This document shows, piece after piece, positions 1-64,000 of a DNA stretch of 64,000 bases. Source of the DNA: Entamoeba histolytica HM-1:IMSS (Eukaryota; Evosea; Mastigamoebida; Endamoebidae); NCBI RefSeq assembly GCF_000208925.1, contig NW_001914917.1, positions 1 through 64,000 of the forward strand. The letters run 5' to 3'. Positions within the stretch are counted from its first letter, which is position 1, and each line of letters starts with the position of its first letter. The notes under the pieces are model-generated. The model made no database searches. It had not been told where the DNA came from and was given only the letters and a program-made list of their open reading frames with translations. A program made the translations under genes and the position numbers.

Positions 1-898
1 AAAATATATATTTTGAAATAAAATGAATACGAAAATATTTAAAAATAAACGAATAAATTTATCGATAATTTAACATGACAGTTGGTTTTTAGTATTGGTT
101 TGAAATTCAAACATCATTAAAAATAAATAAATTTGTAATGTTATGATTGAATTTAAAAAAAATGAATAAATAATTTTACACACTTTTGAAATATATTTAT
201 TATTATAAATTTTAATTTCCATTAAACATTTATTTATTTTTATTTAGTCACAATGATTATATTTTCATTCATGGATTATTAATTTGCATGAATGATTGAT
301 AATGTTGATAAATAATTAAGATGAAAGAATGAAAATATGATTAAACTATTTTTTATTTTATCTTCAATAAACAAAAAGAAATATTAATAATATTGATATT
401 TTATCATATTAAATATTTTATTATTTAAACATTAATTATTTCTTCTATTATGTTATTTAATGTAATTTTATCATTTGATTTTCTTTCATTCTTTTATTCC
501 TTGTGTATTTATAATAATTATATCATTTCTTTTCTCTTTTATTTCTTATTCGTATTTTATTATCTTATTTTTCTTTATCATTTATTATCTTTATTAATTT
601 AATTTGATTGAAGTGATGTTGATAAAACATGAAAACTCAAAACACAAAAGATGAAATAATAAAATAAAACAAAATTGAATCTACTTCTCTTCAATTTTTT
701 TTTTTATTTTAAAAAAAATGAAAAATACTAAAAATAAAATAAACTAATTATAGAAAATAACAATATTATAATTTTATTATTATTATATTATTAATATTAT
801 TATATATTTATTGTTATTGTAAAATAAAAATAACATTTATTTAAAGTAGAATGATGTTAAAAATAATAGTTAATTTTATTTGTTAATAACGTATATTA
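1..898. other. AT-rich intergenic DNA
   Basis: No convincing open frame or RNA gene is visible. The stretch is almost pure A and T with homopolymer runs and short repeats of TTATTA type, typical of Entamoeba intergenic DNA. It leads into the core promoter of the TLDc gene. Confidence 0.7.
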
Positions 899-925
899 AC
901 TATTTAAACATCCATATTTTGAACT
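899..925 (+). promoter_or_regulatory. Core promoter of the TLDc gene
   Basis: A TATTTAAA box (901-908) is followed by a GAACT element (921-925), 24 bases before the ATG. Entamoeba core promoters are known for a GTATTTAAAG-like TATA box and a GAAC element of variable position. The spacing fits, but no transcription data are available. Confidence 0.5.
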
Positions 926-948
926 TATAAACATCAAATTAAATTAAA

Positions 949-2034
949 ATGGAAGAGTTAATAAACAAAAATAATCAATTAATTAAAGAAGTAATAGAAA
1001 CACTTCCAAATATTCAACAATCAATTGATGATACTACTAAGAATTATCAATATTATATAGGAAGTATTAAAAATGAAGTATTTAAAATAAAACCAAATGA
1101 AACATACTCAGAAGCAATTAAAAGAGGAGAAGGAATATTTGATAGGATTGATGAAACAGAAAGAAGAAGAAAAATAGTGATAGAAAAAAGTCATGAAACA
1201 ATCAACCAAATAGAAATAATGAAGAAACAAATGTCAAGAATCATAGAAGAATGTAGTCATGATGAAGAAACACTAAGTAAAACACGGAATGAATTGATAG
1301 ATAAAATCATTTCAATTGAAGAAATGAAAATGAAAAACAAAATATTCAGAGAAACAGAAGAAAGAGATAAAATCACCTCAGAATTTAATAAGACGAAAGA
1401 AGAATGGTTCACATATTACAGTGATTATTTAGAAAGGAAAAAGAGAGAAGAAGAAGAGAGAAGAAAAAAAGAAGAAAGAAAGAAACAAGAGCAAGAAGAA
1501 AGATTAAGAATAATGAAAGGAATGAACACAATTGAAGAAATGTTACAACTCGAAGAATGGACAAATAGAAAAGTAGGAAATATACTATTTGATTCAGATA
1601 AAGATGATTGGAAAGAAGGTACATCAGTATTTGATCAAAGAATAATGAATAAAGAACATATAATAATTATTATTGAAGATGAAGAAGGAAATAAATTTGG
1701 AGGATATGTTAATTCTAAAATTGATAGAGTTGGTGGTTTTATAAATGATTCAAAGTCATTTGTATTTTCCTTAAAATCAAATGGAAGAATGAAAGGAATG
1801 ATGAAATTTGATATTAAAGAACCACAACATGCATTTTGTTTATATAATCAATCACATAAATGTTTGTTTGAATTTGGAGGTGGAGGTGATATTCTTGTTT
1901 GTAAAGAAAATTATAAAACAGCATCACATTGTTATCAAGATTCATTTGATTATAAAGGAATATCAAAAGCACTTTGTGGAAAATATTATTTCACACCAAA
2001 ACGAATCATACTAATTGAAATGATTCAGTCTTGA
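949..2034 (+). CDS. Coiled-coil TLDc-domain protein
   Basis: A 361-residue single-exon protein. Residues about 1-190 are charged and predicted to form coiled coils, with a very Glu/Arg/Lys-rich stretch near 160-190. Residues about 200-361 look like a TLDc domain: they contain NILFDSDKDDW, a central strand region with HIIIIIEDEEGNKFGGYV, a FVFSLKS segment, and the end with GGGGDILV and a Tyr/Phe-rich closing segment. TLDc proteins in animals act in oxidative-stress protection and V-ATPase regulation; coiled-coil plus TLDc proteins form an expanded Entamoeba family of unclear role. No signal peptide or membrane segment is seen, so it is probably cytosolic. The ATG follows a good TATA/GAAC promoter, and the stop is TGA, showing that UGA is a normal stop here. 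The TLDc call is firm in pattern; the function is not known. Confidence 0.75.
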   Translation: MEELINKNNQLIKEVIETLPNIQQSIDDTTKNYQYYIGSIKNEVFKIKPNETYSEAIKRGEGIFDRIDETERRRKIVIEKSHETINQIEIMKKQMSRIIEECSHDEETLSKTRNELIDKIISIEEMKMKNKIFRETEERDKITSEFNKTKEEWFTYYSDYLERKKREEEERRKKEERKKQEQEERLRIMKGMNTIEEMLQLEEWTNRKVGNILFDSDKDDWKEGTSVFDQRIMNKEHIIIIIEDEEGNKFGGYVNSKIDRVGGFINDSKSFVFSLKSNGRMKGMMKFDIKEPQHAFCLYNQSHKCLFEFGGGGDILVCKENYKTASHCYQDSFDYKGISKALCGKYYFTPKRIILIEMIQS

Positions 2035-2759
2035 ATTAATTGAAAATGAAACTAAAAAAGAATAAAAACAAATCAATGAAGAATATGAACAGCCATTTCG
2101 TTCATCTGCCAAAGAATCAAATGATAAATTAAAAATTGACATAATTCAATGTTGATTTATTTTATTTCATTTAATGAAATATTCACACCCAATGAGGGTG
2201 TTTTTAATAAATAAGAAAAGAAATAAGAGAGAAATAGAAATAAAACGAATAAATAAACAAATTATTTGTATTATTTCATTGAATTAATTCATTATGAATC
2301 AAATGAATAAGATAATAGAAATAATAAGAAAGAACAAATAAAGAAATGATAAAATACATCAAAATATTTATGTTATTATTTCTTATTTCTTTATTATTTT
2401 ATTTTCTATTTAAACAATAATAAACAAAACATAATAAGAAAGATAAATAAGAATAAACAACATAAAATAAAGAATACAAATAAAATATACAACAAACATG
2501 AATAAACAAGAAATGATAAATGATAAAAGAAGAACTAAATAAAATAACAACAAGAATAAAGAAAATAGAAATAAATGGAAATAAATAGAATAAATTCAGT
2601 GATGTTTAGAAAAGAGGAAAAGACAAAAAGAAGAAATGAATGATGATTATAAAAGATAAAAATAAAATAATAAATATAAAATCAAAACTAAAATAACATA
2701 ATAATATAATAACAATATCATTGATTTTATCTTATTTTATTTATCTTATTTTAAAAGAG
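2035..2759. other. Intergenic DNA before LINE copy 1
   Basis: Mostly A/T-rich with purine-rich runs on the plus strand and no supported gene. Two small perfect hairpins at 2164-2201 are the only structured feature (listed separately). The left edge of the retrotransposon near 2760 is set by a change to less simple sequence, not by a defined terminus. Confidence 0.5.
2164..2205. other. Paired hairpins with T run after TLDc gene
   Basis: Two adjacent perfect inverted repeats. The first is ATTTCATT-T-AATGAAAT (2164-2180). The second is ACACCC-AATGA-GGGTGT (2185-2201), followed by a run of five T (2201-2205). The second is unusually GC-rich for this DNA. They lie 130 bases downstream of the TLDc stop and could mark a transcript end or a small RNA. 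The role is inference. Confidence 0.35.
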
Positions 2760-3171
2760 ATCCTTTTCCAATGCAGGAAATACAACAAATTTTAATGCCA
2801 TGGCTATTGTGTAAAACCTTAGAGTCTTGTAAAGAAAAGCAAACAAGACATAGAAATCAAATGTCATACAATAAAAAAATGAATGTCAATAGCAATAAAT
2901 GGCATAACAATTATAATAATAAAGGTAAATGATACACCAAGGAAATTTGATTAGAAGACGAAAGACACAAAGAAAAACAAATAAAAAACAAGGTAAATAC
3001 AATAATAATAAAGATTATACAAATAACAAATACAAATGAATAACAATAAATGAGATACAAGAAAGAATAAAAAGAATAACAAGTGAATGAAATGAAGGAG
3101 AATACGAAGAAATACTAAAAAAATATGAAGGTAAGAGGAAAAGATGATATGATATTCTTCAAGAAGTATAT

Positions 3172-4290
3172 TCAATTAAAAAGAAAAAAATAATTGAAAA
3201 GACGAAAGAAGAGTTTAAAGAAAAAACAAAAGATTGGGAGGAAAAAGACATTAAGGCTATAGAAGCAGAAATTAAAAACAAAAACCAAATTAAAGAAATG
3301 AATGATAGATGTAAAATTGCAAGAATAATAAATGAAACAGAAAGTATAAAGAAAGTACAAGAAGAAATAGAAAATAAAGAAGAAAAGATAGAAGAAGAAA
3401 AAGAAAAAGAAGAAATAATTGCTCTGAAAAATCAAATTACTGAATTACAAGGAAAACTTAAAGAATTAAGTATGAAAAGAATGGAAGAAGAACAAGCTAT
3501 CTCAGAAGAAATGATGAGAAAAGCAAAAGAAATAATTAGGAAAGAATTTGAAGAAGAAACTACAGAAATGAAAACACAAATTAAAAAGATTCAAACGAAT
3601 TATGAAGAAATGAAGAAAGAAAATGAAAAATTAGAAGAAGAAAACTTAAAACTACAAGGAAAAATAAACGAGATAGAAGGAAAGAAAATCACAGAAGTAA
3701 ATAATAAAGAAGAAAAAATCCGAAGTATCCAAGCTAATAAAAAGAAGATGGAAAAAGAAAAAGAAGAAATGAAAGAAGAAATTGAAAAGTTGAAAAAGAG
3801 AAACAAAACGCTAGAACAAAATGCAAACACATTAGAGAAGAAAATTGAAATGATAGAGGAAAATACTAAAGAATTAAAGAAAGAAATAAGAGATAAAGAA
3901 AAACAAATCTCTGAATATCAAGAAATTGCAATTAAAAACCAATAAATTGCAATTAAAAACCAATAAATTGCAGAAATAACAAGAGAAGAATTAGACAACA
4001 CACAAAAAGAAAATGAAACACAAAAACAAATAATATCAAAACAACAAGATGATATTGAAAATTTTATCTCACAGAAGGAACTAGAGAAGAAGAAAACGAT
4101 GACACTTGTGATAAATACACAACCAGTACTGAGGAAAACATCATCAGGAACAATGGAGATGAACGAAACTACTCCTATGAAAAAGACAGTAGTGGAAATC
4201 GAAGAGGAAAGCAAAGCACTGATTGTCAAAAAACAAGAGATGATAATCAGACAAGAAATACAACAGAAGGAGAAATCAAATTTTAATTGA
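3172..4290 (+). pseudogene. LINE ORF1-like coiled-coil region
   Basis: The frame is open from about 3172 to 3945 and continues after two TAA codons to 4290. It encodes some 370 residues of Glu/Lys-rich heptad-like coiled coil (EEIENKEEKIEEE, then KKENEKLEEENLKLQ). Known EhLINE ORF1 proteins are nucleic-acid binding and coiled-coil, and this lies directly upstream of ORF2, so ORF1 is the likely identity. No RNA-binding motif is recognised. The two stops arise inside a 21-nt tandem duplication at 3923-3972. It could alternatively be the remnant of a separate coiled-coil gene. Confidence 0.55.
3923..3972 (+). repeat. 21-nt tandem duplication creating stop codons
   Basis: Two full copies of a 21-nt unit (3923-3943 and 3944-3964) and the first 8 nt of a third. 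Each unit encodes IAIKNQ followed by TAA, so the copy events brought the stops in frame and the downstream coiled-coil reading frame is kept. This is direct from the sequence. Confidence 0.9.
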
Positions 4291-4291
4291 A

Positions 4292-6309
4292 GTGATGTAT
4301 TGTTTTGTAATTAATTGGTTAAATAAGAAATTATATAAGAAATTAAGATGGGAACAAATTGAAAGTATAATAAAAATGATAAATATCAATGTAAATAATG
4401 AAAAAGAATATATTAAATATATTAAAATATCACATAAAATAAAAGAAAGCACTAAACGGTACATTAAAGTGAAAGTAAATGATATAATAGAAGGAAGAGT
4501 AGAGTGTAATTCAATAATAAAAAATCATAATAAAAAATAACTCTACAGAAATTGATGAAGAATACCTTAACACTCTCATCAATAAAATAAAAGAAATGAA
4601 AGTAGAAAAATGTTCAAACATTAATTACTACTGGAAAAGAAAAGAAGCTGACCGATTAATAATGGAAATTAATAATAGATGGATATGGTCAGGAAGCAGA
4701 ATGCAGGAACTGCAAGATGATATGAAGATTATTTCAATGGTTATGCACCTCTATCTCCAAAATAAAATAATAGGAGATAAATTTGATGAAATAAAAGAAA
4801 TCCTAAAGAAAATTAATAGACTAGAAGATATAGTCAATGAAAATGTAGAGAATCAAGTGCATCATGAAATTAAAAGAACATGATGAAGAATGAATCAAAG
4901 TCAAAGCACTAGAAAGAATAAAATAACTAAAATATATGATGACAATGATAAAAGAAAGAATTAAATTTAATAAAAATGAAATAGTCAGAATCAATACAAA
5001 TAAAATCATGTTTGATTCTAACAAGAAAATTAAAATAATGAAGAAACAAATAATGAAATATACCAAATAACGATATTACTTTAGAATAAATGAAATATTA
5101 TATGAAACACAGGTGATATTAAATAAAGAGAAATGGAAAATAAAACAAATCACCTTGTGGAATGAAAGATATAGAAATTATGATAGTGTCATAATAACAT
5201 TAAATGAATTAAATTTAAGTATAATGAAAATAAATAATTGGAAAGCACCAGGAATAGACATTATATATGGGTATTATTGGAAAAGAATGTCATCATCAAG
5301 AGAAGCCATTCTCAGTATCTTCAATGAATGGTTGAACTTCCCTGAAAACATCCCATTAGACCTGGTAAGTGGAAGAACTTTATTAATCCACAAAGTGATA
5401 GGAATGATGTCATTAATTATCGTCCTATCAGTTGTACAAATGTAATTATGAAAGTATTTACATCAATATTAAAAGAAAAGATTCACAGAAGACTTAACAT
5501 GAATAATGAATCATTTAAAATTAGTAATAAACAATTGAGATGTAAGTTACAATCTTTAGCTGCTAAAGAATGAATAATTAATAGTTATATGATGAAGCAG
5601 CAAAAAGAAGAAAAATACCCAAAATATGATGAGTCATATTATGACATTAAGAAAACATATGACACAGTAAACCACGAATGGGTAATTGAAACATTAAAAT
5701 ATTTTAATTATGAGTGTGTCATCATTGACATAATTGAAAGTATAATGACTAGATGGAAGATATTCATCGGTTATAAATTTAATGAATATCTAGGTAGTAT
5801 TAAATTAAATAGAGGAATTTTACAAGGCGATTCCTTATCAAATCTACTCTTCATCATTCAGATGAATGTAATTTCTCAATTCATCGAAGAGAAATTCCCA
5901 AAAACAAATCACACTTTATATATGGATGATTTGAGAATAATGACGCAAAGTAGTGAAGAAATGGGAATAATCCACAATGAAATTAAAGAAATAATAAGTT
6001 ACATATTGATGGAAATGAATGAGAAAAAATCATGAATGGTATTAAAAAAACATTAAGAAAATACCAGATGGAATGCAAAACATCCCCGTAGTTGAAGGTG
6101 AGGACTTGTATAAATACTTAGGAATATGGCAGTCCGACGAAATTGATGACACCTTCAATTGTAAATCCATCAAAGAAAAAATGAATCAGAAGATGGAAGA
6201 AATAAACACTGATGAAAGTAGTAATAGAATATATATTACTAGAATAAACACTGAAGTAATCAATATCTTCAGATATTCAGCATCAGTTGTAAATTTGAAA
6301 GTAACTTAG
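4292..6309 (+). pseudogene. LINE ORF2: reverse transcriptase part (copy 1)
   Basis: A broken ORF2 spread over several frames. The N-terminal part (4292-4883) resembles the start of copy 2 (VNNEKEYIKYIK against VNDINEYKEILK). The RT motifs follow in order: NWKAPGID near 5240; RTLLIH near 5370, then a frameshift before NYRPISCTN; YDTVNHEW near 5660; LNRGILQGDSLS near 5805; LYMDDLRI near 5920; and a YKYLGIW block near 6105. The catalytic MDD is still present. In-frame TGA codons at 5571-5573 and 6033-6035 sit where Gly is expected. It is not functional as it stands. Confidence 0.85.
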
Positions 6310-7535
6310 ACAAAATTGATTTGGAGATAAGAAAATATTTAAGAAAGGCAAAATACATTGGTGAAACTCCAAAGATAGGTTGTATGTCATTATAGAAGAA
6401 ATGGGTGAATGATTAATAAATATAAGGGACGAATATGTTATTGAATTAGTAAGAACAGTGATGTACTACTGTACCAGAGAAAGTGAAATAGGAAATAACA
6501 TATTAGATAGATGGTACAGTAAGAAGGGAATATGGAATAGAATTAAAAACATTAAGTCATAAAATAAATGAAACAAAAATAGAAGAAATAATAAATGAAG
6601 GGATAGAAAAGCAAAAAGAAAAAGAAGTAGTAGTAGAAATAAAGAAATTAATGATAAATACATCAAAATATAGAAGTGTCATCAAATAAGTGGATATTTT
6701 AGAAGATGGTTCGAATCAAAATGAGTAGATAAAACTACTACAGTGAAACCATGGAAATCCATCAATATTAAAAAGAATACATTCCTACAATTAACTAAAA
6801 TGCAAGATGGAGCAATATTTTGTGTGTATAGGAAAGCAAAAATAATGAAAAATGAAAGAATGAAATACTGCACACTTTGTAAAGACAAGATAGCAACAGT
6901 AGAACACATTCTACTATCTTGTATTTATCATAAAAAATCACAAATGGAAAAACATGACAATATTGGTATTATAATATGGGAGGGATTAATAAGAAAATAC
7001 ACTGGAAATATTCAATATAAAAAATACTTCATATGAAACAGTGTTCAAATATAAAGACATCACTATGATATGGAACAAACAAATAATGCCTAAAAGTGAA
7101 TGATAATATCACAAAATACCAGACATATATGTATTAGATAAAAAGAATAAAACTTGTTTATTATTTGATATGACTATTGTGGCTGATCACAATATTAATG
7201 GAGCCTATTGGAAGAAAAGAAATAAGTATAAGGAATTAAAGAATATTCTAATAAAAATAGAAAAGTTAAAATAAGTCAAAACAATACCAGTAATAATTTC
7301 AATAAATGGATTAATAAATAAAGAAAGTAATAAATTAATTAAAGAATTAAAAATTGATATTGACATCGAGAAAGAAGTAAAAAACCTTGTCATAAAAAAC
7401 ATGATTAATGTTATGGAATACTGCGGAGATCACAACCAAATATACTCAGTAGAGCTGCTTGAAGAAGAAGACGAAGAGACGGGATTAGTCTCCCCTGAGC
7501 CAGGAAGAATAGAAGCTAGTTCTATTAATACTTAA
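6310..7535 (+). pseudogene. LINE ORF2: thumb and REL-endonuclease part (copy 1)
   Basis: Continuation of ORF2. A region around 6390-6540 (EEMG, stop, LINIRDEYVIELV) aligns with copy 2 (ELGLGLMSSRDE). The endonuclease follows: a zinc knuckle CTLCKDKI...VEHILLSCIYH at about 6870-6930, and PDIYVLD...LLFD near 7115-7160, which gives the PD-X14-D catalytic spacing of restriction-like LINE endonucleases. It ends with a conserved IPVIISING segment and an acidic tail closing at TAA 7533-7535. Frameshifts and TGA/TAA stops break it. Confidence 0.8.
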
Positions 7536-7545
7536 TTAATTGCTT

Positions 7546-8824
7546 ATTTTTTTATATCATTTTATCCTATTTCTTTTCTTCAAATACTTTCCGTTATATT
7601 TAATCTATTTCATCAAAACCATTCATTTTATTTTTGTTTTATTTCTTTCTTTTATTCTATTTTCATTTCTTTTATGATGTATTATATTCTACTTTTACGT
7701 CTTTTGTTCATTTCTTTCTTTTGAATATTGTTTTTATCTTCTTCTGTTAAATTTTTATAGTTTCATTCGTTTTCATATTCAATGTTAATGGTATGGTTGT
7801 TGTTTATTTGATGTTTCTTTCTTTCATTAGTAATTTTCATTGTCACATTGTTTGTGATTAGGTTTATTGTTCTTCTTGATGTGTTTTCTTTATCTTATTT
7901 TTATTTCATCTTTTTTCTATTTAGTATTTGTTTTAATTTATCTATTTTCTTTCTTCTTTTTATCATAATTATCTAAGTAATTTCAAATGATGTTATAATT
8001 TTTATCATTTCAACTTTCTTATTTCTTTCTTATATTTTTATCACTTGTTTATCATCATTTATTTATCATTTTCATTATTTAATAAGAAGAAGTTTGTTCT
8101 TTTTATTTGTATTTTACTTCTTTCTTTATATATTTTCTATATATATATATTGTACTTTTATCACTATTTTTGATAAGATGAATTGCTCTTCTTTATTATT
8201 TAGCAATCATTAAAATTATTCATTAATTCTTCTTGAAACATTTCAACTTATTTAATTTAATCATATAAATGATTTACATTATTTATATAATATTAACACA
8301 TAAATAAGAAATTAATAATATACAAACAATGAACATTTGATAAATCTGATGTTTCATGAATGTAATAATTTATAAAGTCATCAATAATGAATTTTTAATA
8401 TTCTAACTTTTAACATAAATATGAACTATCACAAATAAAAGAAATAGAACAAAGTAGAAGTTATTTGATTATTAATATGTAACATCTAAAACATGAAATT
8501 AAATGTTTATATTGTAATACAAATAATAAAGTTATTGAATATAATTTAAAAGAGTAATGATTTGAATTATGAATTGAAATTATTATTCATATTATTATTG
8601 TTGTTATTGTTTATGGTTTATTTTATTAAATTTAATATTTATTCAATTTTTTTTAAATAAATTACAAAAATGAATTGAAATGTAATTTAATATTTCATTT
8701 CATTATACTTATTGTTGAATTTCAAAATAAAATAATACAACAATACGATGAAATGAAAAATAAAATGATTGAGTCATTGTCAATGAAAATGAAAGTAAAA
8801 GATAATAATAGAAAAATGGTGAGA
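7546..8824. other. T-rich then AT-rich intergenic DNA
   Basis: About 1.3 kb without a supported gene. The left half is pyrimidine-rich on the plus strand (many TTTCTT and TTCTTT runs); the right half is A/T-rich. It ends in the promoter of the GPI-type protein gene. Confidence 0.6.
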
Positions 8825-8869
8825 GTATATTTAAAGAGAAGAAAGAAGAACTGAAATATATTTCATTCA
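8825..8869 (+). promoter_or_regulatory. Textbook Entamoeba core promoter
   Basis: GTATATTTAAAG (8825-8836) matches the Entamoeba TATA consensus. A GAACT element follows at 8848-8852, and a TTCATTCA initiator-like sequence abuts the ATG at 8870. The very short distance between elements and ATG fits the very short 5' leaders known in this genus. Confidence 0.65.
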
Positions 8870-9928
8870 ATGATTACATTTCTATTGATTATTGTAGTTA
8901 CTAATGCAACAAAAAGTATTGACAATACAGAAGTTATGCACACACAAATAAAATCAAAAGAGTACAAAAGAATGTACAAATTATATAAAGTACATTTCAA
9001 AAGCGTAAATGAAATAGCAGAAGAAAAAGGACAAAGTGAAAAATCTGTCAAAAATCCAACAGAATCACAAAATGCAAAATCGTCAGACAAAGTGCCAGTG
9101 AATATAAAACCAGAACAACCACAATCAGCACAAAACCAACAACTCCAACCAACAGCTTCTGGAGATACACAAACAAAAGAGTCAGTAAGTACAGCAGGAC
9201 AAGGGACTGAAGAACAACATAGTACAGGACAAGAAACTAGTAAAACAACCGAAAAAAATACTCAATCATCTGGTGTAGCCAGTTCTACTGGAAAAGACCA
9301 AACAGCTAATGCTGATACAACATCACCAAGCAGCTCATCTACTAATTCAAAGGGACAAGATGCAGTTCAACCCAACAACCAAGGGAATGAAGAAAGGGTA
9401 GAAGAGAAAGCTACAGAAAAAGAAACAAGTACAAAAGGGGAGGATAGTGGCAAACAATCTGGAAAAGAAGTAGGAAAAGAAGAAGCAAAGCCTACTGAAC
9501 AAGCAGATGAAAAAGATAAAACAACACCACCCAGTGAACCTAATGCCACCCACAACAATGAACAAGGAGAAAAATCAAAAAATACCGAAAAAGAAGAAAC
9601 AAAGGATGATACAGCAAAAGATAATGCAACAAGTGGAAAACAGACAGATGGAACAGATCCAAAAGATGGAAAACAACAACCACAAGATGAACAAGAACCA
9701 AAAACAAACAGTGAACAAGATGGAAAGAATAGTTCAGACAAAACTCCCAAAATAATTCCAGAAGAAAAACAAAATAATACTACAAATCCAACAGACACTA
9801 ATTCTTCAAATAAGACAGATGATAAATCAAATGATAATAGTAATGAACAAAACGAGCATCATAATATGGATAACGCTTCAACTGTTTTCATTCTTCTCTC
9901 TATTATCAACCTAGCTTTGTTATTTTAA
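8870..9928 (+). CDS. Secreted Ser/Thr/Gln/Lys-rich protein, probably GPI-anchored
   Basis: A 352-residue protein with a hydrophobic start (MITFLLIIVVTNA) typical of a signal peptide. A long low-complexity middle is rich in Ser, Thr, Asn, Gln, Glu and Lys. A C-terminal hydrophobic segment (TVFILLSIINLALLF) ends the protein without any charged tail. This architecture suggests a GPI-anchored, heavily O-modified surface protein similar in style to Entamoeba serine-rich antigens, though no exact family is recognised. The middle has no Cys and no folded domain. Codon use is less A/T-extreme than in the flanking DNA (many ACA, CCA, CAA, GGA). Placement between two dead LINEs suggests a variable, fast-evolving locus; that is inference. 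Confidence 0.75.
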   Translation: MITFLLIIVVTNATKSIDNTEVMHTQIKSKEYKRMYKLYKVHFKSVNEIAEEKGQSEKSVKNPTESQNAKSSDKVPVNIKPEQPQSAQNQQLQPTASGDTQTKESVSTAGQGTEEQHSTGQETSKTTEKNTQSSGVASSTGKDQTANADTTSPSSSSTNSKGQDAVQPNNQGNEERVEEKATEKETSTKGEDSGKQSGKEVGKEEAKPTEQADEKDKTTPPSEPNATHNNEQGEKSKNTEKEETKDDTAKDNATSGKQTDGTDPKDGKQQPQDEQEPKTNSEQDGKNSSDKTPKIIPEEKQNNTTNPTDTNSSNKTDDKSNDNSNEQNEHHNMDNASTVFILLSIINLALLF

Positions 9929-10440
9929 TTGACTTTAATTATTAATATCATAGTTTTATTAAGATAATAACAAAAGTGTGAACTACATTGTTTTGTAAAT
10001 GGGATGCAAAATCAAATAAAATATATCAAATATTATAAATAATACATTCATTATGAAATATATATTAAATAAATTAAATAGAATTATAATACAATACTCA
10101 ATAATTATGAAATGAAATGTAAGTAAAATAAAGAAGATAAATATGATAATAATAAGAATGAGAATTATTTTAGTTTATTAATGAAAAATAAAAGATGGTT
10201 GAATATTTTCAAAATATTAATTATATAATTAAATACGAGTGAAACAAACATTAAATACGATGAAATTTAATTTGTTATTACAATATGTCTGCTATTCATT
10301 ATTGTTATATTAGCTATTTATATTATAATGAAATGAAATGAAAATAAAAAGATAATTTGAATATGAAGTAATGAATCAAATAGACATTTAACAACACACT
10401 CAACCAATTAAATTAATAATAAATACAATAAAAGAATATC
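9929..10440. other. AT-rich intergenic DNA
   Basis: No gene seen. Simple A/T-rich sequence up to the truncated left end of LINE copy 2. Confidence 0.6.
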
Positions 10441-12478
10441 AAATATTCAATAGAAAGACTAATACAAGAATTTGGAATTAAAGTAAATGATATTAATGAA
10501 TATAAAGAAATATTAAAGAAGACATTTAAAATAAAGAATGAAAATAAAAGAGAAATCAATAGAATAATGGAGGAAGAAATAATAAAACATCAATGGAAAG
10601 ATAAAGAATTAAAATAAACAATAACTAGAATGAACAAGAAAGAAGAAATAGAAGAAGAGGATGTAATGAAAATAATTAAAGAAGAAGAAATGAAAGAACA
10701 AGAAGATGTACAATTTATTAATTATTATTACAATAAGAAGAAAGTACATCAAATAATTAATATTATTAATAAAAATGAAATAATAATCAATACATTAGAT
10801 GATTATTACCATTATATTAAATCTGTAGCTTCCACTATTAACATTATTAATAAAAATAAACAAGAAAGAAGTGGAAAGAAAAGTATAGAAAGAATATTAC
10901 AATCAAAAATATGTAAATTAAGAGATTTACTCAATAATAAACAATACATGAAATTAAAAAGAATATTACATATTAAGAAATATGATATATATCATATTAA
11001 AGTAAAAACAATAGAACAAATAAACTATTATAAATACCTCCGAAAGATGAAAATAATAGAAATAGAAGCAAGAAAGAATAATTGAAAAGAATAAGATTGA
11101 AATATAAAATGATGAAATATGGGAAAAGGCAACACTTAAATAAATCTAAAGAAGATGAATACCCAGATAATATCTCCACTATTAATTTCTGGAAATGAAT
11201 CTATGAAACTAATACTAATATAGATTTACTGAATATTAATTTATATGAAGTATTAATAGAAAATAGAATTAATGGTAGAATATCCATAATCATTCCCAAT
11301 GAACTAGATTGTGCTATTAAATTCATTGATAATTTGAAATTAAATTGAAAATGATAAAATACAATGATTTTGGATTAAATATTTAGAACAACCAAAGAAA
11401 TATTTAATAAAATTATTCAATGAATGGTTGAATAATCATAATGAAATACCTCTCCACTTTATTCAAGGAAGAACAATATTAATATATAAAAAAGGAGATA
11501 AATTAGACAATCAGAATTACAGACAAATAACGTGCTTAAATTGTCTATTAAAAATATATACATCAATATTAAAAATGAAAATAGAAAGCCAGCTGATGCT
11601 AAATCCAATTGAAAAACAACTCTCATTAAATCAAATTGGATGTAAAAAATATACATATCATCAAAAGAATGATTATTATATAACACTATAATCATTCAAT
11701 TATTAATAAAGGCTAAATAGAAGTGGGTAGAAACATACTATGACGTATCCAAAGCATATGATAGTATTAACCACCAATGGATTAAACAATGCTTAATATA
11801 TTTTAATATCCCACTTGTAGTAATTAATAATATATATTATATATATTAAATAATACACATCTTAATTTATATTATAATCAAGAAAGTGTAGGTATGATTA
11901 ATGTAGAAAGATGAATAATACAAGGTGACAGCCTATCTCCACTTTTATTTGTATTATCTATTGATATATTATCTAAACAATTAGATAAACAAATAAACTA
12001 ATTAAATATTAAAATGAATGGAGAAGAAAAACAAGTGATATTAAATTATAAATTATATATTGACGATTTAAAGTTAATGACTAATAGCCTCGATGAAATG
12101 GAAAAAGCACACAAATTAACTAAAGAAATATTTAATGCAATATGATTAAAAATTAATGTAGAAAAAAGTGTGATAATGACTAATATTAATAGTCAAATAA
12201 ATGGTGAATTAGCTGAACTACCAAGAGTAACTAATGATAACCATTATAAATATCTTGGTATTGAAATAGGAGATAAAATAAATATTAATAAATATTGTAC
12301 AAGAATATTAAATGATATATCTTCTATTTTATCATCATTAAATACTATGAAATATAGCATTCTCAATACAATAAGAAAGATTAATAATGATATAATCTCC
12401 AAATTAAGATATGGATTTTGTATTGTCCCATGGAAACTAGGAGAATTGGAGAAGATAGATAAACAAATAAGAAAGTAA
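10441..12478 (+). pseudogene. LINE ORF2: RT part (copy 2)
   Basis: N-terminal Lys/Glu/Ile-rich part, then RT blocks in changing frames: FNEWLNNHNEIPLH, GRTILIYKKGDKLD, NYRQITCLNCLLKIYTSILK, SKAYDSINHQWIKQC, then a stop in place of Gly before IIQGDSLSPLLF (TGA 11912-11914), the catalytic LYIDD, and HYKYLGIEIGD. The catalytic Asp pair is kept. Frameshifts occur near 11090, 11350 and 11850, with stops at several points. Confidence 0.8.
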
Positions 12479-13552
12479 TTAATTCACCTCAAATTATATA
12501 GTAGAAATATCCCAAAAAGTAGATTATATGTTAAAATAAATGAATTGGGATTAGGATTAATGTCATCAAGAGATGAATGTTGTAAAGAATTATTAAGAAT
12601 ATATTTAAAATATAATTGGAGATCAAGCACATGAATATGAGAAATGATAGAAGCAATAAAAGAAAATCCAAATTGAATAATTAAAAGAATGAAGAAAGCA
12701 TTTGGTAAGAAGATTAATTTTAATGAATTAATGAATGTGATAGAAATAAATGAAAGAAAACATGATGTAAAGGAAGTATTTGAATGGGTAAATAATGAAT
12801 TAAATGAAAGATATTTAAGTGAATGGAAAGAAAATAAAATGTGGAGAATATATAAGATGTGCAAATGGCACTTTCAATGATAAGAAATTAACAGTAGCAA
12901 CATGGAGGTCATTAAACATAAAAAGAAATGCATTCCTCCAAATAGTAAAAATGCAAGAATGAGTAAGTATGACAGGAAGTATTAAATCAAAAATACTCCA
13001 AAATGATGATTTAAAATATTGTAAACATTGTCATAACACAATTGCATCTATTAGTCATATATTGTTAGGATGTCCTGTAATGAAAAAGAATCAAATATCA
13101 AAACATGATTATGTTTGTAAACAAATATATAAACATTTATTAATTACACAATTTACTGAATTTGATGCAATTGATTTTAATAATCCTCCAAAATGTATTA
13201 ATAATGATGAAATGGTCATAACTTACAATAAAGATTTATTGGTTAGTGACCATTCTTTCCATGCTAGAAGACAAGATATATATTATCAAAATATTACAGA
13301 AAAGAAATGATATATCATAGATGTTGTTATATGTCAAGATAATAATTTAGAATTAAATTATATTCATAAAATAAATAAGTACAAAGAATTACAAGAGAAA
13401 ATAAGAAACAATAGAGAAATAATATATTTTGAAATAATACCTGTAATATTATCAATAAATTAATACATAAAGAATCAGTAAGAAGATTAAAATCATTAAA
13501 ACAAAAATTAAACTTCCCCCAATATCCTACAAACAATTATAATCAAAATTGA
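12479..13552 (+). pseudogene. LINE ORF2: thumb and REL-endonuclease part (copy 2)
   Basis: Follows the RT after a TAA. INELGLGLMSSRDE aligns with copy 1. A zinc knuckle CKHCHNTIASISHILLGC is intact. In the catalytic motif the Pro of PD is replaced by Gln (RRQDIYY), then a TGA precedes YIIDVVI, so the nuclease motif is doubly damaged. The closing IPVILSIN segment matches copy 1. Confidence 0.75.
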
Positions 13553-13789
13553 AAATGTCTAATGACATACAAATTAAAATATGAAAATGTAAGAAAAAGA
13601 TAAAGACTGGAATTGAAATGACACTGGGAGATTTCTAAAATAAAATTAAAGGTGTTGAAATTACACAAACAAATGATTCACACTAACAATGCAACCAATT
13701 AGAAATATTAATTAATTTTTTATATTTTCAATAGAAAACAAAAATCGAAATAATTGCATTTGGTTGTTCATCCTTTTTTGTTGTTATGA

Positions 13790-13820
13790 GAAGTAACAAT
13801 ATCCAAACAATCGTTACTTC
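13790..13820. repeat. Inverted repeat upstream of PP6R-like gene
   Basis: GAAGTAAC (13790-13797) and GTTACTTC (13813-13820) form a perfect 8-bp inverted repeat with a 15-nt loop, about 70 bases before the ATG at 13889. It might be a protein-binding site of the promoter. The stretch 13553-13888 otherwise holds only AT-rich sequence and an A/G-rich tract (about 13850-13875). Confidence 0.35.
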
Positions 13821-13888
13821 ATCGTTATTTCCAATAAGAAAAAAAAAAGAAAAAAGAAAAAGAAAAAGAACTAAAATAAAAAAAAGAA

Positions 13889-15633
13889 ATGGATTTTTGG
13901 TCGTTACAAGGAGCAACAAGTATATCATCAAGCATAGATGAATTATTAAAGAAAAATGAGTGTCAAATAGAAGAGATATTTGAAGACCCACATTATTTAT
14001 TAGAATTAAAATCCAATGAGACATTGATTCAATTGTTTGTTTGATAAAAAAAGAAGAAGAAGAAAAAAATAAAAAAGTAGTGTATTGAAGGAAGAAAATA
14101 TAGAAAAGTGTATTAAATATATTTGTGATGGAGAAAGTGGGGAAAAAGGAGGAATGGCATCAGAAACACTTTCAAGTGAAGTTGAACAGATTCAAGAAGA
14201 AATGATTAAAAGAAAAGACATTCAAGAAGAATTAATAGAAAGTTTTATCAAGGAAAAAGACAAAAGAGTAATAAACAACATAGTAAATATATTAATAGGG
14301 TTAAATAAAAGAGAAGAATTTGTTTGTTAAAAAGAATTAAAGAAAAAAAAATAGATAATAACAAAGAATAGAAAAAAGAAATAGGAAAGAACGAAAAGAT
14401 GATAAGTAATTTATATGACAATTTAAATGACCCAATCAAAAGTAATTATTTACTTTTATTAATTCAAACAAATACAATTGAACAGAATAATATGAAAAGA
14501 TTTATAGAGAAAATAATAGAAGGAAAGTATATTGAAGAAATAGAAGGGATGTTAAAAGAAATAATGGAATGGGACAATTCAATAAGTCAAAAAATGTATG
14601 AAGAATTTATTAAATCAGATCAAATAGAGGAATATATTGAAAGGATTATTTTAAATGTTTGTTTTAAGTTACATTAAGTTAGAATAAACTCGAATTCAAC
14701 AACAAAAGAAACTAACACGACAAGAAAGGAGATACAAAAAGAGAATTAATTCATATTTTAAGAATAATGTTACCACTTAAGAAAGAGAATAATAATAATA
14801 ATAAAGAAGAAGAAAAGGAAATGGTAAAAAGATTAGAAAAAGTCATAGAAAATATAGAAAATGATATTAAAGAGAATGAAGAAAGGGTTGAAGAAGAATT
14901 AATTGATTTTGAACATATTATTGAATATTGTATTGAATATGAAGCGGAAATAATTGAAAGAAAAGGAGAGGAAATACTAGAAAAACTTCTTTCAATATAT
15001 TTCATAATAAGAAACAACTCAAGTATTTATCGACAATACTTAAATGACATTTTTTCAATTCTTATTCAAAAGAAAAGAAATTTGATTAATAATGTTATGA
15101 AAAAGTATAAATTAACAGAACAATTAATTGCAAACGATAAAGAATTATTAAAGGAGCATTATAAATATGATTTATATATATTTGAATATTATTTAATGAT
15201 TCAACTCTATTCTATTACAAAAGATGATGCATCTTATAATGAATATAATGAATATATTATGAAAGAAGTTCTTCCTAGACAAGAAAATAATACTATTTAT
15301 TTCAGAAAAACTTCTACTACATCAACTAATAACAGTCAAATGAAGCCTTTTGTTATTGATGAAATTGACCAATTAAATTCTTCTCCCTCTACTAATGCAA
15401 ATCTATCTTCAACCCCAACTAATTCATTTGATTTTGAAAGTACTGATTTTTCATTTGAGAAGGCTTCAAATGTTAATGACTCGTCATCCAGTTTTGATTT
15501 TAATTCGACTTCTTTTGGTGACTTTGAAGCACCAAGTGTTGATTCTTCCCAAAGTAAAAATGATGAGTCAAAGAAATCTTTTAATTTTGACTCATTTTCT
15601 TTTGATTCAACTGACTTTGGAGATTTTAAATAA
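13889..15633 (+). CDS. SAPS-domain protein, PP6 regulatory subunit-like (4 exons)
   Basis: Rebuilt by eye as exons 13889-14034, 14081-14321, 14372-14656 and 14725-15633 (526 residues). The introns are 46, 50 and 68 nt, each starting GTTTGT; the first two end TAG and the third ends AAG. The frame is kept across all joins. The N terminus (MDFWSLQGATSISSSIDELL) and the following block (IEKCIKYICD) match the SAPS domain of SIT4/PP6-associated regulatory subunits, and the KREEF-KKEIGKNEK junction aligns with the RKTEEFISFLKKKDKF region of the family. Residues about 230-420 continue as helical repeats. The tail from about 430 is Ser/Asp/Phe-rich with SFGDFEAP and a final DFGDFK. The family targets PP6-type phosphatase; the acidic FGDF motifs resemble gamma-ear adaptor ligands, which is inference. 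It is about half the length of human PP6R. The last intron is the least certain. Confidence 0.7.
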
Positions 15634-15689
15634 TTGACTTAAATTTCCTTTTTTTCTGTCATATTCTTTATTCTTATATTTTATCTTTC

Positions 15690-16060
15690 ATGGGAAAGGA
15701 AAGTATTATGAATCAACACCACATCTCGATGATTTTAATTACAAATACTCCCATTTTAATGGTTCTTCAAATCAGTGGAATATCATCATGCAAAGGATAT
15801 TGAACCAATATTTCAAAGAGACAAGGATATTTTAGAGTATGATTGATGTAATTTAATATATTCTCATTGAAATGGTGAAAAAAAAACAAGAAAGAGAATA
15901 AACAACCCAAATGTCAGGTTATTGGTAAGAGAATATTTATAACTGATAATAACAAAAGAGTAATGTATTGAAACAACGTATTGAGATATTATTCAGAAAT
16001 GAAATAACAAATAAATCATATTCAGTCTGTTTTATTCATGAATCAAATTCATTGTATCCA
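15690..16060 (+). pseudogene. Small decayed ORF of unknown origin
   Basis: Protein-like sequence can be followed through frameshifts: DDFNYKYSHFNGSSNQWN near 15730, then AKDIEPIFQRDKDILEYD, stop, CNLIYSH, stop, NGEKKTRKRINN (15790-15910), then ITDNNKRVMY, stop, NNVLRYYSEMK. All three stops are TGA where Trp (TGG) would be plausible. The family is not recognised. The less A/T-biased composition separates it from the flanks. Confidence 0.4.
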
Positions 16061-17591
16061 ATCTTGAATGAAGTACCAATATAACTTTTACTTTTTATTC
16101 CATACTATTTAAGATTAGTCTGTATTGATTGTTTTTATTCATTATTAATTCTTCTTTTTGTGATATTTCTTTCATTTTTATTTCTATTTCATTTGTTTTT
16201 GAATCCACATTATTTGAATTAAATATTATATTATATTTGGATATGTTTGTTTTTATATTCTCTTCATTTTATTCTTTTTCTGTTTGTTCTTCATAACTTA
16301 TTGATTTTCTTCTTATTATTTATTTCAAATTTACATTTTATTTGTTTGATATTCGTTCATTTAATTTATTTTCTCGTTATTTGATGTTTTGTTTGTTTCT
16401 AAACATATTTTCTTCATCTATTTTCTTCATTTTATTGTTATATGTTTATTTATTCTTTATTGTATTTTTTATTTCTTTTTATATATTGTTTTATCATCTA
16501 TATATTATTTTTCTATTATTTCTTTCTTATTTCTTTCATTTCATAGTTGTGAATGTCATTATTTTGTAAATTGATTGAATTAAATACATTTCATTTTATT
16601 ATTTTCATTTTATATTTATTTGTTAATTACTAAAATGTATAATAAATGTCATACTGTATCATTAAATATTATTTATATCTTTTATTATATCTTTCTTTTT
16701 GAGTTATTCTTCATTTTATTCATTTATCATCATTTCTATTTTATTCATTATTTCTTTATTTTTTAAATATTATGATGAATTATTGTTTTATTCTGTAATT
16801 CATGTATTTCATTTTTTATTTTCTAGTGTTTCTTTTATATTTCAACTGCTTCTTCTTTTCACATTGAATGTAATGTGAATAATGTATTGAGATGAATATT
16901 TCTTAATGACACTAATTTATTTCATAGTTATTTATCATTTAAATAGAATAGTTGTGAACTTTATTATCTCTTTATAATTTCATTTTCAATTATGAAATTT
17001 CTATTTATCATTCTGTTTTATTTAATGATTGAATTAAAAATACGATAACTCGATTATTTTATCTTATTTATGACATTATTTGTGTATTTATACATTTGAT
17101 TGTTGTTTCACACTTTCTATTTTTCTTATTTTCATTCAACTCTCTTTTTCATTTATTATTTCTCCTTTTTCTTTATTTGTACTATTTTCTTGTATTTTTA
17201 ACAACAAGGTAATAATCAATTCTGAATATAATCATTTTGATTATTATTGATATTATTATCATTCATTAACATCAACATTATCAACTATTTTGTATTCTAA
17301 AATGATAATGAATAAAATGAATAGTATATATTATTTCTTATTATTTCTTCTCATTATTCATTTTAAGTTATTAGTATTGATAAACTCATTCAAATTTCAC
17401 ATAAATTCTTTCTCATATTATTTAATTTAATTTATTCAAAAAACAATTAAAAAGAATGAACACTTTATATATTTATTGTATTTATTCTTGTATATTGTTT
17501 GTTTCATATAAATATTCATCATTCATACACTAAATATAAAATATAATTAATTCAATTATAAAAAATAAAATAATTCAATTAAATTAAATAA
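16061..17591. other. T-rich intergenic DNA
   Basis: Strongly pyrimidine-rich on the plus strand. Open frames here encode only Phe/Leu/Ile/Ser runs and are composition artefacts. No RNA gene is visible. Confidence 0.65.
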
Positions 17592-19010
17592 TCAACATGA
17601 AACTACTTCAAATTCATCTTGACTGACTTTTCTAAATGGTGTATTATTTGAATTTTCAACTCCTTTATTACATTGATTATCATTTCCATTTTGTGTTTTA
17701 TACAATTGATTAATTCCAATGACATTCATTTCATTTTGATTTATCATTGGTTCTGACAATTGTTTTCCATATCCATTATTATCATTATCATAACCTTTAT
17801 CATCATTATTCATTTTCATTTCATCCTGTACTGTAATGTTGTTTTGTATTGGATATTCAACATCACTCTCATTTGTTATTGTATTTCCAATTATCATTTC
17901 TTCTCTTCCTTTCGTTGGTTGTTTTTCATTTAAAGATATTTTAGATGCATCACATCCATTATTCATTTCATCTCGAGTCATATATATTTTCTTATCTATC
18001 ATTACTGTCATTGAATTGTGTTGTATCCACATCGAATCTCCTTCTTCATTGCATCGTTTCAAGAATGAATTGTATTGACCTTCGTTGAATATGATGATAG
18101 TTGGAATTGATTCAAGAATGACTGAACTGTATTTGATGTTAATTTTAATACTCTCTCCCCTCGTACTACAAAGTGCTTTGAATATATCCCATGAAAATGT
18201 TTTAAAATTACAATCATCATATAATCGAATGTCATAATTCTTGAATTGATCAACAGTGTCAAACATAATTTCACCTCGGTGATCTTCTATTTTTACTCCT
18301 TTTAATGCATCTCGAATAAACTCTGTTTTTCCTGTTTTTGTTTTACCAACAACAAATAGTATTGGCACTCTCTTTTCTCTTCTTTCCAATGCTTTCTTAA
18401 TCCACATTCTTATTTCTTTTACTTCTATCATTTCCTCTTTCCACGGATTTAAGTGAATATGTATTTTCCTTGATTCTACTATCTCCTCAAAATGTTCTTG
18501 ATTCCATTTCTTCTGGAATGTAGAACAACTCGTTAACCACCTTCCATAACTCGACCCTTGTAATATTCTTGTTGCTTCTGAATAATCTGGACATTCAAGT
18601 GCTTCTTTTATAGCTTGATCCCATGTCATTTTAACTGATTCACTAAAAATCCCTTCTTCTTCGTATTTCTCATGTTTCTTCAAATAATTCCTTATGTTTT
18701 GGTATGACCTATCCATATCACATATTCTTGAAATATAACTAAAATTAATATGCATTTTCTTCCCATGTATTTTTGTTTCTGGCTTTTTGTTGAATTGGAA
18801 ATTATTATTCATTTGGACATACACATGAGAGTGTGGGTGTGTGTTTTGACTAGACCCTTTCCCATTCACTCCAACTCCAATCCACTTAATATTGTTGCCA
18901 CATCCAAACCTTCCTATTATTTCTTTTGCCTCTTCCAAACTAATAACTTCATTAATTTCAAAATATATGTTTTTCCCATGGAACTTGAAATATCTCTGTT
19001 GTTTTGACAT
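17592..19010 (-). CDS. Endogenous CRESS-DNA-virus-like Rep protein
   Basis: An uninterrupted 472-residue frame with the two domains of a circular-ssDNA-virus replication initiator. The N-terminal HUH endonuclease part shows a HPHSH metal-binding motif (about residue 58) and a tyrosine motif NYLKKH (about 110). The SF3 helicase part shows Walker A VVGKTKTGKTEF (about 217), Walker B RLYDDCNF (about 258) and a motif-C-like IIIFNEGQ (about 302). Such Reps nick and join DNA at an origin and unwind it. Endogenous Rep copies are known in Entamoeba, and related viruses (Naryaviridae, Nenyaviridae) have been linked to these hosts. The last ~125 residues are an Asn/Met-rich tail absent from typical ~300-residue Reps. 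No capsid gene lies nearby. The intact frame with all key motifs suggests recent capture or selection; there is no direct evidence of activity. Confidence 0.85.
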   Translation of the reverse strand: MSKQQRYFKFHGKNIYFEINEVISLEEAKEIIGRFGCGNNIKWIGVGVNGKGSSQNTHPHSHVYVQMNNNFQFNKKPETKIHGKKMHINFSYISRICDMDRSYQNIRNYLKKHEKYEEEGIFSESVKMTWDQAIKEALECPDYSEATRILQGSSYGRWLTSCSTFQKKWNQEHFEEIVESRKIHIHLNPWKEEMIEVKEIRMWIKKALERREKRVPILFVVGKTKTGKTEFIRDALKGVKIEDHRGEIMFDTVDQFKNYDIRLYDDCNFKTFSWDIFKALCSTRGESIKINIKYSSVILESIPTIIIFNEGQYNSFLKRCNEEGDSMWIQHNSMTVMIDKKIYMTRDEMNNGCDASKISLNEKQPTKGREEMIIGNTITNESDVEYPIQNNITVQDEMKMNNDDKGYDNDNNGYGKQLSEPMINQNEMNVIGINQLYKTQNGNDNQCNKGVENSNNTPFRKVSQDEFEVVSC

Positions 19011-19141
19011 TATATGTTGTTGTTTGTTTTTCTCAATCTTTTATTTCTTCATCCACGTGTCAAGGAGACAATTTTTGTTAAAATGTCTGTTTGAGTCATA
19101 CAGATTCTAATAAAATATAATAAAATATAGTATGTTTATTT

Positions 19142-19217
19142 TACAACACAGACCTTCACATTTCATTCATCCTTATGTAACTCTTGATGTGTTGTAGTAA
19201 TACTTCAGAATGTGTTG
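19142..19217. promoter_or_regulatory. Origin-like repeat cluster upstream of Rep
   Basis: TGTGTTG occurs twice in direct orientation (19188-19194, 19211-19217) and once inverted as CAACACA (19144-19150). The inner pair forms a 9-bp inverted repeat, TACAACACA (19142-19150) with TGTGTTGTA (19188-19196). On the minus strand, the sense strand of Rep, AAGTATTAC reads from 19205 to 19197 between the two direct copies. This matches the NANTATTAC nick-site consensus of CRESS viruses. The cluster lies 130-210 bases before the Rep ATG. Unlike a standard origin, the nonamer is at the base of the stem and not in a hairpin loop. Confidence 0.4.
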
Positions 19218-20780
19218 ATTGTTTCTATTTATTTAAAATGGTTAAAATAATGATACAAAATACATTTATTAGGATGAATATCCAATGAAAAATGAAATGT
19301 AAATTGATATTTCATCAATATTTAAATATTAATTTATAATCATTATTCAATGTAATGAATAATAATCAATAATCAATAAAAATGAAAATGATTTAACAAA
19401 TAGATTTTATTTCATTTATCAATAGAATCATTCATTTGAAAATTAGAAATAACAACATTCATATAACAATGATTAATATCAATACCATTTCATTCAATAA
19501 TGATATATGATTATTAATTTATTAAATATACATTGTGTTTGTTATTCAAATATTTGAAATGTTAAATATTCATTTTGTTTGTTGTAATATGATTTCTGTT
19601 ATTCCATCATTTCATAGCAAATAAAATCAAACAAACAAATAATCAATTTATTTCAATTAATACTAATTGACTTTAAAACTCATTTGTATTTACGAAGAGA
19701 TGTTTGTTATTTACTGAACAATATAACTGTATTAAAAAACATATTTCATTATTTCACTCACTATTAATGATAATGTATATATCAAAATAATTCTTTGGTT
19801 AACAAGTGAAAAAGTATTTTGAATTAAATCAACAAAAATTAAATATAACAAAGAATTGTCAAGATTATACTAAAAAATAGAAAACAACCCAATAAAAGAA
19901 ATGAAAGAAATAAGATAAGACAATAGAAATTGAATAATTAAAATATTGAAGAAAATAAAAGGAGATAATAGATAGATATGAAAATAAAAGAAAACAGAAA
20001 AACACCAAATTAAATACATAGAAAGAAATGAATATAAAATAAGAAATGACAATTAGACTTAATTAACTTAATTACCATAACAAAATGATTAAAAGATAAA
20101 ACCATAAAATATTAACACTACATATCACAATGTTTCATCTAATAAACTATGAAAATTTAGTAGAAAATATTACTCTCAGAACAATATATTTTAAACTAAC
20201 TTATATAACAGAATCAACAACTATTTATTTTCTAGAATAATCAATACTCAATAATTAATTCCATTTAAAGTAACTGTGTTTAGTAAAAAATAAGAATTAG
20301 TTTTTCTTGAAGCACAAATTCAAAAAATAATAAAATTGTATGAGTAACTCTTTAGAAATAGATTTTGATGATAAACTTAATAAAACAGGTAATCAATTTA
20401 ATTGGTCTCATTGAAGACGATGAATAAAGAACTAAATAGAGACAACAAAAAAAGACTCACTGGAGTATGTTCTTTGATGTGTTTATTTTATAGAATAACA
20501 AAAACTATAAGATGTTGAATAAAAAAATAACTCAAAAAAAAAGAATTTCTAAAAAATACAAAATAAATATAAATAATTAAAATTCGTATTTCCTCTAACG
20601 TTTGATAAAAATATAAAATTTATAGAAATAAAAAATAAGAATAAATGAAAAACAAATTTAAAATGAATAAAACTTTTAATAATGCTTTGACTTTTCCAAA
20701 GTCAACGAATGAACCAAAACTAATTTTATTTTTAGGGAATAATCAGTTCCGAATAACTTAAAAAATTATATTATAAATCC
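19218..20780. other. AT-rich intergenic DNA
   Basis: About 1.5 kb of A/T-rich sequence with no supported gene. A purine-rich stretch at 19860-20050 gives a spurious hydrophobic frame on the other strand. No clear core promoter was recognised for the lysozyme gene at the right edge. Confidence 0.6.
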
Positions 20781-23079
20781 ATGAACAATATATTAATACT
20801 ATTTTTGTTTATTGTTTACTCTCTTGCTGCACAGGGAATAGATTGTGCCTATCACATGAAACCAGATACTTTCACTTGTATAAAAAACAAAGGTTATGGT
20901 GATTTTGTGTTTGTTAATTTTTTTAGAGGAGTTAATTACACACAATATTCTAACAATAGATAGAATTATTAGAGGATGGAGGTCTATTGGTTCATTTGAT
21001 TCTGAAGCAGCTAATTCATATAAGAGTGCTATCACTGCTGGAATTACAGATATTGATCTTTATTTTTATCCATGTGTTAAATGTGGAAATGCTGCTTCTC
21101 AAGTCAATTCATTTATTACCCAAGCTAATACAAATGGAATTAAATGGAATACTTTATGGTTCGATGTTGAAAAAGATTCATGGAGTAGTAACGTTGCTAC
21201 AAACCGCCAATTCTTAGAAGACTTATTATCAGCTGCTCGTGCTGCAGGTATTAATCATGGTATTTATTCTGGATGGGGTGTTTGGGGACAAGTATTGGGT
21301 TCTAGTTATGTTTCTAAAGAAGCCTCTAAATTACCATTGTGGTTTAGTCACTACGACCATAAAGCTAACTTCGATGATTATAATAGTGGAAAATATAAAT
21401 TCGGAGATTTCACTATTGCAATGAAACAATATGAAGGAACCACTAGTATGTGTGGTGTCCTTGTTGATATTGACTATAAACCTGCTGGAGTCACTCCTGT
21501 AAATCCAACCCCTGAACCAGAAACACCAACTGATGGAAGTACTGACGGAAATTCACCATCAACACCAAGTACTGATGGAAATACACCAAGTGGAGATTCT
21601 ACACCAAGTACTGATGGAAATACACCAAGTGGAGATTCTACACCAAGCACTGATGGAAATACACCATCTACACCAAGCACTGATGGAAATACACCAAGTG
21701 GAGATTCTACACCATCTACAGATATTACACCATCTACACCATCAAGTGGTTCAAATACACCATCTACACCATCAAGTGGTTCAAACACACCATCAAGTAG
21801 TTCAAACACACCATCAAGTAGTTCAAACACACCATCAAGTAGTTCAAACACACCATCAAGTAGTTCAAACACACCATCTACACCATCAAGTGGTTCAAAT
21901 AATGGTAGTTCAAATGGTTCAAATAATACTTCTAAACCACGAAAAACAAAAGAAGAAAAAAGGTTATCTAAAAGAATAAGAAAATTAAAAAGACAATTAT
22001 ATGATAAAAATGGAAAGTTAAAAGAAATAAAAAGACTACCAGGAGAGTCTTTTCTACATTTCTTGCAAAGAAAAGCAAAACAACAAAAAAAAATTGAGCG
22101 ATTAGAAAAAATGGAAAAAAGAAGAGACTATCTTAGGAAGGTTAGAAAAGAACAGAGAAAAATCAATAGAATGGAAAAAAAGTTATTTGATAGTAATGGA
22201 AAATTAAAAGAAATCACTCAACAACCTGGAGAAAGTAAAGAGAGTTTCCTCAGAAGAAAGAGGAAGCAACAAAGATTATTACAACGATATGAAAAAGAAA
22301 AGAAGAAAGAAAACTTATTGAAATGGAATAATTATAAAAAGTCTAAGCATCCATTAGCAGAGTTAAAGGGAAAATTATTAGATAAAAGTGGTAAAGTTAA
22401 AAAACTTGTGAAAAAAACAGGAGAGAGTGATGCCCAATTTGCTAAAAGAGTATCTAAACAAAAAAAACTTCTCAAAGAATATAAGAAAGAGTTGAAGAAT
22501 TCAAATAAAGATAAGAAAGACAAAAAAATATGGGATAAATTGAAACCAAAACATAAAAAGAAAAATGGAATGTTTGGTAAGATTGAAAGGGACATTAATA
22601 AGAGTATTAAGAAAACAAAGAAAAGTATTAAGAAAGATATTAAGAAGAGTAAAAAGCAAATCAAAAAAATTATAAAGAGAAAGGCAAACAAAGAAGGATT
22701 AAATAAGAAAAAAACAAAGAAAATAACAAAGAAACAAAATAAAAAAATGGATAAAATAAAGAAGGGTAGCAATAACAGATTAAAACAATTACACAAGAAA
22801 TCAAAGAAGCAATTGAAACAATTGGAGAAAAAGACAAAAATTAAATACCAACAAGCTAAAAGACAAGGCATTCAAAAAGCAAAACAAATTAAACGAAATG
22901 CAACAAGAAAAGCTCTTACCATTAAACGTAATACTCAAAAGAAGGCAGCTGCTATAAGACGTATGGAAAAAAGAAAAGCAACTATTAAGAAACAACAGAC
23001 CAAGAAGACAATAATTCAAAGAAGAAACACTAAAACAAGAAAATCAGTCAAAAAAGTTACTGTCACAAGAAGAAGATAA
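20781..23079 (+). CDS. GH25 lysozyme-like protein with basic repeat tail (2 exons)
   Basis: Exons 20781-20908 and 20964-23079 (747 residues). The 55-nt intron starts GTTTGT, ends TAG and joins GDFV to IIRGW in frame. Residues 1-17 are a signal peptide. Residues about 19-215 are a glycosyl hydrolase family 25 domain: GIDCAYHM with the conserved Asp, DFVIIRGWRS, DLYFYPC, and the FDVEKD acid pair, then SHYD and a closing MKQYEG block. GH25 enzymes cleave peptidoglycan; in a bacteria-eating amoeba this points to phagosomal or secreted killing. Residues about 218-366 are Ser/Thr/Pro/Gly repeats (TPSTDGN, TPSGDS, TPSSSSN). Residues 367-747 are extremely Lys/Arg-rich and begin with three ~65-residue repeats with an LxDxxGKxKx(5)GES core, then a coiled, wholly cationic end. 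The catalytic part is firm; the tail's role is unknown. Confidence 0.85.
21534..21930 (+). repeat. Ser/Thr/Pro-coding tandem repeats
   Basis: Short tandem DNA units encode alternating TPSTDGN, TPSGDS, TPSSGSN and TPSSSSN motifs between the lysozyme domain and the basic tail. Near-identical neighbouring units at the DNA level suggest recent slippage and possible length variation between strains. Dense Ser/Thr suggests O-linked modification. Confidence 0.85.
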
Positions 23080-23157
23080 AAGAACTTCTATTCATTTTTT
23101 TTTTTTTTTTGATTCTTTTTATTTGGTTTAAGTGAAGAAGAAGAAAGAAATTGATTA

Positions 23158-24120
23158 TTAATTTTTTGAGCAATACAACATAAGGATATGACATAGTAAC
23201 ATGATGACTATTAGAATTCTTATATACAATAAAGAATTTGGGTCTATAGTCAGTTCATATGGACTAGATGATATTGTCAAAAAATATGACAATGAACAAT
23301 TCCCTGATTTCAGATACATCGACATATTAATAAGACGTTGAACATCATTTACAGTAAATCTACTTGGAGCACCAGTAAAATAAATATGAATAGCACTATA
23401 CTCTATTTCTGGAAGTGCAAAAATTGCTTCTCTACTTGAAATAATCATAGAACTAATGAAATTAATAAGGTCTTGGTCGGAAGTACAAATGAAAAAGTCT
23501 AATAAACGAAGTCCAACTTCTATGTTTTCAACTGAATGTAAAAACCATGTTATGTACCAAGGAAATGCAAACATTGCATCACATCCTGCTTCTTCTAATG
23601 CATTACTCAAATCTGGATCAATAGAACTGACAGTTTTTAATGCTTTTTTCCCACCACTTAACGCTTCATTAAAATCAAACAATGATTGCCTAAATCTTAA
23701 TGTTGCAAGTCTTTCACTAACACCTAATATTAGTTCATCATCTTCACTAGTAAAGAGTAAATAACTAACGATATCATGAAATCCTTGATAATATTTAAAC
23801 TCTGGATGTAGTACAAATATCCCATCTAGTATTTTTAATAACCTTTCTTTTTGTCTTGTACTATCCTCTTCATTTAGTAATCTACCATATGTTCTTTTAA
23901 CATCTAATGTTATTTGGTAATGTGACTTACTTTCTTTAGCTGGGTCTTGAATTTTTTCCGCATGAAGAATATGTTGATAAATTTTAATTCTATTAGGATT
24001 CTTCAACCCTCCAAATCCTCTGACACATTCATTTATTATGCCATATTCATTCCATTCATTTTGCATTAACTTATTAATTATTTTGTCCTGCATTTTCGGG
24101 ATTGTAATTGAATAGTTCAT
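23158..24120 (-). CDS. TBC-domain Rab GTPase-activating protein, TBC1D20-like
   Basis: A 320-residue protein. The TBC domain covers about residues 40-260. The arginine finger ITLDVKR (IxxDxxR) and the glutamine finger in KYYQGFHDI are both intact, so GAP activity is likely. A hydrophobic segment, LLYIRILIVIMLLCHILML, ends the protein as a C-terminal anchor. A C-terminal anchor plus this TBC subtype recalls TBC1D20/Gyp8, which acts on Rab1/Rab-like proteins at the ER; that assignment is inference. It is divergent to the PIG-L gene, with only 118 bp between the starts, so they share a promoter region. A poly(T) tract lies just past the 3' end of the lysozyme gene, which converges on it. Confidence 0.85.
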   Translation of the reverse strand: MNYSITIPKMQDKIINKLMQNEWNEYGIINECVRGFGGLKNPNRIKIYQHILHAEKIQDPAKESKSHYQITLDVKRTYGRLLNEEDSTRQKERLLKILDGIFVLHPEFKYYQGFHDIVSYLLFTSEDDELILGVSERLATLRFRQSLFDFNEALSGGKKALKTVSSIDPDLSNALEEAGCDAMFAFPWYITWFLHSVENIEVGLRLLDFFICTSDQDLINFISSMIISSREAIFALPEIEYSAIHIYFTGAPSRFTVNDVQRLINMSMYLKSGNCSLSYFLTISSSPYELTIDPNSLLYIRILIVIMLLCHILMLYCSKN

Positions 24121-24238
24121 TAAAATTTTTTAGTTTTGTTTTTTACTTTTTAAATTATAAAGCTTATTTTTTCATATTTCATTTCTTTTGGAGAACAAAA
24201 AGGCAGTTTATCTTTTTTTAGATACAAAACAATCACGA

Positions 24239-24952
24239 ATGTCTAGTACAACAATTATTATTTGTGTCATTTTAGCTATCATTATTATTTTAATAGAAAG
24301 TTGGTGTCATAAGGCAGTTAAAAAACAATTAAAAATAAGAGATCCAGTATTATTTTTATTTGCACATGCAGATGATGATGCTATGTTTTTTATACCAACA
24401 ATAGAATATTTAAAACAAAATCTCATACCATTTGGGATGTTTTTATTTTCATCAAATCCTATCAGAAAGAAAGAATTTGAAAATGCTGCTAAGTTTCATA
24501 AATGTGAAAATATTACAATATGTGATCCAACAAAATATCCTGATGGCTTTGAATATCATTGGGATATAATGGAAATGGCTAAAGATGTTGCTGAATTAAT
24601 TCAAAAAGAAAATATACAAACAATTATTACTTTTGATAAAAAAGGAGTTAGTGGACATCCAAATCATATAAACATTAATGCAGCATTACCAATGATTCAT
24701 ACTTTTTGTCCACATGTTTCTATTTACACATTAAAATCAAAGAATATAATAAGAAAATATTCACATACTATTGATTGTATTTGTTCTTTCTTTGAAAAAG
24801 ATGATGAACGTACACTCTTTACTGTTCTTGATTCAAACGAATATGCTACATCTTCTATGAAATTATATCCATCACAATTTGTATGGTTTAGACATATTTA
24901 TTTAGCATTTTCAACATATACTAAATTAAATCAATTAGTTGAATATTACTAA
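24239..24952 (+). CDS. PIG-L family GlcNAc-PI de-N-acetylase
   Basis: 237 residues from the ATG at 24239. The frame is open further upstream but only from a TTG. An N-terminal membrane segment (about residues 6-22, IIICVILAIIIILIESW) is followed by the deacetylase domain: FAHADDDAMFF (family AHPDDE motif, metal-binding His and Asp), a central IQTIITFDKKGVSGHPNH with the second metal-binding histidines, and the LYPSQF closing region. PIG-L removes the acetyl group from GlcNAc-PI at the ER face, the second step of GPI-anchor synthesis. Entamoeba depends on GPI-anchored lectins and phosphoglycans, so a role in surface building is expected. The Ala for Pro change in the first motif is a family variant. 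Length is usual. Confidence 0.88.
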   Translation: MSSTTIIICVILAIIIILIESWCHKAVKKQLKIRDPVLFLFAHADDDAMFFIPTIEYLKQNLIPFGMFLFSSNPIRKKEFENAAKFHKCENITICDPTKYPDGFEYHWDIMEMAKDVAELIQKENIQTIITFDKKGVSGHPNHININAALPMIHTFCPHVSIYTLKSKNIIRKYSHTIDCICSFFEKDDERTLFTVLDSNEYATSSMKLYPSQFVWFRHIYLAFSTYTKLNQLVEYY

Positions 24953-25088
24953 TTAAAAAAAGGTAAGGTAATTCTTTGTCTTTTCGTATTTTCGTTTTGA
25001 TAAAAAAAATTCTTATTATTTATTATAATTTTATTATTTATTTTCTTTTTTTTATTCATTAAAAGAACTAGTAAAATTTAATTCCCTC

Positions 25089-28000
25089 ATGAAAATACTT
25101 ATTCTCATTTTATTTACTACCGCATTGGGTACAATCCAAGTTAGTCTTAAAAGTAATTGGAAAGACACTCCTTTATTATACGAAACATTATCATATTTAA
25201 ATGAATATAATAATGAATTACTTCTTCCATTTTTTGAAGGAATTATAGAAAAGGATGTATTTAATTTAAGAGGAGAGAAAGCCTATAATACGTTTATTGA
25301 ATTACTTCCAGAAAATAATAGAAAATTAATTGAATTAGCATTATCATTAAGAAGCCAATCACCATTTGTTGCAGCATCTAATTCAATAAATATAAGTTGT
25401 AATGGGATTATTAGAGGAAATAAATGTAGTTTAAATGGAAAAGAAGAAAAAGGAAGATTTGAATATGAACGATATTTATTGTATTTAACAAAACAAACTA
25501 ATACAACAGGAATTCTTATTATTCCACAAGAAAATATAAAAGAAAAATTTAATTTATTAAAACAATTAATGAAAGAAAAAGTTATAAGTTCAATGGCACT
25601 TTTTCTTAAACCATCATTATCTGAAGGAATAAAAGATGGAATTATAACACCATTAGATACAATGAACCTTACAGGATATGATATTGAAATAATGCATAGA
25701 AATTTTAAAAGAGAATTTGGTATAATAAAAGAGAAAGAAGATTATATTTATTTAAAAGAATGGAATAATGAAGAATTAAGAATTGGAATGATGGATTATT
25801 TATTAAATGATAAAGAAAAATCAATTAGTAATAAATTAATGAATATAACACAAGAATTTCCATTGTCTATAATTAATTTATTAAAAAGAAAAAATGAAAG
25901 TTTAAAAATAATTTCAGAAAATTTAAGAGAAGTAAATTCACAAATGATGTTAATAAATGGAATATCTTTTAATTTACAACAACAATCAATTTATGACTTT
26001 ATTGATATTTTACAAAAAGAAGATAATAAATTACATGAATTACAAAAATATGAATTACCAAAGAATTTATTTATTTCAAGTTTAGTTTCAAAAGAAAATA
26101 AAGAAACTATTAGATTTCTTATTCCATCAGAACATATTATAAAATTAAATTCACTTGACTCTTATTTATATGAAAGATTCCCAAAACAATTAGAATCATT
26201 CTTTCAATATAATCCTTATAGACTATTTAGATACACTTCTCAAGACCTTTATACTTTTATTGCTACACTTGATTTTAATGACTTAAGTCAAACATTAAAC
26301 TCTTTAAAAGTTATTCAAACTTTTATGTTTAGATATATGGCTCCTCTACAATTTGGAATTATTCCAATTAATATTCCAACAAATGAAATTGGTAAAATTC
26401 TATTAAGTAGTATTATTGATATTAATAATAAATGGGGAACTGATGGATTAATGAAATTTATTGAAAAAGTTGATGAATTACAAATTAATAGTGTTAGTCA
26501 AATAACTGATTTCTTTAGAAAGTTTTATAGATTAAGAGTAAGTACATTTGAATATAATATTAATAATTATTTAAATAATACTAAAATATTAAATACTATT
26601 AATTATATGAATAATCATGGATTTAAATTTAACGCTTTTTATCTTAATGGAGTCTTTATTAACCCTGAAAAAATGGTTAGTGAATTCTCTAAAATTTATT
26701 CAAGTGATATTCCTATTTTACAAGAATTAATTAGAACAAAACAACTTCATGATGGAAATATCTATAAACAATTACAAAATAAATTCCAATGGATTAAATA
26801 TATTGATAATGACCTTATGACTATTAAACAAAATTCAATTGCTAACTGGAAAGAACCTTTTAATATCTCTAAACCCGAAGATATTAATCATATTATCACT
26901 CTTTGTGGAGATGGCGATGAAGTTAAAATGAATCAAATCATTGAGAAATTATATGAACTTCATTCTAAGGAAAAATGGAAAATTATTGGTGGAATGAAAA
27001 ATATAACTGAAAACCAAATTATTGAAAATAAATTTAAAACAAAAGAATTTAAAGAAATTATAAAAATATTAAAAGAAGGAAATAAAAAGGAAATATGTGA
27101 AAATGCAAATATTATTTTTGATAGTATTAAAATTAAAGGAAATGAACATTTAGAAGAACAAATAAAACTTGTACTTCATGGTATTAAACATTTAAGTGAA
27201 AATTTAAAAAGAGATATTGGAATTAATAAACTTGGTATTGCAATGAATTTGATTTTATTAGATTCATTAACAACTAATAGAGTATATGACAATAATCAAT
27301 CACCATTAACAGTTAAACAAGTAGTAAATGATGTTAATTCAATTCAATATAATATTAAATTATTGATTGATCCTATTATGCGAGAAGCACAAAAAGTTAG
27401 TAAAATGCTTCAAATACTTGAAGAGTTATATCCAAATCAAATTAATATTGAAATGATTCTTATTAAAACTTCAGGAAAAGGTGGTGATTTTCCTTGTGAA
27501 TATTATTATTCAAATATTCCATTTAAACCAATATTTAATAATAATCAAAGAAAAGATCAAGACTTAATTATTCAAAGTTTACCAAAAAATATTATGTTTC
27601 AATTAAAAATTATTACAGCACAAAATATTGATACTTTATTAACTAATACAACTGTTGACATTGATAATTTTAAAAATAATGGTACTATTATGATTGAATA
27701 TTCTTTAACTAATTTAGTTATTGAAGCTACTTCACAATCTAAAGTTTATATTGGAAATGAATATCGTTATAATATTATTAATGTTACTGGTGATAATGGT
27801 TTTATTAATCAAGGTGTATTAAGTAAAGATGGTTATTTCCAAACATTAGTTCCTCCTGGGATTTATTCTACCTATTCAAATCCAAGTATGTACTATAAAT
27901 TTATTACTCTTAACCAACCATTTGAGGTATTAAACTTTAAATTTACTGTTCATGAATTATCATTCCAATCAGTTCTACTTTCACTTGAAGAAAAGAATAA

Positions 28001-28934
28001 AATAATGAATGAATTAAATACAAATAAACCATCTACTAGTAATTCTTTCATTAGTAATTTATTTGGAAATAAAAAAGATGAACCTCCAATTGAAATATTT
28101 ACTATTGCAGGTGGTAAAGATTATGAAAGAACAGTAAAAATTTTAATCTATTCAGTTAAAAAAAATACAAAATCTCCTTTAAAATTTTGGTTGATTGAAG
28201 ATTTCTTATCTCCAGAAGGAAGAATTAAATTAAAAGAATACGGTAAGGCATTAGGTGTTACTATTGAGTATTGTAGATTCCATTGGCCATATTTCATGTT
28301 TAAACAAGTATCTAAAACTCGTATTATTTGGGCAAATAAAATCCTGTTTTTAGATATGATGTTCCCTCAAACTGTTGATAAAATCATTTTTATGGATTCT
28401 GACCAAGTTACACGTGCTGACGCTAAAGAATTATGGAACTTTGATATTCAAGGTAATGCAATTGCTATGACTCCATTCTGTGATGGAGAATGGTTAAATA
28501 AAGAAACAGTAAATTATAGATTTTGGTATCATGACTCATGGCAACATGCCCTTCAAAATCGTCCTTATCACATCTCTGCATTATTCATTGCTGACTTAAA
28601 GACATTTAGAATGAATAATGTTGGAGAACAATATAGATCAATGTATAACAACTTGGCTTTTGACCCTAATAACCTTGCTAACCTTGACCAAGACTTACCA
28701 AACTATATTCAAAACTATGTCCCTATCTTTTCACTTCCTCAAGAATGGCTTTGGTGCGAGTCATGGTGTAATCAAAAGGTTAAATCAAAAGCTAAAACAA
28801 TAGATTTATGTAGTAATCCTATTAAGCCATTAGGCAAAATAGAGAGTGCTCTAAAATATATTGAAGAATGGAAAAGTTACGATGAAATTGTTCATGGAAT
28901 GGAAGAAAAAATAAATAATAAAAAAGAGCTTTAA
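25089..28934 (+). CDS. UDP-glucose:glycoprotein glucosyltransferase (UGGT)
   Basis: 1281 residues. A signal peptide (1-16) leads into a long, poorly conserved folding-sensor region (thioredoxin-like and beta domains, about 20-980), then a GT24 catalytic domain from about 1000. That domain holds IFTIAGG, KFWLIEDFLSP, KILFLDMMFP, the metal-binding IFMDSDQ (DxD as DSD, about 1100), FCDGEW, RPYHISALF, LANLDQDLPN and SLPQEWLWCESWC. UGGT re-glucosylates misfolded N-glycoproteins in the ER so that calreticulin-type chaperones rebind them. The final residues KKEL look like a KDEL-type retrieval signal and support ER lumen location. Single exon, about 200 residues shorter than the human enzyme. The start is the first ATG. 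Confidence 0.92.
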   Translation: MKILILILFTTALGTIQVSLKSNWKDTPLLYETLSYLNEYNNELLLPFFEGIIEKDVFNLRGEKAYNTFIELLPENNRKLIELALSLRSQSPFVAASNSINISCNGIIRGNKCSLNGKEEKGRFEYERYLLYLTKQTNTTGILIIPQENIKEKFNLLKQLMKEKVISSMALFLKPSLSEGIKDGIITPLDTMNLTGYDIEIMHRNFKREFGIIKEKEDYIYLKEWNNEELRIGMMDYLLNDKEKSISNKLMNITQEFPLSIINLLKRKNESLKIISENLREVNSQMMLINGISFNLQQQSIYDFIDILQKEDNKLHELQKYELPKNLFISSLVSKENKETIRFLIPSEHIIKLNSLDSYLYERFPKQLESFFQYNPYRLFRYTSQDLYTFIATLDFNDLSQTLNSLKVIQTFMFRYMAPLQFGIIPINIPTNEIGKILLSSIIDINNKWGTDGLMKFIEKVDELQINSVSQITDFFRKFYRLRVSTFEYNINNYLNNTKILNTINYMNNHGFKFNAFYLNGVFINPEKMVSEFSKIYSSDIPILQELIRTKQLHDGNIYKQLQNKFQWIKYIDNDLMTIKQNSIANWKEPFNISKPEDINHIITLCGDGDEVKMNQIIEKLYELHSKEKWKIIGGMKNITENQIIENKFKTKEFKEIIKILKEGNKKEICENANIIFDSIKIKGNEHLEEQIKLVLHGIKHLSENLKRDIGINKLGIAMNLILLDSLTTNRVYDNNQSPLTVKQVVNDVNSIQYNIKLLIDPIMREAQKVSKMLQILEELYPNQINIEMILIKTSGKGGDFPCEYYYSNIPFKPIFNNNQRKDQDLIIQSLPKNIMFQLKIITAQNIDTLLTNTTVDIDNFKNNGTIMIEYSLTNLVIEATSQSKVYIGNEYRYNIINVTGDNGFINQGVLSKDGYFQTLVPPGIYSTYSNPSMYYKFITLNQPFEVLNFKFTVHELSFQSVLLSLEEKNKIMNELNTNKPSTSNSFISNLFGNKKDEPPIEIFTIAGGKDYERTVKILIYSVKKNTKSPLKFWLIEDFLSPEGRIKLKEYGKALGVTIEYCRFHWPYFMFKQVSKTRIIWANKILFLDMMFPQTVDKIIFMDSDQVTRADAKELWNFDIQGNAIAMTPFCDGEWLNKETVNYRFWYHDSWQHALQNRPYHISALFIADLKTFRMNNVGEQYRSMYNNLAFDPNNLANLDQDLPNYIQNYVPIFSLPQEWLWCESWCNQKVKSKAKTIDLCSNPIKPLGKIESALKYIEEWKSYDEIVHGMEEKINNKKEL

Positions 28935-29019
28935 TTAACTACATCATTACTTTTTTTATATGTTTGTTAAAATAACCATAAATTTTTTCTTCGTAATTCT
29001 TCAATTATGCCCGTTTTCT

Positions 29020-29865
29020 TCATTTCTTTTGTGGAGCTCCTTGTTGTGGTGGATAACCTGGATAAGCTCCTGGTTGTGGATAGCCTGGTTGTTGTGGTGG
29101 ATAACCTGGATAAGCTCCTGGTTGTCCATAACCTTGTTGTGGTGGATATCCTGGGTAAGCTCCTGGTTGTTGTGGTGGATATCCTCCTTGCTGTGGTGGG
29201 TAAGCTCCTGGTTGTCCATAACCTTGTTGTGGTGGATATCCTGGGTAAGCTCCTGGTTGTTGTGGTGGGTATCCTCCTTGTGGTGGATAGCCTGGATAAG
29301 CACCTGGTTGTCCATAACCTTGTTGTGGTGGATATCCTCCTTGTTGTTGTTGTGGATAACCTTGCTGAGGTGGGTAAGCACCTGGTTGTTGTTGTGGATA
29401 AGAACCAGCACTTTGTTTAGCTGATGATGGATTTGAGATGATAGTGTATTGAACACAAATAGAACCTTTAGTTGAGAGAGGGAGTTCGTTAGTAGCCATG
29501 TGTCCTGGTTGAAGTTTTTGAAGAACTAATGAAGCATTTCCCATTGGATCATCTTTACCATGTTTGTCATAATCCATAACAGTGAAAGTAGCCATAGTTC
29601 CAGGTGTAACATTATAGAATTCAAAAGAATCTCCCCAAGTTGGATTTAAATTCTTCATAATTGTCTTTGTTTTTCTTTGTTCAATACCAACAGAGACAAT
29701 GACATAAGGGTCAGAAGTAAATAAGTCCTTAGCCTTTAATTGTTTTCCATTAACAACAGTTAATCTAATATTCATTGTTTCAGATCCCATAGACTTACTA
29801 CCAGAAGCTGGTTTAGCAGTTTGTTGTGCATTTGGAGCAAAAGGAGAGTAATATCCTCCAGACAT
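29020..29865 (-). CDS. C2-domain protein with [11 protein letters not shown] repeats
   Basis: 281 residues. Residues about 30-150 form a C2 domain ([46 protein letters not shown]). The Asp residues expected for calcium binding are present ([14 protein letters not shown]), so Ca-dependent membrane binding is likely. The last ~115 residues are Gly/Tyr/Pro/Gln repeats ending QKK, similar to tails of other Entamoeba C2 proteins and of annexin/ALG-2-type proteins, which favour self-association. It is likely cytosolic, recruited to the plasma membrane or phagocytic cup; that location is inference. It converges with the UGGT gene (85 bp between stops). Confidence 0.88.
29030..29410 (-). repeat. Pro/Gln/Gly/Tyr-coding repeats of the C2 protein
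   Basis: Tandem, slightly varied DNA units encode [15 protein letters not shown] and shorter PQQQ forms. Clear in both DNA and protein. Repeat number is likely to vary between strains. Confidence 0.85.
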
Positions 29866-30192
29866 TTTAAATGTTATATGAATTTTCTAGTTCTTTAACT
29901 ACTTAAACTTGGTTTTTATTGTTGATTTTTTTGTACTCACTACTATTAATAGTATTTTAAGTTCTACTAACTATATTATTTAGTCATTGAAATTACCTTT
30001 ATATTTAAAAAAAAAGAAATTTCAGAGTTACTTATTCAAAACTTTTCTTATTTATTTTTTCTTTTTAAGTTATTGAGATTTATTTATCTTTACAAAATGA
30101 AAAAATAAAAACACTTTTCAAATGAAAAAAATAAAAAAGAAGAATAAATAATAAAGAAAAGAGTTAATAAAATGGTCCATTACAATTATTAT

Positions 30193-31205
30193 CTAAATTA
30201 ACAGAGCCTTAATATAGCCAGGAGTCTCTGGATCTTGGATATGTTTAGAAGTGAATCTTAACGTATCTAATAAGGATTTTGTAGTCTCACAAATGAGAGG
30301 ATCTTCTTGGTTGTAATTTTTCAATTGCATAATACATTCTTTAATTCTAATTGGTGTTTTCTTATGGAAAGAACCTAATGGAGAAATAATATCATTGAGA
30401 ATAATTGATCCTGTCATTACACGAAGACAAAACAAATTAGTTTCTACTTTAGAAAAAGTGTTAGAAAATACCATATCATTACAAGCATTAGCTAACGTAC
30501 AAAGTAAACCAGAAATATTATCTTTTATTTCTTCATTAACACCTTTTGTAAATTCATTAACTGCTTCAGTAAGTACTTTCATCATTGGTGAAGAATAAGC
30601 AAAAAACATAGACATTTTATTAGCAGTTTCATCTCTAATTTTAATGTCACTATCCTTTTTAACTCCTTTCATTCTATTTAATGTTCTACGATAATATGAA
30701 AAATCATTTTGAATGGAAGAATTTCCTAATTTCTTATTATCAAATTGTAATACAAAGTCAAGTACTAATCCAAGTTGTTTAGATAATGCCTGATAATTAA
30801 CTAAACTCAATTTAGCTTCTGCTTGTGATAATACACGAATAATTTCAATGAATCTATCCTCTAGAATTAATAAGTATTTATTATTGTTAATTCTTTAATT
30901 TATAAACACAAACTTAATTGATTAGAGAATTCATAAAATTCATATAATACATCTACTCTTGGAATTAAAGCTTTCCAACATTCTTCTTCATTTTCTGGTG
31001 AAACTTGTGAAATGGCTTTTCTTATAAGATCCTCACACCCTTTATACTCACTAATTTCTTGAAGAATTTTAGATGACTTTTGAAGACATTGTTCTACTGA
31101 AGAATATAATTCTTGTTCTTCAGGTGAAGGGACAACATTCTCAAAGTCAATAATAATCTTTTCCCCTTTTTCTCCTCCTTGGAATAAAGAAAGAATTGCT
31201 CCCAT
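30193..31205 (-). CDS. CYRI/FAM49 family Rac1-binding regulator (2 exons)
   Basis: Exons 31205-30914 and 30860-30193 (319 residues, the family's usual ~320). The 53-nt intron (30861-30913) starts GTTTGT and ends TAG, and joins EFSNQL to KDRFIEIIRVLSQAEAKL in frame. Family landmarks are FENVVPSPEEQELYSSVE, YEFYEFS, QALSKQLGLVLDFVLQFD, the hallmark IQNDFSYYRRTLNRM, FCLRVMTGSIIL and the C-terminal LDTLRFTSKHI. CYRI proteins bind active Rac1 and restrain the SCAR/WAVE complex, shaping pseudopods and macropinocytosis. I chose the start MGAILSLF at 31205 because family members begin with a myristoylated MGN-type glycine; an upstream in-frame ATG at 31268 exists. Amoeboid motility makes the role plausible. 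Confidence 0.85.
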
Positions 31206-31501
31206 TTTTGTCAATTTCAAGTTAATCAGTTCTCGTTTTTCTCCTTTTCTCTTTGTAATGGGTTTCATTGAGTTAACCTTATTTATCGGGTTTTATCGAA
31301 GTAGTTAAATAAAACGAATTTAATTACTCAAAAAAAAACAAAAGTCAGATTTTATGATTATAGAATAACATAAAATTACTTTTTATATCAAAATAAGAAA
31401 TATGTTATTATATTTTTTTTATATAACAAAATGAAGATGATACAATAATATAAAGAATAAAACAAATCAACATGAAGTACAACATCAAATAATCACCACA
31501 A

Positions 31502-41665: not shown

Positions 41666-42920
41666 AACTTAATTGGTTAGATATTTCAAGTTCCAAAAAT
41701 AAAAGAAATAGCCTATGACAGGCAACATTAGTTTTTGTTATTTCTTTTCCTAACTCGTTATTTATATTTATATATTCTTTTCTTTTCAAGACTATTATTT
41801 CTCATTATTTTTATCTGTATTTTTATTTCACTGCCTGTCACTTTTTTTTCGTATATTCTAATAATATATTTTAAAAACTATTTTTCTTTTAATTAAATAA
41901 AAAGTTATTTTTTTTTATTTTTGTTATACAATAATACTATCGTTGATATACTCAAACTATTTACTGTTAGATTTTGATAAAAGATTTACAAAAAAGCTTA
42001 GAGTATAAAGATGTTTTGTTTCTATTACTAAGAAAATACACTCCAGAAATTCATAAAATTATTTTTATAAATATGTAATTAGTTTCTTTCTTGAATGGAT
42101 ATTTCTTTAGTTTCATAATACAGACTTTTTTATATAAACAAAAACCCTTTATAAGTTTTGAATGCTTTATGATTTGGTTCATCTTCTTATTTAACATTTA
42201 TAGCTCTTTCATTATTATCAAATAAAATCTACTCAAATTATACCTTCAAAACTCTTAGTTTTCCAATTTCAACTAAAGGTGTTAACTCTTACAAAACCCT
42301 AGTTTATTAAAATAATTTTTGAATGTCTTTTTGAATGATTTTTTGATGTGGAGGGTTATTATACGACTCTATTTTAAAAATTTTTTCATAAAAAATGTCA
42401 AATAGTGTTATTCAACATCTTATATTTTGTATTTTAGATTTTAATTTTGAAACTGTTTTAATTAAAAGTTATAAAGGTTTTAATGTTTTGTTTATTACTG
42501 TTATTTTGAGATAGTCTAAGATAATAAATCTTGGATTCTAATTACCAACAACATTAATTTTAACAATAAATTACATTCACAACTTTTATTTTCTTTTAGC
42601 TTAGATAAGTAGTTATATAGAATAGCTACTTGATATTTTAGAGGAGAATTAAGAATTAAAGATTAAAAAATGTTATAATTGAGAAAATAAACAACTAATG
42701 AACAAAAGTTTATCAGAGTTATCAATACTCAAATAAAAGAATTATTTATGGGATGAGAGAGTGAAAAAAAAGTGTTATAGTAACATATAACTAAATACTC
42801 AACTTGAGTATTTATAAAAATTCAATCATGATTCAATATGTAATGAAATAGACTCAAAATTTTCTCAATAAAATTAAAATAACACTACATTATTTAAAAT
42901 GAAATATCTTCAATTAACGT
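41666..42920. other. Intergenic DNA with palindrome
   Basis: 1.25 kb between two minus-strand genes. AT-rich with no gene seen. It carries an AAAACCCTAG at about 42293-42302 and a perfect 23-bp palindrome with 11-bp arms (TAAATACTCAA-C-TTGAGTATTTA, 42792-42814) downstream of the M60 gene. Confidence 0.6.
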
Positions 42921-45900
42921 TTAAGAAGAACCAATGATATCAAGATTAACTGTTCCTTCAACAACTTCCATACAAATGTTATGAACTTTGTTTGCTTCAG
43001 TTTCATCAAAAGTATGAGCATAGAACAAAGTTCGTTCAGAGTCAGAGAAATAACTTTGGCTAGTAACTTCACCTGGTTGTGAGTCAATTGTAACTCTAAA
43101 CTTTCCAGATGTTGTTTTTCTATATCCATAAAGACCGAATTTAGTGACTTTAGCTTTGAAACAAAGTGATCCTTCTCCTTCCTTTTCATTTACTGCAAGA
43201 TATCCTCCTGAAGCACCTGGTGTAGTAACTTTCTTAAATCCAGTACTTTTAATCTTTGGTCCAAATGAATTTGTATAATTCTTAAAGGTTTCCTTAATAT
43301 TGAAAGACAATTCTACAACATTGACATAATTTCCACCATTTGAATTATTATAGACAATAAATTGGACACGATCAGTTGTAACTAATTTTTGGAAATTAAG
43401 TTCTGTTGTAGTAGACTTTGGATGCTTATATTTTTCTAATAACTCCATTTCTCCTGTTTCTGGAGATTTAACAAACATTTCAAAGTATCCCCATGAATCT
43501 TCAGGTCTTCTATGATGAACATAAAGATTATTAAATGTTACATTTTCTGAGAATTCAAATGTATAATTAACTGGGAAAGTAGTTCCTTGTCCAGTCCATC
43601 TTGAATGATACATAGTAGAATAATTATCATCAAACATATTAGAACATTTACTTGAATCATCATGTTTAAGTGGTAATGAGAGACATTTAATAGAACAAGC
43701 ATCGTCACCATTCAAACATTTTGGAATAGTTCTATATGCATTAGTTAAGAAACGTGTTGGTCTGCTGTATTTAATTGGTGGAATTTGGAATTCTGGTTCT
43801 TTTGCTCCTGTTTTAACTTTTTCATTAAGAACCATAGAGCTTCCAATATCTGATACACTGCATTTAGAAACATCAACACTTGATTCTTCTGTTCCATGAT
43901 AACAATATCCTATTCTAATAAATCCTTGTCCTCCAGTATTCAAATTATAAAGAATAAATGGATATCCCACATCTTTTTCCAATTTTACAGTTGCATAACT
44001 TCCATTAAGAGTTTTTGAATAACCTCCAAGATATGTTTTAACATCTAATAATTGTTCATACTCTCCAGTAATATTCAATAACAATCTTCCTAAATCATCT
44101 GCTTTCATAAACAATGTATAATATCCAGATTTTGGAACTATCAATTTACCTTTTTCTACTAACATTGATTGCATTGATCCATCATTGTATGTTCCAATTC
44201 CAAAGAATGAAGCCCTTCCTGTATCATTAGCAGTTTTATTCTGAATAATATTAAGAGCTTGTGCCATATCTCTTGTTTGAACATCTTTATAAACTTCATA
44301 TTCTACTTGATGTGGATCTAATTCAAATGTTCCTTCTTGTTCGATATGTACTTTTTCTCCATTAACAACACAATCAATATTTAAAACAAATGTATCATTT
44401 TCTTCTATTCCAAAGAATGGTGTATAGTCATAAACATTGTCTTCAACTCGTTCTAATTTTCCTTTAGTTAATCCAGACTTAATAGTATAACTAACACTAG
44501 TTGCTTTTGGATCTATAGCAGTAGTTGCAGTGAAATTCAATCTAGTTCTTCCATATGGAATTTTATAGGGTCTTCCATAGTAATTTCCATTATAACTCAT
44601 GGCATAGAGGTTGAAGAATGGATAATAAGTTGGATAATTCATATTTTTAATTGCTTCTGAAACATTTGATTGTATATCATATTTAAATAGAGAACATAAG
44701 TATCTAGTATCTCTTTTTGTAACTAATGCAGCTAACAAACAGAAAGCAGAGGTAGAATCTCTTTTAATTGAATATTTACTTTCAAAATTATTTTCATACC
44801 ATAATCCATAATAAGATTTAACTAAAGCAATTAAAGTGTCTGTTCCAAATGCATGTGCCATATTAACATAAGACCTTAAATGAGGTTGATCATTTTCACC
44901 TTTAAGAATTTTATAAATTGTAGAATAACCATCAGAAACATAATTCCAACCACTAAGTCCTTGATTTCTATGTCCAGCAATATTTGTATACAAAATATAA
45001 TTAATTGATGTCATAACATTATTAGTTTCTTCTCCTGGATTACTAATACCCCAATTTCCTCCTTTTAAATAAGTTCCTTGCATATGATGATTCATTTCAT
45101 GTAATGGTCCCCAATTTCCATAATTTATTAATCCATCTTTACCAACACATGCAGCTGCCCAATCGGATGGGTTTTGAGTAAACCAACGTCCTACATATGC
45201 AACAGCAGCTCCTGCATCAACTCTTTGATCAAAGTTTAATGTAATTGGAATATTTTCAAGTGTAACAGCATAATTAGAAATACTAATTGCTTTTAACCAG
45301 AAATCACTAATATATTGTGCATCTTCCAAACTTCTAATATTTCTTGAAGTAAGTACAAGTCTATTTCCTGGTGTTCTGATTTCTGCAACATTTCCTGGTG
45401 CATTTCTTAAAACACTATTCCATTCTTCATTCGTTGTAATATTATAATTAATAATTGGAGCTCTTCCAACATTACTGAATGTGACATAAAATGAATTTGT
45501 AAATGTTGTATCAGATCTTAAATAAATCATACCTCCAAATGGTGATCCTATTTTAAATGTATCATTAATAATGTATGGTTGCGTTGTATTAAGTCCTAAA
45601 TCAAATCCAATTGAATCGATTGGCATTCTATCATTTGACCAGTTATTAACATTTAACCATTGATCAGAAGGATTATGGTTACACTTACCAATACCAACCT
45701 GAATTCCCTTATAACTCATTCCTTTAGGGAATTTAATTGTAACGATTTCTCCTGGAAAAGCCCATGCAACAGCTCTTTGACCAAAAACTCTACCGAAAAG
45801 ACCATATCTAACTTCTAATCTATCAGCTTCCCAATTAACTCCATTAGCTTCAAATTGTTTATCTCCACCATATTTTTCAGGCATTCTTCCTAATGATCCA

Positions 45901-46262
45901 TTATTAATAAGTTGTAATAATGAGTTCATATATTCCTTATTTTCATTAACAATATTTTGTTTTTCCTCATTAGTAAATGTAAGTCCACATCTCCAATAAG
46001 GATATTTTGTATATTTCATAGTCCATTCTTTTGGTTTTGTTCCACTAAATTTTGAAGAAGAAATAACCTCTAATGTATCCATTTCATTTGTCATTTGTGG
46101 GTCGTTAGTAATAACATCAGGAACATAAATAGAGTTGGTGTCTTTAACACTACTTCTTGTTAAAACCACAGAAAGTGTAACAACAACAACTATAACAACT
46201 ACTCCTGTGACTATTGCAGAAGCTATAGCCACAACAGCAATAATGCTTTTAGAACCTAACAT
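42921..46262 (-). CDS. M60-like (enhancin-type) surface metallopeptidase
   Basis: 1113 residues. A type II anchor (about residues 7-35, Ala/Val/Ile-rich) places the rest outside the cell. The M60-like domain (about 130-600) has the zinc motif HEMNHHMQG (HExxH, about 386) and a downstream Glu in PGEETNNV (about 412), as in gluzincins. The domain is preceded by an N-terminal beta region with GxxAWAFPGE. Two further beta regions follow; a C-terminal galactose-binding/F5-8-type fold (about 885-1010, SRWTGQGT...FEFSENVTFNNLYVHHR) probably binds glycans. M60-like enzymes degrade mucin-type glycoproteins and occur in gut microbes and mucosal parasites, so mucus or host-glycoprotein attack is the expected role. 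Complete, single exon. Confidence 0.85.
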   Translation of the reverse strand: MLGSKSIIAVVAIASAIVTGVVVIVVVVTLSVVLTRSSVKDTNSIYVPDVITNDPQMTNEMDTLEVISSSKFSGTKPKEWTMKYTKYPYWRCGLTFTNEEKQNIVNENKEYMNSLLQLINNGSLGRMPEKYGGDKQFEANGVNWEADRLEVRYGLFGRVFGQRAVAWAFPGEIVTIKFPKGMSYKGIQVGIGKCNHNPSDQWLNVNNWSNDRMPIDSIGFDLGLNTTQPYIINDTFKIGSPFGGMIYLRSDTTFTNSFYVTFSNVGRAPIINYNITTNEEWNSVLRNAPGNVAEIRTPGNRLVLTSRNIRSLEDAQYISDFWLKAISISNYAVTLENIPITLNFDQRVDAGAAVAYVGRWFTQNPSDWAAACVGKDGLINYGNWGPLHEMNHHMQGTYLKGGNWGISNPGEETNNVMTSINYILYTNIAGHRNQGLSGWNYVSDGYSTIYKILKGENDQPHLRSYVNMAHAFGTDTLIALVKSYYGLWYENNFESKYSIKRDSTSAFCLLAALVTKRDTRYLCSLFKYDIQSNVSEAIKNMNYPTYYPFFNLYAMSYNGNYYGRPYKIPYGRTRLNFTATTAIDPKATSVSYTIKSGLTKGKLERVEDNVYDYTPFFGIEENDTFVLNIDCVVNGEKVHIEQEGTFELDPHQVEYEVYKDVQTRDMAQALNIIQNKTANDTGRASFFGIGTYNDGSMQSMLVEKGKLIVPKSGYYTLFMKADDLGRLLLNITGEYEQLLDVKTYLGGYSKTLNGSYATVKLEKDVGYPFILYNLNTGGQGFIRIGYCYHGTEESSVDVSKCSVSDIGSSMVLNEKVKTGAKEPEFQIPPIKYSRPTRFLTNAYRTIPKCLNGDDACSIKCLSLPLKHDDSSKCSNMFDDNYSTMYHSRWTGQGTTFPVNYTFEFSENVTFNNLYVHHRRPEDSWGYFEMFVKSPETGEMELLEKYKHPKSTTTELNFQKLVTTDRVQFIVYNNSNGGNYVNVVELSFNIKETFKNYTNSFGPKIKSTGFKKVTTPGASGGYLAVNEKEGEGSLCFKAKVTKFGLYGYRKTTSGKFRVTIDSQPGEVTSQSYFSDSERTLFYAHTFDETEANKVHNICMEVVEGTVNLDIIGSS

Positions 46263-47189
46263 AACTTTAATTTATGAATAATTAGTTTTTTTAAAAACAC
46301 TTTAAATACACTTATTTTTTATGTTTGTTTTCATTTTTAACATTCTTTTATATTTCTATAACTTATTTATAGCTTCAAGCTGAAACAAGCAAGCAAACTA
46401 TTCAATTCAAAAGTTATTATAAATAATTGTCGAATTTAACGAAACAAAATTGAGTTGTTAGTTCTTTTTTAAGCACCAAAAGATAGAAATCAAAAATAAA
46501 AATAGATTTTTAGTTTGACGATAAGAACAAACGTGTTAATATAAAAATATATCTAAATTTACTTTATTTTGATTGGAATTTATCTTTTAAAAATTAAAAC
46601 CAAAGTAAACCCAAAAACGGAGTGCAGGTTTTTTAATTTACACAGTTTTCAAATGAAGAAAAAAACTCAACGGATGAGTAAAGTTTGATTGAGAATGAAG
46701 GAAAGATTTTATAATTTTTATGAATAATTAACCCTTGTTTTAACGAAAAAAAATATTTTCTATGAATAAAAATGATTTAATCATTCAATTTTTCATAATT
46801 TCGATTATTTGTATCTTTTAAAGTTATGTTAAAATAAGGTTTACTTTTGGTGATTTACAATATTCTATTAATGGGTTTTTGTTTATAATTTTTATATCAA
46901 AATGCAATTATTTTATTGATTTGTATTACTTCTTTTAAATGTAAAAAATAATGTTGCTATTAACAAAGATTGATTGTTATGTTCAATTCATCATTATTTT
47001 TATTAATATTCTTGAAGAATCATTATTCATACAAAAAAGGAAATAGCTATTGTCTTTAGATTGTAATTACATCACTAATATCGAAGAACATATTCCTTAT
47101 TCAATTTCTTTAATATTTACTTGAAATTTTCGTTTAGAATAGTTTTGATATAACTAATATTTATTTTATGGTATTTAAATATTTTAGTT
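46263..47189. other. AT-rich intergenic DNA
   Basis: No gene seen. It contains the promoter side of the M60 gene and otherwise simple A/T sequence. Confidence 0.6.
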
Positions 47190-47800
47190 ACAGATAGAAG
47201 GTGGCACATCTGAAACATCACAAACACTAATACAATTCATGTTTTTGAATCTCTCAATTATTATCTTGTTATGATAGTGTATTTGAATTAGAAATATATT
47301 AATTAATATTGCAAATGGTGCATCATTTTATTATGATGAAATATTAGACGTTGAAATATAATAAATAAGATTCAATATTTATTAAAAAAGAAATTAAGAA
47401 AAATACATTAACCAATGAAAAGAATCTAATAGAGTGTAGTTAATACTGAAAGAAAATTAGTCATAATAATACAGTAGTAATGGAATGTTCTTTTCTCTCA
47501 TTCATAAAATAAAGAAAAAAGAAGGAAATGAGACTATTTAAAATTAAATCAAAAATAAACAAATGTTAAAAAGCAGGAATAAATAGAAAAGTTTGAGAAG
47601 ACATTAATAAGAAGAAATAAAACAAAGAAATGGTTTTCTCATTTTCCTAGAAAAACATAAAGGATAAGTTAAACAAAAAGATTATTCTTTTTAAAAACAA
47701 GTGAAGAGATAGGAATATTCTCCTCTGAGCAAGGAATAATAAATGAACATTCTATTAACACTTAATTAACTATTTTTATTTAAATGGTTTAGTTAATAAC
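47190..47800 (+). mobile_element. SINE-like element A
   Basis: About 610 bp without coding capacity. Its last ~80 bases (about 47700-47785) match the 3' end of LINE copy 1 (about 7465-7540): CTCCTCTGAGC against CTCCCCTGAGC, and CTATTAACACTTAATTAA against CTATTAATACTTAATTAA. A SINE sharing its 3' end with a LINE is the known EhSINE/EhLINE arrangement, and the length fits EhSINEs (about 0.55-0.65 kb). The 5' boundary is estimated from its alignment with element B. Confidence 0.6.
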
Positions 47801-47894
47801 GTAGACTAGGTTATCATTTAATACATAATGTGTATCATTACTGTATTTTGACTATTTCATTAAATACTAAATCACTTTGTGTTTTTAGTGAATA

Positions 47895-48425
47895 AAAATT
47901 GGAGTTTGAAGTTGACATGTTAGAAACACGCACTCAAATAATAATAAAAATCAATCATTGAACCATCAATTATTATCTGATTATGATGATGGATTTAGAT
48001 ATAAAATAAATTAGTTAATATTACTAAGAATGAAGTAAAATATTACAAGTGAATAATATCAAATGAAAACGATATAAATGATGATGTTAATAATAAAAAA
48101 TTAGATATGATAATATAATGATAATTAAATGTTCATTTATCATAAAATAGAAAATAGAGAAAGATGAGGTTCATTAAAATTAAAATAAAAATCAAAGAAG
48201 AAGATAAAAGGAAGAAATAAACAGAAATAAGAAAGAAAAAACACTAAAAGAAATAAAACAAATGAACTATTCACATAACAAGAAGAAAATCTAAATAATA
48301 AATAAAACAAAGAAGTTACTCATTTTAATAACAAACATTTGATTAATAGTAATTAATCAACGAATAAATTACAACTTTATTAACACTTAATTATCTATTT
48401 TATTTTTTATTCATCTATTATTTCT
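47895..48425 (+). mobile_element. SINE-like element B
   Basis: A diverged second copy next to element A in the same orientation. TCAATTATTATCT and a following TTATGAT...GGATTT block occur in both (about 47250 and 47970). Both end TATTAACACTTAATTA followed by a T-rich tail (48391-48420). The middle is eroded. The pairing with A is visible by eye; the boundaries are approximate. Confidence 0.5.
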
Positions 48426-49696
48426 GAATTACTTGTATTATTTGTATTATATTTTCATTAATAAATATTTGTATTTATTTTTGTAATTAATGGATATTTA
48501 TTCATTATATTTTTGTTATTTTATATTCAATGAATATCAACTCCATTTTTTATTTTAATGAAATACTTGAACATACTTCTTTATTTTATTATATTCATCT
48601 CATTTATTTATGTTTCTTCTTTATGTTATATGGGTACGAAAATTAGCAAAGAAATAATGCATCTAAATAATTTACAAAAATGAAAAAAGATGCAAAAAAA
48701 TTTGCATCAATAGAATTTTCCATTTATTATATTTTGCTCCTAAAATAAAAATAAAAAAATAAAAAAAATATGATAAATATACAATCTGTATATATTTATG
48801 TTTATATTTTATTATCAATTGTATTCTGTATGAAATATTAATGAAATAGATGATTTGATGAATCATATTTAATTATTTTTATTCTTTTCTTTATATGTTA
48901 TTTATCTATCGTATTTTTATATTTATTTCTCTGATTATATTATTTATATCATTGTATTCTTCTTATTATCTATATATTATTATATTATTATATTATTCTT
49001 ATTATATTATTTTTATGTTTATATTATTTAGATTTTCTTCTTGTTATTCTTTTCTATTTAGATGTATTTGAATATTCATCTTTATCATTTTTATATTATT
49101 ATCATTTATATCTATTTTCAATTTATATTTATTCTGTTTTTATTTATATTTATATTGATTTTATCTTTTATACTTTGATTTTATTATTATATCATTGACT
49201 ATCATTTCTCCTTTTATTTATCATTTATTCTTATTATTCTTTTGTTTTATATTCTATATCATATCTTCATATCATTTTCATTTATATTTTATCACTTATT
49301 ACATGTTATAATAACATAATACATATGATTGATTATATAATAAATATCATGATGAAGTTATACACATAAATAATAAAATATTTTGCATCAATAAAAATGT
49401 TGCTAAATATTTTACATCATTAAATTATACACTTTTATTGAATATTTCTAATTTTTACGATAAAATTACACATTTATTTCTTCTTTCTTTTCTTCTTTTA
49501 TTATCTATTCTATTTTATTACTCTTTATCTTCTTTCTATATTCTCCACTTTCTACTTTTATTCTTTCTTCATCATATCCAACTTTTTACTTTCTTTTTAT
49601 TCTTTTATATCATTCATTCTCTTCTTTTTCAATTATTTGCTTTTTTCGTTGCCATTGAAGAATATTAAGAAATGAAATAACAAAATAATAAACATA
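48426..49696. other. AT-rich DNA with repeated TTTGCATCAATA motif
   Basis: No gene seen. A perfect hairpin GATGCAAA-AAAA-TTTGCATC lies at 48689-48708, and TTTGCATCAATA recurs at 48701-48712 and about 49382-49393. The stretch between is T-rich simple sequence. Confidence 0.5.
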
Positions 49697-49715
49697 ATAA
49701 GTCTACATTATATAA
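49697..49715. repeat. Left 19-bp direct repeat (probable target-site duplication)
   Basis: ATAAGTCTACATTATATAA at 49697-49715 is identical to 50381-50399. It flanks the 665-bp element on the left and runs directly into its A17 homopolymer. Confidence 0.85.
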
Positions 49716-49773
49716 AAAAAAAAAAAAAAAGTAATCAATTATGATTAACCTTATTTTTTAGGTTTTTCATCAT

Positions 49774-49982
49774 GTTGAGAAGTGAGTGAATCAGTTTCTT
49801 CAACACGCTTTATTTCTATTGAAATAAAGTTTTTGCAAGCATGCTCGACTTAAATGGTTCCTCAATTAAGTTGCTGCCTGACTTTTATTTTGATTTTAAT
49901 GAGTAATATAATATTTCTCATTCTTTATATTGTTGTTTTAAGGAGAGTATATCCATAACATACTGTTATAGCTCATCTCCTT
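49774..49982. other. Cluster of hairpins inside the 665-bp element
   Basis: Three inverted repeats are clear. CTTTATTTC-TATT-GAAATAAAG spans 49808-49829. AAGGAGA/TCTCCTT (49940-49946 with 49976-49982) encloses ATAACA-TAC-TGTTAT (49955-49969). An imperfect GTTGAGAA/TTCTTCAAC pair lies at about 49774-49804. They suggest that the transcript of this element is structured. Confidence 0.55.
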
Positions 49983-50140
49983 TTACCTTCGACACCCCTT
50001 AAAGAAACCCTATTCCTTGATAATATCATTATGTTTAATTTTTGTGCAACAATATCAATTATATATGCGTCTTCTTTAATAATTGATAATTCTTAATACA
50101 TAATACCTCCTTAGTAAATAATAATCCTTATAATTAATAA

Positions 50141-50212
50141 TGAATAACAATACACCGCAATGAATAACAATACACGTTAATGAACAACAATACACGTTAA
50201 TGAATAATAATC
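50141..50212. repeat. About 20-bp tandem repeats inside the element
   Basis: Three and a half units of AATGAATAACAATACACGTT with small changes (CGC for GTT in the first, AACAAC in the third). Internal short tandem repeats are a known property of EhSINEs. Confidence 0.8.
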
Positions 50213-50286
50213 TTTTATAATAATCACTTCTAATAAATATTAATAATAATTAACAGTTAGTGTTGAATAGGTATTATCTCACCAAA

Positions 50287-50380
50287 GGCACGTCATGACC
50301 AGACGATAACTGGGAGATTCGAAGCATGGGATTATTTTAGGGTTTCATGTGGTGTCTCTGACGTGCCATCTTCGAATCTC
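50287..50380 (-). ncRNA. Double-pseudoknot RNA element, HDV-ribozyme-like topology
   Basis: On the minus strand the pairing segments run as follows. P1 5' is GAGATTCGAAG (50380-50370), then AT, then P2 5' GGCACGTCA (50367-50359), then a 34-nt stretch that can form a CATG/CATG stem. P1 3' is CTTCGAATCTC (50324-50314). A hairpin CCAG-TTATCGT-CTGG follows (50313-50299), then UCA, then P2 3' TGACGTGCC (50295-50287). P1 (11 bp) and P2 (9 bp) are perfect and interleaved, so this is a pseudoknot. The order P1-P2-P3-P1'-P4-P2' is that of HDV-family ribozymes. The 5' G of P1 is the first base after the target-site duplication, where such a ribozyme would cleave, as known for R2-type retrotransposons. 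P1 is longer than the usual 7 bp and the active-site C is only tentatively the one in UCA. Catalysis is not shown. Confidence 0.5.
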
Positions 50381-50399
50381 ATAAGTCTACATTATATAA
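50381..50399. repeat. Right 19-bp direct repeat (probable target-site duplication)
   Basis: Perfect copy of 49697-49715, directly next to the first base of the pseudoknot end of the element. Confidence 0.85.
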
Positions 50400-51045
50400 T
50401 ATTCAAAATAAAAAATAAAAATCATATAATTAAGCGTCAATAGAATTGTCATTTATTCGTTACCAATGGATATTAATTACATAATACATCGTTAAAAAAG
50501 CAATTTCTAATAATTCACTTATTATTTAGAATTTCTTCTTGACTTGTGAAAAAAAAACATTTTCTTTTCTTTTAATTCTTTTCTATTATCTTCTTTTCAT
50601 TCTTCTTTTTGTCTTCTTCTTTGGTTTTCATTTTAATTTAAAAGAACTTAATTTTTATTTTTCTTATTTTATGCTGAATGAACATACTAATATCACTAAA
50701 GTATTATATCTAAATTCATTTAGTATTAATCACATCAAATATATCATTTTCATTTGATAATATTCTTTATACATTTCTAGTTTCATATTACTCAATATCA
50801 ATTCTTATATTACAACAAACAATGTCAACTACAATACCTCATTACATTCATTGAAATAATAACCAACGCATTTCCTATTCAGATGCAAATCATAACAAGT
50901 TAATAAGATTGAGAATCGAGGCATGAGTTTGTGATAAAGAATGTATGATGGTTCTGACTTTTCAAGCTTGATTCAGAAACAAAACAAAATAATAGAATAG
51001 AAGAATAAAAACAAAAAGAATAAAAAGAAGAAGAAAAAGCAAGAA
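50400..51045. other. AT-rich intergenic DNA
   Basis: No gene seen. T-rich in 50530-50660. The last ~70 bases are A/G-rich and lead into the tRNA-like sequence. Confidence 0.6.
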
Positions 51046-51132
51046 GGTCCTGTAGCACAGTTGGTAGTGCATCGTACTTATAGGAAAGAGAAATGTGAGG
51101 GTTGCATGTTCAATCAATCCCCGCTGTGACCA
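51046..51132 (+). tRNA. tRNA-Ile(UAU)-like gene with 10-nt intron, possibly a pseudogene
   Basis: GGTCCTG begins the acceptor (51046-51052) and pairs imperfectly with TGTGACC (51125-51131): four Watson-Crick pairs, two G-T pairs, one mismatch. The D arm GCAC-AGTTGGTA-GTGC is perfect. The anticodon stem TCGTA/TGTGA encloses CTTATA, a 10-nt intron GGAAAGAGAA and the last loop base; the anticodon is TAT at the canonical site before the intron. The T loop TTCAATC is present but the T stem does not close well (GCATG against AATCC/CCCGC), as if AATC had been duplicated. A TTTT follows at 51134-51137. It is a single copy, not a tandem array as is usual in Entamoeba histolytica. It is either a relic or a diverged functional gene. 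Confidence 0.6.
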
Positions 51133-52510
51133 TTTTATTTTCTCTTTTTTATTTCTTATCAAATGTTATCAAATATTAAATACAACCAAAAATTTATTAA
51201 CTGTTAAATGAGAGTATTGTATTTATAAATACATATGAATTATTCATATTATCAGTTAATTTCAGTTAAATAATAAATTAATAATAATAATGAAAAATTT
51301 TTATTCATAAAATCAATCTTATTATATAGATAAATAAATTAAACAATATATTTATTCAATGTTATAATTAATCTTATTGTTATAAATTAATAGTATCAAT
51401 AATTGAAATTATTTCAGTTAATATAATAAAATATAAATATATCTTACAATTAATAATATTAAATAAGAATTACCATTTTGATTCTTATTCATCATCAATA
51501 TATTGAACTAAAACATTATTCAATTATTATTTCTATTAAATAGTTTCAATTAACCATATTAATTATTTTTGATTATCTAAAAAATAATAATTCCAATTAA
51601 TCCTAGAATTTTATAACTATTTTAAATTTCATTCAATATAATTATATCTATATTTTTATATTAATATCTTACTTATTATTTTTACTTTTTAATAAACAAC
51701 AAATTCATAGATATAAATCATAATTTAATTTTAGATAATGGATTAATAATTTCATAACCAACATTAATAAAAGTACTTCTTCTAAATCAATTAATGATAA
51801 TTATATAATAAAAATGAATAATATAATCAAATGAAATCAACTAAACTATTTAAATTTAACTTCAACAATAAATATATTAATATTGGTAATAATTATAATT
51901 TATAATTATGCAAATTGAATAAATATAATATTTTAGCATAAAATCAAAAATATAATCTATCATTTATTATTTCGTATAAAGTTAAATATATGAATAAAAA
52001 GAGTATTTTGATGAGTCTGAAAATCAATAAAAATAAATGAAATTTATCAAAAATCAAATGAAATAAATAATATTCAAAATAACATAAACAATAAACATTT
52101 AATATTATAAAACATTAATATCAATATTAAAATGAAAAATAATAAAGTATGAAATGAATTTCATTAATATTTCTAAAGTATTTAATTATTTAATTATTAT
52201 TCATTAATCTAATATTATACATTTAATATATTTTTAATATCTTTATTATACAATTAATATTGTTAATAAACTTATTACTGTCTTACTATTTTCAATTAAT
52301 GAATGATTTTATTAATACATTTAAATAAAATTAAATGTATTACAATTATATCATATTCATATATATTCTATTCATTATTGAATATTATCATTTGATGATT
52401 CATTAAGTTAACATAACAATTTGAATATTCATTATTGTTATAAAAGAAAATTTAACAAATGAGTATTAATGAATTTAACAAATTATTTTAATTAAAATAC
52501 TTTTATTTTA
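51133..52510. other. AT-rich intergenic DNA
   Basis: Very A/T-rich with no gene, ending at the assembly gap. If Hsp70 continued uninterrupted across the gap, its 3' end would be expected on this side; nothing Hsp70-like is seen. Confidence 0.65.
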
Positions 52511-52535
52511 TTATTCTTTATTATATTTTTTATTA

Positions 52536-52635
52536 NNNNNNNNNNNNNNNNNNNNNNNNNNNNNNNNNNNNNNNNNNNNNNNNNNNNNNNNNNNNNNNNN
52601 NNNNNNNNNNNNNNNNNNNNNNNNNNNNNNNNNNN
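52536..52635. other. Assembly gap (100 N)
   Basis: Exactly 100 N, the usual placeholder for a gap of unknown size. Sequence left of the gap does not continue the Hsp70 frame, so the missing piece is larger than 100 bases or the two contigs are misjoined. Confidence 0.98.
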
Positions 52636-53173
52636 TAGGTTCATTAATAATTCTCATCACATTCATTCGTGCAATTGTTCCTGCATCTTTAGTAGCTTGT
52701 CTTTGAGAATCATTGAAATATGCTGGACATGTAATAACTGCATTCTTTATTTCTTTTCCAACAAATGTTTCTGCCGTTTCTTTCATTTTACTTAATACCA
52801 TTGATGAAATTTCTTCTGGTGTAAATCTTTTAACTTCTCCTTTATATTCTACTTCAATTAGTGGTTTATCATGTCCATCATCAACTACTTCAAATGACCA
52901 ATGTTTCGTATCATTTTGAATAGTTGGATCGCTAAATCTTCTTCCTATCATTCGTTTTGCATCAAATACCGTATTTTTAACATTCATTCCAATTTGATTC
53001 TTTGCTGCATCTCCAATAAGTCTTTCTGTATCAGTAAATGCAACATATGATGGTGTCGTTCTATTTCCTTGGTCATTTGCTATAATTTCTACTCGATCAT
53101 TTTGCCAAATACCAACACATGAATATGTTGTACCTAAATCTATTCCAATACCTAATCCTGTATATTTACTCAT
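52636..53173 (-). CDS. Cytosolic-type Hsp70, N-terminal fragment cut by gap
   Basis: About 179 residues of an Hsp70 ATPase domain: [12 protein letters not shown] (phosphate loop), [55 protein letters not shown] and RIINEP, where the gap begins. No signal or transit peptide, so it is cytosolic or nuclear. The rest of the ATPase domain, the substrate-binding domain and the C-terminal motif are missing because of the gap. Small differences from typical Hsp70 ([10 protein letters not shown] for the usual IAGLNVLRI) suggest a paralogue or a decaying copy. The frame reading through the N run ends in unrelated sequence and should be ignored. Confidence 0.9.
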
Positions 53174-55218
53174 TTAATGAGAAAATCAACAAATATTTTT
53201 TTCTCAAATCAATAGACAACTTCTATTTACTATGAATTGGAAATATTAAACCTTTAATATTAAATCAAATAAACGCTCTTTTTCTTCATATTAATAAATA
53301 TTTATTCACAATTCTTTAATATACTTTACTTCTATTATAAAGTTTACTTTTTAATATATGAACATTATTATAGTATTAATTCAATACATTTGGTTTATTC
53401 TTTCATAATTTTAGTATTTATTGTTCTTCATAACATTTTATTTCAATACAGATACAATTTCTATATTAATTCTTTCATTGTTTATTGCTATATTATTTGG
53501 TTTATATGTTTAACATATTATTTATTTCTACTTACATAACTCCTTTATTTATTACCACTCTTATGTATTATTTCATTTGTGTATTTTTTAGCTTTAATTT
53601 AATTTAACAATAAGACTAGTCTCAAGAAAATAAGAAACACTAAAAAAATATCTCTATTAATATTTCTTTGATTATTTTGATTTCTTTCTTTATTCTTAAC
53701 ATATTTTATTATTAGTCATACTCTTTTATTATCTTTTATTTTTAATACTATGTTACCTTTTTACACGAACAATTTCTTGGTTTATTCTTTTCTTTGAAAC
53801 TCTTATTAAGATATATTTATATACCTTTATACTACATATTTTCTTGTTATTATTATTAATTTTAATATTTTACTTTCTCAAACAATTTAAAACTTGTATT
53901 TTAATCAATTAACTTTTTATTTTCTTCCTTTATATTCTTTCTTTTATCTTTTTTCTTTTATTTGTTCAATTATTTATTCTCTTTATTGTTAATTACGTAT
54001 TTTTATGAGTCTTGTATTTGTTGTCTATTCCATTTCTGTTTGTGTTAGTACCTTAATTCTTACTATTGATATCTTTTTCATATTTGTTTGATTGTTGTTT
54101 GATTTATTTTTTTGGTTAATGCAATTTTCTATTTTTGAATTTTATGGTATTGTATTTTTCATATCAAATAAATAGAGTGGTATAGTACTTTTTATTCTTC
54201 ATTTATAAAATATAACTAATTATTGATGCTCAAATTTGTTATAATTACTATTATAATTTTCTTACTATTTTCTCATAAGTGTATGTCGGTGTTTATCTTT
54301 ACTAATTATTCTGTTTGATAGTCTTGGTGGTGACTCTCTTTTTTGAGTTATTCCAAAATAAGAGTTTTAAGAATTATATTCTTTATTCTATTATTCTAAC
54401 TTAATTCTGATTAGTTTTAATTGTTTATGTATTGATGTTTATAATACATTAATTTTTATATTATTGTTTTGTTTCTATTTGTATTTATTAATTGATTTTA
54501 TTTATATAAGTTTTGTTGATTGATCAACTCTATCTTTTAGTGTTTTTCCTATCTCTTTATTTTGATTGTAACAAATGTTTTATATGTTAATATATTTCTA
54601 TTAAATTTTTGAAATTTGTTTAACTCTTACCTATATTCTTTTATTATATTTATGTTTAATAAAACATAACTAATTGTTTTTTATTTTCAGTTTCAACTCT
54701 GTCATGTATAATGACATTAACTACTTTGTATATAATTTATTTCTTTATATATTGAAATGATATTTAATTAAAATTTTCTTTTATCACTTTTGTTTAATAC
54801 ATATACTTTTTATTTCACTATATTAATTATTGTTCCATGTTTCTAATTTCATTTCGTTACAAATTCATCTTTTATTTAATAAATATTATGAGGCTATATC
54901 AAAAATGATTATAGATTTTTTTTTGTAATAATTAATGGAAGTTTTTCTCTGTTATTTTCTTTTTATTCTAAAAATGAGATAAGTGAATATCATATTTAAC
55001 CAAAAAAAAACTATTTTCAGAACCTATCATTACAAATTATCATATTTTAATTAAATTTTTAAATGAATTCCTCCTTTATTTTGGATTGCCATTAAAATAA
55101 AGTTAGTATAATCTTGATAGAATTTGAACGATGATTTTTTTGAGATATAAAGAAACGGATTAATAAAAGATTGAATAAAACTAGTAAAGAACTATAAAAT
55201 ATAAATTTTTGAACTTTA
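53174..55218. other. AT-rich intergenic DNA
   Basis: About 2 kb, pyrimidine-rich on the plus strand in its first half. No supported gene or RNA. A TTTGAACTTTAATG sequence at the right edge provides the GAAC element of the next gene. Confidence 0.6.
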
Positions 55219-56031
55219 ATGAAAGAAGCAGGAAAGGACAAAAGGATATATGAAGTAATTGAAAAAGAGATTATGAGCTGTGAGTACCTTAAAAAAGAAA
55301 AGGAGCTTATCATTAATGGGATATCATATCTTGAAATTATTAAGATTTATTCTAGCTTTAATGTATCAACAGTTCCAGTTATTGATGTGAATGAAATTTA
55401 TATCGAAGGAGATGAAAGTGAAATGTCGAATAATTTATACACAGAAGATGATTCTAAAACTCAAGGGAAATATACGATAGATGACATTAACAAAATGATA
55501 AAAACAGAAGAAAAAGAACGTTTAAATAAACCAGATCCTCAGTTGCAAAAAATTAAAGATGCATTAAATGAAAATGAATTTATTAAAGAAGAACAAAAAC
55601 AAATGGAAATTGAACTTACTCAAAGAAAAGAATTTAAAAGAAAAATAAATGAATTAATAAATCAATATATTCAAAACACAGATAATTTAAAAATTAATAA
55701 TGAAACTGATAATCAAAAAGTTATTAATCAGTTACCAGAAAAAGAAAAAGAACAAGAGTTAATAAATAAAGATAAAGAGTCTTTTGAAGTAAAAGAAGAA
55801 AAACCCCAAAAAATAAAAACGAAAGATGAAATAAAACCTAAAAAAATTCAAAAGAAAGGATTAACTTCAATTAAAAATGTTCAAAAAATAAGAAAACATA
55901 ATTTAAGACCACGAATACAATCAAGTAAAGCTGTTGATTTTATTGATGAAATTCAAATAAATAGAGTTTCTGATTCTAAAGAATTAATGAAAAAATTCGG
56001 TAATTTAGGGAAAGAAACTGATAGAAAATAA
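55219..56031 (+). CDS. Charged protein of unknown function
   Basis: 270 residues, not recognised. The first ~50 residues are helical with a hydrophobic core (IINGISYLEIIKIYSSFNV). Acidic stretches follow (about 55-90), then a long Lys/Glu/Gln coiled-coil-like region (about 95-200). The end is basic (KKIQKKGLTSIKNVQKIRKHNLRPR) and closes with VDFIDEIQINRVSDSKELMKKFGNLGKE. No signal peptide, membrane segment or Cys motif, so it is probably cytosolic or nuclear. The GAACTTTA element lies only 8 bases before the ATG, giving a very short leader. It converges with the zinc-finger/IPT gene (67 bp between stops). Confidence 0.75.
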   Translation: MKEAGKDKRIYEVIEKEIMSCEYLKKEKELIINGISYLEIIKIYSSFNVSTVPVIDVNEIYIEGDESEMSNNLYTEDDSKTQGKYTIDDINKMIKTEEKERLNKPDPQLQKIKDALNENEFIKEEQKQMEIELTQRKEFKRKINELINQYIQNTDNLKINNETDNQKVINQLPEKEKEQELINKDKESFEVKEEKPQKIKTKDEIKPKKIQKKGLTSIKNVQKIRKHNLRPRIQSSKAVDFIDEIQINRVSDSKELMKKFGNLGKETDRK

Positions 56032-56098
56032 TTTTGTGAAATACTGTTTTGATGATAATAAAACCACAAGGTAATACTAAATAAAAATATAAATTTAT

Positions 56099-57835
56099 TT
56101 AATCTTCCACTCTAATTTCTTTTGGTTTAATTTCTTCTCCTCCAAAACTATTTTTTACTTTTAAATCATAAACGTCAGACTCTTCAATTATCGGATAATA
56201 TCCAATAATTAAATTATCACTTCTTTTTTCATATTCTTTTACTTCTTTATCTCCAATAAATACTATTGGAGATGTTCCAAATCCACTTCCTTTAATAGTA
56301 AATATAACTCTTTCTTTAATTTTTATATTTTTTGGTCTAACCATAGTAATTTCAATAGAATTATCCATTAAGAAATTATTTGTTTTTATTGTTTTTACAT
56401 TTTGAGGTTGATATTCTTCAATTTCATTTAAATTAACAGTTTTAATAATTCCTCCTCTTCTAAAGAGATTATTTCTTTTACTTTTTCTTGTAGGTATTGT
56501 CAATTTTTCTTTGTCTTCATTTTTTGTTTGAGGTGTATTGATTATATCTTGTTTAGGTTTTTCTTCTTTTTTATTTTTACTGAATAATATAATGTTTTCT
56601 TCTCCATCAGAACTTTCACTATCTTCATTAGAAGTGTTATCAGAAGAACATATTTCTTCTTCACTAACATCATCACTTATTGATTCATCACATTCAACTA
56701 TACTAATTTTATGTTTTGATCCAATAGTAGATATTGAAGAATTTTCTTGTTGATCTTTTGAGACGTTATAATACATAATTGGCCCAGGTAAATTGATTGT
56801 TGTTTCATTATATAATAACTGGATATTAACACTAACTTGTCCTGGAACTGATGGTGGGATTTTAACTATAATTGTTAGTCCATCAATAGTACAAGGGATG
56901 ATCTTTTCATTAATAATCACTTTAACATTTTTTGTTGATGTTAAAGTGATTTTAATTGTGCCACCAGTCATTGGTACCATAGTATTAGAAAAGCCAATGA
57001 CTTGTGGTGTTGTTTCTCGTATTCCATTTATTTCTTGTAAAATCTTCTCACACATAACTACTTCATTAATTGAATCAAACACTACATCTCTTTTAAATAT
57101 GTTCATACTTCTAACAATATTATTAAATACTGTTTGGTCTGATTTTCTTTCTGGTTGATCAAAAGCATCAACAAATCCATCGAGTGATAACACTTTTTGT
57201 GTTTTAACTTTAACAATTTTCATTTCATCCTGACAGTTCTTAACATCTTCTTTCTTTGGTTTTAAGTTTAACATTAATCTGTTTATAAATAAATTTAATG
57301 TAGCATATTCTTCCATATAAGAAATACATGAATTAATAATTTGACATCTTAATAAATAAATGGCATCTTCATTTCCTTGTTTTATATGTTTTTTATAATT
57401 TTCATCTTCAGTAACAGCAATATAAATAAAATCACAATATTTACATAAAGTAACATCAACTATCTCACTATTTTTCTTTTGGTATTTTCTCTTTTTTATA
57501 CATTCTCCACATAACATAGCTTCACAACATTCACAAGTGTAAATGAATGTACCAAGAATAATATCTTTATTACAATTTGAACATTTTTCCATTTTGAGTA
57601 AATTCTTCATAGCATCTCTAATCCCACTACTCTCACCTTTTTCTGACTCTTTTTCATTCTGTTCAATTTCTTTAATCATTTCTTTCATTTTTTCTCTTCT
57701 TAATAATTCATTTGTTCGAAACTCTTTTCTTTGATGCTCAAATATTTTACTATAATTCTTCTTTGGTAGACTCAATGATGCAGGAAGACAAAAAGGATAT
57801 GCATTCTTATTTATTGACGCCTGTACAGTTGTCAT
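56099..57835 (-). CDS. FYVE-like zinc-finger protein with IPT/TIG domains
   Basis: 578 residues. A basic/charged N terminus (to about 80) leads to a zinc-binding module at about 83-135: CSNC, CECC, CGEC and CKYC pairs spaced as in FYVE/RING-type fingers. The RKHHCR patch that binds PI3P in true FYVE domains is not seen, so lipid binding is doubtful. A helical part (about 140-280) is followed by an IPT/TIG beta domain (about 285-375, MVPMTGGTIKITLTS...VPGQVSVNI), an acidic Ser/Asp/Glu linker (about 385-430), and a second IPT-like domain at the end (ITMVRPKNIKIKERVIFTIKGSGFG...FIGDKEV). No membrane part. A cytosolic scaffold or regulatory role is likely, but no specific function can be given. 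Confidence 0.7.
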   Translation of the reverse strand: MTTVQASINKNAYPFCLPASLSLPKKNYSKIFEHQRKEFRTNELLRREKMKEMIKEIEQNEKESEKGESSGIRDAMKNLLKMEKCSNCNKDIILGTFIYTCECCEAMLCGECIKKRKYQKKNSEIVDVTLCKYCDFIYIAVTEDENYKKHIKQGNEDAIYLLRCQIINSCISYMEEYATLNLFINRLMLNLKPKKEDVKNCQDEMKIVKVKTQKVLSLDGFVDAFDQPERKSDQTVFNNIVRSMNIFKRDVVFDSINEVVMCEKILQEINGIRETTPQVIGFSNTMVPMTGGTIKITLTSTKNVKVIINEKIIPCTIDGLTIIVKIPPSVPGQVSVNIQLLYNETTINLPGPIMYYNVSKDQQENSSISTIGSKHKISIVECDESISDDVSEEEICSSDNTSNEDSESSDGEENIILFSKNKKEEKPKQDIINTPQTKNEDKEKLTIPTRKSKRNNLFRRGGIIKTVNLNEIEEYQPQNVKTIKTNNFLMDNSIEITMVRPKNIKIKERVIFTIKGSGFGTSPIVFIGDKEVKEYEKRSDNLIIGYYPIIEESDVYDLKVKNSFGGEEIKPKEIRVED

Positions 57836-57966
57836 TGAAACAATAGTAAAAAAGAAACTAAAAAATAAATAAAGTTTAATAAAAAAAAAAATAAAAATTT
57901 TTTAAATATTTCTATTCTTAAAGTTTTTAAAAACAAAAATTCTCTTTTTGTGTTTTTTTTTTATAA

Positions 57967-58071
57967 ATGAATTTAACTTTTAAACCAACCAATTGATTAA
58001 AATCAATACATAATACTATATATTCATTTGATAAACATTTAAATTAATTGATTGGTTTATAAATTCATTTT
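57967..58071. repeat. Imperfect inverted repeat, ~23-28-bp arms
   Basis: The left arm ATGAATTTA-ACTTT-TAAACCAACCAATT (57967-57994) pairs with the right arm AATTGATTGGTTTATAAATTCAT (about 58048-58070), with one mismatch and a 5-nt insertion. The loop is about 53 nt. It may be a tiny MITE-like element or a cruciform. Confidence 0.6.
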
Positions 58072-58198
58072 TTAAATGATGACATTTTTTTATTTAACAA
58101 ATACTACATTTATTTTAAAAAAAAACTAAAATAGTAGAAGATAAATTAAGACTAAAAATTATTTATTATTCTTGAATTATAAAAACAGTATTATTTAA

Positions 58199-58240
58199 AT
58201 GACTAATTCTTTAACATTAATATCCTATGAATTAGTCATT
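58199..58240. repeat. Perfect 12-bp inverted repeat
   Basis: AATGACTAATTC (58199-58210) and GAATTAGTCATT (58229-58240). Pairing extends outward with gaps through AGTATT/AATACT. It lies 130 bp from the previous inverted repeat and has no sequence in common with it. Confidence 0.7.
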
Positions 58241-58794
58241 GAATACTTCAAAAATACTATTATCATCTTAAAAAGTCTTTTTTATAAAAACATACTTTAA
58301 ATATTCTAACTTTGTTAACTTTAAACTTTGTTTATCAAAATAAAATAAATTCTTTTAATTAAATTATAAATTAGTATCAATTAATAATTTATTTATAACA
58401 ATTACATAATAAAAATTATAAGTCTTTATATGAAAAATAATAGTTAAAAGTATCTAATCTGTTAGTAAATCAAACGAAGGCAATAAATCTCATCAAATAA
58501 ATATCTTTTCAATAATAAAATAGTATTAATTTTTAAAAGAGTTATTTTCATTAATACGACTTTTTCTAAAAAATTAAAAAAGTGTAAATATAATAAATAA
58601 AAAAGAAAGTGTATTTATGAAATAATAAATAGTGTTATAGTAAACGTATATATGGAATAAAGTTAAAATTCTTAAGAAAAACACTTATTTCATATGTTAA
58701 GAATAAAAATTTTATTTTTATAGAATAGAAGTAAAAAATTAAAAAAAATAAAAAATAAAATTCTAAAAATATAACTTGAAATGAAAAGAAAACT

Positions 58795-58815
58795 GAATTT
58801 AAAGGTTAGTCGAAC
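58795..58815 (+). promoter_or_regulatory. Core promoter of TMK-like gene
   Basis: GAATTTAAAG (58795-58804) resembles the TATA consensus, and a GAAC at 58812-58815 directly abuts the ATG at 58816. If both are used, the leader would be extremely short. Confidence 0.45.
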
Positions 58816-61143
58816 ATGATAAGTATAGCTCTCATACTTTGCTTTTTTTTTACATTGTCAAATGGTAACATAGGTGTTGCACAATTTGTTTTTTCATTAC
58901 CAATTGATGTGTGTTTTGGAATTGCTTCTAATAATGATGGATATATGATTGTTACAGGAAATGGTTTGGTTATTATTTAAATTAAAGATTTAAGTTAGTT
59001 CAAATTAATTTTCTTAGCTAAATCTTCTATTATTTCAGTAAATCAAACATCATTTGAAACGGTTCGTACAGATGGTCCATTCAGAAGTTTAACAGGTGGA
59101 TATACAACAGTTTATTCATCTTATCTAAAACAATTTATTGTTTATGGTCGTGAAAGATCTAGGTTTGGAAGATTTTCATTAACATTAGTAGGTGATTTAA
59201 TTGATTATGAACCGTCATTTTCTGGGTCATCAACAGTGTTTGTAGATAATCAAATGTTAACCCTTGGATTTGTACCAAAAATTGGAGGAGGATTTATTAA
59301 GATATGTCAAATTGATCATATCCCTCGTTTAGATGCACCAATTGTTGATAATGCTTATATTAAGGATAATGTTCAATTTGATGAAGCAGGCCATGATAAT
59401 AATGAATTAACACATCTTGGTAAAGGAGCTGCAACAATATGTGTAAAGAATCCAACAACAAATGAATGTACATATGTGTTGTTTGCAATTGGAGATCATA
59501 TTAATCCTAAAGAGGGATATAATACAACATTTATGAAAATCTTCACTTTAGATAAAAACTTAGAAAATAAAAGTCCTTATTATGATGATGCATGGGGAAC
59601 AAAATATCCAAGTTATAGTAATAATAAAGGAATTTTTAATCTTGGTGATATGACTTCTAGTGAATATATAAAATTCTGGTATAATGAAGATATAAAATGG
59701 TTATTTGTTATGAGTCAAAATACAGACATTGGAAATAAAGAAAGTAAAAGCGATACACCATGTGTATTAGTAATTAAACCAAGTTATGATACTAATACAA
59801 ATAAAGTTCATATAGATTTTGATTTTATAAATACCCCAACATTTAATTATATTCATATTGATGACACTCATTCATTTGGACAAGTAATTGATACTTCATA
59901 TGATTCAGATAAAAAAATATTATATTTAGTAATTTCAGCTCCTGAAGCTATTGTAGAACATTCAAATATTGCATATTCTATGGGTCTTATTTATCATTAT
60001 ACATATGATGAAGAACAAGGTTTTCAATTTAAAATGTATTTTGTACCTCCAGTATTAGAAAATAATTATGGATTTGGTCGTGCTGTTGCTATTTATAAAG
60101 AAGAAAAAATAAGAAGAGTTTTTATAGTTAATGCAGTTGATAATCATGTTTATGAATCTACAATTCCTGTATGTGGAGATGGTATTGTTACAACAGAAGT
60201 TGGTGAAGAATGTGAAGAAGGAGATGGATGTAAAACAGAAAAATGTTTATGTATTGATAATTATGTTGCAACAAATGGTAAATGTGAATTAAAATGTGAA
60301 AGAAATACATGTAATTGTGATTTAACAAATCCATGCATATCATGTAATGTAGAACATTTAAATATAAGTACAAGATGTCAAGAATGTGATAGTGGATATG
60401 AATTATTAAATGGAATTTGTAAAACAGTATGTGGAAATAAAATAAGAAGTTCAGATGAACAATGTGATCAAGTAGATAATTGTGATGAAAATTGTACATG
60501 TTATGTTGGATATATTCCCTCAGATAATTTAGAAAATAGATGTATTATTTCAAAGAAAAGTGGATTAATTGCATGGATGGCAGTTCAAGCAGGTATTGCA
60601 ATAATAGTAATTGTTGGAGTATTGGCATTTATTTTAATAAAATTATACATCAAAGCAAGGTCAAGATTAAATATTACTGGAAGTGGTGGAGTTGTTATTT
60701 ATGAATCAGGATCAACAGCTAAACTTCAACAATTTGAAGAAAATGAAGCAGAAAGATATCCATTATATTATATTAATAATTCTCCATTTATGTATTCATT
60801 CTCTAATGAAATTAATTTCTATCTTGAAGAAGATTTAGAGCATATTGTTGATAAATTAGAATTGAAAAAAAAATATGTTTTTCAATTATTTGTTGGTAAT
60901 AAATCATTAAATATTTGTAGTTTTGCTATTGGTGATCCTCGTTTAGATAAAGATGATTATGATTTAGAATTTACTCCTGATAAAGGTAATATTAGAGCTG
61001 GTGATATTATTTGTATCTACGGTAAACTTACTCCTTTAAGAGAATGTGCTGTTAAAGAAAATTTCACTTTAACTGTAGTTAATTTAAATACTACAAAATC
61101 GTATATTCAAAATATCCCTCTCGCATTTAGTGTTGAAGACTAA
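58816..61143 (+). CDS. TMK-like transmembrane receptor without kinase domain (2 exons)
   Basis: Exons 58816-58963 and 59039-61143 (750 residues). The 75-nt intron starts GTTTGG and ends CAG, and joins YMIVTGN to VNQTSF in frame. Signal peptide 1-18. A beta-propeller-like extracellular part (about 20-420) repeats short GxxxxxV strands. A Cys-rich region (about 425-545) starts CGDGIVTTEVGEEC and continues with CxxC pairs (CISC, CQEC) as in Entamoeba transmembrane kinases. One membrane helix lies at about 565-590 (AGIAIIVIVGVLAFILIKLYI), then an intracellular part of ~160 residues with a beta-rich domain. The kinase domain that follows in true TMKs is absent, since the protein ends at FSVED. It might act as a co-receptor or decoy; that is inference. 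Confidence 0.75.
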
Positions 61144-61434
61144 TTCTTACTTTATTTTTTTTTTCTCTTTAAATTAATTTTATTTTTCTTCTCTGAGTTT
61201 TGAAAAATTCAATTTGAAGAATTATAACCTAAAATAATGTTAATAGTATTATCATTTGATTAATTTGTAACTCATTCAATTGGTTGTATCTCTATTGAAA
61301 ATAGTTATTTAACTGTTATTTCTTTTTTTCATAAAAAAATGATTCAAAAAACTCATAATAAATTTTAATTAATTAGAGTCATTAAAAACAAAAAATTAAC
61401 AAAAAATTTTTTAAAAAGAGAAAGTAATTAAAAT

Positions 61435-62208
61435 ATGAAAATTAGAAGCCAAAGAGAAAGAAAGGTTGTTCCTCATTATTCAACTGGATTAATCAAAGGA
61501 ACTGAGTTGTTTCAAGGAAAGGGTATTCCTCTTGGAATTTCTAAACGTATTAAAGAAGGTATAGATAATTTATCATTAGATTCTCTGATTTTACTTCATA
61601 GACTAATGTATCATAAAAAAGGTGAAGATTCAGAACGATTAGATGACATACTTTTGTTCAGTGGATTTAAAGATATTAAACAAAGAGAATTAGCAACTAG
61701 GATAGCTCAAAGACTTAGTGAAGATGATATTAAACCATTATGTAAATTATTTGATATAGAATGTGAAGAAAAGGATGAGATGGTTAAAGAGCTGGCTGAC
61801 TTTCTTTTTGCCCCAAAGCTTTTGAAAAGAGACTTTAAATTAAGTTGTATAGAAACAATGGATGAAAGTGAGGACAGTGAAGAAAACCTCCGTAAAGTAG
61901 AAGAAATGCTCAATTTAGCTGAAGAAGATGAAAAGGTATATGATCCAGAAGAGATGATGTCGGAAGAAGAAGAAGAGTGTAGTGTTAGTGATAAAAAAAT
62001 AATAAAAAAACAGTCTGTTCAAGAAAAAGGTCAAGAACAAAACGAAAACAACGAAGAACAAAACGAAAACAACGAAGAACAAAATGAAAAGGAAAAAAGT
62101 AAAGAAGAAAAACCAAAAAAAGAATTTTCATCAGAAGAGAAGAAAATCTATCTCACAATTTCTCATAAAAAAGAAATTGAGAAAAAAAATAAAAAGCAAG
62201 CAAAATAA
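61435..62208 (+). CDS. DEK-like chromatin protein
   Basis: 257 residues. Residues 1-125 resemble the pseudo-SAP/SAP region of DEK: RERKVVPHYSTG, KGTELFQGKGIPLG, LILLHRLMYHKKG, ILLFSGF, and a SAP-like helix pair ending VKELADFLF. In animals and plants DEK binds DNA, introduces supercoils and acts in chromatin and splicing. The C-terminal half is very acidic (about 150-190) with three near-identical QNENNEE units, then Lys-rich (KKNKKQAK) like a nuclear localisation signal. The C-terminal DEK domain is not evident, so assignment rests on the first half. The preceding 290 bases (61144-61434) are AT-rich with no gene. Confidence 0.65.
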   Translation: MKIRSQRERKVVPHYSTGLIKGTELFQGKGIPLGISKRIKEGIDNLSLDSLILLHRLMYHKKGEDSERLDDILLFSGFKDIKQRELATRIAQRLSEDDIKPLCKLFDIECEEKDEMVKELADFLFAPKLLKRDFKLSCIETMDESEDSEENLRKVEEMLNLAEEDEKVYDPEEMMSEEEEECSVSDKKIIKKQSVQEKGQEQNENNEEQNENNEEQNEKEKSKEEKPKKEFSSEEKKIYLTISHKKEIEKKNKKQAK

Positions 62209-62326
62209 TAATCAAAATATGATTATATAATTGATATATCATTTGTTTTTTATAACAAAAATTTTATTAAGAAATTATTTTATTATTACAAATAAACATT
62301 TGATTTCTTTAATACAAAAAAAGAAT

Positions 62327-62419
62327 GGGATCAAACATTCTACATTCACCCTGGCCGAGTGTGTAGACCCTTTTGAATCAACTATCGTTCATTTGGGGAA
62401 AGAAAGTTCATCACATCCC
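62327..62419 (-). ncRNA. Candidate small structured RNA (box C/D snoRNA-like)
   Basis: A 93-nt GC-richer island in very AT-rich DNA (62209-62781 otherwise holds nothing). On the minus strand a GGGAT/ATCCC terminal stem closes it. A perfect C box GTGATGA sits next to the 5' stem arm, and TTGA lies at the 3' arm where CUGA is expected. An internal hairpin TGTAGA/TCTACA with GTG/CAC is also present (62339-62367). The D box is not canonical and no guide target was checked. A short hydrophobic frame through the same DNA on the plus strand is unlikely to be a gene. Confidence 0.4.
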
Positions 62420-62781
62420 AATAATAACATTTTATTAAATATTATCAAAAGAATAATTATTACAAAGATAAAATTATGGTTTTTATAATTCTATATTTAT
62501 AATTATAATAGTTCTTCTTATTTCCGAAGTTATTCGACGAAATAAAACAATATTAATTTATAGAAAAAAACTAACCAGACAATTATTTTAAATTTATTTC
62601 AAAATATAAATTTTTTCTTATTAAACTATAAAACTATATTTCATATTTGAGAATCAATAAAAAATAATAATAAATAACATCTCCAAAAAAAACTAAAAAA
62701 AAAAAAATAATTTTTACAAAAATAAAATAAGTAAAAAATAGAGTCAAAACTTGAAAAATAAAGAACTAAAAAAATTAAAAA

Positions 62782-63715
62782 ATGGCTGTTTGTTTCTTTT
62801 ATATTTTACTTAAAAAAGCCAATTATATATAATTTTATAATAAGTTTGAGATCTAAATGCAAAAAGTAATGTGAAAAAAATTGAAAACTGATTATTCAGG
62901 AAGATATTGCCAATTATTTCAATTCAATTTCAAGTTCTAACGAATGGGGCAAATACCTTGAAGATGCTGATGTTCGAGAAAAGGCTGAAGCATTACAAAA
63001 TGCTATGCTTGCATTTTCTGATATGAATACTGGTGCTGGTAAAATTGAAAATGGTAAAAAAGCATTAAAAATAGTTGTAGTTGGTGATGGTGCTGTTGGT
63101 AAAACTTGTCTGTTGTTAGCTTTTAGTAAAGGTGAAATCCCAACCGCTTATGTTCCAACAGTTTTTGAAAATTTCTCTCATGTTATGAAATATAAGAACG
63201 AAGAATTTATTCTTCATCTTTGGGATACTGCTGGTCAAGAAGAATATGATAGATTAAGACCATTAAGTTATGCTGATTCAGATGTCGTATTATTATGTTT
63301 TGCTGTGAATAATAGAACATCATTTGATAATATTTCAACTAAATGGGAACCAGAAATTAAACATTACATTGATACTGCAAAGACTGTTTTAGTTGGACTA
63401 AAAGTTGATCTTCGAAAAGATGGTTCTGATGATGTTACAAAACAAGAAGGTGATGATTTATGCCAAAAACTTGGGTGTGTTGCTTATATAGAAGCATCAT
63501 CAGTTGCTAAGATTGGTTTGAATGAAGTTTTTGAAAAGTCAGTTGATTGTATCTTCTCAAATAAACCTGTTCCCAAAGCTTCTGTTACAACTCAAGCAAA
63601 AAGTCAAGAAGTTTGTTTTTTATTTTTTTATAATTTATAATAATAAAAGAAATATTTTATCACTTACACTTAGAATACCCAACAAAAGAAAAAATCAAAA
63701 TGCCTTTTACAATAA
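62782..63715 (+). CDS. Rho-family GTPase with N-terminal extension (3 exons)
   Basis: Exons 62782-62787, 62900-63610 and 63674-63715 (252 residues). Introns are 112 and 63 nt, both GTTTGT...(C/T)AG. Exon 1 encodes only Met-Ala. The G domain starts at about residue 55: P-loop GDGAVGKTC, effector YVPTVFENF, DTAGQEEYDRLRPLSY, a GLKVDLRKDG nucleotide motif (Leu in place of the Thr of TKxD) and a Rho insert. The end is KKKSKCLLQ, a polybasic CaaX box gained only when the last intron is removed. The ~50-residue N-terminal extension (AEDIANYFNSISSS...) is acidic/helical and unusual for Rac/Rho. Actin control is the family role. The G4 change could alter nucleotide handling. A GAAC element lies 19 bases before the ATG. 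Confidence 0.82.
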
Positions 63716-63844
63716 AACGATTTTTTCATAGTAAGTTAGCAAGAAAAAGTTTCATTGAAATCATTTTATTTTTTAATATATTTTCTTTTCGATTTATTAT
63801 TTATGAAAAGTAAGTTTTCGTGATTTAAAAAAACGAATAATCAA

Positions 63845-64000
63845 TCAATTGTATTTTGAAATAAACAAAGATGAAGAGCCAGACTTTTCTTTGTCAATCA
63901 ACCAATTTCCTTTTAACTTAGGAATTGCTGGTGGGTAAATATATTTTTCAATACCAGGTTGAACATGGTTTGTACAATGATTATACCCATAGCTTTCCAT
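63845..64000 (-). CDS. 3' end of an unidentified gene (partial)
   Basis: 51 codons open to the window edge, ending at TGA (63847-63845): NHCTNHVQPGIEKYIYPPAIPK, then GNWLIDKEKSGSSS and a short tail. Codon use is gene-like, with less A/T bias than the flanks. The first codon at the edge happens to be ATG, but the gene may start further right. Family not recognised. Confidence 0.5.
   Translation of the reverse strand: MESYGYNHCTNHVQPGIEKYIYPPAIPKLKGNWLIDKEKSGSSSLFISKYN

Follow-up and report, generated by a model that had tools for sequence, protein, structure and literature searches.

Other SINEs, which derive from tRNA, 7SL or 5S RNAs, carry structured heads, and R2 elements bear at their 5' end a protein-binding RNA on which the second half of integration depends. 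HDV-like ribozymes begin with a P1 helix of about 7 bp that starts at the cleavage site, and the HDV ribozymes hold a catalytic cytosine in the joiner between P4 and P2' (J4/2). Passages of PMC4035085 describe ribozymes of this kind at the 5' termini of both R2 and L1Tc/NARTc/SIDER elements. For the Entamoeba histolytica element EhSINE1, passages of PMC2996970 propose A- and B-box-like RNA polymerase III (Pol III) motifs, report no known parent small RNA, leave the promoter open, and state that the element shares only ~70 bp with its LINE, at the 3' end. Passages of PMC3716655 print the 20-bp internal repeat motif of EhSINE2 as AATGAATAACAATACAC(G/C)(T)(T/C) and list a reference whose title concerns an abundant polyadenylated EhSINE-like transcript. 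The EhLINE endonucleases are described in passages of PMC3118788 as restriction-enzyme-like, with CCHC and PDX10-14D motifs.

The EhSINE2 copy and its 5' end

The window, the whole stretch of 64,000 nucleotides of E. histolytica DNA that was analysed, carries on its minus strand a retroelement copy whose first 94 nucleotides had been described in an initial annotation as a double pseudoknot with the strand order of an HDV ribozyme, possibly forming the self-cleaving 5' terminus of a SINE or LINE. The element and its surroundings comprise the following features.

49697..49715, no strand: copy of the target-site duplication (TSD) beside the 3' T run of the element, found by sequence match
49716..50380, minus strand: full-length EhSINE2-type element with a T-run 3' end (an A run on the plus strand from 49716 onward)
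50139..50198, plus strand: the 20-bp internal repeat of EhSINE2, three times in tandem (AATGAATAACAATACAC.., with AATGAACAACAATACAC.. in one copy), by comparison with the motif of PMC3716655
50381..50399, no strand: copy of the TSD beside the 5' end of the element, an exact 19-bp match to 49697-49715

The three copies of the published repeat motif in its body identify the element as an EhSINE2-type copy, and it resembles EhSINE2 as presented in passages of PMC3716655 and PMC2657916 in this 20-bp repeat, in its pyrimidine-rich TSD and in its length of ~650 bp. A paralogous locus of the same genome (C384, L130) is empty: a single copy of the target, with one mismatch, stands there and no element is inserted. 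With the repeat, the 19-bp TSD and the empty paralogous site, the sequence establishes a copy of the known EhSINE2 type, and the proposal that the 5' end of a SINE adjoins its TSD here is borne out.

Where exactly the family begins was read from other copies. An exact TSD of 13 bp or longer flanks 34 of 42 distinct SINE2-type copies; 20 of these 34 start at A2, six one base later, five one base earlier, two two bases earlier and one four bases later. In four of the six that start one base later the TSD ends in A, which makes their start ambiguous. The usual family start is thus A2 (50379), with 50380 an extra G in the window copy, and since most copies start at A2 and not at G, P1 is usually 10 bp long. 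The claim that the G of P1 stands directly after the 19-bp TSD therefore holds for the window copy, in which 50380 lies outside the TSD, but not for most other copies. For SINE1-type copies, an exact TSD of this length was found in nine of 22, and their starts spread over five offsets.

Interleaved helices in the window and across copies

Positions within the head are numbered on the minus strand as p = 50381 minus the window position. The head contains the following features.

50283..50380, minus strand: 98-nt head module common to EhSINE1 and EhSINE2 (81/100 positions identical, then 0/20)
50370..50380, minus strand (p 1-11): 5' strand of P1, GAGATTCGAAG, from complementarity and shuffles
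50359..50367, minus strand (p 14-22): 5' strand of P2, GGCACGTCA, overlapping an A-box-like TGGC, from complementarity and shuffles
50314..50324, minus strand (p 57-67): 3' strand of P1 (P1'), CTTCGAATCTC, which is also the EhSINE1 B-box-like sequence, from complementarity and shuffles
50299..50313, minus strand: P4 hairpin CCAG-TTATCGT-CTGG, p 68-71 with p 79-82 (50313-50310 / 50302-50299), from complementarity
50296..50298, minus strand: joiner between P4 and P2' (J4/2), UCA here and UUA in SINE1, at the site of the HDV catalytic C
50287..50295, minus strand (p 86-94): 3' strand of P2 (P2'), TGACGTGCC, from complementarity and shuffles, with C18-G90 replaced by U18-A90 in group b

The two perfect interleaved helices of 11 and 9 bp reported between 50380 and 50287 are confirmed by the sequence and by shuffling: none of 20,000 dinucleotide-preserving shuffles produced such an interleave with perfect helices of 10 bp and 9 bp, and looser interleaves of 7+7 and 6+6 bp arose in 104 and 1713 of the same shuffles. 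The CCAG/CTGG hairpin likewise sits between P1' and P2' as had been claimed. The proposed order P1-P2-P3-P1'-P4-P2' survives as P1-P2-P1'-P4-P2', P3 having no conserved helix. The energies of folds containing only P1 (-22.2) or only P2 (-22.1) are equal, so the two helices may alternate rather than coexist, and a switch is possible. An extension of P1 taken from the minimum free energy fold (P1b, AUGG/CCAU) gave no signal in the covariation test and was dropped, as was the idea that the loop AAACCCTAAA serves as a telomerase template, the stretch becoming AAACACTAATAC and similar sequences in older heads.

A pattern search of the genome with the head returned 118 places, and the reversed pattern none. 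From BLAST-type searches of this genome, 40 of 83 and 40 of 75 candidates were scored, and three groups were examined closely: SINE2 (the window type), SINE1 and a group b. Over the first 100 positions the window SINE2 and the SINE1 copy L044 have 81 identities, and over the following 20 none, a drop indicating that the head is a module ending just past P2'; farther 3', a forced global alignment gives 6-15 identities per block of 20, and 2/20 in the last, partial block. Two SINE1 sequences, TCGAAGGTGGC and CTTCGACTCTCC, match motifs published in passages of PMC2996970. EhSINE1 as presented there thus has the 98-nt head in common with the window SINE2, the published A- and B-box-like motifs corresponding to the 5' strands of P1 and P2 and to P1', but differs in its body and 3' end, in one bulge each in P1 and P2, in its UUA joiner and in its undepleted T runs. 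Group b consists of seven loci with one common upstream flank, which are therefore not independent insertions; downstream of four group b heads (L040, L063, L072 and L073), a second, older head lies ~600 bases away on the same strand, forming a composite repeat.

The window itself holds further head-like sequences. Two decayed SINE heads, less than 0.7 kb apart, lie on the plus strand at 47190-47291 and 47901-48003 (head-model E values of 2.5e-12 and 2.8e-8). A very divergent head-like sequence at 50976-50874 on the minus strand, ~500 bp from the SINE2, has A-U in place of U5-A63. With only two copies found, it was considered as a parental small-RNA gene. The second copy (C384, L119) belongs, however, to a segmental duplication of this tRNA-like neighbourhood, which makes an old SINE head the more likely identity. 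The tRNA-like sequence of that neighbourhood (~51047-51131, plus strand, duplicated in L119) has an apparent intron and, by eye, a TAT anticodon; ARAGORN in bacterial mode made no call there, and Rfam gave no match at gathering score.

When two SINE1 copies were evaluated at the positions fixed by SINE2, with bulge-tolerant duplex energies, none of 1000 shuffles matched P1 in either copy, and 0 and 1 of 1000 matched P2. The SINE1 P1 has 9-11 bp, and P1 and P2 each contain one bulge; when uninterrupted helices were required, SINE1 did not exceed chance (28/150 shuffles as good). Differences between SINE2 and SINE1 fall at one of 38 paired and 16 of 55 unpaired positions (Fisher p = 0.0009), counting only the inner P1 as paired, treating the outer P1 bases 63-67 as unpaired and omitting bases 1-5. 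Between SINE2 and group b, three of the 38 paired and 11 of the 55 unpaired positions differ (p = 0.14); two of these paired differences form a compensating double change (C18-G90 to U18-A90), and the remaining one gives a G.U pair. In the outer P1 of group b, C65 is changed to A and its pair is broken, and in a subgroup with CATCGACACTCC the pair A10-U58 is broken.

In an alignment of 91 heads, 85 of them distinct, paired cells make up 82.0%, compared with 79.1% after shuffling and 21-48% after sliding, and both sides of a pair have changed in 83 cells compared with 44 after shuffling, both comparisons ignoring relatedness. A tree-aware covariation test found no single pair significant (smallest p 0.0035, E ~18); only the 21 pairs taken together reach a high rank in the same test (p = 0.0025, with pairs that are not independent of one another). 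Across 27 clusters, the nine P2 positions pair 0 to 9 times and the six inner P1 positions 0 to 6 times, a spread expected for decaying copies and weak as evidence. In four decayed copies, 1, 12, 42 and 378 of 1000 shuffles reached the joint P1/P2 score; the joint excess is thus none or weak in two copies (378, 42), with some in the other two (12, 1). Other genomic copies thus support a conserved structure, SINE1 through helices above chance and spared paired positions, though no single pair covaries significantly. These two properties of SINE1 make a conserved RNA fold of the head common to SINE1 and SINE2 likely, even though single pairs fail the tree-aware test.

Comparison with HDV-like ribozymes

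The head resembles the HDV-like ribozymes of R2 and L1Tc/SIDER elements, as described in passages of PMC4035085, in the order of P1, P2 and P4 and in its location at a retroelement 5' end. The interleaved P1 and P2 and a P4 hairpin between P1' and P2' are present, giving P1-P2-P1'-P4-P2' with a hairpin at the place of the HDV P4, and P1 starts at, or within one base of, the element 5' end. In the ribozyme reading, an HDV-like or new ribozyme would free SINE RNA from read-through transcripts by a cut just 5' of P1. Other traits depart from this model. P1 is not ~7 bp but 10-11 bp in SINE2 and, bulged, 9-11 bp in SINE1; inspection revealed no apparent partner for P1.1, a single base (C67) lying between P1' and P4, so that the initial reservations about P1 length and P1.1 were justified. 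The possible P3 pairings of SINE2 (CATG/CATG or GAG/CUU) are, on inspection, not kept in SINE1.

The base at the HDV-C position of J4/2 also varies. It is C in 35 of 38 SINE2-type heads, which suits a ribozyme, and U in the other three. SINE1 has U, and among the 91 aligned heads of all ages, UUA (68) outnumbers UCA (17), UGA (4) and CUA (2), so that U stands at the position in 70 heads, C in 17 and G in 4; a larger, SINE2-dominated set contains UCA in 42 and UUA in 39 of 83 heads. Because the would-be cutting base differs between the two families, the head is probably not self-cutting. The model search that had been suggested turned up no HDV-type family: Rfam returned three matches for the 901 bases of the SINE2 search and two for the SINE1 head at E up to 10, none of them HDV-type, and no match at gathering score.

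Self-cleavage of the HDV type, as first proposed, is thus not supported: the head has a long P1, no P1.1, a P3 that is not kept, a variable J4/2 C and 5' ends scattered over several bases, and a cut would be unnecessary given Pol III initiation. We regard an HDV-like or new self-cleaving ribozyme as very improbable. The slender chance still left to catalysis reflects the observation, in passages of PMC4035085, that some working retroelement ribozymes deviate from the strict HDV motif. A new self-cleaving class, with HDV strand order and a long P1 but with its active site elsewhere than at the HDV cytosine, releasing SINE1 and SINE2 RNAs from longer transcripts, appears fractionally more remote still.

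Pol III-like signals and possible functions of the head

The body of the window SINE2 carries a signature of a different kind. In 649 nt, of which 33% are T, 5.1-5.2 inner runs of four or more T would be expected and none occurs (mononucleotide P = 0.0025; 0/1000 dinucleotide shuffles), and A runs are not depleted (11 vs ~8). Of 30 SINE2 copies scanned, 29 have no inner T4 run and a T run only at the element end. T4 runs are also missing from 15 of 899 composition-matched stretches of the 64-kb window, which makes the signal moderate. A terminal T run with none inside, the pattern of a Pol III transcript, is found in SINE2 and not in the SINE1 copy L044, which shows no depletion and has T runs of 4, 6 and 5 at 415, 461 and 545, speaking against uniform use of Pol III. 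The polyadenylated EhSINE-like transcript of the reference title in PMC3716655 also weighs against Pol III. A likeness to the B box GGTTCGANNCC is seen in P1' (CTTCGAATCTC / CTTCGACTCTC) and one to the A box in TGGC, both boxes as given in passages of PMC2996970; against the published consensus, the B box of SINE2 matches at 9/11 positions by eye and the A-box match is weak. The inner absence and terminal presence of T runs in EhSINE2 point to RNA polymerase III, and Pol III initiation would fit the scattered 5' ends near A2 better than a ribozyme cut.

These signals invite an explanation at the DNA level, in which the conserved stretches are Pol III A and B boxes and RNA pairing is a by-product of the palindromic B box (TTCGAA) under little selection. 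The likeness of P1' and TGGC to the boxes proposed in passages of PMC2996970, the T-run pattern of SINE2 and the lack of any individually significant covarying pair are all in keeping with it. However, only three of the 31 positions at p 68-98 differ between SINE2 and SINE1, all of them unpaired, although P4 and P2' are situated downstream of the boxes; the complementarity of P2, which neither box needs, is kept in SINE1; and group b carries the double change to U18-A90. We consider the DNA-level explanation rather unlikely.

The LINEs of the genome bear on a further possibility, in which the 5' knot is a candidate docking site for a LINE-encoded protein during the second half of integration, analogous to the 5' protein-binding RNA of R2. 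Docking would accord with the restriction-enzyme-like endonuclease that EhLINEs, in passages of PMC3118788, have in common with R2, and with the retention of the head by two SINE families whose bodies otherwise differ. LINE 5' regions were obtained from reverse transcriptase (RT) matches, of which 150 of 309 candidates were scored. The head model matched none of three LINE 5' regions, none of them identified as LINE2, and interleaved strands at LINE 5' ends, sought in five LINE copies, did not exceed chance (13, 28, 19, 46 and 67 of 150 shuffles as good). As far as these tests reach, the knot is a feature of the SINEs, and this, together with the ~70 bp at the 3' end to which sharing between SINE1 and its LINE is confined in passages of PMC2996970, makes docking distinctly doubtful.

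The window also includes a LINE at ~2756-5480 on the plus strand, 92-93% identical to three other LINE regions, with its RT match at 5412-6050. The LINE 5' ends L132, L133, L011 and that of the window LINE begin with AGATCC and L131 with AGATTA, the first four bases being those of the SINE2 and SINE1 heads.

The reading that we prefer, and hold to have slightly better than an even prospect, is that the window head is the 5' head of an EhSINE2, predicted to form a double pseudoknot and to act as the likely non-cleaving, structured head of a Pol III transcript. The sequence itself supplies the element boundaries, the interleaved complementarity, the presence of the head in both SINE1 and SINE2 and the changes that spare paired bases. 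Under the preferred reading, Pol III would start at or beside A2 through the B-box-like P1' and the weak A-box-like TGGC and would stop at the terminal T run, so that a conserved pseudoknot would contain promoter-like boxes. Two short links, A12-U13 and 83-85, would hold the 10-bp P1 and the 9-bp P2 side by side, and P1 would close the very 5' end of the RNA. The least certain steps concern what the head then does: it may protect the RNA as a passive or protein-binding cap, and it may recruit a host or LINE-encoded protein for retrotransposition, as the heads of other SINEs do.

The tRNA-, 7SL- and 5S-derived SINE heads offer a close parallel, in that a conserved 5' module of small size, bearing Pol III-like boxes, is joined to unrelated bodies and LINE-related tails, as here. 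Unlike them, the Entamoeba head matches no Rfam family, and passages of PMC2996970 give no known parent RNA for EhSINE1.

EhSINE2 is already known; its conserved knotted head appears, as far as was searched, to be undescribed. A literature search, made mostly without subscription papers, found no paper joining Entamoeba to HDV-like ribozymes. The pseudoknot is not described in the passages considered of PMC2996970, PMC2657916, PMC3716655 and PMC3118788, and those of PMC3716655 and PMC2657916 mention neither a knotted head nor T-run depletion of EhSINE2. The T-run depletion is new in this analysis.

If the fold is real, the conserved knotted 98-nt head would constitute a defined functional 5' module for both SINE1 and SINE2, and a SINE head without a match among described RNA families. 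The T-run signature, present in EhSINE2 and absent in EhSINE1, makes the question of Pol III transcription in these elements a testable one.
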